Shown here: in pieces, positions 1 to 64,000 of the stretch
Position numbering within the stretch: position 1 is the stretch's first letter
How the letters are laid out: each line of letters opens with the position of its first letter
Assembly: GCA_003552925.1 (NCBI GenBank)
Contig: PUOX01000031.1
Location: 1 to 64,000 of the forward strand
Origin: Mollicutes bacterium
Lineage (GTDB): Bacteria > Bacillota_I > Bacilli_A > Izemoplasmatales > Izemoplasmataceae
DNA length: 64,000 nucleotides
Direction of reading: 5' to 3'
The notes under the pieces: generated by a model
The model's database searches: none
Told to the model about the DNA's origin: nothing
The model's input: the letters and a program-made list of their open reading frames with translations, nothing else
Position numbers and translations under genes: made by a program

Positions 1-53
1 AAATCCTCGAAGGAAAGCATTCCTTCCTGGCTTCGCTCCCGTTTCAAATAGCG

Positions 54-716
54 ATGAACCGCACCCTCATCGAGAAGCTGCAAAAAGAGCACCCGGGCGT
101 CGAACTCGTCATGGCGAGCAAATACATCGACTGTGAGGATTTCCCCGCCTACTACGACGCCGGCATCAAAGACTTCGGTGAAAGCCGCGTCGAGGCGTTT
201 TTGGAAAAACGCCCGAACATCGATTTGGACATCCGCTGGCATTTCCTCGGCACTTTGCAGACGAAAAAGGTCAAAAAAATCGTGCACGACATCGACGTGC
301 TGCACAGTCTCGACCGGCTGAAACTGGCCAAAGAGATTGACAAGCGGCGCACCACGCCGCTTACGTGTTACGTTCAAGTCAACATCTCCGGCGAGCCGCA
401 AAAACACGGCGTCGACCCTAAAGACGTCCCCGATTTTTTGGACAAGGTCTGTATCATGGACAACATCGACGTCGTCGGTTTGATGGGCATGGCCGAACTG
501 ACCGACGACAACGAAAGAATCCGCGCTCAGTTTTCCCAGCTTCGTTTGCTCCGCGACGAGGCGGTCAAGAAACATCCAAGCGTGCGCGGACTTTCGATGG
601 GCATGAGCGAGGATTACGAAATCGCGCTTGAAGAAGGCGCGAGTGTGCTCCGGCTCGGTCGAATACTCATAACGGAGGCTTTCTATGAAAAAAGACGACA
701 AGAAAAACGCGTATGA
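54..716 (+). CDS. yggS: YggS/PROSC-family PLP-binding protein
   Basis: Motifs ELVMASKY, DFGESRVEAFLEK, IRWHFLGTLQTKK, LGRILI; followed by sepF and yggT. Confidence 0.93.
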   Translation: MNRTLIEKLQKEHPGVELVMASKYIDCEDFPAYYDAGIKDFGESRVEAFLEKRPNIDLDIRWHFLGTLQTKKVKKIVHDIDVLHSLDRLKLAKEIDKRRTTPLTCYVQVNISGEPQKHGVDPKDVPDFLDKVCIMDNIDVVGLMGMAELTDDNERIRAQFSQLRLLRDEAVKKHPSVRGLSMGMSEDYEIALEEGASVLRLGRILITEAFYEKRRQEKRV

Positions 717-978
717 ACGCACCGAGTTCATCAAAGTCGACGAAGAGACCGACGTGTTTGACCTTGCGGACAAACTGCTCTATCGAAAGCCGCTGATTTT
801 GAATTTCGAAGACTTCGACATTGTCGAAAGCAACCGCATCATCGTGTTTTTGAGCGGTGTCATATACGCACTTGACGGCGATGTGGAGGTCATCCGCGAC
901 AAAATTATGGCGTTTGCGCTCAAGAAGGATCTCAAAGACAAAAGTTTGCGCTCCTTCATCAACAAATACAAGGAGTAA
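685..978 (+). CDS. sepF: SepF/YlmF-like cell division protein (short form)
   Basis: Core pattern 'RKPLILNFEDFDIVESNRIIVFLSGVIYALDGDVEVI'; context yggS-sepF-yggT; SD ggagg; overlaps yggS by 32 bp. Confidence 0.9.
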   Translation: MKKDDKKNAYERTEFIKVDEETDVFDLADKLLYRKPLILNFEDFDIVESNRIIVFLSGVIYALDGDVEVIRDKIMAFALKKDLKDKSLRSFINKYKE

Positions 979-983
979 TATTC

Positions 984-1241
984 ATGGTTTACTTACTGAC
1001 AATACTCAACTATGCGATTCAAGCGTATTTCTACATGCTGATCGCCTACATCCTGTTAAGCTGGGTCCCTTCCATCCGCGAAAGCAAGTTCTATTATTAC
1101 CTGCATGTCATCACCAATCCTTACATGCGAATTTTCCGCGGGTTCTTGGTGGTCGGCAATTTCGACTTCACCCCGATGATCGGACTGTTGCTTTACAGTT
1201 TCGGCATGAACGCTTTCGGCGAATTCGTCGCTTCGCTGTAA
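984..1241 (+). CDS. yggT: YggT family membrane protein
   Basis: 85 aa hydrophobic protein; 'YILLSWVPSIRESKFYYYLHVITNPYMRIFRGF' is typical of YggT. Confidence 0.9.
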   Translation: MVYLLTILNYAIQAYFYMLIAYILLSWVPSIRESKFYYYLHVITNPYMRIFRGFLVVGNFDFTPMIGLLLYSFGMNAFGEFVASL

Positions 1242-1289
1242 GAATTCTGACGAACGTCTTGCAATTTCGCGTTGCAATCAGTATAATAA

Positions 1290-1505
1290 TGACAACATCG
1301 TTGAAACGGACACGCTTTTGGACACGCTTATTGAAGAGACCAAGTGGCGCTGAGAACTTGGATAGGCCTCCGGAAGTATCGCCGTGGAGATTCGCGGTCG
1401 AAAAGCCGCGACGCGCCCTCGCGTTAACGGGATGAGAGCCGGGCAACCGGAATGAAGGTGGTACCGCGGATTAGCGTTCGTCCTTCATCCGCTTGCTTTT
1501 TTTAT
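1290..1505 (+). promoter_or_regulatory. T-box leader upstream of ileS
   Basis: T-box core AAGGTGGTACCGCGG at 1455-1469, hairpin plus T-run, TTGCAA-N17-TATAAT promoter at 1259-1287, directly upstream of ileS. Confidence 0.93.
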
Positions 1506-1528
1506 TTATTGAGGTAGGAGTGATACCC

Positions 1529-4258
1529 GTGAAAGACTACAAAGAGACATTGAACATGCCGAAAACGAAGTTTCCGATGCGCGGAAACCTCGGCAAGAAC
1601 GAACCCAAGCGCCATGCGTTTTGGGAAGAGGAAAACATCTATCAAAAGCGTCTGAACAAAAACAAGGACAACCCGGCTTACGTCCTTCCCGACGGCCCCC
1701 CTTACGCCAACGGCGACATCCATATCGGCCACGCGCTCAACAAGATCCTCAAGGACATGATCGTCCGCGAACGCAACATGCGCGGTTTTTACACGCGCTA
1801 CGTGCCGGGTTGGGACACCCACGGGCTCCCCATCGAAAGCGCGCTCACCAAAAACGAAGGCGTCGACCGCAAGGCGCTCGGCACGTCCGAATTCCGCAAC
1901 CGCTGCGCCGATTACGCCCTCCGGCAAGTCGACCGCCAGCGCGAGCAGTTCAAGCGGCTCGGCATTCTCGGCGAATGGGAAAAGCCCTATTTGACGCTGG
2001 ATAAAAAATACGAGGCCTCGCAGCTTGAAGTGTTTGCGGACATGGTCGAGAAGGGTCTGATCTTCAAAGGGCTCAAGCCCGTCTTTTGGTCCCCATCGAG
2101 TGAAACCGCCCTCGCCGAAGCGGAAATCGAATACGCCGACAAGACGTCGCCCTCGATTTATTTCACCTTCGACGCCGTCGAGACCGGCCCCTTCGAGGAC
2201 GGTTTCAAGTTTTTGGTGTGGACGACCACGCCTTGGACGATTCCGGCCAACCTTGCCACCGCCGTCAGCGAACAGATCGACTACGTCTTCATTCGTGAAA
2301 ACGGCGAAATTTACGTGCTCGCCACCGCCCTGCTTGAGACGCTCAAAGAAACCCTCGGCTTCAAAGAAGCCGAAGTCATCCGCCACGTCAAAGGCGGCGA
2401 ACTGTTGGGCCTCACCTACAAGCATCCGCTCTACGACCGCGTTTGCCCCATCGTTTCCGGCCATCACGTCACCATCGAAAGCGGGACGGGGCTTGTCCAT
2501 ATCGCCCCCGGCCACGGCGAGGACGACTTTTTGATTGGCAAGGCCAACAACCTTGAAATCTTTTGCCCCGTCGACGAAGCCGGGCATATGACGGAAGCGT
2601 CGGGCCGCTATGAAGGCATGTTCGTCGAAAAATGCTCAAAAGAGGTCGTCAAGGACCTAGAAGAACGCGGCAATCTTTTGAAGCTCGAAACCTTGAAGCA
2701 TAGCTATCCGCACGATTGGCGCACGAAAAAGCCCGTCATCTTCCGCGCGACCGACCAATGGTTCGCCTCGGTCGAAACGCTCAAAGACGACTTGCTCAAA
2801 GAAGTCCGCAAGGTCGAATGGACCCCCGCCTGGGGCCAAACGCGCATGGAAAACATGATCAAGGACCGCGAATCGTGGTGCATCAGCCGCCAGAGAGTCT
2901 GGGGCGTGCCCATCCCCGTTTTCTATCATGAAAACGGCGAAGCCATCCTTGATGCGGACATCATCCGCCACGTCGCCGGTTTGTTTGAACAGCACGGTTC
3001 GAACATCTGGTTTGAGTGGAAGGCGAAAGACCTTCTGCCCGAAGGGTACGAAAGCGAAAAATCGCCGGGCGGCAACTTCAAAAAAGAAACCGACATCCTC
3101 GATGTCTGGTTCGATTCGGGCACCTCGCACAAAGGCGGCATGACCGATTTCGGCATGCCCTACCCCGCCGATTTGTATTTGGAAGGCTCCGACCAATACC
3201 GTGGCTGGTTCAACAGCTCGCTTTCGACCGGCGTCGCCTCGAAAGGCGAAGCGCCCTACAAGGCGGTATTGACCCACGGCTTCGTGTTGGACGGCGAAGG
3301 CCGCAAGATGAGCAAATCGCTCGGCAACGTCGTCGATCCTTTAGAAGTGATGGACAAGCTCGGCGCCGACATTTTGAGGCTATGGGTGGCGAGTGTCGAT
3401 TACCAGGCCGATGTGCGCATCAGCGACAAGATGATGCGCCAAATCGCGGAAAGTTACCGCAAAATCCGCAACACGATCCGCTTCATGCTCGGCATGGTGA
3501 GCGACTTCCGCGAAGAAGACCGCATCGCCTTTGACGATATGCCCGAACTCGACCGCTCGATGCTTTTGAAGCTCGACAAGCTCATCCACGAAGTGAACGG
3601 CTATTACATCGACTTTTCCTTTGACGACGTCATGCGGCTGATCAACCGCTTCGTCATCCGCGATTTGAGCGCGTTTTACTTAGACGTCCTAAAAGACATC
3701 GTCTACATCGAGGCGCCCAAAGACCGCAAACGCCTAGCCGCGCAAACGGTTGTCTACGACATCTTGCATGCGCTTCTAAGGATGCTCACGCCAATCTTGC
3801 CGCATACGGCCGAAGAAGCCTATCAATACATGCCCGAAAAGAAAGAGGGAAGCGTCTATCTTGAGGACATGCCTCAACCCAAATACAAAAAGGACGAAAC
3901 CTTGCGCAAGAAATACGACGAGCTCATGCATCTTCGCGATTATGTGCTCAAAGCCTTAGAAGAAGAACGCAACGCCAAAACCATCGGCAAATCCCTAGAA
4001 GCCAAAGTGACGCTTTATCCAAACGACGAATCGACCAAAGAACTCCTCAAGAGCGTCGACAACCTCGACCAGCTTTTCATCGTCAGTCAGGTCGAACTTC
4101 GCGAAAGCGGAGAAGGCGCCTACAAACATGAAGAGCTTTCCTTGGACATCACGAGGGCCGAAGGCGAAAAATGCGAACGCTGCTGGCAAGTCGGCGAAAC
4201 GGAAGACGGCTTGTGCGCACGTTGCGAGAACATCCTGCAACGCTTGGACGAAAATTGA
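1529..4258 (+). CDS. ileS: Isoleucyl-tRNA synthetase
   Basis: PMRGNLGKNEP, HIGHALNK (HIGH), KMSKSLGN (KMSKS), C-terminal CERCW...CARC zinc site. GTG start at 1529 preferred (SD taggag) over the track start. Confidence 0.96.
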   Translation: MKDYKETLNMPKTKFPMRGNLGKNEPKRHAFWEEENIYQKRLNKNKDNPAYVLPDGPPYANGDIHIGHALNKILKDMIVRERNMRGFYTRYVPGWDTHGLPIESALTKNEGVDRKALGTSEFRNRCADYALRQVDRQREQFKRLGILGEWEKPYLTLDKKYEASQLEVFADMVEKGLIFKGLKPVFWSPSSETALAEAEIEYADKTSPSIYFTFDAVETGPFEDGFKFLVWTTTPWTIPANLATAVSEQIDYVFIRENGEIYVLATALLETLKETLGFKEAEVIRHVKGGELLGLTYKHPLYDRVCPIVSGHHVTIESGTGLVHIAPGHGEDDFLIGKANNLEIFCPVDEAGHMTEASGRYEGMFVEKCSKEVVKDLEERGNLLKLETLKHSYPHDWRTKKPVIFRATDQWFASVETLKDDLLKEVRKVEWTPAWGQTRMENMIKDRESWCISRQRVWGVPIPVFYHENGEAILDADIIRHVAGLFEQHGSNIWFEWKAKDLLPEGYESEKSPGGNFKKETDILDVWFDSGTSHKGGMTDFGMPYPADLYLEGSDQYRGWFNSSLSTGVASKGEAPYKAVLTHGFVLDGEGRKMSKSLGNVVDPLEVMDKLGADILRLWVASVDYQADVRISDKMMRQIAESYRKIRNTIRFMLGMVSDFREEDRIAFDDMPELDRSMLLKLDKLIHEVNGYYIDFSFDDVMRLINRFVIRDLSAFYLDVLKDIVYIEAPKDRKRLAAQTVVYDILHALLRMLTPILPHTAEEAYQYMPEKKEGSVYLEDMPQPKYKKDETLRKKYDELMHLRDYVLKALEEERNAKTIGKSLEAKVTLYPNDESTKELLKSVDNLDQLFIVSQVELRESGEGAYKHEELSLDITRAEGEKCERCWQVGETEDGLCARCENILQRLDEN

Positions 4259-4385
4259 TTTTTATCGCCAAATGCAGTAAAATTATGAGGGGTAGGACGT
4301 GAGGCAAAGATGGTGCGCTTCAAGCGCCGATTATGTCCGCACCCTCGCCGTTTCACAGCGGAGAATAAGATAAAGGGGATGTTTT

Positions 4386-5033
4386 ATGTCAAAAGAAACA
4401 AAAAATAGCATCCTCGACGGGGTGTTTTACTTCATTGGCGCGGTGATGATCGCCTTCGGCATCGTCATGATCATCCGCAGCGATTTGGGCACCAGTCCTT
4501 GGGACACCTTGCACGTGGCCCTCGCCGAAGTGACCCCTTTGAGCGTGGGAACCGCGATCATTCTCGTTACGTTTTCCTTGACGCTCTTCATTATTGTTGT
4601 CCGAAGGAGTTCGCGGTATTTGTTCATGGCGATCCCCATCGTCTTGGTGGGCGTCTTGATTGATTTGTTCGATTTGGTCGTTTTCCGCGATTTCTTTCCG
4701 GAAGGCTATGCGCAACTCGGAACATTCTTCTTGGGGCTTTTCACCGTGCCTTTCGGCGCGGCCATGCATATCGTCAGCCGGTTTCCGGCAGGCGTGTTCG
4801 ACGAACTCATGCTGGTCTTGATGAAAATCTTCAAGACTCGCAACATGATTCTTGTCCGTATTCTTATGGAAGCGACCCCCGTCGTAATCGGCGTCATGCT
4901 CACGGGCTATTTCAAAGGCAGCCTGGGCTCGCTTTATTTCGGAACCGTCATTTTCGTCATCGTCGCGGGCCCGCTTCTGAGAATGTATATAAAACTAATT
5001 AGGGGGATTGAAACATGGAAATCAATCTACTGA
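4386..5033 (+). CDS. YczE/YyaS/YitT-like integral membrane protein
   Basis: Multi-TM; 'RSDLGTSPWDTLHVALAE' motif typical of the YczE family. Confidence 0.8.
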   Translation: MSKETKNSILDGVFYFIGAVMIAFGIVMIIRSDLGTSPWDTLHVALAEVTPLSVGTAIILVTFSLTLFIIVVRRSSRYLFMAIPIVLVGVLIDLFDLVVFRDFFPEGYAQLGTFFLGLFTVPFGAAMHIVSRFPAGVFDELMLVLMKIFKTRNMILVRILMEATPVVIGVMLTGYFKGSLGSLYFGTVIFVIVAGPLLRMYIKLIRGIETWKSIY

Positions 5034-5674
5034 TCGACCACACCTACCTGAAGCCTTTCGGCACGAAAGAAGAGATCGACAGGCTTTTGGAAGAAGCCAT
5101 CACCTATCGTTTCAAAAGCGTATGCGTCAACCCCACCTGGGTGGAATACGCCGCCGAAAGCTTGAAAAAATCCGACGTGCTCGTTTGCACCGTCATCGGC
5201 TTTCCACTAGGCGCATCGACCACCGACACGAAAGTGTACGAAACCCGTGACGCCCTCAAAAAAGGCGCGCACGAGATTGACATGGTGTTGAACATCGGCT
5301 GGGTCAAAGACGGCGAATACGACAAAGTGGAAAAAGAAGTGCGCGCCATCAAAGACGTTTGTCAAAACCGCGTCCTCAAAGTGATTTTGGAAACATGCTA
5401 TTTGAGCGAAGAAGAAATCGAACAAGCGGCCCGCGCATCCATCGACGGCGGCGCCGATTTCATCAAAACCAGCACCGGCTTCGGCACGGGCGGCGCCACC
5501 GTCAAAGACGTCCGCCTGATGAAGAAAGTCGCCGGCGAAAAAGGCGTCAAAGCCAGCGGCGGCGTCAAAACGCTTGAAGACCTGCACGCCATGGTCGAAG
5601 CGGGCGCGACCCGCATCGGCGCAAGCAGCGGCGTTTCGCTTGTCAAAGGCGAAGCCGGAAAAGAAGACTATTAG
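5015..5674 (+). CDS. deoC: Deoxyribose-phosphate aldolase
   Basis: LLIDHTYLKPF, KSVCVNPTWVEYA, VIGFPLGA, DFIKTSTGFGTGGAT. Confidence 0.96.
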   Translation: MEINLLIDHTYLKPFGTKEEIDRLLEEAITYRFKSVCVNPTWVEYAAESLKKSDVLVCTVIGFPLGASTTDTKVYETRDALKKGAHEIDMVLNIGWVKDGEYDKVEKEVRAIKDVCQNRVLKVILETCYLSEEEIEQAARASIDGGADFIKTSTGFGTGGATVKDVRLMKKVAGEKGVKASGGVKTLEDLHAMVEAGATRIGASSGVSLVKGEAGKEDY

Positions 5675-5686
5675 GAGGCGAAACTT

Positions 5687-6394
5687 ATGAGTACCCCGCA
5701 CATTGAAGCAAAGAAAGGCGACATCGCAAAAACCGTGTTGATGCCGGGAGACCCGCTCCGCGCCAAGTACATCGCGGACAACTTCCTAGAAAACGTCAAA
5801 CGCTTCAACACCGTTCGAAACATGTTCGGCTACACCGGAACCTATCAAGGCAAAGAAATCAGCGTGATGGGCAGCGGCATGGGCATGCCCTCGATCGGCA
5901 TCTATTCCTATGAACTCTACAAGTTCTACGACGTCGAAAACATCGTCCGCATCGGCTCCTGCGGCGCCTACACCGACGAGATTGACCTTTACGACGTGCT
6001 GCTCGCCGACAAGGCCTACAGCGAATCGACGTATGCGGACGTGCAAAGCGGCGATTACAAGGACGCCTACACCTATCCGACGCCCGCACTCAACGAACGC
6101 ATCGAAGCCATCGCGAAGGATTTGGACATCCCGATCACCAAAGGCGTCATCCATTCAAGCGACGTCTTTTACCGCGAAAACTTCGACGACTACAAGCGCA
6201 TCCACAAGGACTACGGCGCCATCGCCGTTGAAATGGAAGCGTTCGCCTTGTTCCACAACGCCCGCGTCACGGGCAAAAACGCGGCTTGCATCCTCACGGT
6301 TTCCGATTCGCTCGTGACCAAAGAGGCCACTTCCAGCGAAGAACGCCAAAAATCCTTCACCCGCATGATGGAAATCGCACTCAGACTAGCCTAA
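5687..6394 (+). CDS. deoD: Purine nucleoside phosphorylase (DeoD type)
   Basis: MSTPHIEAKKGDIAKTVLMPGDPLRAKYIA, RIGSCGAY, AVEMEAFALF. Confidence 0.97.
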   Translation: MSTPHIEAKKGDIAKTVLMPGDPLRAKYIADNFLENVKRFNTVRNMFGYTGTYQGKEISVMGSGMGMPSIGIYSYELYKFYDVENIVRIGSCGAYTDEIDLYDVLLADKAYSESTYADVQSGDYKDAYTYPTPALNERIEAIAKDLDIPITKGVIHSSDVFYRENFDDYKRIHKDYGAIAVEMEAFALFHNARVTGKNAACILTVSDSLVTKEATSSEERQKSFTRMMEIALRLA

Positions 6395-6419
6395 AAAAAG
6401 TGCTTCGGCACTTTTTTTT
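6395..6419 (+). terminator. Rho-independent terminator after deoD
   Basis: aaaaaaagtgcttcggcacttttttttt. Confidence 0.85.
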
Positions 6420-6430
6420 GGAGGGAAGCC

Positions 6431-7693
6431 ATGAAACTAACCATTGACAAGCACCAAAACGTCACCTACCACTTCATCACCACCAAACAGTTCAAAAGCG
6501 TGCAAATCACGTTGCGCTTTTTCGACGACCTCGACGAGAAATCGGCGACCGTCCGCCACTTGATGCTTTCGATGCTCAAAGCGAAAAACAATCGCCACAA
6601 AAACCGCAAGGCCTTAAGCCGAAGGTTGGAAGAACTCTACGACACGTCGCTTTCGGGCGTCTCGCTGAAACTCGGCGACAAGCACATCAACCAATTCGGC
6701 CTCAACCTCATCAACCCCGACTTCGTCAAAAACGGGCGTTTTTTCGAAGACGTCTTGGAAGTGCTCCAAGCGACGCTTTTCGACCCAGCCTTCGACGAGA
6801 AAACCTTGCGTGAGGAAAAGCAGTTCCTCAAAGACTATTTCAAGGCGGAATACGCCAACAAGTCCCGATACGCCGCCAAACGCTACCGCGACCAACTATT
6901 TGAAAACCACCCCAACCGCATCAACCCTTTGGGCGCGATGGAAAAAATCGACGAAGTGACAATGGAAGAGATCGAAGCCGCCTACGAGCGGATGGTCCGC
7001 AAAAACCCGCTTATGATCAGCGTCGTCGGCGACTACGACCAAGCGTCGATGCAAGAGCGTTTGCGCCGGGCGTTGCCCTTTGAGACCAACGAAGCCCTGC
7101 CGAAACGCTTCTTTGCGCGCAGCCCGTTCTCTGAGAAACCGCCCGTCCGCGAAACGATGGCCCTTTCGCAAGACAGGCTGTTCATGACCCTTGCCGGCGA
7201 CATCTACTACGGCGACGACGCGTATTTCCCGATGGTCCTGCTGGCCGCCCTTTTGGGCGAAGGCGGCGATTCGCTGCTGTTTCGCAAAGTCCGCGAAGAA
7301 GCGTCGCTCGCCTATTACATCAACGCCCATTACCGGCCGTTTGCGAGCATCGTCTCCATCCATTCGGCGATGAAAAGAGAAAACATCGACAAGGCGAAAG
7401 CCTTAATCGAAGAAACGTTCGAAGCCGTCAAAAAAGGCGATTTCAGCGACCGCTCCCTCGAGCTGGCCCGGCAGTACTTGATCACTTCGATCAAACAAAG
7501 CTTCGATTCGCCGAGAAACCTTTCGTTCATCGCGCTCAGGCACCAACTGCTTTCCATGCCTTTTGACGAAGACTACATGCTCCAACAAATCCGCGACGTG
7601 AAAAAAACCGACGTCGTAGAAGCCGCCAAGCGGCTGCGCTGGATTTTCACCTACGTTCTCGGGAGTGAAGACGATGAAAAAGACGCAGTATAA
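6431..7693 (+). CDS. M16-family peptidase-like protein, likely inactive partner (YmfF-like)
   Basis: M16 fold sequence without HxxEH; directly followed by an M16 protein with HFLEH. Confidence 0.85.
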   Translation: MKLTIDKHQNVTYHFITTKQFKSVQITLRFFDDLDEKSATVRHLMLSMLKAKNNRHKNRKALSRRLEELYDTSLSGVSLKLGDKHINQFGLNLINPDFVKNGRFFEDVLEVLQATLFDPAFDEKTLREEKQFLKDYFKAEYANKSRYAAKRYRDQLFENHPNRINPLGAMEKIDEVTMEEIEAAYERMVRKNPLMISVVGDYDQASMQERLRRALPFETNEALPKRFFARSPFSEKPPVRETMALSQDRLFMTLAGDIYYGDDAYFPMVLLAALLGEGGDSLLFRKVREEASLAYYINAHYRPFASIVSIHSAMKRENIDKAKALIEETFEAVKKGDFSDRSLELARQYLITSIKQSFDSPRNLSFIALRHQLLSMPFDEDYMLQQIRDVKKTDVVEAAKRLRWIFTYVLGSEDDEKDAV

Positions 7694-8957
7694 GACGTTT
7701 CGCGAAACCGTCTACCATTTTCAGTTGCACGGGCGTCTCGACGTCTATTTGATTCAAAAGCCCGACTATTCGAAAACGTACGTGACGCTTTCGGCGCCGA
7801 TCGGCTCGATTCACCGCCGTTACCGCGATGAGAAGGGCGAAGTGAAAGAAGCGCCCTCCGGCGCGGCGCATTTTCTCGAGCACAAAATCTTCGAACGCGA
7901 CGGCCGCGACATCAGCGAAGACTTTTCGCTAGACGAGGCGCAAATCAACGCCTTCACCGAGCACCACCGCACGACGTATCTTTTCAGCGCGACCAACCAC
8001 GTATTGCAAAACGTCGAACGGCTTTTTGAGGCGTTTTTCTTCCCCGAGTTCACCGACCAAGGCGTCGAAAAGGAGAAGAACATCATCGCCGAGGAACTCA
8101 ACATGCACCTCGACGACCCCTACTACGAACAATACCACACCCTGATGCGCAACCTTTACCATTTTCATCCTCTTCGCGAAGACATTTTGGGCACGAAAGA
8201 AAGCATCGCCGCGATGAGCACCGCCGATTTGCGCGCCATGCACAAGGCCTACTACCAACCGGAAAAGGCCACGTGCGTCGTCGTGGGCGACATCGACCCC
8301 TATGGTTTGCAAGAAAGGCTTGAACAACGCGTCAAGCTTCCCGAGAAAACCATGTTTGAACCGTTGTCGCAGCCTTTGGAAGAACCGGCTCATGTCAAAA
8401 AGCCACGCGAATCAAAGGAACTCGACGTGCTACTGCCGAGCGTGCTAGTCGGCGTGAAGTTCCTTCCCGAGATGCATATGGACGTCAAAACGCGCATCCG
8501 CGAGAGGCTTTCGCTTTCTATTTTGATGAGCCTGCTCCTCGGCAAAAGCAGCGACGTCAGCGAAGCGATGCTCGATGCGGGGGAAATCAACGACACCTAC
8601 GGTCTCGACGTGGCGGTTGAAGATTCCTACGCCCACGTGCTCATCGGCACCGAAACCGAAAAGCCCGAGGCGTTTGAAGCGTCGTTGCTTGAAGCCTTGA
8701 AGAATTTCCCCGAAGCGACCATCACCGACGCCGACTTCCGCCGCATCAAAAACCAGCTTGTCGGCAGCTTCATCCACGGGCTCGATTCGCTAGAAGCTTT
8801 GGCGCATCAGTTCACGGAGTACATCCAATACGACATCGTTTTCTACGACGTCGTCGAAATCGCCCAGTCGATTACCAAAGAAGAAATCCTGTCCCTCGCC
8901 AGACGTCTCGACACTTCGAATGCGAGCCGTTTCATCGCCAAACCCAAAAAAGCGTAG
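7674..8957 (+). CDS. M16-family zinc metallopeptidase (YmfH-like)
   Basis: 'SGAAHFLEHKIFE' = HxxEH; overlaps preceding M16 gene. Confidence 0.9.
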   Translation: MKKTQYKTFRETVYHFQLHGRLDVYLIQKPDYSKTYVTLSAPIGSIHRRYRDEKGEVKEAPSGAAHFLEHKIFERDGRDISEDFSLDEAQINAFTEHHRTTYLFSATNHVLQNVERLFEAFFFPEFTDQGVEKEKNIIAEELNMHLDDPYYEQYHTLMRNLYHFHPLREDILGTKESIAAMSTADLRAMHKAYYQPEKATCVVVGDIDPYGLQERLEQRVKLPEKTMFEPLSQPLEEPAHVKKPRESKELDVLLPSVLVGVKFLPEMHMDVKTRIRERLSLSILMSLLLGKSSDVSEAMLDAGEINDTYGLDVAVEDSYAHVLIGTETEKPEAFEASLLEALKNFPEATITDADFRRIKNQLVGSFIHGLDSLEALAHQFTEYIQYDIVFYDVVEIAQSITKEEILSLARRLDTSNASRFIAKPKKA

Positions 8958-8978
8958 AGGGCAGAAACGAGGTCTATC

Positions 8979-9848
8979 ATGGACAAAATACTTACCGCGT
9001 TTCAGCGCCGCAAGGCAAACGCCGAGCGCATCGGCGTCGCCGGCGTCTTGCTTGTCGTCGCCGGCGGGCTAGTGTATGCGTTTGCCGAAACCGTCCCGCT
9101 ATCCGCCGCGCTTGCCGTAGGGGGAGCCATTTTGGTGTTTTTTTCCTACGCGAACTTCACCCAAATCGAAGAAGAGTTCAAAAGCGGCGTGCTGAGCGAG
9201 TTGATCGAACGTTCCGTCCAAGACGCAGATTACGACCACAAACGGGGCTTGACGCCCCACCAGGTGTATCAGTGCGAGTTCTTGAAAACGGCAGACCGTT
9301 TCCACAGCGAAGACTTTTTGAGCGGCACCATCGACAACGTCGCCTTTGTCTCAAGTGATGTCGTTTTGAAAGAACGTCGCGTGCAGACGACGAAACACGG
9401 CACGCAAACCTACTACCACACTTATTTCAAAGGAAGAATGTTCACCTTCGAATTCAACAAGCACTTCGAAGGCGTCCTGCAAGTGTTAGAAGACACCTCG
9501 CCCGTGACGCGGCGCCCTTTTGAAAGAGTCAAGCTCGAATCGGTCGACTTCAACAAGAAATTCAAAACGTTCGCCACCGATTCGCATCTTGCGTTTTACG
9601 TTTTGACGCCGCATTTCATGGATGCGCTTTTGCGCTTTGAAGCGAACCACCCCGGAAAACTGAGCTTTTCGTTCATCGACAGCAAGCTTCATATCGGCAT
9701 CAACAATTTCAAGGACACGTTTTCGCTCAAGTTCTTTCAAAAGATGAACCAAGAAATGATCCAAACCTTCCAACAGGACATCGACATCCTCTACACCATC
9801 GTCGACGAGCTCAAGCTGAACCGCAACATCTTCAAGACAAAATCGTAA
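8979..9848 (+). CDS. DUF3137-like membrane protein
   Basis: N-terminal two-TM hairpin, 'FLSGTIDNVAFVSSDVVLKERR...YYHTYFKGRMFTFEFNKHF'. Confidence 0.65.
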   Translation: MDKILTAFQRRKANAERIGVAGVLLVVAGGLVYAFAETVPLSAALAVGGAILVFFSYANFTQIEEEFKSGVLSELIERSVQDADYDHKRGLTPHQVYQCEFLKTADRFHSEDFLSGTIDNVAFVSSDVVLKERRVQTTKHGTQTYYHTYFKGRMFTFEFNKHFEGVLQVLEDTSPVTRRPFERVKLESVDFNKKFKTFATDSHLAFYVLTPHFMDALLRFEANHPGKLSFSFIDSKLHIGINNFKDTFSLKFFQKMNQEMIQTFQQDIDILYTIVDELKLNRNIFKTKS

Positions 9849-10027
9849 ACATTGCGAACGACCGCCTTCTCGCGCATCAGTCCTTGACTTTTCGAAGGAA
9901 CCCGCGGTTCCTTCTTTCTTTTGCGAAGTTTCGTGCAGAAATGGCTCCCTCAAAGAAAATCGCGCCGGTTTTGCAAGGTGATTGCCCATGGGAAAGAAGG
10001 TATCCTAAAACAAAAAGGAGGATACGC

Positions 10028-10375
10028 ATGGTCAATCAAGTCATTTTGGTCGGACGTCTGGTTTACGACCCGGAACTGCGGGAACTCAAAGACGGCAAGA
10101 AGGTCACCACCATCACCATGGCGCTACAGCGCAACTTCAAAAGCGCCGAAACGGGCACTTATGAGACGGACTTTCTCAAATGCACGCTTTGGAGCGGGAT
10201 TGCCGAAAACACCGTCGCCCATTGCAAGAAAGGTTCTACCATCGGCGTCAAGGCGAGGCTAGCCCAGAGGTTTTACGACATCGACGAGGAAAAGTCGTTT
10301 TCCTATCCGGAAATCGTCGCGGAAAAAATCAGTTTCATCTCCCCCAAAAGCGCCTCTAAAGAAGCGCAAGCCTAA
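10028..10375 (+). CDS. ssb: Single-stranded DNA-binding protein (short paralog-type)
   Basis: MVNQVILVGRLVYDPELRELKDGKKVTTITMALQRNFKS; start after gga-gga SD. Confidence 0.88.
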   Translation: MVNQVILVGRLVYDPELRELKDGKKVTTITMALQRNFKSAETGTYETDFLKCTLWSGIAENTVAHCKKGSTIGVKARLAQRFYDIDEEKSFSYPEIVAEKISFISPKSASKEAQA

Positions 10376-10400
10376 GAAGCTCTCCTCCCCCCCCCTTCGG

Positions 10401-10427
10401 GACGACAATCGTCGTCCCTTTTTCTCG
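10401..10427 (+). terminator. Rho-independent terminator after ssb
   Basis: gggacgacaatcgtcgtccctttttc. Confidence 0.85.
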
Positions 10428-10492
10428 GAGAGTTTGTGTCTGAACGCGCAAAAGCGAAACGCTTTGTGCTATAATTATAAGGAGGTGGTAGA

Positions 10493-11371
10493 ATGAAACA
10501 GTATCAGGACTTTTTGCGCCACATCCTCAAACACGGCCGTTACAAAGACGATCGCACCGGGACCGGCACCTTGAGCGTGTTCGGCTATCAGATGCGGTTT
10601 GATTTGCGTGAAGGCTTTCCGCTTGTGACGACGAAAAAGGTGCACTTCAAAAGCATCCTTCACGAACTCCTCTGGTTCATCTCCGGCGACACCAACATCC
10701 GCTATCTCGTCCGAAACGGCGTGCGGATTTGGAACGAATGGCCGTATGAAAATTTCAAGCAAAGCGAAGCTTATCAAGGCGAGTCGCTGAAAGAATTCAT
10801 TGAAAAAATCAAAAACGACGAAGACTTCGCCGAAAGATTCGGCGATTTGGGTCCGGTATACGGCGCTCAATGGCGCGGCTTTTCCGGCGAAGAGACCTCC
10901 GTCGACCAACTTGAATGGGTGGTTCATGAGATTAAGCAAAACCCCCATTCGCGCCGCTTGATCGTCAACAGCTGGCATCCGCCGCAGCTCGGACGGATGG
11001 CCCTTCCCCCTTGCCATATGATGTTTCAGTTTTACGTGCAGGAAGGGCGGCTTTCCTGCCAACTCTATCAAAGAAGCGCCGATGCGTTTTTGGGGGTGCC
11101 CTTCAACATCGCAAGCTATGCGCTATTGACGATGATGGTCGCGCAAGCGTGCGATTTGAAACCCGGCGAGTTTGTCCATACCATTGGCGACGGCCATATC
11201 TATTCCAACCACGTCGAGCAGGTGAAGACGCAGCTCGAGCGTGAGCCGAAAGCCCTGCCGACGCTTGAATTGAACCCCGAGGTCAAAGACCTTTTCGCCT
11301 TCCGCTACAAGGATGTGCGCTTGAAAGGCTATGATCCGCATCCGCCCATCAAAGGAGAGGTTAGCGTATGA
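10493..11371 (+). CDS. thyA: Thymidylate synthase
   Basis: [44 protein letters not shown]. Confidence 0.97.
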
Positions 11372-11844
11372 TCGCATTGATAGTGGCCATGGACCGTAAC
11401 GGCCTGATCGGCAAAGACAACGAACTGCCCTGGCATTTCCCCGAAGACCTTGACTATTTCAAACGGGTTACGAAACACAAGAAGGTGCTCATGGGGCGAA
11501 AAACGTACGAATCGATCGTCGATAAGCTTGGCAAGGCTTTGCCGCTTCGCGAAAACATCGTCTTGACCCGGCAACGGCTCAAGCTTGAGGACGCCTACGT
11601 CATCAACGATCTGCCCGCGTATTTGCGGAAAGTCCCCGAAGAAGACACGCTCTTTGTCATCGGCGGGCGCATGGTCTATGAGGCGTCGCTTCCCTTCGCC
11701 GACCGCCTGTACATCACCCATATCGACGGGGCCTACGAAGGAGACACCTACTTTCCCACCGTTGATTTTTCCAAGTTCGAAATCGTTCAAAAAGAAAAGC
11801 GTCCGCCCTTGACGTTTGTCGTATACGAAAGGAAGGATCGCTAA
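11368..11844 (+). CDS. dfrA: Dihydrofolate reductase
   Basis: [43 protein letters not shown]; overlaps thyA. Confidence 0.96.
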
Positions 11845-12660
11845 ATGGTTTCGCTCATATTCTTGTTGGTTTTTGCGGGCTTCTCGACGCTTTTTTCCTA
11901 CTTGCTTGGCGGCTTTGCCCTCGCGCCTTTGAGTGTGCTCATATGGGTAATCGGCCTCTTCTTGGGGTTTGTGGCGTCGTTTTCGATATTGCTTTCTTTC
12001 ATGATTGTCTACGGGCGTCTCCATAAGGAAGCCGATTCCTTCAACATGCGCCACCATCGTATCGCTGTCGGCATCATGCGGTTGGTCTTGCGGTTGGTCC
12101 GCTTGAAAATCCGCGTTACGGGCCGCGAGCACATTCCCGCACCCGGCGAAGCGTTCGTCGTTGTGGGCAACCATCAGTCGAACTACGACATTCTCGCCTC
12201 CAAAGCGCAATTGGGGAAACATCCGCTCATTTTCATCGCAAAACAGGAAATTTTCACATGGCCGATTGTCGGCAATTTCACCCGCTTGCTCGGCAACATC
12301 CCCATCGACCGCACATCGCCGAGGTCTTCGGCAGAAGCCATCGTGCAAGGCATCCGCGCGCTCAAGAAGGGGCAGCCGGTCGTCATCTTCCCCGAGGGCA
12401 CCCGTTCGAAATCAAACGAGATGGGCGAGTTCAAGGCCGGATCCTTCAAACTGGCCATGAAATCGAAAACGCCGATTTTGCCGATGACCATCTACAACAT
12501 GCACAAAGCATGGCGCGGATGGCCGTTTCTTCGCCAAAACGTCTACATCCATTTTCATCCGCCCATTTGGCCCAAAGACTACACCAACCTCACCTCGCAA
12601 GCCCTCAGCAACAAAACCAAACGCGTCATCCAATCCAAAATCGACGAGTTTGGCGGTTGA
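11845..12660 (+). CDS. plsC: 1-acyl-sn-glycerol-3-phosphate acyltransferase
   Basis: 'VVGNHQSNYDILA' (HX4D variant NHQSNYD) and 'FPEGTRSKSNEMGEFKAGSFKLA'. Confidence 0.93.
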   Translation: MVSLIFLLVFAGFSTLFSYLLGGFALAPLSVLIWVIGLFLGFVASFSILLSFMIVYGRLHKEADSFNMRHHRIAVGIMRLVLRLVRLKIRVTGREHIPAPGEAFVVVGNHQSNYDILASKAQLGKHPLIFIAKQEIFTWPIVGNFTRLLGNIPIDRTSPRSSAEAIVQGIRALKKGQPVVIFPEGTRSKSNEMGEFKAGSFKLAMKSKTPILPMTIYNMHKAWRGWPFLRQNVYIHFHPPIWPKDYTNLTSQALSNKTKRVIQSKIDEFGG

Positions 12661-12719
12661 GAATTGATGCATGAAGCGCCATTTTGTGATACCATAGAGA
12701 AAGCAAAGGAGTGATGACC

Positions 12720-14012
12720 ATGAGAATGGTAGACATTATTGAGAAAAAGCGCGACGGAAAAGCGGTCACCAAGGAAGAAATTGACTTTTTTGTGGAAGGT
12801 TACGTCGACGGCAAGATTCCTGATTACCAAATAAGCAGTTTGATGATGGCGATTTATTTCAACTCGATGGACGACGACGAAGCGACCCATTTGACCGAAG
12901 CCGTCTTGAACAGCGGCGACATCATCGATTTGAGCGCCATTGAAGGCATCAAGGTCGACAAGCATTCGACCGGCGGCGTCGGCGACAAGACCACCCTCGT
13001 CTTAGGCCCCCTCGTGGCCTCTTGCGGCGCAAAGTTCGCCAAGCTTAGCGGACGCGGCCTCGGTCACACCGGCGGTACGCTGGACAAGCTTGAAAGCATC
13101 CCCGGGTTCAACGTCTCGCTTTCGAACGAAGATTTCGTCAAGCAGGTCAACGACTTGAACATCGCCGTCGCCGGTCAAACGGCGAAGCTCGCGCCCGCCG
13201 ACAAGCTTCTTTATGCCTTGCGCGATGTGACGGGCACCGTCCCGAGCATCCCGCTTATCGCCGCCTCGATCATGAGCAAGAAACTCGCCAGCGGCGCCGA
13301 CGTCATCGTTTTAGACGTCAAAATCGGCGAAGGCGCTTTCATGAAGACGCTTGAAGACGCGCGCGAACTCAGCCGCATCATGGTGAAAATCGGCAAGAAC
13401 TTCGGCAAGAAGGTCACCGCGTTCATCACCGACATGAGCCAGCCTCTAGGCTATGCGGTCGGCAACAAGCTCGAGGTCGTAGAAGCCATCCAGACCCTTC
13501 AAGGAAACGGCCCCGAGGACTTGCAGAAGCTGTGCACCGAAATCGGCAGCTATCTGGTCCATAACGCCGGTTTGAGCGAAACGCTCAAACAAGCGCGGGA
13601 AATGGTCGAGAAGAAGTATGGCACCCTCGAGGCGAGCGACTTGTTCAAAGAAATGGTCAAGGCCCAAAAGGGCGAATACCCCGACTTGAACGACTTCATC
13701 CACAACGAAACGCTGATCGCCGTAAAAAGCGAAAAAGAAGGGTATGTCAAAAGCTTGAACGCCCTTGATATAGGCTTGAGCGCGATGCGCCTCGGTGCAG
13801 GACGCGAAACGAAAGACGACACCATCGACACCGACGTCGGCATCGTCCTCAACAAAAAAGTCGGCGACAAGGTGGAAAAAGACGAGGTCCTCGCCTACGT
13901 CTACAACAACAAAGACGACATCACCGACGAAGTGAAAACCATCTTGAACGCGTTCGACATCACCGAAGAATACGTCGAAAAGCCCTCGCTCATTGTCGAA
14001 ATCGTCGAATAA
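12720..14012 (+). CDS. pdp: Pyrimidine-nucleoside phosphorylase
   Basis: MRMVDIIEKKRDGKAVTKEEI, KHSTGGVGDKTTLVLGPLVASCG, KLSGRGLGHTGGTLDKLESIPGF. Confidence 0.96.
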   Translation: MRMVDIIEKKRDGKAVTKEEIDFFVEGYVDGKIPDYQISSLMMAIYFNSMDDDEATHLTEAVLNSGDIIDLSAIEGIKVDKHSTGGVGDKTTLVLGPLVASCGAKFAKLSGRGLGHTGGTLDKLESIPGFNVSLSNEDFVKQVNDLNIAVAGQTAKLAPADKLLYALRDVTGTVPSIPLIAASIMSKKLASGADVIVLDVKIGEGAFMKTLEDARELSRIMVKIGKNFGKKVTAFITDMSQPLGYAVGNKLEVVEAIQTLQGNGPEDLQKLCTEIGSYLVHNAGLSETLKQAREMVEKKYGTLEASDLFKEMVKAQKGEYPDLNDFIHNETLIAVKSEKEGYVKSLNALDIGLSAMRLGAGRETKDDTIDTDVGIVLNKKVGDKVEKDEVLAYVYNNKDDITDEVKTILNAFDITEEYVEKPSLIVEIVE

Positions 14013-14015
14013 ATT

Positions 14016-14047
14016 CGACCCTTCCCGGGTGGGAAGGGTTTTTTCTT
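14016..14047 (+). terminator. Rho-independent terminator after pdp
   Basis: cgacccttcccgggtgggaagggttttttctt. Confidence 0.85.
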
Positions 14048-14104
14048 GAAATTCGGTGTGTGCAAGCGGCAAACTTTGGTATAATGTCCTTAGGAGGGAT
14101 GCAC

Positions 14105-14458
14105 ATGATTGACGCAATCCATTTTTACAAGGCTTACGACCTCGACAACGTCCGGAGGTTTTATGGAGACGCTTTGAGCTTGAAACTGTACAAGGACCAA
14201 GGGTCCTGCTTGATTTACGACATGAACGGCCACGGCAAGATCGGCTTTTGCACGCATCATCCCAAGTTCCGGGCGGATTCGACGTGCATCACGTTCGTCT
14301 ACGAGCGCAAAGAAGACGTCGAAAGGATGCATCAGCACTTGAAAACGCGCGCGAAAGACGTCGGCCGTCCGGCGCTCAACGACAAGCTCAAAATCTACCA
14401 TTTTTTCGCGAAAGACTTTGAAGGCCACACGCTCGAATTTCAAACCTTCTTGTATTGA
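14105..14458 (+). CDS. Glyoxalase/VOC superfamily protein
   Basis: 'IHFYKAYDLDNVRRFYGDALSLKLYKDQGSCLIYD...IYHFFAKDFEGHTLEFQTF'. Confidence 0.8.
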   Translation: MIDAIHFYKAYDLDNVRRFYGDALSLKLYKDQGSCLIYDMNGHGKIGFCTHHPKFRADSTCITFVYERKEDVERMHQHLKTRAKDVGRPALNDKLKIYHFFAKDFEGHTLEFQTFLY

Positions 14459-14552
14459 AAATCGCTTCCATAGAAGCGTTTTTCTTTGGCGTAAGAGTTT
14501 TGTGTTTGCGTTGCGTTTTTCTGGCGATGTGTTATACTGAATGTGTCGATAA

Positions 14553-14645
14553 AATCAGGGGAGCTTAGAGTACTAGGCTGAGACATTCTTGAGACTAGAA
14601 TGAACCTTACCTGATCTGGGTAATGCCAGCGTAGGATGAATCTTT
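14553..14645 (+). promoter_or_regulatory. TPP (THI-box) riboswitch
   Basis: CAGGGGAGCTTAG...GGCTGAGA...ACCTTACCTGATCTGGGTAATGCCAGCGTAGG. Confidence 0.95.
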
Positions 14646-14654
14646 ATGATTGAG

Positions 14655-14684
14655 CTTTGTCCTAGGCGTGGACAAAGTTTTTTA
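14655..14684 (+). terminator. TPP riboswitch expression-platform terminator
   Basis: CTTTGTCC-taggcgt-GGACAAAG followed by TTTTTT immediately upstream of thiT. Confidence 0.85.
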
Positions 14685-14705
14685 TTTTATTGAGGAGTGA
14701 TCTTC

Positions 14706-15260
14706 TTGTCTGAATCCCGCATCAACAGCAAACAACTCACCGAAATCAGCATTCTTTTGGCCCTAGCCGTCGTCATCGAACTCGCTTTCCGCGTCATTCC
14801 CCGCCAGCCACAGGGCGGAAGCATCGATTTGACGATGTTGCCGCTTTTCATCATCGCCTACCGCCAAGGCCTGCAAAAGGGCATTTTGGCCGGGATAGTG
14901 TTTGGATTGCTGAACTTGCTTATTAGCGGTTTGGCGCTTTACCACTGGGGCGTCTTGTTCTTCGACTATCTGTTCGCCTTTGGTGTGTTGGGCTTAAGCG
15001 CCGTCATTTTCCGCATCAATAAGGACAGCGTCAATTACTTTGTCATCGGCATCGTCGTTGCCGGCGTCTTGCGGTTTGTTTTCCATTATTTGAGCGGCAT
15101 CATCTTCTTTGGCGAATACGCGCCGGAAGGAACTCCTGCCGCGTTGTATTCCTTCACCTACAACATCACCTACATGGGCCCATCCATCGCGCTTACGGCC
15201 ATCGTCGGCGCTTTGGTCTTCGCCCGTTTGAAAGACGTTTTGCAACAGGATTTCGCGTAA
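14706..15260 (+). CDS. thiT: Thiamine transporter ThiT (ECF S component)
   Basis: Multi-TM 'ALAVVIELAFRVIPRQPQGGSIDLTMLPLFIIAYRQG'; downstream of TPP riboswitch; likely TTG start (SD gaggag). Confidence 0.93.
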   Translation: MSESRINSKQLTEISILLALAVVIELAFRVIPRQPQGGSIDLTMLPLFIIAYRQGLQKGILAGIVFGLLNLLISGLALYHWGVLFFDYLFAFGVLGLSAVIFRINKDSVNYFVIGIVVAGVLRFVFHYLSGIIFFGEYAPEGTPAALYSFTYNITYMGPSIALTAIVGALVFARLKDVLQQDFA

Positions 15261-15371
15261 CGCCTCGTCCCCGATTTTATCCGACTCGGGAACCCGCAAG
15301 GGTTCCTTTTTTTCTTGGCTTTGTATTTTTAACCTTGCCGCTTTCATGTATAATGAAGGAGGAGGGATACT

Positions 15372-16793
15372 ATGAAAATAATGATGGTAGGCACCGAAGC
15401 GACACCCTTTGCTAAAACCGGCGGTCTCGCCGATGTGCTGGGCAGTTTGCCGAAGGCTTTGAGCGAACTCGGCCATGATGTCGGCGTGGTTTTGCCGAAG
15501 CATCAGGCGATCAAAGAAGCGTACGACGAACAGCTGACGTTCGTCGACAAAACGCAGATTACGGTCCATAAGAAGAAAGAATACGCAGGATTTGAAACGA
15601 TCCAACACGAAGGCGTGACGTTTTACTTCATCGACAACGAATACTATTTCGGCTATCGCGAAAACTTATACGGCGATTTCGACGACGGAGAGCGCTACGG
15701 CTTTTTCAACCATGCCGCACTTGCGCTTTTGGAACGTTTGCATCCCGATACCGACATTGTCCATCTTCACGACTGGCCGGTAGGGCTGATTCCCTACATC
15801 CTTAAGAACACCGATTTGTATCCGCGTCTCAAAAAGCGCGCCAAGACGCTTTTCACCATCCATAACATCGCTTATCAGGGCCATTTCGACAGAGGGTTGC
15901 TTCCGTATTTGAACATTCCCTACGGTCATGCGCTAGAATACGGCGGCGCCATCAACTTCCTCAAATGCGCCATCGTTACGGCCGATTATTTGAGCACCGT
16001 CAGCAAAACCTACGCCAAAGAACTGCAGTACGCCTATTTCGGCTACGGCATGGAAGACCTCCTGCACGAACGCGAAAACGAGTTTGTCGGCATCATGAAC
16101 GGCATCGACTACCAAGCGTTCAACCCGAAAGACGATGCGTATATCGAAAAAAACTACGATTTGCACAATTATTTGAAAGGCAAAAAGGAAAACAAACAAG
16201 CGCTTTTGAAGATGTTCCACCTCGACGATTTGAACAAGCCGCTCATCGGCATCGTTTCGCGACTTAGCGACCAAAAAGGATTCACCCTGTTGCGCGATGC
16301 GCTTGAGCCGCTGCTTGAGGAAGGCTTGGTCCAATGCGTCGTGCTCGGCACGGGCGAAGAAGAAATCCACGATTTCTTCGACGCGTTGCGCAAAAAACAT
16401 CCGAAGCACTTAGGGCTTTATTTCGGCTACAGCGACAAAATCGCCCGGCAAATCTACGCCGGCGCCGATTTCTTCCTTATGCCCTCGAAATACGAACCCT
16501 GCGGCCTCGCGCAACTCATCAGCTTCCGCTACGGCACGCTGCCCATCGCTAGGATGACCGGCGGGCTCAAGGACTCCGTCGAACCCTACAACAAGTTCAC
16601 CGGCGAAGGCAACGGCTTCGGCTTTGTGAATTTCGACGGCGCCGATTTGCTGAAGACGATGCGCGAAGCGCTTGAAGCCTATCAAAACAAGCAGAACTTC
16701 AAAAAAATGATCCGCCGCGCCATGCAAGAAGATTTCAGCTGGAAAGAAAGCGCCAAACAATACGAAGAACTCTACGCATCCCTACAAGAGTAA
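15372..16793 (+). CDS. glgA: Glycogen (starch) synthase
   Basis: [53 protein letters not shown]. Confidence 0.97.
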
Positions 16794-16805
16794 AAGGAGG
16801 ACAAC

Positions 16806-18041
16806 ATGGAAACTTTAGCCTTAATACTGGCGGGAGGAAGAGGGTCCCGCCTGGACATCCTAAGCGAAAAGCGGGTCAAGCCCGCTGTGCCCTTCGCGGG
16901 CAAATACCGCATCATCGATTTCACCCTCAGCAACTGCAGCAACTCCGGCATCTACCACATCGGCATACTCACGCAGTACCATCCCCTTTCGCTCAACGAG
17001 CACATCGGTGTGGGCAAACCGTGGGATTTGGACCGTCGCGACACGAAACTTTCCTTGCTGCAACCCGATGAGAAATGGTACAAAGGCACCGCCGATTCCG
17101 TCAAGCAAAACATCGACTACATCAAACGCTCCGGCGCGAAGTACGTCATCATCCTTTCAGGCGACCACATCTACAAGATGGATTATCGCAAGATGATCAA
17201 GCAGCACAAAGAAAAAAACGCCGATTTGACCATCGCCGTGCAAAAAGTCGCCTGGGAAGACACGCACCGTTTCGGCATTTTGAACACGGACAGCGACATG
17301 AAAATCCGCGAGTTTCAAGAAAAGCCCGAACACGCCAAAAGCAACCTCGCATCGATGGGCATCTACGTCTTCAACACCGACGCCCTGATTGAAGCGTTGC
17401 AAAACGTCCAAGAAGACAACCTCGATTTCGGCAAGCACATCATCCCGCATTTGATCGGCGGCAATGTGTACGCTTATGTGTTCGAAGGATACTGGAAGGA
17501 CGTCGGCACCTACGACGCCTATCTTGAGGCCAACCTCGAACTCACCAGCACCGTGGACAAGATTCCTTTGGACATGTACGACCGCGGTTGGCGCATCTAC
17601 ACGCGAAGCGAAGAGATGCCCTCGGTCAAAATCGGCAGCAAAGCCTCGCTCAAACAAGTGCTTGTCTCCAACGGTTCCATCGTGGCCGGCAGCGTCACAC
17701 GAAGCGTCCTTTCGCCGGGCGTAATCGTGCATCCGCATGCGAAAGTCGTCAACAGCGTCCTCTTGAACGATTGCGTCATCGAAGAGGGCGCCGTCGTCGA
17801 AAACGCGATTCTTGACAAAAACGTCCACATCGGCAAAAACGCTGTTGTCGGCTGTGGAAACAGCGACACCCCCAACAAAGAACGCCCCGACCTTTTATCA
17901 AGCGGCGTGAACGTCTTAGGAAAAGGCGTCAAGGTGGGCGAAGGTGCCGTCATCGAACGAAACTGCCGAATCTTTCCGGGCGTGCAAATCGATGAAGGCA
18001 CCATTGAAAGCGGCACGACGCTTTACCGTGACGAATCATAA
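16806..18041 (+). CDS. glgC: Glucose-1-phosphate adenylyltransferase
   Basis: [66 protein letters not shown]. Confidence 0.96.
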
Positions 18042-18069
18042 AAAAAAGCAGGAAATTTCCTGCTTTTTT
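18041..18069. terminator. Bidirectional terminator between glgC and recU
   Basis: aaaaaaaagcaggaaatttcctgctttttta. Confidence 0.85.
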
Positions 18070-18652
18070 AGCGCTTTTGTCGGGTTTTCAAATACGAATC
18101 GACCGCCTTCAAGTAGTCGATTCTCGGCGCAAGCGATTCCTTGATCGGATAGCCTTCCCGTTCGATTTCGGCAAGCGTCATCGACTTGCGTCCCGTCTCG
18201 GCGCGCTTCAAATAGCGTTCGAGTCGTTCAAAGGGAAGCAAAAACACCGTATCGAGACGATCGACCTTGATCAAGATGAAGGCGACGCCTCCGTGCGCCT
18301 GCACTCTTCTTAGATGTTGGATTTGGTGGTCGTGGATGTTTTTGAGGGCGTAGGAGGTTTCGTGCTTGGTCTCTTTGACGTCGAAGTCGATGTAGAAGCC
18401 CTTGTAGACGCCGTTATAGTCCGTCGTCGAAGGTTTGCGGAAGTACGCCTCGGTGATTTTCGCCATCTCCCGGCGCGGATAGGCGACGTTGACGATTTGC
18501 ACGGGGGTGGGCTTTTTGTGGATGACGGCCTTGTTTTGCTCGAGGTAATGCGCATTGGCTTCGTCGATCAGCTTTTCAAGCCCCATGCCGCGGTTGCTTT
18601 GGTTGATGCGGGGCTTGCGGTACGTCTTTTTTTTGGTCGGGTATTTGATCAT
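18068..18652 (-). CDS. recU: Holliday junction resolvase RecU
   Basis: NRGMGLEKLIDEAN, 'KPTPVQIVNV', 'DYNGVYKGFYIDFDVKETKH', 'HQIQHLRRVQAHGGVAFILI'; ATG with GAGGTG SD, shorter than track ORF. Confidence 0.94.
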   Translation of the reverse strand: MIKYPTKKKTYRKPRINQSNRGMGLEKLIDEANAHYLEQNKAVIHKKPTPVQIVNVAYPRREMAKITEAYFRKPSTTDYNGVYKGFYIDFDVKETKHETSYALKNIHDHQIQHLRRVQAHGGVAFILIKVDRLDTVFLLPFERLERYLKRAETGRKSMTLAEIEREGYPIKESLAPRIDYLKAVDSYLKTRQKR

Positions 18653-18798
18653 CGGCTTCACCTCATGTTCAGTGTACCACAAAAACAAGGCCGGAACACG
18701 TGAAAAAAACCGACAAATCTCTTGCAAGATGAAAGGTTTTATGGGAAGCTATGTTATAATGATTTCGAAAGAAGCACCATGCATTAGGAGGCATATTC

Positions 18799-20478
18799 AT
18801 GGCACAAATTGATTTTTACGCACTCGGAGGCCTCGGCGAACAAGGCAAAAACATGTACGTCCTTGAAGTCAATCAAGGCATTTTTGTCTTGGACGCGGGC
18901 TTGAAATATCCTACCGACGAACTCTACGGCGTCGATGCGATTCTGCCCGATTTCACGCATTTGAAAAAGAACCGCGACCGCATCCGCGGATTGTTTTTGA
19001 GCCACGGTCACGAAGACCACATCGGCGCGGTCCCGAAACTTTTAAAAGAAGTGTCCATACCGGTATACGGCACGTATTTCACGCTGGCGCTCCTCAAAGA
19101 CGCCATGCAGGACCAATCCTTGAACCCCGACGATTACGAACTGCACACCATCACCAAAGACGATGTGTTGACGTTTAAAAACACCGAAGTTTCTTTTTAT
19201 CAAACCACGCACACAATCCCCGAATCCGTCGGCATGGCGTTTGCGACCGACGACGGCGTCATCGTCTACAGCCCCGACTACACGTTCGACCAAAACGTGG
19301 CGGCGGCGTACAAGACGTCGTTCGAGCGCCTCGCCCACATCGCCCGCCAAAACGTGCTCGCGCTACTTACCGAAAGCACCGGCGCCGAACTTAGAGGCGT
19401 CTCCCGCTCCAGCCAGCACATGGACTACGAACTCAACCAAGCCTTTTTGAAAGCGAAGGGGCACCGCATCATCGTCACGTCCTATTCGACGGACATCTTC
19501 CGCATCCAAAAAGCGGTCGACATCGCCTTGAAATACGGCCGCAAAATCGCCATCATCGGCCGCAAAGCGCAGCGGATGGTCGACATCGCCATCAACTTGG
19601 GCGTGCTCAAAATCCCCGAAGAGAAACTGCTCAAACTCAAGTTCATCGACGACAAAAACAAGAACTCCTTGAAAGACAGCGTCGTCTTGGTGACAGGCGC
19701 CCGGCACGAACCTTTTTACATGCTGCAGCGCATGATGCGCAAGCTCGACCGACTCATCCATTTGGACAGCGACGACCACATCGTCATGATGACGCCGCCT
19801 GTCGCCGGCACTGAAAAAATCGCGGCCCGCACGTTGGACATCCTCTACCGCAACGACATCACCATCACCAAAATCGACCCCGAATCCTTCCCGCCGGCGC
19901 ACGCGAGCAGTGAGGACGTCAAACTCCTCGCCAACATCCTCCGGCCCAAATATTTCATCCCGATCATCGGCGAGTACCGCCATTTCTTCGCCATGCGCAA
20001 AAACGCCAAGGAAATCGGCTACAAAGACGACGAAATCTTCACCCTGCAAAACGGTCAGGTGCTCCGCATCGTCGACGGCGAAGCCAAAGGCATCTCCGAC
20101 AACATCAAAAGCGGCGAGACCTTGGTCGACGGCATTTTGGAAGGCGATGTGCACGATGTCGTCCTCAAAGACCGCGAGATTCTCTCCCAAGACGGCATGA
20201 TGCTCGTCATCGCCCACATCAACGCCCGCAAAAAGATCACCATCGGCGACGTCGAAGTGATGAGCCGCGGGTTCGTCTACATGAAAGAAAACGAGGAACT
20301 CGTGCAAAAAGTCAACGAAATCTATCAAGCCATCGCCGAGAAGATGCTTGCGAGAAAGCAGCTCGATTGGCGCAAGTTCAAAGAAAAAATCCGCGAGGAC
20401 GTCAGCCGTTTCTTGTACAAAGAGACGCAACGCCGCCCCATCGTCATCCCCGTCCTCATCGACGTGCCCAAAGAGTGA
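18799..20478 (+). CDS. rnjA: Ribonuclease J
   Basis: metallo-beta-lactamase HGHEDHIGA, beta-CASP region, 'DGILEGDVHDVVLKDREILSQDGMM'. Confidence 0.95.
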   Translation: MAQIDFYALGGLGEQGKNMYVLEVNQGIFVLDAGLKYPTDELYGVDAILPDFTHLKKNRDRIRGLFLSHGHEDHIGAVPKLLKEVSIPVYGTYFTLALLKDAMQDQSLNPDDYELHTITKDDVLTFKNTEVSFYQTTHTIPESVGMAFATDDGVIVYSPDYTFDQNVAAAYKTSFERLAHIARQNVLALLTESTGAELRGVSRSSQHMDYELNQAFLKAKGHRIIVTSYSTDIFRIQKAVDIALKYGRKIAIIGRKAQRMVDIAINLGVLKIPEEKLLKLKFIDDKNKNSLKDSVVLVTGARHEPFYMLQRMMRKLDRLIHLDSDDHIVMMTPPVAGTEKIAARTLDILYRNDITITKIDPESFPPAHASSEDVKLLANILRPKYFIPIIGEYRHFFAMRKNAKEIGYKDDEIFTLQNGQVLRIVDGEAKGISDNIKSGETLVDGILEGDVHDVVLKDREILSQDGMMLVIAHINARKKITIGDVEVMSRGFVYMKENEELVQKVNEIYQAIAEKMLARKQLDWRKFKEKIREDVSRFLYKETQRRPIVIPVLIDVPKE

Positions 20479-20488
20479 GAGGTGGACT

Positions 20489-20965
20489 ATGATCATCGAA
20501 TTTTTTGAAGACGACTTGCCCAAAGAACGTTTCGAACACTTGACGCCCCGCCGTGCGGTGCGCGCCGTTGTGCAAAACGAGGACGGGATTTGCCTCGTGT
20601 ATTTGCGCAACGTCGACCGTTATACGCTTCCGGGCGGGGGCATCTGCGAAGGCGAGACGCCTTTGGACGCTTTGAAACGAGAACTGCATGAAGAAACGGG
20701 GCTTGAAATCGAAGACGCGGAACCGACCGTCACGCTCAAAGAGCATTTTCGCGACTCGGTGTGGCACCACCAGTTTTACCGGGTGAAGACGAAGGGCAAA
20801 ACCGCCAAACCCCACAAGCTCACCCCCGAAGAAAAATCCTTGGGTTTTGAAACGTTTTTCACCACCGTCGAGGATGCCATGGAACGCTTCATGCTTGAAA
20901 GCAAGAACGCCTACACCAACCAAATCCACAAACGCGAACTCATGGGCTTGCTGCACAGTCTGTGA
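20489..20965 (+). CDS. NUDIX hydrolase
   Basis: Nudix box 'GGGICEGETPLDALKRELHEETGLEIE'; ATG at 20489 with gaggtgg SD (track ORF over-extended). Confidence 0.92.
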   Translation: MIIEFFEDDLPKERFEHLTPRRAVRAVVQNEDGICLVYLRNVDRYTLPGGGICEGETPLDALKRELHEETGLEIEDAEPTVTLKEHFRDSVWHHQFYRVKTKGKTAKPHKLTPEEKSLGFETFFTTVEDAMERFMLESKNAYTNQIHKRELMGLLHSL

Positions 20966-21081
20966 ACAACGGCGGAAACCCCAAGCGGTTCCGCCCTTTT
21001 TGCGGGAAAATCTTTGTGTATATGTTTACAAAAAACCCCATTATGTTATAATTAACAAGAGTCAAAAATAGGAGGTAAAGT

Positions 21082-22368
21082 ATGGCAAAAGTAGAAAATT
21101 TAGGAAACTCACGCGTAAAAATAGAGGTTGAAGTCTCCCCGGAACAATTTGAGCACGGACTCGATTACGCGTTCGACAAAATCAAGGACGACGTCGAGAT
21201 CAAGGGTTTCCGCAAAGGAAAAGTCACACGAGAAGTGTACGAAAAGCACAAAGGCGTTGAGAGCCTTTACGAAGAAGCGCTCAATCACGTCATCCAAGAA
21301 ACGTATTCCGAGGTTGTGCAAAACGAGAACATCATGGTGGTTTCGCAACCGAAAATCGACTTAGACGTCACCAAGGTCAAAAAAGGCGAACCTTTCACAT
21401 ACACGGCCACCGTCGCCACAAAACCGGAAGTCACCCTCGGGCAGTACAAAGGGTTCGAGTTTGAGAAAACCGACAGCGAAGTCAGCGACGAAGAAGTCGA
21501 GAAAGAAATCGACCAACTCCGCGAACAAAACGCCGAACTCGTCGTCAAAGAAGACGGCGTCGTTGAGGACGGCGACACCGCCGTGTTCGACTTCGAAGGA
21601 TTCATCGACGGCGAAGCCTTTGAAGGCGGAAAAGCCGAAAACCACGAACTCGAAATCGGCAGCGGACGTTTCATCCCCGGATTCGAAGAGAAAATGAAAG
21701 GCATGAAAGCCGGAGAAGAAGCCGACATCGAAGTCACCTTCCCCGAGGACTACCAAGCCGAACACCTAGCGGGCAAAGACGCCACGTTCAAAGTCAAGCT
21801 CCACGAAGTCAAAGTCAAAGAAGTCCCGGAACTCAACGACGATTTCGTCAAAGACCTTGACCGCGAAGGCGTTGAAAGCGTCGAAGAACTCAAAGCGCAA
21901 ACCCGCGAGAGCTTAAAAGAGCAAAAAGAAAAAGCCAACGAAAACAAGGCCGTCGATTTTGCCGTCGACGAAGCCAGCAAAAACGCGGAAATGGAAATTG
22001 CCGAAGAGATGATCGAGGAAGAAAAGAACCGCATGAAAGACAACACCAAGCGCCAAGCGCAACAATACGGCATCGACCTCGACACCTACCTTCAGCTGAC
22101 CGGCATGGACAAAGAGCAATTTGAGGAAAACCTCCGCAAAGACGCCGAGCGTTCCATCCGCTACAACCTCACCATCGACGCCGTCGCCAAGGAAGAAAAC
22201 ATCGACGCGACGGACGAAGAAGTCGAAAACAAGATCAAAGAACTTGCCGAACAACACAACATGGACGTTGAACAAGTCCGTCAGCAAGTTCAGGATTCTG
22301 CGGTAAAACAAGAAGTGATTTTCCGCAAAACCATCGACTTCCTCGTGGACAACCTAGAAACCAAATAA
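21082..22368 (+). CDS. tig: Trigger factor
   Basis: PPIase region 'EDGDTAVFDFEGFIDGEAFEGGKAENHELEIGSGRFIPGFEEKMKGM'. Confidence 0.97.
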   Translation: MAKVENLGNSRVKIEVEVSPEQFEHGLDYAFDKIKDDVEIKGFRKGKVTREVYEKHKGVESLYEEALNHVIQETYSEVVQNENIMVVSQPKIDLDVTKVKKGEPFTYTATVATKPEVTLGQYKGFEFEKTDSEVSDEEVEKEIDQLREQNAELVVKEDGVVEDGDTAVFDFEGFIDGEAFEGGKAENHELEIGSGRFIPGFEEKMKGMKAGEEADIEVTFPEDYQAEHLAGKDATFKVKLHEVKVKEVPELNDDFVKDLDREGVESVEELKAQTRESLKEQKEKANENKAVDFAVDEASKNAEMEIAEEMIEEEKNRMKDNTKRQAQQYGIDLDTYLQLTGMDKEQFEENLRKDAERSIRYNLTIDAVAKEENIDATDEEVENKIKELAEQHNMDVEQVRQQVQDSAVKQEVIFRKTIDFLVDNLETK

Positions 22369-22371
22369 ACC

Positions 22372-22399
22372 AAAAACACTTCTGCGGAAGTGTTTTTTA
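22372..22399 (+). terminator. Rho-independent terminator after tig
   Basis: aaaaacacttctgcggaagtgttttttac. Confidence 0.85.
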
Positions 22400-22412
22400 C
22401 GGGAGTGTAACC

Positions 22413-23264
22413 ATGGTCAAACTAGCCGTATTCGACCTTGACAACACCTTGTTGACCGAGGACAAAAGACTGACCGACGCCACCATCGACGCGCTTGAGA
22501 AACTCACTCAACAAGGCGTCAACCTGGCGGTCGCCACCGGCAGGACCTTCGCACTCGCCCGCCCTTACGTGCGTGCGCTCAACATCGAGGGTCCAAACGC
22601 CTACAACAACGGCGCCCTGATTGAAACCGACAAGGGCGATACCGTCTACAAAAAAGCCATCCCCAAGCCTGCGCAAGCGCAAGTGGTCAAGTACGCCCTG
22701 CGACACAACCTCGTGTTTGTGCTTTATGGAAAGGACGCCATCTACGGCCCCGCGAACGATCGGCTCGATTTTTTCAAGCACTGGAACGAAGCCCATCCAG
22801 AGGCGAGCGTCACCATCACCGAAACCCGCGACGAAGACCTATTGAAGGCGCCCGATGCATACAAAGTGCTGATTCGCCTCCGGGAAACCGACGACGAAGA
22901 AGCCATCCTGAAGACGGTAACGGGCATTGAAGGCCTCCATGTGACCAAGAGCCAGCGAACCTTTCTCGACATCACGTCCGACGGCGCCCATAAGGGCAAC
23001 GCCATCAAACGTCTCATGGAGCACTACGGCGTCAGCGCCGAGGAGACTATGGCCTTCGGCGACAACGACAACGATGCCGAAATGTTGCAGGCGGTCCGCT
23101 TTTCATTCGCCATGAAAAATGGTACACTAAAAGCAAAAGAAGCCGCCAACCGCGAAACCAAGGACACCGCGGAGGATAACGGCGTCGCAAGAACCTTGTC
23201 CGAACTCCATATTTTGATGAAAGAGGGAGATTCCCATGGAACGAACCATCACCATCACCGATGA
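22413..23264 (+). CDS. Cof-type HAD-IIB hydrolase
   Basis: 'AVFDLDNTLLTEDKRLTDATIDAL', 'GDNDNDAEMLQAV'; end overlaps ptsH start. Confidence 0.92.
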   Translation: MVKLAVFDLDNTLLTEDKRLTDATIDALEKLTQQGVNLAVATGRTFALARPYVRALNIEGPNAYNNGALIETDKGDTVYKKAIPKPAQAQVVKYALRHNLVFVLYGKDAIYGPANDRLDFFKHWNEAHPEASVTITETRDEDLLKAPDAYKVLIRLRETDDEEAILKTVTGIEGLHVTKSQRTFLDITSDGAHKGNAIKRLMEHYGVSAEETMAFGDNDNDAEMLQAVRFSFAMKNGTLKAKEAANRETKDTAEDNGVARTLSELHILMKEGDSHGTNHHHHR

Positions 23265-23505
23265 AGCCGGCATGCACGCCCGTCCCGCTTCGAAGTTCTC
23301 CAAAAAGGCCGCAGAATTCGACAACGACATCACCATCGCCTATAACGGCAAAGAAGTCAATTTGAAAAGCGTCATGGGCCTTATGTCGCTTGGCATCCCG
23401 CAAAACGGGAAAGTGACCTTGAAAGTTGAAGGGGACGACGCCGAAGAAGTGTTGGACGTCTTGGAAAAGACCTTGGTCGAACTTGAATTGACGGATGAAA
23501 AATAG
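23236..23505 (+). CDS. ptsH: HPr phosphocarrier protein
   Basis: DEAGMHARPASKFSKKAAEF (His site), 'NLKSVMGLMSLGI' (HPr(Ser) site). Confidence 0.96.
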   Translation: MERTITITDEAGMHARPASKFSKKAAEFDNDITIAYNGKEVNLKSVMGLMSLGIPQNGKVTLKVEGDDAEEVLDVLEKTLVELELTDEK

Positions 23506-23651
23506 TGTGCCGCGGCACACTATTTTTATTGTTTACGTTGCATGAACGGCCGAAAATGATTATAATGTGTTAGAGTGTTTAGATTGCGAAAAACCGCAAA
23601 ATGCGGTATATTATAACTAATAATAAATGTCTTAACTACGAGGTGAACCCA

Positions 23652-25991
23652 ATGTTTGAGACCACCGAAAAAACCAACGCCACCTTGCCCGCCATCGCGA
23701 TAAGAGGGCTGGCACCGTTCCCAAATACAGACGTTCGCACTGAAGTTGGACGCTCTCTTTCAAAGAGCGCCCTTTTGGAAGCGGAAAGAAACTACGACAG
23801 CCACGTGTTGCTGCTTGTGCAAAAAAATCCAAACGTCGAAGACCCTCAAGAAGAAGACCTTCTTGAATGGGGTGTCGTCGCCAAAATCGGCATCAAAATC
23901 AAACTCCCCAACGGAAACTTCAAAGTGAAGTTCGACCCCATCATGCGCGCTGAGATCGACCACTTTGAAAGCAGCGACCCCTATTTCATGGTGAACTTTG
24001 AAACACGCCCGGCCACGCACGGCGACCAGGACGAAGAAGTGGCCCTAGTTCGCATGATCATCAAACAAGTCATGGACAACGCCCAATCGCTCCTCAACAA
24101 CCCCAAGCAATCGCTTGAGGCCGTACAGTCCGGGCTGTCCAGCGACAAGCTGGCCGACAAACTCGCCAGCAATCTCAAAATTTCCGAAAACCACAAGTTC
24201 AAATATTTGAAGACCTCCTCCGTCGAAGAACGGTTGAACTATCTTCTTCAAGACATTGAAAAAGAGCGCCACATGAGCGAAATCGAAGAGAAAATCAACC
24301 GCACCGTGAAGAAGAACATCGACGAAAACCAGCGCGAATACTATCTTCGCGAAAAGCTGCGCGCCATCCAAGAAGAACTTGGCGACAAAGCCAAGAAAGA
24401 ATCGGAGATTGAAAACCTCCGCAACAAAATCTTGGAAAAGGGGATGCCCAAACACATTGAGGAAAAGGCGCTCTACGAACTCTCCCGCTATGAATCCCTT
24501 CCGGCTTCCAGCGGCGAAAGCGGCGTCATCCGCACGTATTTGGACTTCTTAATCGAACTCCCCTGGAAAGAGCAAAGCGACGATGAAACCGACATCAAAA
24601 AAGCTGAAGAGGCTTTGGAAGAAACCCATTTCGGTCTTGAAAAGGTCAAGGAACGCATCGTCGAATACCTAGCCGTCAAACTGTTGACCGGCAAAAACCC
24701 GCAAACCATCCTTTGCCTTGTCGGCCCTCCGGGCGTCGGCAAGACCTCACTTGCCCAATCGATTGCGAGCGCGCTCAACCGCAAGTTCGTCAAGCAGTCC
24801 CTGGGCGGCATCAAGGACGAATCGGAAATCCGCGGCCATCGCCGCACCTATCTCGGAGCGCTGCCCGGACGCATCCTTCAAGGCATGCGCAAGGCGAAAG
24901 TCATCAATCCGCTGTTCTTGCTCGATGAAATCGACAAACTCGGCAGCGACTACAAGGGCGACCCTTCGGCGGCCATGCTTGAAGTGCTCGACCCCGAACA
25001 AAACAAGCGCTTCTCCGACCATTACCTTGAAGACCAATACGACCTCTCCCACGTGCTCTTCATCGCCACGGGGAACTATTTGGGCCACATTCCCGCGCCC
25101 CTGCGCGACCGCATGGAAATCATCGAACTCTCCAGCTACACGGAAATCGAAAAATACAACATCGCCAAACGCCATTTGATCCGCAAACAGCTCGATTCGC
25201 ACGGCTTAGAGCAAAACAAGCTCGACATCACCGATGAAGCCATCATGAAAATGATTCGCGAATACACGCGCGAAGCCGGCGTGCGGCAGTTGGACCGCCT
25301 GTTCGGCACCATCGTGCGCAAAGCCATCAAACGCATTTTAGGCGATAAAAAAGACAAAGTCGAAGTGACCGAAGACAACTTGAAAGACTTCCTCGGCAAG
25401 CCGAAATACACCACCCATGTCGCTGACAAAGATCCGCAAATCGGCGTGGCGACCGGCCTAGCCTATACGCAGTTCGGCGGCGACACGCTTGCCGTAGAAG
25501 TCGCCTACTACAAAGGCGGCGGGAAACTCTCCCTCACCGGTCAGCTCGGCGACGTCATGAAAGAATCCGCCGAAGCCGCGCTTTCTTACATCAAAGCGAA
25601 TTATGAACAATTCGACATCCCCAAGGAACTCTTCAACGATTCGAACGTCCACATCCATGTCCCCGAAGGGTCCATTCCCAAAGATGGCCCAAGCGCCGGC
25701 ATCACCATCGCCGTCGCCTTAATCAGCTCGCTCACCAAGCAAAAAGTCGACCCGTCCATCGGCATGACGGGCGAGATTACGCTTCGAGGCCGCATTTTGC
25801 CGGTTGGCGGCTTGAAAGAAAAAGCCATCGCCGCGCACCGTAGCGGATTGAAGAAGATTCTCATCCCCAAAGAGAACGAACGCGACATCGACGACATCCC
25901 CAAAGAAGTACGCGACAAAATCGACATCAAGGCCGTGCAAAACGTCTCCGACGTGACCAAAGAAGTCTTCATCACCGAAACGAAATCCTAA
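23652..25991 (+). CDS. lon: ATP-dependent protease Lon
   Basis: 'LVGPPGVGKTSLAQSIASALNRKF', 'PKDGPSAGITIAVALIS' (catalytic Ser), SD gaggtg before ATG 23652. Confidence 0.97.
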   Translation: MFETTEKTNATLPAIAIRGLAPFPNTDVRTEVGRSLSKSALLEAERNYDSHVLLLVQKNPNVEDPQEEDLLEWGVVAKIGIKIKLPNGNFKVKFDPIMRAEIDHFESSDPYFMVNFETRPATHGDQDEEVALVRMIIKQVMDNAQSLLNNPKQSLEAVQSGLSSDKLADKLASNLKISENHKFKYLKTSSVEERLNYLLQDIEKERHMSEIEEKINRTVKKNIDENQREYYLREKLRAIQEELGDKAKKESEIENLRNKILEKGMPKHIEEKALYELSRYESLPASSGESGVIRTYLDFLIELPWKEQSDDETDIKKAEEALEETHFGLEKVKERIVEYLAVKLLTGKNPQTILCLVGPPGVGKTSLAQSIASALNRKFVKQSLGGIKDESEIRGHRRTYLGALPGRILQGMRKAKVINPLFLLDEIDKLGSDYKGDPSAAMLEVLDPEQNKRFSDHYLEDQYDLSHVLFIATGNYLGHIPAPLRDRMEIIELSSYTEIEKYNIAKRHLIRKQLDSHGLEQNKLDITDEAIMKMIREYTREAGVRQLDRLFGTIVRKAIKRILGDKKDKVEVTEDNLKDFLGKPKYTTHVADKDPQIGVATGLAYTQFGGDTLAVEVAYYKGGGKLSLTGQLGDVMKESAEAALSYIKANYEQFDIPKELFNDSNVHIHVPEGSIPKDGPSAGITIAVALISSLTKQKVDPSIGMTGEITLRGRILPVGGLKEKAIAAHRSGLKKILIPKENERDIDDIPKEVRDKIDIKAVQNVSDVTKEVFITETKS

Positions 25992-26004
25992 AGGAGAGAT
26001 GCAA

Positions 26005-26418
26005 ATGGCCGTGATTCTAAAACGGCGCGTCACCGCCAAAGGCGGCCGCGAAGGCGCAATCGTCAATCCGGAGGGCTCCCTGTCTTTGAACATGGACAAG
26101 CCCGAAGAGATGAGTGGCAAGGGGGAAGGCACAAATCCCGAAGAGTTGTTCGCGGCGGGCTATGCAAGCTGTTTCGCCTCCTCGTTAGAATTCCTCATGC
26201 AGCAAGCCGGCACCTCGTATGAAGCGATTGAGGTTGAAGCGGAGGCAACGCTCAAAACCGACGGCGAGCGGGGGTTCAAGTTCGCGCTTGCACTCAATGT
26301 GCGCATCGACGGACTAAGCAACGAAGAAAAAGTCCGCTTTGCCGAGCAAGCTTCGCAGTTCTGCCCGTTTTCCAAAGCCGTCTCGGGCAACGTCGAGATC
26401 GACCTCAACATACTTTGA
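26005..26418 (+). CDS. OsmC/Ohr family peroxiredoxin-like protein
   Basis: 'NPEELFAAGYASCFASSLEFLM' and 'QFCPFSKAVSGNVEIDL' Cys pair. Confidence 0.92.
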   Translation: MAVILKRRVTAKGGREGAIVNPEGSLSLNMDKPEEMSGKGEGTNPEELFAAGYASCFASSLEFLMQQAGTSYEAIEVEAEATLKTDGERGFKFALALNVRIDGLSNEEKVRFAEQASQFCPFSKAVSGNVEIDLNIL

Positions 26419-26423
26419 TTTCA

Positions 26424-26455
26424 TAAACCCTCGCTAGGCGGGGGTTTTTTCTTTG
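26424..26455 (+). terminator. Rho-independent terminator after ohr-like gene
   Basis: aaccctcgctaggcgggggttttttcttt. Confidence 0.75.
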
Positions 26456-26572
26456 GTGAAAGGCCAATAGGAAAACAATTTCTAAAAATGGGAACGAATT
26501 CCTACCCATCCGCGATTTTTCTATGATAAAATTGTATTAGATACAAGCGTTGAAAAACACGCGGAGGGGGAA

Positions 26573-27664
26573 ATGAAAAAATTTCTCTTGGTGGTCTTGG
26601 CGACCGTCTTGACCACCTTGTCAGTCGCTTGCGGCAACTATGGCGACACCGAACTTACGCTCAATCCTTATGAAAACGTCGATTGGGCGGTTTATTCGCA
26701 CGTCATGACGAACTTGCACACCCATACCGACGCCGACGATGGACACGGAAAGTCCTTGCCTCATGAGGCCGTCGATTTGTACTACGATGCGGGGTATAGG
26801 ATTTTGGCCCTCACCGACCATGACATGGTCACCTATCCATGGACGTTTTCCGGCATCGATCCGGCCTATGAGGACCGCGACCCGGCCGCTTTGGGCATGT
26901 TGGACATTCCCGGAAACGAATACAGCCGCCACCATCATTTCGTCGGCCTCTTCACCGAACACGAAGCGCCTTTCACTACGTCCGTAGAGGCGACGATGCG
27001 TTCCGTGTTGAACAACAGCGACGAAGCGGTCATGTTTTTGGCCCACCCCGGCCGCTATTGGGACATCAACAAATCCTACACTCCCGGAGAACTGTATTCG
27101 CCCGGTTGGTATCTCAACCTTTTTGACGAGTTCACCGACAACGAACTGGTCGGTATCGAAGTCTACAACACCAACAACCGCTATCCCTTCGATACGCACC
27201 TTTGGGACCGCTTGCTGATGGAATCCATGCCGGAACGCACCATATGGGCGTTTTCCAACGACGACTTCCACGGCGAAGACGCAAGCGAAATCGGCTGGTC
27301 AAGGGCGTATCATCTGCTTGAAGACCCGCTTTCAAAAGCCGAGTTCCGCGACAGCATCGTCACCGGCGCTTTCTATGTGAGCTCCACACGGGAAGCGGGC
27401 GCGACGCCGCCTACCGTCGTTTCAATTTCCATCAACGATACGAGGAAGACCATCACGCTGGAAGTCGAAGGCGATTACGACCAAATCCGCTGGATCAGCG
27501 GCATCGACGAAGACAACCTGAGCAAAGTTGTCGCTACGGGTGCGACGTTTGAATACGGACATTTCGAAGGCAACTACGTACGCGCGGCCATCGTCTATGA
27601 AGAAGGCCGGCGCGACCATGCGATGACGCTCACCCAGCCGTTTGGGTTCTCACAAGAGGACTGA
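26573..27664 (+). CDS. Secreted PHP-domain lipoprotein (predicted phosphoesterase)
   Basis: Lipobox LSVAC; 'TNLHTHTDADDGHG', 'ALTDHDMVTYP', 'HPGRYWD', 'WAFSNDDFHGED' PHP metal-site motifs. Confidence 0.85.
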   Translation: MKKFLLVVLATVLTTLSVACGNYGDTELTLNPYENVDWAVYSHVMTNLHTHTDADDGHGKSLPHEAVDLYYDAGYRILALTDHDMVTYPWTFSGIDPAYEDRDPAALGMLDIPGNEYSRHHHFVGLFTEHEAPFTTSVEATMRSVLNNSDEAVMFLAHPGRYWDINKSYTPGELYSPGWYLNLFDEFTDNELVGIEVYNTNNRYPFDTHLWDRLLMESMPERTIWAFSNDDFHGEDASEIGWSRAYHLLEDPLSKAEFRDSIVTGAFYVSSTREAGATPPTVVSISINDTRKTITLEVEGDYDQIRWISGIDEDNLSKVVATGATFEYGHFEGNYVRAAIVYEEGRRDHAMTLTQPFGFSQED

Positions 27665-27722
27665 TGCATCCCAGAAACAAGGAGCTACTTCATAAATACT
27701 TACAATTTTAGGAGGATTATGT

Positions 27723-28709
27723 ATGAAGAAACTGCTCACACTTTCCTTGGTTCTAGTGGGCATTGCCGCGCTTGCGGCATGCAACGGAGAAGATGAGGAC
27801 CTTGAAGCCGTCCGCGACGCACGGGACAATTTGATGCTTACACAAACGGACGACATCCAATCGGACATGTGGGTTCCGGCCCAAGGCCGTAACGACACGT
27901 CCATCACTTGGGAGTCCGATAATGAAGACGTCGTTTCCGTGACAGACGAAGTCGAAGGCGGAGAAGTGCGTCTTGCGGTCACACAACCCGATGAAGGCGA
28001 AGGCGACGTATGGGTCACTTTGAACGCCACCGTCAGCAAAGGAGACGCAGAGGCTGAACGAAGTTTTGAGGTGCGCATCGTCGAGTACGCCGGCATTGAA
28101 GACCTCTACGAGACCATCGCCGAGCTGCATGAACTCGATGCGGGTGAAGAAGTGGCGGTTGAAGGGATTGTCACCAACATCAACAACCACAACTCGTTCT
28201 TCATTGAGGACGAAAGCGGCGGCATCGGCGTCTACGACCCACCTCAAGATTACATCGGCGATCTTTCAATCGGCGACAGAATTGAAATTGCCGGCTCCCG
28301 CAGCAACTTTGAAGGCTTGCGTCAAATAGGATTCATTGAGACGGTGAACGTGCTTGATAGTGGTGTCGACCTACCGGACACCGTCGATATGGACGATGTC
28401 GACTTTGAAGACGAAGAGGTCATGGATTCTTATCAAGGCCAAAGAGGCACCGTTTCCGAGATGACGGTGGTCGACCTTCCCGACCTTGATGAAGAAGGCG
28501 GGCAGTACAACATCGGCTTAGAACGCGACGACGGCAAAAGAATCGATATGCGCTACGATGGTCGATTGGACGATTCCACCGCCTTGTTTGACGCACTTGT
28601 GGAACTTGAAGAAGGCGACACGATTGCTCTAAACGGTCCTACTCTGGGTTGGCATCAAGGGCCGCAGTTCCTCTTAGGCGACGAAGAACATTTCGACATT
28701 CTTGAATGA
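27723..28709 (+). CDS. Lipoprotein with Ig-like segment and OB-fold-like domain
   Basis: Lipobox ALAAC; 'VEGIVTNINNHNSFFIEDESGGIGVYDPP...GDRIEIAGSRSNFEGLRQI' resembles YhcR/DUF5689-type OB folds. Confidence 0.7.
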   Translation: MKKLLTLSLVLVGIAALAACNGEDEDLEAVRDARDNLMLTQTDDIQSDMWVPAQGRNDTSITWESDNEDVVSVTDEVEGGEVRLAVTQPDEGEGDVWVTLNATVSKGDAEAERSFEVRIVEYAGIEDLYETIAELHELDAGEEVAVEGIVTNINNHNSFFIEDESGGIGVYDPPQDYIGDLSIGDRIEIAGSRSNFEGLRQIGFIETVNVLDSGVDLPDTVDMDDVDFEDEEVMDSYQGQRGTVSEMTVVDLPDLDEEGGQYNIGLERDDGKRIDMRYDGRLDDSTALFDALVELEEGDTIALNGPTLGWHQGPQFLLGDEEHFDILE

Positions 28710-28711
28710 CA

Positions 28712-28745
28712 AGGAGCCTGCCCGTTCGGGGCGGGCTTTTTTATA
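28712..28745 (+). terminator. Rho-independent terminator
   Basis: agcctgcccgttcggggcgggctttttta. Confidence 0.85.
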
Positions 28746-28858
28746 GAAGTCGAATCATGATGCAAAACAATCGTGTTTTATGGTATAATCACAAAAGAGT
28801 TAGAAGGCCGTATCGGTTTGCGTGGAGCGACCGCTTGGACGGCCATTGAGGTGAACGT

Positions 28859-29440
28859 ATGGACATCAAACACGTAAAGCAACCAATCATCGCGGTGGAT
28901 TTTGAGGATTTTCCCGAAGCGTCCTTGCCCGAATTTCTTTTCATGGGGCGCAGCAACGTCGGCAAAAGCACGCTCATCAACACCTTGTGCCGCCGCAAGA
29001 ATCTCGCCTACACCTCCTCAAACCCCGGCAAAACGCAAACGCTCAATTTTTTCGAAGCAGACAAGCGCTTCTACATCGTCGACGCACCGGGGTACGGTTA
29101 CGCCAAAGTCAGCAAAAAAAAGCAGGCCCTTTTCGGCAAGATGCTCGAACACTACCTTTTGAAACGTCCGACGCTGAAACATGTGTTTTTGCTGGTGGAT
29201 TTCCGCCACCCGCCCACGGACGACGATCTTCTGATGGCCGAATTTTACATGCACTACAACATTCCTTTCACCATCGTCGCCACAAAGACCGACAAAGTGT
29301 CCAAAAACAAAAGACCCAAGCATTTATCCGTTTTGAAAGAAGACTTGGACTTGCGCGAAGGCGACGAAGTCGTATTGTTTCACAAAAGCGACGCCGCGGC
29401 GAGAGGCAAACTTCTTGAAATCATCGAAGGCTTGCTATAA
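28859..29440 (+). CDS. engB: Ribosome biogenesis GTPase EngB/YsxC
   Basis: GRSNVGKSTLINTLCRRKNLAYTSSNPGKTQTLNFFE, DAPGYGYAKV, TKTDK. Confidence 0.97.
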   Translation: MDIKHVKQPIIAVDFEDFPEASLPEFLFMGRSNVGKSTLINTLCRRKNLAYTSSNPGKTQTLNFFEADKRFYIVDAPGYGYAKVSKKKQALFGKMLEHYLLKRPTLKHVFLLVDFRHPPTDDDLLMAEFYMHYNIPFTIVATKTDKVSKNKRPKHLSVLKEDLDLREGDEVVLFHKSDAAARGKLLEIIEGLL

Positions 29441-29485
29441 AGCTTGCAAAGGCAAAATTCCTATGGTACACTATACGCAAATACG

Positions 29486-29695
29486 ACGAATGGGAAGAGT
29501 AGATGCGCGAGTCTCAAAGAGAGCCGGCGGCGCTGCGAGCCGGTAGATCAACGCATTGAAGGTAGCCCGGGAGTAGGTTGCGTGAAAGCAGTAGCGCAAT
29601 CCGTAGGCGGCGTTAACGCTTCAAGTGCCGGCAAACGCCGGAAGTAAGGTGGTACCGCGACCGCTCGCCCTTATGCTTGAGGGCGTTTTTTTATT
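29486..29695 (+). promoter_or_regulatory. T-box leader upstream of valS
   Basis: T-box core AAGGTGGTACCGCGA at 29646-29660; terminator CGCCCTtatgcttgAGGGCGTTTTTTT; directly upstream of valS. Confidence 0.93.
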
Positions 29696-29712
29696 TTTAA
29701 GGAGGAATAGTT

Positions 29713-32319
29713 ATGGACATGGCGAAAAAGTACAACCACAAACAAGTCGAAAAAGACAAATACGAAACCTGGAAACAATCCGGGTATTTCAAAAGCGGGG
29801 ATGTGACGAAAGAGCCCTACACCATTGTAATCCCGCCCCCGAACGTCACCGGCAAACTGCACCTGGGCCACGCCTGGGACAACACGTTGCAAGACATCAT
29901 CATCCGCAAAAAGCGCATGGAAGGGTACGACGCGCTTTATTTGCCGGGGATGGACCACGCCGGCATCGCGACGCAGGCGAAAATCGACGAAGCCCTTCGA
30001 GAGCGCGGCACCGACCGCTTCCAGCTGGGTCGCGAAGCGTTTTTGAAAGAGGCCTGGGCCTGGAAAGAGGAATACGCCGATTTCATCCGCGAACAATGGG
30101 CCGCCCTCGGCATCAGCGTCGATTACGACAAAGAGCGCTTCACCTTGGATGAAGGGTTGAGCAACGCCGTCAACGAAGTGTTCATCCGCCTCTATGAAAA
30201 GGGGCTGATCTACCGCAAAGAGCGCATCATCAACTGGGACGTCGAAGCAAAGACCGCCCTTTCCAACATTGAAGTCGAACACGAAGAGGTCGAAGGCTCT
30301 TTTTACTATTTCCGCTATTATCTCGAGGATAAAAGCGACTACATCCAAATCGCGACGACCCGTCCGGAGACCATGTTCGGCGACACCGCGTTGATGATTC
30401 ACCCCGACGATGAAAAACGCCAACACTTCCTCGGGAAAAACGTGCTCATTCCCGGCACCGACGTCAAGATTCCCGTCATCGCCGATTCCTATGTCGACCG
30501 CGAATTCGGCACCGGCGCCGTCAAAGTCACCCCTGCGCACGATCCGAACGACTTCGAAGTCGGGGAGCGCCACAACCTGGACAAGCCGCTTTGCATGAAC
30601 GAAGACGGCACCATGAACCACCGCGCCCACAAATACGAAGGAATGGACCGATTCGAATGCCGTAAGGCGGTCGTCGCCGACACGAAAGAAGCCGGCCTGC
30701 TCGACAAGGTTGAAACCCTGAAACACAACGTTGGCCATAGCGAGCGCACCAGCGTCGTCGTCGAACCGCGCCTTTCGATGCAATGGTTCGTCAAGATGGA
30801 ACCGCTCGCCCAACGAGCGCTAAAAGAATCCACTGCGAAATTCGTCCCGCCCCGGTTTGAAAAAATCTTCCGCCACTGGATGGAGGAAATCGAAGACTGG
30901 TGCATCAGCCGCCAACTGTGGTGGGGGCACCGGATACCCGCCTATTATTCGCCCGAAGGCGAACTCTACGTCGGCAACAACCCGCCGGAAGGCTACAAAC
31001 AGGACGAAGACGTTCTGGACACATGGTTCTCTTCGGCGCTTTGGCCCTTTTCCACGCTCGGATGGCCGGAAGACACCGAGGATTTGAAGCGCTACTATCC
31101 GACGCAGACCATGGTCACCGGCTACGACATCATCTTTTTCTGGGTCGCCCGCATGATTTTCCAAGGGCTTGAATTCACCCAGGAAACGCCGTTTGAACAC
31201 GTTTTGATCCACGGTCTGATTCGCGCCGAAGACGGCCGCAAAATGAGCAAATCCCTGGGTAACGGCGTCGACCCGATGGATGTGCGCGACGAGTACGGCA
31301 TGGACACGCTGCGCTACTTTTTGAGCACCAACTCCGCGCCTGGGCAAGACCTCCGTTTTGAAATGGAGAAAGTCGAATCCTCGTGGAACTACATCAACAA
31401 GCTTTGGAACATCTCAAGGTTCATGTTGATGCATCTTGAGGACATGAACGAAGAAGACCTCGCCTACGACAAAAGCGACTTGGCCCTTAAAGACCGCTGG
31501 ATCCTAAGCCGTCTGCAGGAAACCATCGCCGACGTCAACAAAAACTACAATCGCTTCGAATTCGGCGAAGCCGCCAAAGCCCTTTACAAGTTCAGCTGGG
31601 AAGAAGTCGCCGCCTGGTATGTCGAAGTGTCCAAACTGACGCTCTTTGGCGACGATGAAGCGGCCAAAAAGACCACAAAAGCCGTCATGCACGACGTTTG
31701 GCTCAAGGTCATGAAACTCCTGCATCCGTTCATGCCCTTCGTCACCGAAGAAATCTATCAAAAAATGCCCCATAAAGACGAAGAAAGCGTCATGATCAGC
31801 GCATGGCCGAAAGCCGACGAGACGCTTCTCGATGAAAACGCCGTCGAATCCTTCGGCGTGTTGCGTTCAATCATTCAGCGCATCCGCAACGTCCGCAACG
31901 AGTACAACGTCCCCAACAAGCAATCCATCGACATCCACATCGCCTGCGGCAAGAAGACCGAAGCGCTCCTTGCCTCGCAAAAAGAGTTTCTTGAAGCGTT
32001 CATCACGCCGCAAACGTTCGAAACCGGCGAATCGATTACCATGGACAAAGAGAACCTTTCCTTCGTCGACAGCGAATACACGCTCTACATTCCCCTAGGC
32101 GACCTTGTTGACCTCGAAGAGGAAATCCAAAAGCAAGAAGACGAATTCGAGCGTCTCGGCAAGGAAATCAAGCGCGCCGAAGGTATGCTCAACAACGAAA
32201 ACTTCGTCCAAAAAGCGCCGCAAAAGAAAGTAGAAGAAGAGAAGAAGAAGCTAAAACGCTACCAAAAACAGCGCGACATCGTCGCCAAAAGAATCGAGGA
32301 ATTGAAACGCGATGTTTGA
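29713..32319 (+). CDS. valS: Valyl-tRNA synthetase
   Basis: IPPPNVTGKLHLGHAWD, KMSKSLGNGVDPMDV, C-terminal coiled coil. Confidence 0.97.
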   Translation: MDMAKKYNHKQVEKDKYETWKQSGYFKSGDVTKEPYTIVIPPPNVTGKLHLGHAWDNTLQDIIIRKKRMEGYDALYLPGMDHAGIATQAKIDEALRERGTDRFQLGREAFLKEAWAWKEEYADFIREQWAALGISVDYDKERFTLDEGLSNAVNEVFIRLYEKGLIYRKERIINWDVEAKTALSNIEVEHEEVEGSFYYFRYYLEDKSDYIQIATTRPETMFGDTALMIHPDDEKRQHFLGKNVLIPGTDVKIPVIADSYVDREFGTGAVKVTPAHDPNDFEVGERHNLDKPLCMNEDGTMNHRAHKYEGMDRFECRKAVVADTKEAGLLDKVETLKHNVGHSERTSVVVEPRLSMQWFVKMEPLAQRALKESTAKFVPPRFEKIFRHWMEEIEDWCISRQLWWGHRIPAYYSPEGELYVGNNPPEGYKQDEDVLDTWFSSALWPFSTLGWPEDTEDLKRYYPTQTMVTGYDIIFFWVARMIFQGLEFTQETPFEHVLIHGLIRAEDGRKMSKSLGNGVDPMDVRDEYGMDTLRYFLSTNSAPGQDLRFEMEKVESSWNYINKLWNISRFMLMHLEDMNEEDLAYDKSDLALKDRWILSRLQETIADVNKNYNRFEFGEAAKALYKFSWEEVAAWYVEVSKLTLFGDDEAAKKTTKAVMHDVWLKVMKLLHPFMPFVTEEIYQKMPHKDEESVMISAWPKADETLLDENAVESFGVLRSIIQRIRNVRNEYNVPNKQSIDIHIACGKKTEALLASQKEFLEAFITPQTFETGESITMDKENLSFVDSEYTLYIPLGDLVDLEEEIQKQEDEFERLGKEIKRAEGMLNNENFVQKAPQKKVEEEKKKLKRYQKQRDIVAKRIEELKRDV

Positions 32320-33586
32320 AACCCTATCCGAAGCGCAAAAGTGGATTGAATCCGTAGAAAAATTCGGCGAAAAGTACGACCTTTCAAGAATGCATGGCGC
32401 CTGTGAAATGCTCGGGCACCCCGAGACGACCTTCAAAAGCGTCCACATCGGCGGCACCAACGGCAAAGGCTCGACGCTGTCCTTTTTGAAGCACATATTG
32501 TTGGAATCCGGGTACAACGTCGGCACCTTCACAAGCCCCTACATCGTGCATTTCAACGAACGAATCACCTTGAACGACATCCCCATTTCCGATGAGGACC
32601 TCTTGCACTACATCAACGAAATCTACACCGTGCAAAAAGAGTATCGAGAGCGCCACAACGACCAAATCACGTTCTTTGAGCTCGTCACGCTCATCAGTTT
32701 TTTGTATTTTCGAGACAAGGACGTCGACCTTGTGCTCTACGAAGTCGGCCTCGGCGGAAAACTCGACGCCACCAACGTCATCAGCCCGGTTTTAAGCATC
32801 ATCACAAGTGTCGGATACGACCACATGCATGTGCTGGGCAATACGCTCAAAAGCATCGCCAAAAACAAACTCGGCATTGTCAAAGACGGCGTGCCCCTAG
32901 TCAGCGCCGTACGCGATTCGTCGCTCCAAAAACTCTTCCGTTCGCACACGAACAAAAAGACGAGCCCGCTCTATCTCACCTCCGACTGCCCGGTTGAAAA
33001 CATTGAAATCGGCCTTCCGACCCGCTTCGATTTTGAAGGCGAAACCTACACCATCAACATGGTAGGGCTCTATCAAATCGCCAACGCCCACACCGCCCTT
33101 TTGGCAAAAAACGTTTTAAACAAGCGCGACGATTTCGACCTTCCCGTCGACGCCTGCAAGCGCGGGCTTGAAAAAGCGCACATGCCCGGTCGGTTCGAAC
33201 GCTTCGACAATGTCATCCTCGACGGCGCGCACAACATCAGCAGCATCGAAGCCAGCTTGAAAACCCTAAACGCCTATTACCCGGACAAAAAAATCCGCAT
33301 TCTTTTCACCGTCATGGCGGACAAGGCCTACGTGCCCATCTTGAAAAAACTCGAACGTTTCGCCGACGAACTGATTTTCACCGAAATCCCCTACCATCGC
33401 AGCGAAAAGGCCGAACGGCTCTACGACCAATCCGGCCACCCCAACAAGCAAGCGTTCAAAGACTACAAAGAGGCTTACCGCAAAGCGCGCCCCAAAGACG
33501 CGGACACCATATTGTTCATCACCGGCAGCCTATACTTCATCAGCGCCATCCGCGCCTATGTCATCGAAACGCAAAACGAACATTAA
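32312..33586 (+). CDS. folC: Folylpolyglutamate/dihydrofolate synthase
   Basis: 'HIGGTNGKGSTLSFLKHILLESGYNVGTFTSPYIVHFNERI', 'EVGLGGKLDATNVI'. Confidence 0.95.
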   Translation: MFETLSEAQKWIESVEKFGEKYDLSRMHGACEMLGHPETTFKSVHIGGTNGKGSTLSFLKHILLESGYNVGTFTSPYIVHFNERITLNDIPISDEDLLHYINEIYTVQKEYRERHNDQITFFELVTLISFLYFRDKDVDLVLYEVGLGGKLDATNVISPVLSIITSVGYDHMHVLGNTLKSIAKNKLGIVKDGVPLVSAVRDSSLQKLFRSHTNKKTSPLYLTSDCPVENIEIGLPTRFDFEGETYTINMVGLYQIANAHTALLAKNVLNKRDDFDLPVDACKRGLEKAHMPGRFERFDNVILDGAHNISSIEASLKTLNAYYPDKKIRILFTVMADKAYVPILKKLERFADELIFTEIPYHRSEKAERLYDQSGHPNKQAFKDYKEAYRKARPKDADTILFITGSLYFISAIRAYVIETQNEH

Positions 33587-33625
33587 CCATGAAAAAAGCT
33601 CGAAGCCAGGCTTCGAGCTTTTGCT
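33586..33625. terminator. Bidirectional terminator between folC and ptsI
   Basis: aaaaaagctcgaagccaggcttcgagcttttgc. Confidence 0.85.
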
Positions 33626-35338
33626 TTAGAGCGAGTTCTCGCGGAAGTCGCTTAGGAGACGCTTGACGTCGCCTACGTCCTCGCTTGAGAGCGCTTCATC
33701 CGCAAGCGCTTTGAGTTCTTTTTCGGAAACTTTTGAAAGCGCGCGGCGAATTTCCAAGACGTTCGCCGGGGACATGCTCAGTTCGTCGATGCCCATGCCC
33801 GCAAGCATCAACGCGGCGTTCAAGTCGCCGGCGATTTCACCGCAAACGCCGACTTCGATGTTTTCTGCGTGGCCGCCGTCGATGACGGTCTTGATCAGCC
33901 TAAGCAGGACGGGGTCGTAGGGGCGGTAGAGGTAGGCGACCTTTTCGTTCATCCTATCGGCGGCGAAAGTGTATTGGATCAAATCGTTGGTGCCGATGGA
34001 GAAAAAGTCGCAACGTTTCGCAAGTGCCCTAGCGTTCAATGCGGCCGAAGGAATCTCGATCATGATGCCGACTTGAACGTTTTTCTGGTAGTCGACGCCT
34101 TCGCTTTCCAAGGCGTCGGCCGCTTCGGCGAGCGCCTGCTTTGCCTTGCTTAGCTCTTCGAGGGTCGCAATCATCGGGAACATGATGCGCACGTCCTTTT
34201 GGTCTTTGGCGGCAATAAGCAGCGCTTGAAGCTGGGTTTGGAAAAGGTCTTCTTGTTCAAGGGTCAAGCGAATGGCGCGGTGGCCCAAAAACGGGTTCTC
34301 TTCCTTGTCTTGCTTGAGGTAGGGGAGGTCTTTGTCGCCGCCGATATCGAGCGTGCGCACTATGACGGGCTGAATCGTTTCGAACACTTTTTGGTAGGCC
34401 TTGACTTGCTCGTCGCGCGTGGGCATTTTGTCGGTGTCCATGAACAAAAACTCCGTGCGGAACAGACCGACGCCTTCGGCGCCGTGTTCATTGACGGCCA
34501 CAAGTTCTTTCAGGGAGCCGAGGTTCGCAAAAAGAGGCAGAGCCTTTCCGTCTTTGGTCTTCGTGGTTTTGTCGGAAAACTTCTTGAGTTCCTTTTTGTG
34601 TTTTTCCTCTTGGGCTTGTTTTTGTTGGGCCTTTTTTAACAAGGCCTCGTCGGGGTCGATGTGCACTTCGCCTTGCGCGGCGTCAAGATAGAGGGTTTGA
34701 CCGTCCTCAATGTTTTTCAGGGCGTCGGTCGCGCCGACGATGGCGGGGATGCCCAAGGCCCTGGCGATGATGGCCGTATGCGAGGTGCGTCCGCCGATTT
34801 CGGTGACGAACCCTTTGACCTTGTCCAAATCGAGCCCCGCGGTGTCGCTCGGCGTCAAATCGCGGGCGACGACGACGGTGTCCTCTTTTAATAGGGAAAG
34901 GTCCTTGATCGGTTTGTCGAGCAAGTAGCCGAGCACGCGTTGTTGGATGTCGGAGATGTCGGTGGCGCGGGCGCGGAAGTATTCGTCTTCCATCTCCTGA
35001 AACATTTCGATGAACTGCTGTGTGACCCGCTCGTAGGCGTAGGCGGCCGACACGTTGTCGTTTTCGATCATGCTTTCGACTTGTCCCTTGATTTCCACAT
35101 CCCGCAACATCTCAAGGTGGGCGTCGAAAATCTCGGCGTGGTCCTCATCCAGGGTTTCGGCGGTTTTGTCCCTTAGATTGCGCAAATCGTCTTCGCTTTT
35201 GTCGAGCGCGTCGTGAAAGGCTTGAATGCATGTTCTGACGTCATCGCAAGCTTCTTTCTCGGCATGAAGCGTCTCTTTGTAGAGGCAAAGGGCCTTGCCG
35301 ACGGCGTAGCCTTCGCTGGCGATTTTTCCTTTGAGCAT
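33626..35338 (-). CDS. ptsI: PTS Enzyme I
   Basis: 'GGRTSHTAIIARALGIPAIVG' (active His), 'GVGLFRTEFLFMD', 'FSIGTNDLIQYTFAADR'. Confidence 0.97.
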   Translation of the reverse strand: MLKGKIASEGYAVGKALCLYKETLHAEKEACDDVRTCIQAFHDALDKSEDDLRNLRDKTAETLDEDHAEIFDAHLEMLRDVEIKGQVESMIENDNVSAAYAYERVTQQFIEMFQEMEDEYFRARATDISDIQQRVLGYLLDKPIKDLSLLKEDTVVVARDLTPSDTAGLDLDKVKGFVTEIGGRTSHTAIIARALGIPAIVGATDALKNIEDGQTLYLDAAQGEVHIDPDEALLKKAQQKQAQEEKHKKELKKFSDKTTKTKDGKALPLFANLGSLKELVAVNEHGAEGVGLFRTEFLFMDTDKMPTRDEQVKAYQKVFETIQPVIVRTLDIGGDKDLPYLKQDKEENPFLGHRAIRLTLEQEDLFQTQLQALLIAAKDQKDVRIMFPMIATLEELSKAKQALAEAADALESEGVDYQKNVQVGIMIEIPSAALNARALAKRCDFFSIGTNDLIQYTFAADRMNEKVAYLYRPYDPVLLRLIKTVIDGGHAENIEVGVCGEIAGDLNAALMLAGMGIDELSMSPANVLEIRRALSKVSEKELKALADEALSSEDVGDVKRLLSDFRENSL

Positions 35339-35498
35339 AGGAATCCTCCATTGTTTGCGTTTGTCTTCAGCATAATTTTAGCACACTCGCGCCATCCGCG
35401 CAAAAAAACCGTTCTTAGGCCAGGCTTGAAACGATTTGCGCAAATCGGCAGATAACACGCCGCCGAATGTGCTATAATCGTGGGGAGGAGAGATTCCG

Positions 35499-36521
35499 AT
35501 GATCGAAGACCCGAAAAGCTTTGCGAAAGCGCTGTGCGATTGGTACCGCGACCACAAGCGCGATTTGCCCTTTCGCAAAACGAAAGACCCCTACAAAATC
35601 TTTTTGAGCGAATTGATGCTTCAACAAACCCGGATGGAGACCGCCGTGCCCTATTACGAGCGGTTTTTGCGGCGTTACCCGGATGTGAAGACGTTGGCGG
35701 AGTCCTCCGAGGCCGAGGTGCTCAAGCACTGGGAAGGGCTCGGCTACTATCGCAGGGCCAAACACATCTTGCAAGCCGCCAAAACGGTTTGCGAGACGCA
35801 TAACGGCGTGTTTCCCGAAGATGCGCGCGAACTTGAAACGCTTAAAGGCGTCGGCCGCTACACCGCCCGCGCCATCGCCTCGATTGCCTTCAATCACCCC
35901 GCGGCGGCCGTCGACGGCAACGTCATGCGGGTGATGAGCCGCTATCTTCCCTTTGAAAAAGATGCGCGCAAAACCAAACACATGAAAGAAATCGAGCGGA
36001 TTCTTGCGCCGGCCATCGAAAAAGAAACCCCAAGCGATTTCACCCAGGCGATGATGGAACTTGGCGCCTTGGTGTGCAAAAAGAATCCGCTTTGCGGGGA
36101 GTGTCCTTTGCAAGGCGAATGCTTCGCACACAAACATAATGCCTACGACCGCCTCCCCGTATTGCCCGCGAAAAAGCCCAAACTCGAAGAAAGCTACTAC
36201 ACGTTTCTCGTCCTCAAAGACGGCCGCTATCTCCTGCGCGCGCAAAGCGCAAACGACTTGCTTTCGGGAATGCATCTTTTTCCCCAGTATCGAACCGACA
36301 CGTTTGAGGAAGCGTTTTCGAGGCTTTGCAAGGAATACGACCTAAACATCGATAGCGTTGAAACGCTCGGTCGCCACAAGCACATCTTTTCGCACAAAAT
36401 ATGGCGCATGCAAGCGTATTTGGTGAAAACCAGGGAAGGCGACGGCGACTATTATTCTCTTGAAAACGCCCCCGCGCTTCCAACCGCCCACAAAAAAATC
36501 GTCTCGAGTGTGAAAAAGTAA
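35499..36521 (+). CDS. mutY: A/G-specific adenine glycosylase
   Basis: 'SELMLQQTRMETAVPYYERF', 'LKGVGRYTARAIASIAF', C-x5-C-x2-C-x5-C cluster, Nudix-like C-terminal domain. Confidence 0.95.
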   Translation: MIEDPKSFAKALCDWYRDHKRDLPFRKTKDPYKIFLSELMLQQTRMETAVPYYERFLRRYPDVKTLAESSEAEVLKHWEGLGYYRRAKHILQAAKTVCETHNGVFPEDARELETLKGVGRYTARAIASIAFNHPAAAVDGNVMRVMSRYLPFEKDARKTKHMKEIERILAPAIEKETPSDFTQAMMELGALVCKKNPLCGECPLQGECFAHKHNAYDRLPVLPAKKPKLEESYYTFLVLKDGRYLLRAQSANDLLSGMHLFPQYRTDTFEEAFSRLCKEYDLNIDSVETLGRHKHIFSHKIWRMQAYLVKTREGDGDYYSLENAPALPTAHKKIVSSVKK

Positions 36522-36565
36522 TTTTCCTGTCCTCTTCCTATCATTAAGTAGATAGGAGGATGTCC

Positions 36566-37246
36566 ATGTTTCTAATCAAGGAAATGCCCCACAAAGAAAG
36601 ACCGCGCGAACGTTTCTTGGAATACGGCCGCGAAGCGCTTGCCACGCACGAGCTCATCGCCATCATTCTAAGGACCGGCACCAAAAGAACCAGCGTGCTT
36701 GAACTCTCGAAAAACATCTTTTACCAATTCCCTTCCATCAAAGCCCTCAACCAAGCAAACGTCAAAGAACTGACCAAGCTGCCGGGGATGGGAGAGGCGA
36801 AAGCGATTCAACTCTTGGCGGCGCTCGAACTCGGCAAGCGTCTCTTTGCGGAATCGTTTCCGAAAAACGTCAAACTCCTGCATCCTGAAAAAGTGTACGA
36901 ATATCTGAAAGCGGATCTTGAGATGGGGACGCAGGAGATGTTTTACGCGCTATATTTGGACACGAAGGGCGCGCTCATCAAAAAACAGCTTCTCTTCATC
37001 GGCTCGCTCAGTTCCGCGCTCGTGCATCCGCGGGAAATCTTCAAACACGCCGTCACGCTCTCGGCTGCGTCCATCATCATCGTCCACAACCACCCCTCGG
37101 GAGACCCGACGCCTTCGGCCGCCGATGTGCGCATCACCAAGACGATGGTGCAAAACGGAAAACTGATGGACATCGAGATTTTAGACCACGTCGTCATCGG
37201 TAAAGGGAAGTATTATTCCATGCGCCAGCACAACATCATCGACTGA
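36566..37246 (+). CDS. radC: RadC family JAB/JAMM protein
   Basis: 'VHNHPSGDPTPSAADVRITK'; ATG 36566 with aggagg SD. Confidence 0.95.
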   Translation: MFLIKEMPHKERPRERFLEYGREALATHELIAIILRTGTKRTSVLELSKNIFYQFPSIKALNQANVKELTKLPGMGEAKAIQLLAALELGKRLFAESFPKNVKLLHPEKVYEYLKADLEMGTQEMFYALYLDTKGALIKKQLLFIGSLSSALVHPREIFKHAVTLSAASIIIVHNHPSGDPTPSAADVRITKTMVQNGKLMDIEILDHVVIGKGKYYSMRQHNIID

Positions 37247-37277
37247 AAAATTCCCCATCATTTGCCGGCGATATGTC

Positions 37278-37306
37278 TTTACAAGGCAACACAATTCCTG
37301 TATAAT
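37278..37306 (+). promoter_or_regulatory. SigA-type promoter for rplU operon
   Basis: TTTACA-N17-TATAAT. Confidence 0.75.
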
Positions 37307-37311
37307 GTAAG

Positions 37312-37455
37312 AAGTTATTCGGAAACCGTATCGAAAGTTGACAAACACGCAGGGTTTTGGTATTCTTTCCATGCCCGCAGCATACCGCTCAGAACGGGTT
37401 TGCAAGCATAGCCTCCGGCTATCACCCCAATGGCGAGTCTTATCAATGAGGAGGT
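37312..37455 (+). promoter_or_regulatory. Candidate L21 leader (autoregulatory 5' UTR)
   Basis: Conserved-looking segments 'ACACGCAGGGTTTT' and 'CATGCCCGCAGCAT' directly upstream of rplU; matches memory of the L21 leader family, not tested with a covariance model. Confidence 0.6.
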
Positions 37456-37464
37456 GCTCAGAGC

Positions 37465-37776
37465 ATGTACGCAGTGATTGAAACCGGCGGCAAACAACTT
37501 CGCGTGGAAAAAGGCGGAGAAATCTTCGTCGAGAAGATGGAAGCCAAAGAAGGCGAAAACGTAACCTTCGACAAAGTGCTGATGATCGGCGGCGACTCGA
37601 CCAGTGTCGGGAACCCCTACATCAAAGGCGCAAAAGTCCAAGCGAAAGTCGTCAAACAAGGAAAGCGGAAAAAGATTACCGTTTTCAAAATCAAACCCAA
37701 GAAAAACTACAGACGCAAACAGGGTCACAGACAACCCTACACAAAACTTGAAATCACAGACATTACCGTCGCATAA
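37465..37776 (+). CDS. rplU: 50S ribosomal protein L21
   Basis: [24 protein letters not shown]...[19 protein letters not shown]. Confidence 0.97.
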
Positions 37777-37806
37777 CGCGAGCAAACCTATCGGAGGTGA
37801 CAAGCA

Positions 37807-38091
37807 ATGTTGATAGATATTCAACTCCTACCACACATGGCCTCGAAGAAAGGTGTCGGTTCGACTAAGAACGGACGCGATTCGGAAGCGAAACGCCTTG
37901 GCGCGAAACGCGCAGACGGCCAGTATTGTAAAGCCGGTTCCATCATCTACCGTCAACGTGGAACCAAAGTCCACCCCGGCGCCAACGTCGGCAGAGGCGG
38001 GGACGACACGCTTTTCAGCAAAATTGACGGCGTCGTTCGATTCGAACGCATGGGAAGATCCAAAAAACGCGCTTCGGTATACCCCGAATAA
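37807..38091 (+). CDS. rpmA: 50S ribosomal protein L27 with N-terminal extension
   Basis: [28 protein letters not shown]...[16 protein letters not shown] preceded by [13 protein letters not shown] ggaggtga at 37793-37800. Confidence 0.96.
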
Positions 38092-38098
38092 CCAAACC

Positions 38099-38133
38099 CG
38101 GCAAACAGTAATCCAACTGTTTGCCTTTTTTAT
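38099..38133 (+). terminator. Rho-independent terminator after rpmA
   Basis: ggcaaacagtaatccaactgtttgcctttttta. Confidence 0.8.
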
Positions 38134-38171
38134 ATGAAGCCGTTGGTGTATAATGACAATTGGGTGAAACT

Positions 38172-39173
38172 ATGATACGACTAGGCACACACGAAGACTT
38201 AGAAGCGCTAGACGCCATCAGCGTCCGGGCCGTCAAGGCCATGCACAAACAAAACATCCATCAATGGGACACCGATTATCCCCGTAAGCGGCATTTTGCC
38301 GAAGACGTTGACCACGGGCGTCTTTTTGTCTTTGAAACGGACGAAGGCAAAATCGCCGGCGCCATGGCCCTATGCGAAGGGCCCGAACAAGCGTATGAGG
38401 CCATCGATTGGCTGCGAGAAAAAAGCTTAATCGTCCACCGTTTTCTTGTCGATCCCATGCGCCAACAAGAAGGCATCGGACGCAAATTGCTTGCGCACGC
38501 CATAAAGGTCGGGCAAGACCGCGGGCTGGGCTCGATCAAAATCGACACCTACCCCGCCAACGCGCCGATGCGAAAGCTGCTCAAGCATCATCAGTTTACC
38601 GACCGCGGCTACATCGCATCCATCCACCGTATCGCCTACGAACGACTGATCGATCGCTCTTTCCTCAAGCGTGTCATCATTTTGGGGCGCAGCGGATCGG
38701 GCAAGACGACGCTTGCGCGAACGCTCGGCGAGAAGCTTTCCGCTTCCGTACTGCATCTCGATACGGTGTATTGGCTTCGCAATTGGACCGCGATTCCCAA
38801 AGACGAATTCCAGCAAAAAGTGCGACGTTTCATGCGGGAGCATCCTCGCTTCGTCATGGACGGAAACTACACCAACACGCCGACCTTCGCCGACAGGATG
38901 CGCACCGCGGACACCGTCATATTGCTCGATTACAAGCTCCAAGAAGCGCTTAAAGGCTTGAAACGACGCGAAGAGGAATACAAGCACCGCTACCGCAGCG
39001 ACATGGCCACCGGCTGCATCGAAGAGATCGACCAGAAATTTTTGGAGTATGTGACGTTTTTCGACGGCAAAAGAAAGCGCATCGAAAGCCTCATGAACGC
39101 AATGGCCCACAAAAAGCTCGTCCTGCGCTTCAAAACCCGCGAAGCGCTCGACGATTGGCTTAACACGTTATAG
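38172..39173 (+). CDS. Fusion: N-terminal GNAT acetyltransferase + C-terminal P-loop kinase (FlaR/topology-modulation-like)
   Basis: 'IVHRFLVDPMRQQEGIGRKLLAHAIKVG' GNAT motif A; 'VIILGRSGSGKTTLARTLGEKLSASVLHLDTVYWL' Walker A; one continuous frame. Confidence 0.85.
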   Translation: MIRLGTHEDLEALDAISVRAVKAMHKQNIHQWDTDYPRKRHFAEDVDHGRLFVFETDEGKIAGAMALCEGPEQAYEAIDWLREKSLIVHRFLVDPMRQQEGIGRKLLAHAIKVGQDRGLGSIKIDTYPANAPMRKLLKHHQFTDRGYIASIHRIAYERLIDRSFLKRVIILGRSGSGKTTLARTLGEKLSASVLHLDTVYWLRNWTAIPKDEFQQKVRRFMREHPRFVMDGNYTNTPTFADRMRTADTVILLDYKLQEALKGLKRREEEYKHRYRSDMATGCIEEIDQKFLEYVTFFDGKRKRIESLMNAMAHKKLVLRFKTREALDDWLNTL

Positions 39174-39184
39174 GAAGTGAAACC

Positions 39185-40468
39185 ATGTTTGTAGATTTGG
39201 TAAAAATCACCGTGCAAAGCGGAAAAGGCGGAAACGGCATGAGCTCGTTCCGCCGCGAGAAATATGTCCCCAAAGGCGGGCCGAGCGGCGGCGACGGCGG
39301 CCGCGGCGGCCACGTCGTCTTCGAAGGCGACGAGGGCCTTTCAACCTTGCTTGAATTCCGCTACAACCGCCTTCGCAAAGCCGAAAACGGCGAACACGGC
39401 AAAAGCAAGAAAATGGACGGAAAAAACGGAAAAGACTTGGTGCTCAAAGTTCCTGTGGGCACGACCATTTTCAACGACGAAACCGGCAAAGTGCTCGCCG
39501 ACATCACCGAACACAAACAGCGTGCGACCATCTTAAAAGGCGGCCGCGGCGGCCGCGGCAATGTAAAGTTCACCACAAGCCGCAACACCGCGCCGGATTT
39601 CGCCGAAAACGGAGAACCCGGTCAGGAACTGAATCTCCGCATCGAACTCAAGTTGCTTGCGGATGTCGGGTTTGTCGGCATGCCGAATGCGGGCAAAAGC
39701 ACGTTATTAAGCGCCATAACGAAGGCGAAACCCAAAATCGCCGCCTATCCTTTCACGACGCTCACGCCGCAACTCGGCGTTGTCGGCGTCAAGGACGGCA
39801 GGAGTTTCGTCGCCGCCGACATGCCGGGCCTGATTCAAGGCGCTTCCGAAGGACAGGGCCTCGGACAGCAGTTTTTAAGGCACATCGAACGTACACGCGC
39901 CCTTTTGCACGTTCTCGACATGAGCGCATTTGAAGGACGCGACCCTTATGAGGACTTTCACGCCATCAACGAGGAACTCAAAGCCTATCAGTTCGGGCTT
40001 GAGAACCGTCCGCAGATCATCGTCGCAAACAAGATGGACATGCCCGAAGCGGCCAAAAACCTAGAACGTTTCAAAGAACGCTACGAGGGAGACGCGTTGA
40101 TTGTGCCCATTTCCGCGGCCACACGCGACAATTTGGAATTGTTGCTGCTGAAAACCGCCGATTTGCTCGACAGCGTTGAACCATTCTCGCTTTACGATTC
40201 GAGCGCGTTTGAAGAGTTTATCACATACCGCTACGACGACAAGGATGAACCTTTTGAAATCAAAAAAGGCGACGACGGCATTTTTGAAATCGGCGGCGCA
40301 CGCATCGAGAGACTTTTCTCCATGACCGACTTTTCCAAAGACCAGGCCGTAAGACGCTTTGCCAAGCAACTCCGCGATCTCGGTGTCGAACAAGAGTTGA
40401 GAAAGCTCGGCGTCGAACCCGGAGAAACCGTCAGGATACTCGGTCACGAATTCGAACTTATGGAATAA
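39185..40468 (+). CDS. obgE: GTPase ObgE
   Basis: Glycine-rich Obg fold 'GPSGGDGGRGGHVVFEGD', 'GMPNAGKSTLLSAITKAKPKIAAYPFTTL', 'ADMPGLIQGASEGQGLGQQFLRHIERTR'. Confidence 0.98.
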   Translation: MFVDLVKITVQSGKGGNGMSSFRREKYVPKGGPSGGDGGRGGHVVFEGDEGLSTLLEFRYNRLRKAENGEHGKSKKMDGKNGKDLVLKVPVGTTIFNDETGKVLADITEHKQRATILKGGRGGRGNVKFTTSRNTAPDFAENGEPGQELNLRIELKLLADVGFVGMPNAGKSTLLSAITKAKPKIAAYPFTTLTPQLGVVGVKDGRSFVAADMPGLIQGASEGQGLGQQFLRHIERTRALLHVLDMSAFEGRDPYEDFHAINEELKAYQFGLENRPQIIVANKMDMPEAAKNLERFKERYEGDALIVPISAATRDNLELLLLKTADLLDSVEPFSLYDSSAFEEFITYRYDDKDEPFEIKKGDDGIFEIGGARIERLFSMTDFSKDQAVRRFAKQLRDLGVEQELRKLGVEPGETVRILGHEFELME

Positions 40469-40516
40469 CGAAATTGATTCGCACACAAACATAATACCTT
40501 CGTGAGGAGGAAGCTC

Positions 40517-41878
40517 ATGCCAAGAAAACAAAGAATCTACGAGCTGCTGAAAAAGGGCACTCCGAAAGCCTTGCAGACCAACATTTTGAAGCATCATCCA
40601 TCCGATGTCGCCGACGTCTTGCATACGCTTGACGGCGAACGGCTCGAACATGTGGTGAAAATCCTGAACCACCATGTCCTGGGGGAGGTTTTGTCCCATC
40701 TGGAGCCTGCCGCCGCCGAACGTGTGCTGCGTTATCTTGACGATGAAAAAATCGCGAGAATCCTTAGCGTCATGGACGCCGACGACGCGGTCGACGTTTT
40801 GAAAATCACCGCCGAGCCAAGGCGTGAACAATACTTGAACTTGATGGATGAACAAGACCGCGATGCTCTCGCGTCGCTGATCGATTATCGCGAAGAAACC
40901 GCAGGGTCGATTATGACCAACGAATACATCGGGGTAAAAAAAGGGATAGACGTCAAGGATGCGATGCGCACTTTGGTGGGCAACGCAAAATCCACAGAAA
41001 GCATCCAAAGGTTGTTTGTTCTTGACGACAACGATTTTCTAGTCGGTGTCATTGAACTGAAAACCTTGATACAGGCGCGCTCTCCGAAGGTGATCGACGA
41101 ACTGATGCATACGGAAGTCATCACCGTCAAAGAAGAGGATTCCGCCGAAAGCGCGGCCCGCACCATGCAAAATTACGGCATTTACCTGTTGCCCGTAGTC
41201 AACGAACAAAACCAGCTCAAAGGCGTCATCACCATGGACGACGCCGCCGACATACTCGATGAGGAAACCGATGAGGACTACGCCCGTTTTGCGAACATTT
41301 CGCACGAAGAATCCGTGCGCGCATCCGTGTGGCAGTCATCGCTTCACAGGCTCCCGTGGCTTGTGTTGATGCTCGCGCTCGGCCTTTTGATCTCCGGCAT
41401 TATCGCGCAGTTTGAAGCCACGCTAGAAGCCATCGTGGTGCTGGTGTTTTTCCAGCCTTTAATCATGGACATGGCCGGCAACACGGGCACGCAGTCGCTT
41501 GCGGTGACCGTGCGCGGCATCAGCAAAGACTATTACGGAGACAAGGCCGCCTCCTTGAAGCACTTGTTAAAAGAGTTGAAGGTGGGCTTTTACAACGGTA
41601 TAGGCATTGGCGTTTTGTCGTTTTTGACATCGTTTCTCTTTTTGAGCGTCATCGGCGCCCGCGAGCATAGCCCCGCTATTGTGGCGTTGATTGTGGGCAT
41701 GTCGCTGATGCTCTCCCTTTCGTTGTCCAGCTTTATCGGCGCGCTCATTCCGTTGACGCTGTACAAACTTAAAGCGGACCCCGCCGTGGCGAGCGGGCCG
41801 TTTATCACAACGCTCGTCGACATCATAGGTCTTGTGATCTATTTCATGCTTGCGACGATACTGCTATTAAGCTTGTAG
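40517..41878 (+). CDS. mgtE: MgtE-type magnesium transporter (copy 1)
   Basis: N domain, CBS pair, TM domain 'FQPLIMDMAGNTGTQSLAVTVRG', 'ADPAVASGPFITTLVDIIGLVIYF'. Confidence 0.95.
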   Translation: MPRKQRIYELLKKGTPKALQTNILKHHPSDVADVLHTLDGERLEHVVKILNHHVLGEVLSHLEPAAAERVLRYLDDEKIARILSVMDADDAVDVLKITAEPRREQYLNLMDEQDRDALASLIDYREETAGSIMTNEYIGVKKGIDVKDAMRTLVGNAKSTESIQRLFVLDDNDFLVGVIELKTLIQARSPKVIDELMHTEVITVKEEDSAESAARTMQNYGIYLLPVVNEQNQLKGVITMDDAADILDEETDEDYARFANISHEESVRASVWQSSLHRLPWLVLMLALGLLISGIIAQFEATLEAIVVLVFFQPLIMDMAGNTGTQSLAVTVRGISKDYYGDKAASLKHLLKELKVGFYNGIGIGVLSFLTSFLFLSVIGAREHSPAIVALIVGMSLMLSLSLSSFIGALIPLTLYKLKADPAVASGPFITTLVDIIGLVIYFMLATILLLSL

Positions 41879-41888
41879 GAGGCCAACC

Positions 41889-43295
41889 ATGAGAAGACCA
41901 TCCTTGCTCCGACGCAACAAACCGCGTGAAATATTGAGTCTCATCCGCCACGAAAAACGTGAGCGCATGTTGAAAAGCAAACTGCAAAAATACCACGCCT
42001 ACGACATCAAAGAAGCGATGCTTTCCATGAATGAAGACGAGAGAAAACGGCTATACCAGTTTGTCGATACGCCCAAACTCTCTAGTGTCTTCGGGCATCT
42101 CAAAGACGAAAAGGCGGTCGATTACCTACGGGAGATCGACAACAGAGACGCCGCGCATGTGCTTGAGAACATGGAACCCGACGACGCCGTCGACATCCTG
42201 CAAGAACTCAAACACGACGTCGCCGTTTCGTATTTGGCGCTCATTGAAGAAAAGCGCCGCGAACATTTGCGCAAGCTTTCGAAATACAAAAACCTGACGG
42301 CCGGTAGCGAGATGAACCCCTCATACATCGCCTTTTCTCCGGAGATGGACGTCAAGGACGCGATGAAGAAACTGGTGCAAAAGGCCGAAGCGGCCGAGAT
42401 GATCGACACGCTTTTTGTGGTCGACGAACAGCATCGCTTGCTTGGTGTTGTGGATTTGCGCGAACTCATCGTCGCCAGGCATCCCAAACGCATCGATGAA
42501 ATCATGGACAAAAACTTCTACGCCGTGCACGTTGAAGACAGCATCGGCGAAGTCGTCCGCAGCATCCAAAAGTACGACACGCTCGCCATGCCCGTCCTGA
42601 ACCAGGAAGGCACGCTCGAGGGCATCATCACCATGTACGACGCGATGGACATTATCGAAGAGGCTTCGCACGACGATTTGGCGAAACTCGCCGGACTCCC
42701 CACAGAAGACGATGTGTATGAAAGCGCCGGAAAAAGCGCCAAACACCGTTTCCCTTGGCTGGCGTTGCTGTTGGTTTTGAACCTGATCATTTCTTCGGTG
42801 CTGGCCACGTTTGAGGAAACCATCGCCGCCATTACCGCGCTTGTGCTGTTTCAGCCGCTGATTTTCGCCATGGCCGGAAACATCGGCACGCAATCGCTTG
42901 CGGTCACCATTCTAAGAATCAGTCGCGAAACCTTGGACACGCGCAAAAACGTCTTGAAACATCTCGGAAAAGAAACCGCAATCGGCGCTGTCAACGGATT
43001 ACTTCTGGGCGGGCTGTCCTTTGCGACCGCTTGGGCGTTTTTGACCGTCTCGCCGATGGGCATCGTCGGCGAGGGTGTCGTCACGGCGCTTGACATCGGC
43101 ATGGTGGTAGGATTGAGCGTATTTATAAGTTTGCTTGTCTCCGCCTTTTTGGCCAGCGCGATTCCCGTTGTATTGACCGCTTTGAAGGTCGACCCCGCCG
43201 TGGCCAGCGGCCCGTTCATCACCACGCTGAACGACATTACGGCGTTGGTTGTGTATTTCGGGCTGGCGACCGCCATGGTTTTCGCCTTGTTATAG
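41889..43295 (+). CDS. mgtE: MgtE-type magnesium transporter (copy 2)
   Basis: 'FQPLIFAMAGNIGTQSLAVTILRI', 'VDPAVASGPFITTLNDITALVVYF'. Confidence 0.95.
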   Translation: MRRPSLLRRNKPREILSLIRHEKRERMLKSKLQKYHAYDIKEAMLSMNEDERKRLYQFVDTPKLSSVFGHLKDEKAVDYLREIDNRDAAHVLENMEPDDAVDILQELKHDVAVSYLALIEEKRREHLRKLSKYKNLTAGSEMNPSYIAFSPEMDVKDAMKKLVQKAEAAEMIDTLFVVDEQHRLLGVVDLRELIVARHPKRIDEIMDKNFYAVHVEDSIGEVVRSIQKYDTLAMPVLNQEGTLEGIITMYDAMDIIEEASHDDLAKLAGLPTEDDVYESAGKSAKHRFPWLALLLVLNLIISSVLATFEETIAAITALVLFQPLIFAMAGNIGTQSLAVTILRISRETLDTRKNVLKHLGKETAIGAVNGLLLGGLSFATAWAFLTVSPMGIVGEGVVTALDIGMVVGLSVFISLLVSAFLASAIPVVLTALKVDPAVASGPFITTLNDITALVVYFGLATAMVFALL

Positions 43296-43325
43296 TTTCT
43301 ACACAAACAATATGGAGGACTGCTT

Positions 43326-43886
43326 ATGTACAGCTATATGAAAGGCCGCATCCGCGAGATTGAGCCAGAAAAAATCACCCTTGAAGTCAACGACATCGGC
43401 TACCACATCGTCGTGCCGAATCCGTTTGAATTCCAGCAGGACGCTTCGGTGAAAATCTACATCTACCAACACATCCGCGAAGACGCCCATACATTGTTCG
43501 GATTCGCCGATTTGAAGGAAAAACGTCTGTTCGACCAACTTCTGAGCGTACGGGGCATCGGTCCCAAAAGCGCGTTGGCCATCATCGCCGCCGCCGAGGT
43601 CGAAGAGATTGTCAAAGCGATCGAACTCGGCGACACGAAATATTTGAACCGCTTTCCGGGCATCGGCCCAAAAGCCAGCGAACAAATGGTTCTTGATTTG
43701 CGCGGCAAGGTGCAAGTCGACACGGTCAACTATAAAGGAAAGCGCCACATCGACGAAGTTGAAGACGCCCTCAGGGCGCTAGGCTACAAAACTCGAGAAA
43801 TCGAACGCGTCACCAAAAAGCTCGACACCACCAAAGACACCGCCGAGATGATCAAAGACGCCCTGCGTCTGATCGCGAACAAATAA
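43326..43886 (+). CDS. ruvA: Holliday junction branch migration protein RuvA
   Basis: MYSYMKGRIREIEPEKITLEVNDIGYHIVVPN, 'LLSVRGIGPKSALAIIA', 'FPGIGPKASEQMVLDLRGKV'. Confidence 0.96.
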   Translation: MYSYMKGRIREIEPEKITLEVNDIGYHIVVPNPFEFQQDASVKIYIYQHIREDAHTLFGFADLKEKRLFDQLLSVRGIGPKSALAIIAAAEVEEIVKAIELGDTKYLNRFPGIGPKASEQMVLDLRGKVQVDTVNYKGKRHIDEVEDALRALGYKTREIERVTKKLDTTKDTAEMIKDALRLIANK

Positions 43887-43897
43887 GAGGTGATTGC

Positions 43898-45058
43898 ATG
43901 AACCTACAAGAATTCTTAAACGCGGCCCGCGCATTTGGAAAAGCGGAGTGGGAAGCCATCGTCGAGGGCGTAGAAAACGACATGACGCTCATCGACGAAA
44001 CCCTTTATTCCCTGGCCCGCGAAAGCGAAGCAAAGCCGCCCGTCATCAAGCGCGCTTTAGTTGAACACCACCCCGAAGTTGCGCGTTACCGCCGTAAAAT
44101 CGAAACGTACGAAGGCTATCCGAAAGACGACATCCTCACGCTCTCGCGCGCCATGCGGCCGGATGTTGTGAAGCTCATGGAACTTAGAAACATGGTTGCA
44201 CAAAACCTAGGGTATATCGATTACAAGGATTTAGAGTGCGAACTCTCGCGCATCCACGAAGAAACCATCAAAGACCGATTGCAAGAAATCGTCGAAAAGG
44301 ATAGCGGTGAAGCGGAAGCGCTGATTGAAAAACACTCGATGAGCTGGGAGAGTTGGTTTCAAGACCTGCGCAAGATGACAGCCTTGGAAGAAACCTTGCA
44401 GCCCCAAGACATTGTCGAGAACGTCGCCGAGACATTCGGCTTCGACAAGTTGCCGAATGTCGTCAACATTCATCAAAACGAACAAGGCATCGCCGGCTTT
44501 GCCCGAAAATTTTCCGACTCGGACATTCGAATCGCCGGACGAATCATCGACAACGCATCCGACCTTAAAACGTTTCTACACGAACTGTCACACGCGATTC
44601 TCTATGCCTACAACACCCCGGAAAACTTGGAAGATTTTTTGCTACCGGCGAAGGATGAATTTTTGGCAAACTTGCTAGAAAATATACTGGTCAAATATGT
44701 TTGCACACAAACTCAAAGACGGTTGATTCAAAAAGTGAATTTGCTGGAAAAAATCCGCATGTCTTTGAGCGCCCTTTTCGAATTGGACCTTTGGAACAAA
44801 GTCAAAACCCCCGAAGAGCGTTTCACATATCACTACGAGCGTCTCATGCCGGTCGAACATCCGGAATACTGGGCGCTTGACAGTTTCCGAAGCATCGACC
44901 CGCTCTTTATGCAGTATTACCCATTGGGGTTATTGGCCGGCGAGAACATGCTCGTCATCATCGACCAAGAGGGCTTGGAAGGCAAAGAACTCGGCGCCTG
45001 GTTGCGCGAACACCTAATCAATCGCGCCGCCCATGTCGAGATGGCCGCATTCTTATAA
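43898..45058 (+). CDS. Putative gluzincin-type metallopeptidase (HExxH), family uncertain
   Basis: 'LKTFLHELSHAILYAYNTPENLEDFLLPAKDEFLANLLENI': HELSH with acidic residues about 25-33 residues downstream. Confidence 0.6.
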   Translation: MNLQEFLNAARAFGKAEWEAIVEGVENDMTLIDETLYSLARESEAKPPVIKRALVEHHPEVARYRRKIETYEGYPKDDILTLSRAMRPDVVKLMELRNMVAQNLGYIDYKDLECELSRIHEETIKDRLQEIVEKDSGEAEALIEKHSMSWESWFQDLRKMTALEETLQPQDIVENVAETFGFDKLPNVVNIHQNEQGIAGFARKFSDSDIRIAGRIIDNASDLKTFLHELSHAILYAYNTPENLEDFLLPAKDEFLANLLENILVKYVCTQTQRRLIQKVNLLEKIRMSLSALFELDLWNKVKTPEERFTYHYERLMPVEHPEYWALDSFRSIDPLFMQYYPLGLLAGENMLVIIDQEGLEGKELGAWLREHLINRAAHVEMAAFL

Positions 45059-45081
45059 AACTCAGAGACGATTTTCAGAAG

Positions 45082-45120
45082 AAAAACGGACAATGGCCCA
45101 TGCCATCGTCCGTTTTTTCG
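45082..45120. terminator. Bidirectional terminator
   Basis: aaaacggacaatggcccatgccatcgtccgttttttc. Confidence 0.8.
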
Positions 45121-45133
45121 CTCTAAATCGCCT

Positions 45134-46108
45134 CTACATTGCGAAGATTTTTTGAAGTTGTTCATGTTCTAAGCCGTTTTCTAGGGCTATCATCAACAAA
45201 ATCCGCGCTTTTACTCCGGATAAGGTGCCCGCAAGGATGCAGCCGTTTTTGATCAAGTCCTTGCCGCCGCCGATGTAGCCGTACGTGTCTAGCACGCGTC
45301 CGGCCATCGTCCTTGAGGCGATTACGATCTCGAGCCCGTTTGCGCGGGCTTTTTTGATACCCTCCATGAGCCCCGGCGGGACGTTGCCGCGGCCTAAGGC
45401 CTCAATGACGATTCCGCGGTATCCCGCATCGACGAAGTGTTCGAGCATGTCGTTTCTCATTCCCGCATACGTTTTGAGCAGCGCGACGTTGTCGCTGTAT
45501 GCGTTTTTCAAGGGGTAGTCTTTCCGTTTATGCATTCTGTAGTAAAGAACGTCCTCATCGTCGATTATGCCCAAAGGACCGAATTCGACGCTTTTGAAGG
45601 TGTCTAGGTTCAACGTGTGCGTCTTGGTGACTTCGGCGGCCGCGTGGATTTGGTAGTTCATCACCACAAGGACGCCTTTTTGTCGGGATTCCTCGCTCAA
45701 GGCGACTTTGATGCTGGAATCGAGGTTCGTCAACCCGTCGTAGCCGAGTTCGCTCGCGTTTTTCATCGATCCGGTCACCACGATGGGCTTGTCGCTTTTG
45801 GAAACAACATCCAGATAAAAGGCCGTTTCCTCCAAAGTGTCCGTGCCGTGCACCACCACAACGCCGGCGTAGGCATCGTCGTTCAAAAAGGGATCGATGG
45901 TGTTTTTCAGTTCGTACATGTTTTCGGGCGCAATCGAAGGACTGGGGAGTTTGGAGAACTCAATCGCTTCAAGATTGTCGTAGTCGGTGGCCTCTTTAAG
46001 AGTGGCGACGATTTCCTCGGGCGTGACACCGGGAATCGCGCCCTGCAGTTTTGACGAAACTTTCATAGCAATCGTCCCGCCGGTAAATACCAACGCAATT
46101 TTTTTCAT
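45134..46108 (-). CDS. ansA: Type I L-asparaginase
   Basis: MKKIALVFTGGTIAMK, 'VVVHGTDTLEETAFYLDV'. Confidence 0.95.
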   Translation of the reverse strand: MKKIALVFTGGTIAMKVSSKLQGAIPGVTPEEIVATLKEATDYDNLEAIEFSKLPSPSIAPENMYELKNTIDPFLNDDAYAGVVVVHGTDTLEETAFYLDVVSKSDKPIVVTGSMKNASELGYDGLTNLDSSIKVALSEESRQKGVLVVMNYQIHAAAEVTKTHTLNLDTFKSVEFGPLGIIDDEDVLYYRMHKRKDYPLKNAYSDNVALLKTYAGMRNDMLEHFVDAGYRGIVIEALGRGNVPPGLMEGIKKARANGLEIVIASRTMAGRVLDTYGYIGGGKDLIKNGCILAGTLSGVKARILLMIALENGLEHEQLQKIFAM

Positions 46109-46584
46109 GCAATCACCTCGTAGAATTTTTGGAAAACTTTGGTAAAGAAAATTTTCTGGAATCGAACGGAGAGTTCGACGATAATTTCAATTTTTGGTTT
46201 TGAGATTTCCATGCCTCAGAATGCGCGAAAAGACAAACTATCCAAATATAATAGGAAACCAAACAAAGCGAGCATGTCTAAACAAAAGGAAATAGACAAG
46301 TTAACATAATATATATTATAGGAAGTAATGTGACTTATTAAAAGAATGCTTCTTTTTGTGCGGTTGGCGAGCATATGACCAAGTTAACCATATTTGCAAC
46401 AAACTTTCGGAACACTCTCTTCTTTCGAATATGGTCAAATATTTTTGGTGACCATATTTATTGCAGACTTCTTTTTCTTTCGGAAAGGGTGATTGACGCA
46501 CAATTTCTAACAGGTTTTTGGGAACGGTTCGATATAAATGTCCCTCATGAGGCAAAAAGCTCTTAGAACGAAAATTTTGATGGG

Positions 46585-47391
46585 TTATGGTTTGATGACA
46601 AGTTTGTTCTGAATGGTGATTCCCCATTCGTCAATCAGACGTTTCGCTTCATCCAGTGCGTAATCGTATAAATCTCCCGGAGAGTGCGCATCGGAGTTGA
46701 GAATGATGCGGCAGCCTTCCTTTTCGGCAGCTTGGAAAAAGGCTTTTCTGGGGTAATGGTAATAGGTTTTGCCGGCCTTTTCGACTTTTCCCCTGCGGAT
46801 TCCGTTGGCGTTGAACTCTAGGGGCACTCCGGCGTCGGCCGAGGCTTTGGTGATGATGCGTACGGCTTCTAACGCCGCGGGGCAGTCCTCGATGGCGGGG
46901 ATCTGGCTCAAAAAAATGTCCGGATGCGCCACGAATGCAAAAAATCCGGAGTAAATCGCCTCTCTGACGATTTTTGCGTAGGCGATAAGGTTTTCCCCCT
47001 TGCGAAGTCGAAAAACGTAATTCTCGTCGAATTTCTCGGTGCTGTTTTTGAGGAAATGCTGGCCCAGGGCTAGATAATCGACTTCTTTGAGGAGTTGTTC
47101 GTAGAATTGGCGATTCTCGGGGTAATATTCGATTTCAAAGCCCTTGTACAAGGCGATGTCGTCTTTGTATTTCTTGAAGGTGCGCTCTAGGTCCTCTAAA
47201 TACAGGGGCAAGTCTTCAATATCCATTCTTGCGTTGTCTTTCAGCGTCGTGCTTGGCGCGTGGTCGGAGAAGCCAAGTTCCTCAAAACCCAGTTCTATGG
47301 CCTTTTTGACGTAATCCTCGGCGGTACCTTCGGCGTGTTTGCACAATTTGTGGTGCGTGTGGTAGTTCGTTTTGATTTCCACGGGGATCAT
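46585..47391 (-). CDS. Histidinol-phosphatase-like PHP hydrolase
   Basis: 'NYHTHHKLCKHAEGTAEDYVKKAIELGFEELGFSDHAP', 'VAHPDIFL', 'LNSDAHSPGDL'. Confidence 0.9.
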   Translation of the reverse strand: MIPVEIKTNYHTHHKLCKHAEGTAEDYVKKAIELGFEELGFSDHAPSTTLKDNARMDIEDLPLYLEDLERTFKKYKDDIALYKGFEIEYYPENRQFYEQLLKEVDYLALGQHFLKNSTEKFDENYVFRLRKGENLIAYAKIVREAIYSGFFAFVAHPDIFLSQIPAIEDCPAALEAVRIITKASADAGVPLEFNANGIRRGKVEKAGKTYYHYPRKAFFQAAEKEGCRIILNSDAHSPGDLYDYALDEAKRLIDEWGITIQNKLVIKP

Positions 47392-47432
47392 CCTTTGGTG
47401 AGTGTCGAGTTACCCTAGCAAATTCGGTTTCT

Positions 47433-47520
47433 CATGGCGTTTTGCGTTTTAAACGGTAAAGACTTCGCGATGGATGCGAAAAGCCAAGAGCGTTTAAAAT
47501 GAAAAAGCACCAACGCCATG
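47433..47520. repeat. Nested inverted repeat / large stem-loop
   Basis: CATGGCGTT/AACGCCATG outer (9 bp), CGTTTTAAACG/CGTTTAAAATG middle (11 bp with one G-U), TTCGC/GCGAA inner. Confidence 0.8.
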
Positions 47521-47621
47521 CAAGAATCATTATAACAACGATTGGTTGTTCTTTCCACGATTACCGCCGACATAACGGAAAAAAAGTGATATAATACGCT
47601 TGAAACGAAAGGATGATGGGT

Positions 47622-48863
47622 ATGCAAAAACGGCCCTTGGCTTATAGGATCCGCCCCAAAACGCTGGACGATGTCGTCGGACAAGAGCATCTAGTGGGCG
47701 AAAACGGCGTGATTCGCAAAATGATCGAAAACGAGCAGTTTTTCAGCCTGGTGCTATACGGAGGACCGGGCATCGGCAAGACCACAATCGCGAACATTGT
47801 CGCCGAAGCGTACGGCTTGAACACGTATACCTTCAACGCCAGCACGGACACGAAAGCGCAGCTCAAAGAGATCGTCGCCCACGCTGAACGCTACGGCGCG
47901 CTTATGATTGTTGATGAAATTCACCGGATGAAAAAGGACATTCAGGATTATTTGTTGCCTCATGTCGAAAACGGAAACGTGATTCTCATCGGTTTGACCA
48001 CCAACAATCCATACCATAGCGTGAACCCGGCAGTTCGTTCACGAACTCATATTTTGAAGTTGAATCCGATCACAAAAAATGACTTGGTAAAATTTTTGAA
48101 AAAAATCAAAACAAAATTTCCTGATAGTTTGAGTGCGAACGTAGACGATAAAGTTTTTGAATATATCGCCGACGCCAGCAACCGAGAAATTCGTACAGCA
48201 ACTAACATGTTGGAACTGATCGACATCGCCTATCCCGACCAAAACGTGACTTTGGAAATGGCGAAAACCGTCATTTTAAAACCGGCCTACGAACTGGACA
48301 AGGATGAAGACAACTATTACAACATCCTTTCGGCCTTCCAAAAGTCCATACGCGGCAGCGATGTCGATGCAAGCCTCCACTACTTGGCCCGCTTGATCGA
48401 GATGGAGGATCTCGACAGCATCCTGCGGCGTATGAGCGTGATTGCCTATGAGGACGTCGGACTGGCGAATCCCGGCATATATTCTAAAATGGACGCGTGC
48501 GCGCGCGCGTGCGAGAGGTTGGGCTTTCCCGAAGCGCGCATCCCTCTTGCGGCGCTGGTGATCGAGATGGCACTTTCGCCCAAGTCCAACAGCGCTTATA
48601 AGGCTATCGACAAAGCCCTGAAGGACCTTGAAGAAGGCGGTATGCGCAAAATCCCGAACCATATCGTCAACGTTGAAAACTTTGAAGAAAAAGCCCCTTA
48701 TCTTTATCCGCACGATTACGACAACCACATCGTCAAACAACAATACCTTCCTGAAGGGATGGAAGGACGGACGTATTATCAACCCGTTACGACCGGCAAG
48801 TACGAACGTGGATTAAAAGAGCGTCATGAAGCCATCAAAAAGATTTTGGGCAAAAAGGGATGA
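47622..48863 (+). CDS. rarA: RarA/MgsA AAA+ ATPase
   Basis: 'RPKTLDDVVGQEHLVG', 'YGGPGIGKTTIANIVAEAYG', 'VDEIHRMKKDIQDYLLPHVENGNVILIGLTTNNPYH'. Confidence 0.95.
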   Translation: MQKRPLAYRIRPKTLDDVVGQEHLVGENGVIRKMIENEQFFSLVLYGGPGIGKTTIANIVAEAYGLNTYTFNASTDTKAQLKEIVAHAERYGALMIVDEIHRMKKDIQDYLLPHVENGNVILIGLTTNNPYHSVNPAVRSRTHILKLNPITKNDLVKFLKKIKTKFPDSLSANVDDKVFEYIADASNREIRTATNMLELIDIAYPDQNVTLEMAKTVILKPAYELDKDEDNYYNILSAFQKSIRGSDVDASLHYLARLIEMEDLDSILRRMSVIAYEDVGLANPGIYSKMDACARACERLGFPEARIPLAALVIEMALSPKSNSAYKAIDKALKDLEEGGMRKIPNHIVNVENFEEKAPYLYPHDYDNHIVKQQYLPEGMEGRTYYQPVTTGKYERGLKERHEAIKKILGKKG

Positions 48864-48864
48864 T

Positions 48865-49398
48865 TCATTTTCCCTTCACTTCCCAACCGAACTCAAGGCG
48901 GACGTTCTTCTTTTCGACATCCTCGTTGCTGTAACATGTCGTATCAAAGCCGATGAGATGAAAGCCGTTCTTGCGGTAAAACTCGATCGCCGGAACGTTG
49001 CGGCTTTGGGTTTCCAAAACGACATAACGGCATTTTTTCTCTTTCGCCAGGCGCTTGGCGTAATCGATCAGTTTCGTGCCCACGCCCTTGCCGCGATGTT
49101 TCATATAGACGAGAATCTCGGTGATGCGCAAACGGTTTGACCAGGTTTCGTGGTTGACTTCCACGATGCCCAAACATTCATCACCCTCATAATACCCCGC
49201 CGCTTCGGCGTTTTCGAAATAGGGTTCATAAAGCCTGTCAGTGAAGGAGACCTTCTTTTTCTCTTCGAACGCCTTGCGTTCAAGCTTGATTTCGACATCG
49301 CCGCTTTCGCGGATGCTGATGTCGTAGTACGAATCGGTTTCATAGACGAATTTCAGCTCTTTCAGCTCGTGAGTCTCCTTAGGGAGGTTCTTGAACAT
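48865..49398 (-). CDS. GNAT family N-acetyltransferase
   Basis: 'ITEILVYMKHRGKGVGTKLIDYAKRLAKEKKCRYVVLETQSRNVPAIEFYRKNGF'. Confidence 0.93.
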   Translation of the reverse strand: MFKNLPKETHELKELKFVYETDSYYDISIRESGDVEIKLERKAFEEKKKVSFTDRLYEPYFENAEAAGYYEGDECLGIVEVNHETWSNRLRITEILVYMKHRGKGVGTKLIDYAKRLAKEKKCRYVVLETQSRNVPAIEFYRKNGFHLIGFDTTCYSNEDVEKKNVRLEFGWEVKGK

Positions 49399-49475
49399 CG
49401 TCTCACATCCTCTCTTAAGTCAAGTGTACCATGCGAACATTGACAAAACACCCCATTTTGGAAGAAGGTGGATTC

Positions 49476-50279
49476 ATGGACCGCTATAAAGCGCTCAAAT
49501 GCGCCCAAGCGATGCAACACCGGTTTTTGCTTCCCGACAAAGAACTAGAGGAAGCGTTCCTGCAAAACGAGAACGCCTATGCGCTGACGTATGGCGAAAC
49601 CGTTTTGCTTGTCGATTGCGAGGACACTTGCGACCTCTATTTCGCCACCAACAACCTAGAAGAGCTTCCCGAAGCGTTCGGGCTGCTCAAGTCGAAACGG
49701 TTCGAAAACGCGCGTTTTACGGTGCACGTTACCGAGGAGTCCAAAACGGAAGGGCAAATCGACACGGTCCTGCCCGTTCTTTTAGATGCCGGGTGCACGA
49801 TTCGCGAAGAAAACATCGCCTACCGCACCAAAAGGCCTTTGAAAGAGTTCGCTTTCGCTTCCGAAAAGGTCCGCCCGATGCGCGATAGGGAGGGATACCT
49901 CGTCTATTCCATGGCCATCGTGCTTTTGGATGAGGCGAAGTTCGCGATGAGCTACGAAGCGTTCGAACGCTTTACTAGGCGTGACGGCTGCGTCTGCTTA
50001 GTCTATGAAAGCGACGGGGTGATCAAAGGGTTCGCCCTGGGCAAGATTTACAACGGCGCGTCTTTGTTTGTGCGCGGCATGGGCGTGGAGCGGACTTACC
50101 AGGGGTTTGGCATCTCCAAGCACCTTTTGGCGTCGCTGTTCGAGTGGGGCCTGCAAAAAGGCGCCACTTCTTCAATGCTTTGGGTGGAGCGAAAGAACGT
50201 CCGCGCGATCGGTCTCTATGAACGGTTTGCGTACGTCCCATACGGGGATAGGGAAGTTGTGTTGAACTACATTCCCTGA
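49476..50279 (+). CDS. GNAT family N-acetyltransferase
   Basis: 'GMGVERTYQGFGISKHLLASLFEWGLQKGATSSMLWVERKNVRAIGLYERF'. Confidence 0.88.
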   Translation: MDRYKALKCAQAMQHRFLLPDKELEEAFLQNENAYALTYGETVLLVDCEDTCDLYFATNNLEELPEAFGLLKSKRFENARFTVHVTEESKTEGQIDTVLPVLLDAGCTIREENIAYRTKRPLKEFAFASEKVRPMRDREGYLVYSMAIVLLDEAKFAMSYEAFERFTRRDGCVCLVYESDGVIKGFALGKIYNGASLFVRGMGVERTYQGFGISKHLLASLFEWGLQKGATSSMLWVERKNVRAIGLYERFAYVPYGDREVVLNYIP

Positions 50280-50445
50280 GAGCGAGGCGAGAATCCCTCG
50301 CTTTTTTTGTGCAAAAACGCGGCATTTGCATGATACCCCGAGAAAACCGCAGTTAAAAGAAAAAACAAGATTCCTTTTTGGCCGTGCGGTGGTATAATAA
50401 CGTTATAAAATGTGTGACGGATGTCACAAGACGAAGGGGTGTTTT

Positions 50446-51822
50446 ATGAAAAAATTTGCCTGGCCGTTGTTTGCCGTGCTGCTTTTGTTGCTTGTTGCTT
50501 GCGGGGGGTCCAATGTGTATCGTACGGATTCGGGAAGATTCGTGTATGAGGTCGCCAACCGCAGTGTGACCATCACCGATTACCGCTCAAGTGGCCAAGC
50601 CTATGAGGAAATCTTCATTCCGGAAACCATCAACGATTTGCCCGTTGAGACCATCGCGAGGGGTGCGTTCACCAGTTCCGTTTCGAGAGGAACCTTGGTG
50701 GCGGGCGTCGTCGTGATTCCGGAAAGCGTCACAACCGTTAAAGAAAACGCGTTCACCGGAACCCCCGGTCCAAACGCTATCGTCTTGCGCGCCCAAGAAG
50801 AGCCCGCTGGATTTCAAAGCGGATGGAACAATACGGTTGCGCCTGTTGTCTACGACTATGCGAGCATGGACGTAGAAGGCCATTATCGCTATGTAGTCAC
50901 TAACAGCGACACCGTCGTGCTTTTGAAGTTGTTGGAGACTTTTGAAGACGCAACCTTCAATGTGCCGCAAACCATCGAGGGAAAACCCGTGGTGGAAATT
51001 TCCGACATGGCCGCCATCGGCAATACGCACATCGAGACGTTGATTGTCGGCGAAGGTATTGTGAGAATCGGCCGCGAAGCGTTCTCGGGCCTTTCCGCGC
51101 TCAAAACCATCACCTTGCCAGAAAGCTTGGTTTCGATGGGGGAGAGGGTTTTCTCCGGCAACCGCAATCTTGAAGAAGTGAACTTCCATGCAGACAGCAA
51201 TCTGGAAGCCTTGCCTCCCGGCGCGTTCCGCAGTTCGTCACCACTCCCGCAGTTTTCCAACAAGATTACCAATATCGCCATTCCCGACAGCGTTGAAAGC
51301 ATAGGATCGAACGCCTTTTTGAACGGAAGCACCCTAGAAACCGTCACATTCGGCGCCGAAAGCGCGTTGAAACACATCGGCGAATTCGCGTTCAGAAGCA
51401 CGCTGAGCCTCGAAAGCATCGAGTTTCCAAGCACGCTTGAGACCATCGGACGGCAGGCGTTTCGCAATTCCGGCATCGTGGAGTTTGTCTTTCCCGAAGG
51501 CCTGACACGCATCGAACATGGCGTATTCATGGAATCGAGAGCGCTTGAGAAGGTCGTTATCGGTCCCCACATTGAAAGCATTGCCGAAGCCGCCTTCCGC
51601 GATTGCGTCAACTTGAAAGTTGTCGTTGTCCAACGCGAAGCTTCCGAAGGCATCACGACTCTTGACCACTGGAGCTCTTCCTTGGGCCGTCCTTTCCGCC
51701 AAAATCATGCCGATTTTGCCATCTATGTCCCCGAAAACAGCTTCACCGAATACTCGGAAGACGACCGATGGGACTTCTACATCGACAAGCTTCACACCCA
51801 CGAAGATTTGCCCGCTGAGTAA
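50446..51822 (+). CDS. Leucine-rich-repeat (BspA-type) lipoprotein
   Basis: Lipobox LLLVAC; repeated 'I.IPDSVESIGSNAFLNGSTLETVTF' LRR_5 units. Confidence 0.88.
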   Translation: MKKFAWPLFAVLLLLLVACGGSNVYRTDSGRFVYEVANRSVTITDYRSSGQAYEEIFIPETINDLPVETIARGAFTSSVSRGTLVAGVVVIPESVTTVKENAFTGTPGPNAIVLRAQEEPAGFQSGWNNTVAPVVYDYASMDVEGHYRYVVTNSDTVVLLKLLETFEDATFNVPQTIEGKPVVEISDMAAIGNTHIETLIVGEGIVRIGREAFSGLSALKTITLPESLVSMGERVFSGNRNLEEVNFHADSNLEALPPGAFRSSSPLPQFSNKITNIAIPDSVESIGSNAFLNGSTLETVTFGAESALKHIGEFAFRSTLSLESIEFPSTLETIGRQAFRNSGIVEFVFPEGLTRIEHGVFMESRALEKVVIGPHIESIAEAAFRDCVNLKVVVVQREASEGITTLDHWSSSLGRPFRQNHADFAIYVPENSFTEYSEDDRWDFYIDKLHTHEDLPAE

Positions 51823-51827
51823 TTGAA

Positions 51828-51866
51828 AAGACGCCTCCCGGCCGCCGGGAGGCGTCTTTTTTTAAT
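51828..51866. terminator. Bidirectional terminator
   Basis: aagacgcctcccggccgccgggaggcgtctttttttaa. Confidence 0.9.
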
Positions 51867-52788
51867 GTTTGAGGCGGAAAACGTCGTAATTGTGGTGGGA
51901 GACGATTTCGATGGAATCGTCTTCGCGCAAAGCTTTTAAGGCTTTGCCGGGGTCCTCGCGTCGGTGCCTTAGGAACCCTTCGATTTCAAATTGATGCATC
52001 GGATGCCGTTTTATGAGGGCTTTGAGCGCTTCGACGCTGTCTTCGATGTCGCTCATGTAGTCGTCTTTGCTCAAGTAGTCTAGGGGAATGCCTCCGAGGG
52101 CTTTTTGAATGCGTTTCATGGTCGTCGCATCCACCGCTTGGGCGTAAGATTCCGTCGGCGGACGCACGGGGGTGTTCAAATACAATTTGTCGTAGCGTAT
52201 GGCTTTCAGAAGCTTTTTGAAGCTTCTAAGGGCTTCTTCATCGTCGTTCAAGCCCTTCATGAAGATGATTTCAAGCCACAATTGCCCTTCGAAGCGTTTG
52301 GCGAAATCGACAATGCCCCAGTAGTGTTCATCAAAACTCAAACCGTTGTAGGGGCGGTTGATGCGTTTGAAGGAAGGTTCGTCGTAAGCGTCCAAAGAAG
52401 GAATGACGATGTCTGCCTGCGCCGCTTCTTCTCGCGTTTCGGGATCGAAAAAGAGCGAGCCGTTCGTAATCAAGACCACAGGCTTTTCGGTCCTTTTTTT
52501 GATGCCTTTGATCAGTTTTCCCAGATTGGTGTTGAGGGTGGGTTCGCCGTCGCCGACGATGGATACGACATCGAATTCCGGCGCTTTTTTAAGCGCATCG
52601 TCGAATTCTGCAAGGATGTCTTCGATGGGTGTGTAATCCTTGCGCACATGCGGGACGTAGTCGCTTCGTCCGAGCTGGCAGTACACGCATCCGAAGTTGC
52701 ATCTGTTGTCGGTGATCGGACCGATGCCGAGAGATCTTCCCAAGCGCCGAGACGCGACGACACCGTAGACGTGCTTTCCGTGGGTCAT
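51862..52788 (-). CDS. Radical SAM protein (COG0731/MoaA-like Fe-S oxidoreductase)
   Basis: 'ITDNRCNFGCVYCQLGRSDY' CxxxCxxC, 'VGDGEPTLN', 'ITNGSLF'. Confidence 0.9.
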   Translation of the reverse strand: MTHGKHVYGVVASRRLGRSLGIGPITDNRCNFGCVYCQLGRSDYVPHVRKDYTPIEDILAEFDDALKKAPEFDVVSIVGDGEPTLNTNLGKLIKGIKKRTEKPVVLITNGSLFFDPETREEAAQADIVIPSLDAYDEPSFKRINRPYNGLSFDEHYWGIVDFAKRFEGQLWLEIIFMKGLNDDEEALRSFKKLLKAIRYDKLYLNTPVRPPTESYAQAVDATTMKRIQKALGGIPLDYLSKDDYMSDIEDSVEALKALIKRHPMHQFEIEGFLRHRREDPGKALKALREDDSIEIVSHHNYDVFRLKH

Positions 52789-52832
52789 GGCAAATCTCCT
52801 TTGTATTGTGATGCCCGAGCTTGGCTCGGGAG

Positions 52833-52866
52833 CAGTAAAAAAAACCGCAGAAATCTACGGTTTTAT
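52833..52866 (-). terminator. Terminator/attenuator overlapping the stop codon of the 30-aa ORF
   Basis: Minus strand AAAACCGTAG-ATTT-CTGCGGTTTT followed by T-run. Confidence 0.8.
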
Positions 52867-52947
52867 CGCACGAAGAAAGTGTTTTGGCAGGCAAGCCAAA
52901 GCATGTCCGGGAGCTTTTGTTTGGTCCTTGAAGGCGATTATCACCAT
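52855..52947 (-). CDS. Candidate 30-aa leader peptide MVIIAFKDQTKAPGHALACLPKHFLRAIKP
   Basis: AAGGAGAG SD, ATG, 31 in-frame codons ending TAG inside a terminator stem; TATAAT-like promoter just upstream. Confidence 0.5.
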   Translation of the reverse strand: MVIIAFKDQTKAPGHALACLPKHFLRAIKP

Positions 52948-53063
52948 GGCGTATCTCTCCTTAAGTGTTCAAGAAATCGAAACGTTACTTTTGCCTGCGT
53001 CTACATAAATTATACCATGAAACGAGGAGTTCGCAACCAACAATCTTGAAGATTTGCATGTGC

Positions 53064-54059
53064 CTAAAGCTTACAATCGCCTGCGACAATCCAGCCGCGC
53101 ATCCGGAATAGACGGTCTATGAGGTAGACCAACACCAATGGGGCGACAATGTGCAATATCGCGATGCCGAAAAAGACCGACGCTTCATACCCCATGGCGT
53201 CCAAAACGCCTACTTGCCCAACAAGGGCGCTTGTGCCCATTCCGCTGCCGACCTGCGTGCTTTCTAAGCGGAACACCAAGGTGGAAAACGGGCCCAAAAC
53301 CGCGGAAGCGATGATGGGCGGAAGCCAGATGAGAGGCTTTTTCAGTATGTTTTTGAACTGCAGCATCGAAGTCCCGATGCCGATTGAGACAATGGTGCCC
53401 AAATTGTTGTCCTTGCGGCTCATCACCGCAAAACCGAGCATCTGCGCCGCGCCGCCCACCACGGCTGCGCCTCCGGCGATGCCGGTCAACCCGATGGAGA
53501 TGGCGATGGCGGCGCTTGAAATCGGTGATGTCAGCAACATCCCCATGATGGTGGCGATGACGACGCCCATCAAAAAGGGCTGGTAGGTCGTCGCGCGTTC
53601 GATGTAGTCGCCGATGCCGCCCATGAAGACCGAGACCGGATGACCGATCAGCGAGGCGACCGCGTAGGCGATAACGCCTGAGAAAAGCGGAATCAAAATG
53701 ATGTCGAGCGGCGTTTCTTTGCGCAAGATGTTGCGCATGCCTTCAATGGCGGCGACGCTTGTGATGTAGGCGACGACCGGGTCGAACATCAAAGTTGTGC
53801 CGATGCCGCCGGCCACCGCGCCGCTAATCAGCGGGATGCCTTTGAGTTTCAGCGACCAGGCGATGCCGGCGCCGATGCCGACGCCCATGAGCTCTTTGAG
53901 GATTTCCGACAGTTCTAAAAGGGAATTCAGGTTCAATAACGTACCGAGCTGTTCGACAATGACTCCGATGATCAAAGTGGAGAACAAACCGATGGCCATG
54001 CCGTTCAATGTTTTGATGAAATACTGCAGCACACGTTTTGGTATGGTTTCTTCGCTCAT
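53064..54059 (-). CDS. PTS EIIC-like (PTS_EIIC_2 family) membrane protein
   Basis: 'GIGAGIAWSLKLKGIPLISGAVAGGIGT', repeated Gly/Ala-rich TMs. Confidence 0.75.
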   Translation of the reverse strand: MSEETIPKRVLQYFIKTLNGMAIGLFSTLIIGVIVEQLGTLLNLNSLLELSEILKELMGVGIGAGIAWSLKLKGIPLISGAVAGGIGTTLMFDPVVAYITSVAAIEGMRNILRKETPLDIILIPLFSGVIAYAVASLIGHPVSVFMGGIGDYIERATTYQPFLMGVVIATIMGMLLTSPISSAAIAISIGLTGIAGGAAVVGGAAQMLGFAVMSRKDNNLGTIVSIGIGTSMLQFKNILKKPLIWLPPIIASAVLGPFSTLVFRLESTQVGSGMGTSALVGQVGVLDAMGYEASVFFGIAILHIVAPLVLVYLIDRLFRMRGWIVAGDCKL

Positions 54060-54212
54060 GCAAGCTACCTCGCTTTAATTTTTTTAACATTTTTCATTGT
54101 AACATAAAACGGCACCGATTTCGGTCGCATTTCTTTAGATTTTCACGCAAGAAAGAAAGCAGAGAAAGCGATTGGGTGTATAATGGAACCATAGCGGTTA
54201 TGGAGGTTGTCG

Positions 54213-55130
54213 ATGAAAAAAGCGTTCCTTATCGCGGTCATGGTCGCCCTTCTGCTTTTCGCCGCGGTGGCGGCGGCCACTTTGCTGAGCATGCAAAGAG
54301 GCGAACGCGTGCAAGCGGAATTTGAAGACGGCGAGATTGACAACGTCAACACCGCCGACCTTGACGGAGTGAGCGTCGCTTACCGCGCGTACGGCGAAGA
54401 CCATGGCGACACAATCGTTTTGGTGCACGGATTCTTGGGAAGCTCTTACGATTATCGTTATTTGAGCGAACGCTTGAGCGAGACGCACCGGGTGATCGCC
54501 GTGGATTTGCCGGGCTTCGGCCACAGCGATAAGCCTTTGGATTATGACTACACGAGAGAGAATCAGGCGGAGACGCTCGCTTCTTTGATGGAAGCGCTCG
54601 GCATCGAGCGCTACGTCCTCGGCGGCCATTCGATGGGCGGCGACGTCGTTTTGCGTCATGCCGATATGTATCCGGAGCGGGTCGAGAAACTCGTGCTGTT
54701 TGCGAGCGTCGGCGGTGAAGAAAGCGCCCCTAGAGCGCTGCCGCGCATCGTTTACGCATTGCTTTTTCAAAACTATTACGTGCAGCGCCGGGGGTTTGAC
54801 ACGCTCTTTGTCGATGAAAACTTTCAAAGCGCTGCGTATTTCGAGCCGATGTATTATTTCACGCGCCAAATCCCTACGGCTGTGTTACGGAAATTTTCCG
54901 AAGACCGCGACGAAACACCGTTAACGGAATTGCTGGGCGAAATCGAGACGCCTACTTTGCTGCTTTATGGCGACAAGGACACTTGGACGCCTTTGGAAAT
55001 CGGAGAAACCTTGGACGATTCGCTTGCGAACAGTTCTCTTGAAATTTTGGAGAACGTGGGGCACATGCCGTTCATGGAGACGCCGGAAGAAACGTTTGCG
55101 CTAATGGAATCGTTTGTGGAAGACGACTGA
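54213..55130 (+). CDS. Alpha/beta hydrolase with N-terminal TM/signal segment
   Basis: 'VLVHGFLGSSYDYRYLSERL', 'GGHSMGGDVVLRHADMYPERVEKLVLF' (GHSMGG nucleophile elbow), 'ENVGHMPFMETPEE'. Confidence 0.93.
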   Translation: MKKAFLIAVMVALLLFAAVAAATLLSMQRGERVQAEFEDGEIDNVNTADLDGVSVAYRAYGEDHGDTIVLVHGFLGSSYDYRYLSERLSETHRVIAVDLPGFGHSDKPLDYDYTRENQAETLASLMEALGIERYVLGGHSMGGDVVLRHADMYPERVEKLVLFASVGGEESAPRALPRIVYALLFQNYYVQRRGFDTLFVDENFQSAAYFEPMYYFTRQIPTAVLRKFSEDRDETPLTELLGEIETPTLLLYGDKDTWTPLEIGETLDDSLANSSLEILENVGHMPFMETPEETFALMESFVEDD

Positions 55131-55157
55131 TTGCGCATCGTGAACGTCAATTCTAAA

Positions 55158-55190
55158 AAAAACCGACAGAAATTCTCTGTCGGTTTTCTT
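55158..55190. terminator. Bidirectional terminator closing the rib operon and the hydrolase gene
   Basis: aaaaccgacagaaattctctgtcggttttctta. Confidence 0.85.
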
Positions 55191-55848
55191 ATAAAATGTC
55201 GGTGAGTTCGCGGATGTCGTCGATTAGAAGGTCCGCTTCGCGCAGTTCTCCTTCTCTTGCGAAACCATAGGTGGCGCCGACGGTGTGGATGTTGTTTTTC
55301 TTGCCCGCCTCGATGTCATGGATTCGGTCGCCGACAATGATCATCTCTTCCGGATAGTCTTGTTTGATGATGCTGAGCACGCGGTGTTTTTCTTCAACGC
55401 CGGGATAGGTCTCCGAACAGACCATGGAGTCAAAAAGTTCGTCCAGGCCGAACTGTTTGGCATGCGCGTTGAGGTAGTAGTTTTTGCAGTTGCTGATGAA
55501 GATTAAGGCGTAGCCTTTCTCTTTCAGTCGCCGAAGCGTCTTGAGGGCTCCATCGAACAGCTTCGCTTCGCCCTTCTCGATCAAGCGCCGCATTTCCTCG
55601 CTGATGATGGAGGACGCCTTGTTTTTGGCTTCTTCGGTTAAATCCTTGCCAAAGGCGTTCCACATTTCTTTCGGGGTTTGCCCCAAGAATTGCGAAATCT
55701 CCTCGTAGGTCCAATCTTTTTCGGGCGCGCCGTGATGCTCTTTCAAATACTCGTAGGCCTTCAAAAAGGCGGGACCATAAATGTGCATGCTGTCGTGAAG
55801 TGTGCCGTCGTAGTCCAAAAAGATGGTTTGAATGGCTGTTTTGTCCAT
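55189..55848 (-). CDS. HAD-IA (phosphoglycolate phosphatase-like) hydrolase in rib operon
   Basis: 'IFLDYDGTLHDSMHIYG', 'FISNCKNYY', 'IIVGDRIHDIEAGKKNNIHTVGATYGFA'; start one nt after ribH stop. Confidence 0.9.
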   Translation of the reverse strand: MDKTAIQTIFLDYDGTLHDSMHIYGPAFLKAYEYLKEHHGAPEKDWTYEEISQFLGQTPKEMWNAFGKDLTEEAKNKASSIISEEMRRLIEKGEAKLFDGALKTLRRLKEKGYALIFISNCKNYYLNAHAKQFGLDELFDSMVCSETYPGVEEKHRVLSIIKQDYPEEMIIVGDRIHDIEAGKKNNIHTVGATYGFAREGELREADLLIDDIRELTDIL

Positions 55849-55849
55849 G

Positions 55850-56311
55850 TCAGATCGCTTTGAACAGGTTGGCCATCTCGATGGCGCTCATCGCGGCGTC
55901 GTAGCCTTTGTTGCCGGATTTGGTGCCGCTGCGCTCGATGGCTTGTTCGATGGTGTCTGTGGTGAGCACGCCGAAGACGACGGGCACTTCGGTGTCCAAA
56001 GCGACGTTGGCGACGCCTTTGGTGACTTCGTTGGCGACGTAGTCGAAATGGGGGGTGGAGCCTCGAATCACGGCGCCTAAGGTGATGACGGCGTCGTACT
56101 TGCCGCTTTTGGCGATCCTTTTGGCGACCAATGGAATCTCGAAGGCGCCCGGAACCCAGGTGACTTCAATGTCGGCCTCTTCCATGCCGTGGCGTTTGAG
56201 CGCGTCCAACGCGCCGTCTAGGAGCTTGCTGCCGACGAACTCGTTGAATCGTCCGACGACGATGTTCATTTTCAAACCTTTCGCATCAAAATTGCCTTCA
56301 TACTTTTTCAT
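55850..56311 (-). CDS. ribH: 6,7-dimethyl-8-ribityllumazine synthase
   Basis: '[25 protein letters not shown]', '[15 protein letters not shown]', '[21 protein letters not shown]'. Confidence 0.97.
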
Positions 56312-57519
56312 TTTTCTTCCTCCTTGAACTTGAGCAGATGGCCCAGTTTTTCCTTTTTGGTTTTCAAATAATGACGGTTTCTTTCGGTATGGTTCATTTG
56401 GATGGGAACGCGGTCGACGATTTCAAGTCCGTATCCGGAGAGCCCGGAGAGCTTTTTGGGGTTGTTGGTCATCAAGCGGATTTTCCGGACGCCGAGGTCC
56501 CTTAAGATTTGCGCGCCAATGCCGTAGTCGCGGGCGTCCGCGGGAAAGCCCAAAGCCTCGTTCGCTTCAACGGTGTCCATCCCTTCGTCTTGCAGGTGAT
56601 AGGCTTTGATTTTATTGATGAGGCCGATGCCTCTTCCCTCCTGGCGCATATAAAGCAGCACGCCTTTGCCGGATTGCTGGATGGTGACCATCGCGGCGTT
56701 CAACTGTTCGCCGCAATCGCAGCGTTGCGAGAAAAACGCATCGCCCGTCAAACATTCGGAGTGGACCCGGACAAGCACTTCGTCGTCGGCGCCGATGTCG
56801 CCTTTGATCAAGGCCACGTGGTGTTCGCCGCTCAAGGTGTTTTCATAGCCGACCAAATCGAAAGTTCCGTGTTCGGTCGGCAGGGTGGTTTCCGCGGCGC
56901 GCCGGACGTAGACGTCCTTGCGATGGCGGTAGGCGATCAAATCGGCGATGGTGATCATCAAAAGGCCGTGTTTTTCCGCGTACACTTCCAAATCGTCGAC
57001 TCTCGCCATGGTGCCGTCGTCGTTCATGATTTCGCAGATGACGCCCGCGGGCTTCAACCCCGCAAGCCTTGCCAAATCGACGGCGGCCTCGGTGTGGCCG
57101 GCGCGCTTTAGGACCCCGCCCTCTTTGGCGATGAGCGGAAAGACGTGGCCGGGTTTTTTGAAATCGTTCGGCCTCGCTTTGGGGTCAAGGGCCTTTTGGA
57201 TGGTTTTGGCGCGCTCGTGCGCGCTGATGCCGGTTTTGGTGTCGATGGCGTCGATTGACTCGGTGAAAGCGGTATGAAGGGTGTCGGTGTTGTTGTCGAC
57301 CATCTGGTCGATGCCGAGCTGGTTCAGGCGCGTCTGCGTCATCGGCAGGCAAATGAGCCCGCGTCCGTATGTCGCCATGAAGTTGACGCTTTCCGGCGTC
57401 GCTTTTTCGGCGGCCATGACCAAATCGCCTTCGTTCTCGCGGTCTTCGTCGTCGACGACGATGACCATTTCACCGTTTTTGATGGCTTCAATCGCTTCGT
57501 CGATGGTGTTGAATGGCAT
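56308..57519 (-). CDS. ribBA: Bifunctional DHBP synthase / GTP cyclohydrolase II
   Basis: '[28 protein letters not shown]', '[21 protein letters not shown]', '[20 protein letters not shown]'. Confidence 0.97.
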
Positions 57520-57531
57520 GAAAATTCCTCC

Positions 57532-58170
57532 TTAATATCCGTGGCGCTTCAAAAACGCTTCATCGAGCGAGGAAGAGCCGGTATGGGGTTTGGTGAGCTT
57601 TTCGACGTATTTGCCGATGATGTCGCATTCTAGGTTGACACGGTCGTGAATGCGCTTGTCGAGCAGGGTGGTCGCTTGTTCCGTGTGGGGAATGATGGAG
57701 ACCCAAAACGCTTGGTCTTCGGTTTTGGCCACGGTGAGCGAAATGCCGTCGATGGCGATGGAGCCTTTGTCGACAATGTAGCGCATCAGCGATTTTTCGG
57801 TACGCACTTTGACCCAGTGGGCGATGTCGTCTTCTTTCTTTTCGACGATGACGCCCGTATCGTCGATGTGGCCGCTGACGATGTGGCCGCCCAACCGGTC
57901 GCTCGCTCGCAAGGCGCGCTCTAGGTTCAATTTTGTGTTCGCGCGCAAGGCGGCGAAGGTGGTGCGGTCCATCGTTTCATGCATGACGTCGACTTCAAAG
58001 GCATCCTCGTGGAGTTTCGTCACGGTCAAACAGATGCCGTCGCAGGCGATGCTGTCGCCGATTTTGGCTTCTTCAAGGACTTTTTGCGCGCGAATGGCGA
58101 TTTTTGCCGAATGCGCGCCTTTTTGCACCGAACGCACGGTGCCGATTTCTTCGATAATGCCCGTGAACAT
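57532..58170 (-). CDS. ribE: Riboflavin synthase
   Basis: '[12 protein letters not shown]', '[13 protein letters not shown]', '[13 protein letters not shown]'. Confidence 0.96.
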
Positions 58171-59273
58171 CAGCTTCCCTCACTTTCCACATCGTATGTG
58201 ATCAATACGTCTTCTTCAAACGTTTCAATGCTTTTGCGTTTTAATGCGACACTTTCGGCTACGGTGTCCACACCGGTGCCGCCGACAGGCGTATACGCGT
58301 TTTCACCGCCTAGGATTTTCGGGGCGATGAAGAGGTGGAGCCGTTGGATGATGCCCGCTTTGAACGCCGAATCGTTGACGAAGCTTCCGCCTTCCAACAA
58401 GACGCTGTCAATGCCTTCTTCTCCGAGTTTTTTGACCAACGCCCGCAAATCGACATGCCCGTCTTTTTCCGGCGTGGTCCAAACGTCGGCGCCTTGTTCT
58501 TTCAAAGCGTCCACCCTCTTATTGGGCGCGCTATTGGTGATGGCGACGATGGTTCGTGTGGTGTCCGCATGTTTTAGAACGTTGCTGTCAAGGGGCGTTT
58601 CCGCAAAAGTGTCCAAGACGATGCGTACGGGATGACGTACTTTCTTGTTCGGAAGACGTGCCGTAAGCAACGGGTTGTCGGCGATGACGGTGCCTGCGCC
58701 AACCATGATCGCATGCACGCGGTGCCTGAGTTCGTGTACGAAACGTCTGGATTGTTCGTTGGTGATCCATTTGGCGTCGCCGGTTTTTGTGGCGGTTTTC
58801 CCATCGGCGCTCATCGCCGTTTTGAGCACCACAAACGGTTTCTTGTGGACGATGTAGTGGAAAAAGATCTCGTTCAAGCGCCGGTTTTCCTCGTCCAAGA
58901 CGCCCGTTTCCACCTCAATCCCCGCTTCTTTGAGAGCTTTAACGCCTCTTCCCGAGACAAGGGGGTTGGGGTCTTTTGACGCGAGCACGACACGTTTGAT
59001 GCCGCTATGGATGATGGCGTCCGTGCAAGGCGGGGTCTTGCCGTGGTGCGAACAAGGCTCGAGCGTCACATACATCGTGGCGCCTTTTGCCCGGTCGCCG
59101 GCATTAAATAGAGCGTTCACTTCGGCGTGGTGCTTTCCGTAAAGCGCGTGGAATCCTTCGCCGACCACTTCGCCATTGTTCACGATGACAGCGCCGACCA
59201 AAGGATTCGGATTGGTGAACCCTTCGCCTTTTTTCGCCAGTTTCAGCGCTCTTTGCATATGTTTTGTGTCCAT
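58170..59273 (-). CDS. ribD: Bifunctional pyrimidine deaminase/reductase RibD
   Basis: 'HMQRALKLAKKGEGFTNPNPLVGAVIV', 'HAEVNALFNAGDRAKGATMYVTLEPCSHHGKTPPC'. Confidence 0.97.
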   Translation of the reverse strand: MDTKHMQRALKLAKKGEGFTNPNPLVGAVIVNNGEVVGEGFHALYGKHHAEVNALFNAGDRAKGATMYVTLEPCSHHGKTPPCTDAIIHSGIKRVVLASKDPNPLVSGRGVKALKEAGIEVETGVLDEENRRLNEIFFHYIVHKKPFVVLKTAMSADGKTATKTGDAKWITNEQSRRFVHELRHRVHAIMVGAGTVIADNPLLTARLPNKKVRHPVRIVLDTFAETPLDSNVLKHADTTRTIVAITNSAPNKRVDALKEQGADVWTTPEKDGHVDLRALVKKLGEEGIDSVLLEGGSFVNDSAFKAGIIQRLHLFIAPKILGGENAYTPVGGTGVDTVAESVALKRKSIETFEEDVLITYDVESEGS

Positions 59274-59289
59274 TCGATCACCTGCCAAG

Positions 59290-59315
59290 AAAAAATGCCC
59301 TGACAAATCAGGGCA
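59290..59315 (-). terminator. FMN riboswitch terminator
   Basis: Minus strand TGCCCTGATTTGTCAGGGCA followed by TTTTTT, between aptamer and ribD. Confidence 0.85.
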
Positions 59316-59333
59316 TGGGAAAGTCTAAAAAAC

Positions 59334-59445
59334 GCGCATCTTCTTCCATCCAGACTGTGACTGTCGGTATGGGAATCGCACCCATTCAGCTTTCGCTCGC
59401 GGACTTTACCGCCGGTCGGGAGTTTCACCCTGCCCTGAAGATGTC
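59334..59445 (-). promoter_or_regulatory. FMN (RFN) riboswitch
   Basis: Minus strand 'ATCTTCAGGGCAGGGTGAAACTCCCGACCGGCGGTAAAGTCCGCGAGCG...GGTGCGATTCCCATACCGACAGTCACAGTCTGGATGGAAGAAGATG'. Confidence 0.96.
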
Positions 59446-59494
59446 TAAATGTATTATAGAAAAGCTTGACGTCAAAGTCAATCCATTCACGAAT

Positions 59495-61066
<1,572 letters not shown>

Positions 61067-61101
61067 TCATTAAGGGGGATAGAACTTTTTTTATGCGAGG
61101 G

Positions 61102-61130
61102 TTGACAGAAAAAAAGAAATTTTGTATAGT
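61102..61130 (+). promoter_or_regulatory. SigA-type promoter of groESL
   Basis: TTGACA-N17-TATAGT. Confidence 0.88.
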
Positions 61131-61134
61131 TTTA

Positions 61135-61161
61135 TTAGCAAACGATATGAACGAGTGCTAA
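61135..61161 (+). promoter_or_regulatory. CIRCE (HrcA operator), left arm degenerate
   Basis: TTAGCAAAC-N9-GAGTGCTAA versus consensus TTAGCACTC-N9-GAGTGCTAA, upstream of groES. Confidence 0.9.
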
Positions 61162-61198
61162 AACCATACAACGACAAACACTAAGGAGGTATATGTTC

Positions 61199-63099
<1,901 letters not shown>

Positions 63100-63104
63100 A
63101 AGAA

Positions 63105-63141
63105 AAAATGAAGCTCGGCGCAAGCCGGGCTTCATTTTTTG
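63105..63141. terminator. Terminator after groEL, shared with convergent gene
   Basis: aaaatgaagctcggcgcaagccgggcttcattttttg. Confidence 0.85.
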
Positions 63142-63638
63142 ATTTTCGCTTTTTTCAACGCTGCTTCTCTCGCTTCGTAGAGCGCTTTCGTGAACGCTTT
63201 CTCTTCGTCTTTGCGGAGGAGGAAAACGATCGTTTTCCGCCGTTTGTCCTGCGAATCACGGAACCGAAAAACGACTTTCAAATAGCCGAACCATCCGTAA
63301 AAAAGCGGAGAAAGCCTCACGTCGCGCAAGTCTTTGAGAAAATACGTCTTGTCCTCTTTGTCTTCGTATGCCATGCGGTAGGTTTCGCCTTCCAAGACGA
63401 AGGTCATCTTGTTGTACATGGTGTACTCCCGGTAAAACCAGGCAATGCTTAAGACGATTCCGCCAAGGACTTGAAGGGCGTAGTTCATCCATGCCGCATC
63501 GAATAGCCGCCAATCCTGTCCGCGGTAGAGCGCTCGCAGGACGAGGTCTAAGGCGATGAAACCGATGACGGCGCCGAAGGCGATTAGGATGGAGAGTTGT
63601 TTGGGGGTGAGCGTGCCGCTAGCGAACCTGTCTTTCAT
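63132..63638 (-). CDS. Hypothetical membrane protein (two TM, PH-like C-terminal region possible)
   Basis: Two hydrophobic segments then 'KMTFVLEGETYRMAYEDKEDKTYFLKDLRDVRL'; ordinary codon usage; SD upstream. Confidence 0.6.
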   Translation of the reverse strand: MKDRFASGTLTPKQLSILIAFGAVIGFIALDLVLRALYRGQDWRLFDAAWMNYALQVLGGIVLSIAWFYREYTMYNKMTFVLEGETYRMAYEDKEDKTYFLKDLRDVRLSPLFYGWFGYLKVVFRFRDSQDKRRKTIVFLLRKDEEKAFTKALYEAREAALKKAKIKK

Positions 63639-63650
63639 GCTTTCACCTGC

Positions 63651-63998
63651 TTATTTGCTGTTTTTGATTTTGATGTAGGCGACTTTGTTTTCGATTTTCA
63701 CCGAGAAAGCCTTGTGTTGTTTGAAAAAGGTCAAAGGTTTGACGTTCGTGCCGTAGTTGCGCGGATGGAAGCCCGGGAACTTCTTTTGCAGAAGGTTCGC
63801 CACAACGCTCCAATACGCCCAACCGTCGTCTTCTTGGTTCGAGACGATGATGTTTTTCAACTCTTTTTCAATGGTCTCAAGCGGCGTGATGCTGCTTTCG
63901 ACTTTTTTCTTGCGGCCGTTTTTGGCTTTTCCTTCTTTTTTGTTCTCCTCTTCGGCAAGCATTTTGTCGAGGTAGGAGAACGTTTCGCAAGAATTCAC
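63651..63998 (-). CDS. Partial protein with OST-HTH/LOTUS-like C-terminal domain (5' part outside window)
   Basis: 'LETIEKELKNIIVSNQEDDGWAYWSVVANLLQKKFPGFHPRNYGTNVKPLTFFKQHKAFSV' resembles LOTUS domains of LabA-like NYN proteins; frame runs to the window edge. Confidence 0.75.
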   Translation of the reverse strand: MNSCETFSYLDKMLAEEENKKEGKAKNGRKKKVESSITPLETIEKELKNIIVSNQEDDGWAYWSVVANLLQKKFPGFHPRNYGTNVKPLTFFKQHKAFSVKIENKVAYIKIKNSK

Positions 63999-64000
63999 AA

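Follow-up and report, generated by a model that had tools for sequence, protein, structure and literature searches.

A lineage-specific leader upstream of a radical SAM gene in a Mollicutes bacterium: a candidate transcription attenuator that does not appear to act through its encoded peptide

In attenuation of the pyrBI type, the ribosome follows RNA polymerase into the terminator, a process that needs tight coupling. In other bacteria, a short distance between stop codon and terminator has been taken to indicate that translation lags behind RNA polymerase (PMC7858274). In E. coli, by contrast, ribosomes repress stop-proximal terminators, and a stop codon placed 5 bp before a terminator lowered its efficiency from about 90% to less than 10% (PMC4824070, where pyrBI-type attenuation is also mentioned). 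In the MsrDL leader of msrD, which belongs to streptococcal macrolide resistance, a ribosome held at the stop codon is proven to obstruct an intrinsic terminator (PMC10314930), while in the vmlR leader of Bacillus subtilis variants of the upstream ORF (uORF) residues still work (PMC9226507). Ribosome-based attenuation thus exists in Gram-positive bacteria.

The locus described here lies in a window of 64,000 nucleotides, the whole stretch of DNA that was analysed, from a Mollicutes bacterium whose genome (G000, 1.28 Mb in 76 contigs) falls within a group of MAGs. The TATAAT box, Shine-Dalgarno sequence (SD), 30-codon ORF, two hairpins, T-run and radical SAM gene listed by a first-pass annotation were all found in place (Table 1). 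Radical_SAM was the single Pfam domain of the downstream protein; the MoaA and TYW1 models were weakly similar and no NCBIfam assignment came near the cut-off. A scan of 600 nt gave this promoter as its sole promoter-like match, where shuffled sequence would be expected to give 0.4, and its position would set the transcription start at about 53002. The same scan revealed no promoter-like match between the terminator and the radical SAM gene. Since no recognisable promoter follows the terminator, the radical SAM mRNA probably arises by read-through, which is the architecture of an attenuator. The intrinsic terminator that separates promoter and gene is kept in the sister species G004, and from this arrangement premature termination probably limits the radical SAM gene.

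Table 1. Features of the EIIC-radical SAM intergenic region and its flanking genes (window coordinates).
Feature	Position	Strand	Details
Upstream gene, PTS_EIIC_2 family membrane protein	53064-54059	-	Pfam PF13303, 285.9 bits
Sigma-A type promoter	53009-53036	-	Scan, 10/12 matches; -35 TTGCGA 53036-53031, 16-nt spacer, TG-extended -10 TATAAT 53014-53009; -10 kept in G004
Putative leader transcript	52837-53002	-	About 165 nt if terminated; from promoter and terminator positions; kept as a unit only in G004
Possible long-range helix GCAGGCA/TGCCTGC	52887-52998	-	Arms 52998-52992 and 52893-52887; invariant in both species, without covariation
Possible hairpin TTTCTTGA/TTAAGGAG	52957-52976	-	Would mask the SD of the 30-codon ORF; predicted in G000, re-formable in G004 with a bulge; weak
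SD of the 30-codon ORF, AAGGAGAG	52962-52955	-	AAGGAG-to-ATG spacing 9 nt
30-codon ORF, MVIIAFKDQTKAPGHALACLPKHFLRAIKP	52855-52947	-	ATG 52947, TAG 52857-52855; also open in G004
Intrinsic terminator, AAAACCGTAG/CTGCGGTTTT	52837-52864	-	Scan; 10-bp stem, 4-nt loop; arms 52864-52855 and 52850-52841; T8 at 52844-52837
Second hairpin, CCCGAGC-CAA-GCTCGGG	52814-52830	-	Lies after the terminator and ahead of the radical SAM SD; stem kept in G004
Radical SAM protein, 308 aa	51862-52788	-	Pfam PF04055, 65.7 bits; ATG 52788

The explanation we favour, and to which we give about an even chance, is that this region is a lineage-specific transcription attenuator acting in cis on the radical SAM gene. Most transcripts from the promoter at 53036-53009, together with any read-through from the EIIC gene, would stop near 52837 and leave the short RNA of about 165 nt, and the fraction reading through the terminator would provide the radical SAM mRNA. 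The level of read-through would be set by alternative pairings of the leader RNA, by ribosomes on the SD-led ORF whatever peptide they make, or by a fixed leakiness of the terminator. The data do not separate RNA pairing, ribosome occupancy and fixed leakiness; ribosome occupancy is our first guess because the SD, the start codon and the in-frame stop are all kept.

Nucleotide conservation was assessed in a 41-kb colinear alignment of G000 and G004, across which 38% of third codon positions had changed. The gap at 52789-53063 was 83.5% identical. Several plain gaps reached 69-75% and the T-box and L21 leader gaps 89-90%; a number of other gaps, mostly short and lacking any known RNA element, reached 84-91%. 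The gap thus appears constrained, less so than established leader RNAs, and we regard this as supportive, not decisive. Identity rose to 92% from the terminator through to the start of the radical SAM gene. Within the terminator, 22 of 24 nucleotides were kept, the stem being invariant and the loop alone altered, and the second hairpin reads CCCGAG-CGCG-CTCGGG in G004, with its loop swapped and its stem retained. The comparison is one of two sequences and so allows no real covariation test. An inverted repeat, AATCTT-C-AAGATT (53054-53042, minus strand), was also seen between the EIIC stop and the -35 box; G004 keeps it as AATCTTTGAAGATT with changed spacing, and it may be an operator or a weak hairpin. 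Elsewhere in the alignment, a 1.34-kb block (13354-14696) was 97.9% identical, against about 80% in the rest of the syntenic stretch. It begins at a G004 contig edge and may reflect a recent exchange or an assembly mix.

The distribution of the unit was narrow. G004 was the sole match to the promoter-leader-terminator unit, at 81% DNA identity, when the order's 90 genomes were scanned with a covariance model and 150 relatives were searched at the DNA level; the covariance model gave no further copies or other locations in those 90 genomes. In three congeners (G001, G002 and G005), translated flanks showed the EIIC and radical SAM genes adjacent with a short gap and without the unit, from which it follows that control by the unit is not essential. 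The leader unit is lineage-specific. At the same position in G019, a 270-nt leader (locus L031, 1224-1494, plus strand) separates the EIIC and radical SAM genes and has a stable multibranched predicted fold (z = -2.3). It matched nothing in Rfam, and the family yielded no relative; its sequence is unrelated to that of the G000 leader, and it is a separate orphan leader.

Such a distribution, which is that of many small RNAs, also fits an independent small regulatory RNA gene of about 165 nt between the EIIC and radical SAM genes, the latter being then transcribed by read-through or from an unrecognised promoter. The unit is complete, with its own promoter and terminator, and its conservation is at the nucleotide and not the codon level. 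However, conservation in the spacer from terminator to gene and in the second hairpin equals or exceeds that of the leader, although a free RNA could do without it; the lack of any other copy or location in the order also weighs against this reading. We consider a small RNA gene possible but unlikely.

The 30-codon ORF was then compared as a protein between the two species. The G004 copy, MVKRGFKDQTKTYGLVLVCLPMQFLRAKKP, has equal length and retains the SD, ATG and TAG, although 11 of the 30 residues differ. Substitutions at the three codon positions numbered 2/9/7, while the radical SAM gene of the same genomes had 32/13/114; in the ORF, one codon change was silent and 11 were non-silent. At the rates of the radical SAM protein, in which 10.7% of residues changed, so many replacements have P = 1e-4, and this codon-position test detected no purifying selection on the ORF. 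Among its conserved codons, only one of 18 had a silent change (P = 0.004 at the silent rate of the radical SAM gene); these silent positions are frozen, which points to constraint on the nucleotide sequence. Judged by its substitutions, the ORF does not evolve as a protein: its nucleotides are held and its amino acids are not. The chance that the ORF would stay free of internal stops under as many substitutions as were observed is 0.42, indels uncounted. When the leader was dinucleotide-shuffled, an SD-led ORF of at least 20 codons ending inside the terminator hairpin arose 2.5% of the time, which makes this arrangement unusual, not compelling. Reading of UGA as tryptophan was rejected, as the G004 EIIC gene ends in TGA.

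These results bear on the mechanism put forward in the first-pass annotation, in which the C-terminal segment of the peptide makes the ribosome stall or slow down at the TAG, the terminator is blocked and polymerase enters the radical SAM gene. In its favour stand the retained SD, ATG and TAG, the MsrDL and E. coli precedents, and the end of the peptide, where 9 of the last 12 residues are kept in G004 (CLPxxFLRAxKP) with proline before the stop. This partial retention, seen in two sequences, leaves a short arrest motif in this segment conceivable. No run of a single amino acid, as regulatory codons would form, was present in the ORF, and a peptide search over the family returned no relative with a meaningful score beyond G004. 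An excess of non-silent changes with frozen silent sites in the conserved codons is the opposite of what a selected peptide would leave. We thus regard the peptide, or its C-terminal segment, as very unlikely to exert control. What stands of the annotated attenuation is a promoter-leader-terminator unit before the radical SAM gene, shared with one sister species and with no second promoter found; in the alignment to which it had looked for a conserved ORF and stem, the stem was invariant and the ORF open, but the residues were not conserved.

The position of the stop codon had also been read as the classical geometry of leader-peptide attenuation. The TAG does sit within the 5' arm of the terminator, where a ribosome could block the hairpin, but this turned out to be an ordinary gene-end geometry here. 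We took the 40 genes of the window and contig C17 whose stop and terminator lie no more than 60 nt apart; genes were called as longest ORFs, so some stops are approximate. The median distance from stop to hairpin start was 4.5 nt; the hairpin began within 12 nt in 35 of the 40 and at or before the end of the stop in 11. Specifically, ptsH (23236-23505, plus strand, PTS-HPr) carries its TAG (window 23505) within the 5' arm of the terminator AAAATAGTGTGCC-GGCACACTATTTT. Because ordinary genes, ptsH and several others among them, end with the stop in the hairpin, where termination must not be prevented, the geometry alone cannot be read as attenuation in this genome. Such spacing suggests that RNA polymerase outruns the ribosomes in this lineage (runaway transcription, with loose coupling). 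More generally, wherever ordinary genes end in this way, a stop codon in a terminator hairpin argues only weakly for attenuation, and the gene ends of the organism itself must serve as control.

A third possibility is that the leader is a new riboswitch-like aptamer, closed by GCAGGCA/TGCCTGC, that senses a metabolite and controls the terminator. This 7-bp long-range complementarity is invariant, as are several other blocks, and the consensus fold contains one two-sided compensated pair. The helix could close the leader; its invariance is no evidence of pairing, and it is mutually exclusive with an alternative hairpin, TTTGGC/GCCAAA (52900-52883). The whole leader folds with z = -2.6, a value that is due to the terminator: without it, z was -1.0 and -0.5 for the single sequences and -0.6 for the two-species consensus, no better than shuffled alignments, though with two sequences the power of this comparison is low. 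No strong antiterminator pairing with the 5' arm of the terminator was found in the leader. Rfam 15 gave no match at the gathering score and, up to E = 10, only low-scoring ones resting on the bare terminator; known riboswitches, the T-box and other families were rejected on this ground. Occurrence in two species only also argues against an aptamer. In a different genus of the family (G046), a c-di-GMP-I-like aptamer (locus L028, 1356-1282, minus strand; 52.5 bits against a gathering score of 59) lies upstream of a radical SAM homologue in the same direction, with about 250 nt more leader after it. Even with this parallel, we regard an aptamer as very unlikely.

Other candidates were set aside. 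6S RNA, suggested by complementarity between the 5' and 3' ends, was rejected, since the locus does not match and a divergent 6S candidate lies elsewhere (locus L001, 863-1044, plus strand, on contig C26; 32 bits and E = 4.6e-5 in the genome, which falls short of the Rfam gathering score). The sequence GCAGGCAAAA resembles the 3' half of an RAT antiterminator of the BglG/LicT type; on inspection by eye this was rejected, as the 5' half would overlap the -10 box and G000 lacks the closing CC. A genuine small protein encoded by the 30-codon ORF, with the terminator as its mere gene end, would agree with the good SD and its spacing and with a terminator set as at other gene ends here, but residues free of purifying selection, the absence of a Pfam match and, in the family-wide search, of any homologue beyond G004 make it extremely improbable.

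Returning to the attenuator, the leader could belong to an unrecognised lineage-specific class of leader RNA or uORF in which the fold or ribosome occupancy, and not the peptide sequence, gates a terminator before an uncharacterised radical SAM enzyme; we hold this more specific proposal to be decidedly unlikely. If the gene is regulated, the leader would give a first handle on what this enzyme responds to in these bacteria.

Among the known systems, MsrDL resembles this locus in its order of parts: a short SD-led ORF, an intrinsic terminator and then the gene to be regulated (PMC10314930). It differs in that its six-residue peptide and UAA stop are functionally required and its inducer is known, whereas at this locus the stop is UAG, the peptide lacks conservation and any inducer or stalling is hypothetical. 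The vmlR leader is likewise from the Bacillota and combines an SD-led uORF, an intrinsic terminator and a further hairpin before the SD of the gene (PMC9226507). Anti-antiterminator and antiterminator structures, as well as NusG pausing, have been demonstrated there; in contrast, no comparable competing structures were found here, and inspection by eye of the leader gave no NusG pause motif (TTNTTT). Attenuation of the pyrBI type resembles this locus in that the reading frame extends into the terminator and what would count is translation itself, whatever the peptide, but it depends on tight coupling, while the short stop-to-terminator distances in this genome suggest that coupling is loose. 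Within the genome itself, the end of ptsH has the same arrangement of TAG and terminator arm, with the difference that ptsH encodes a conserved protein and the small ORF does not.
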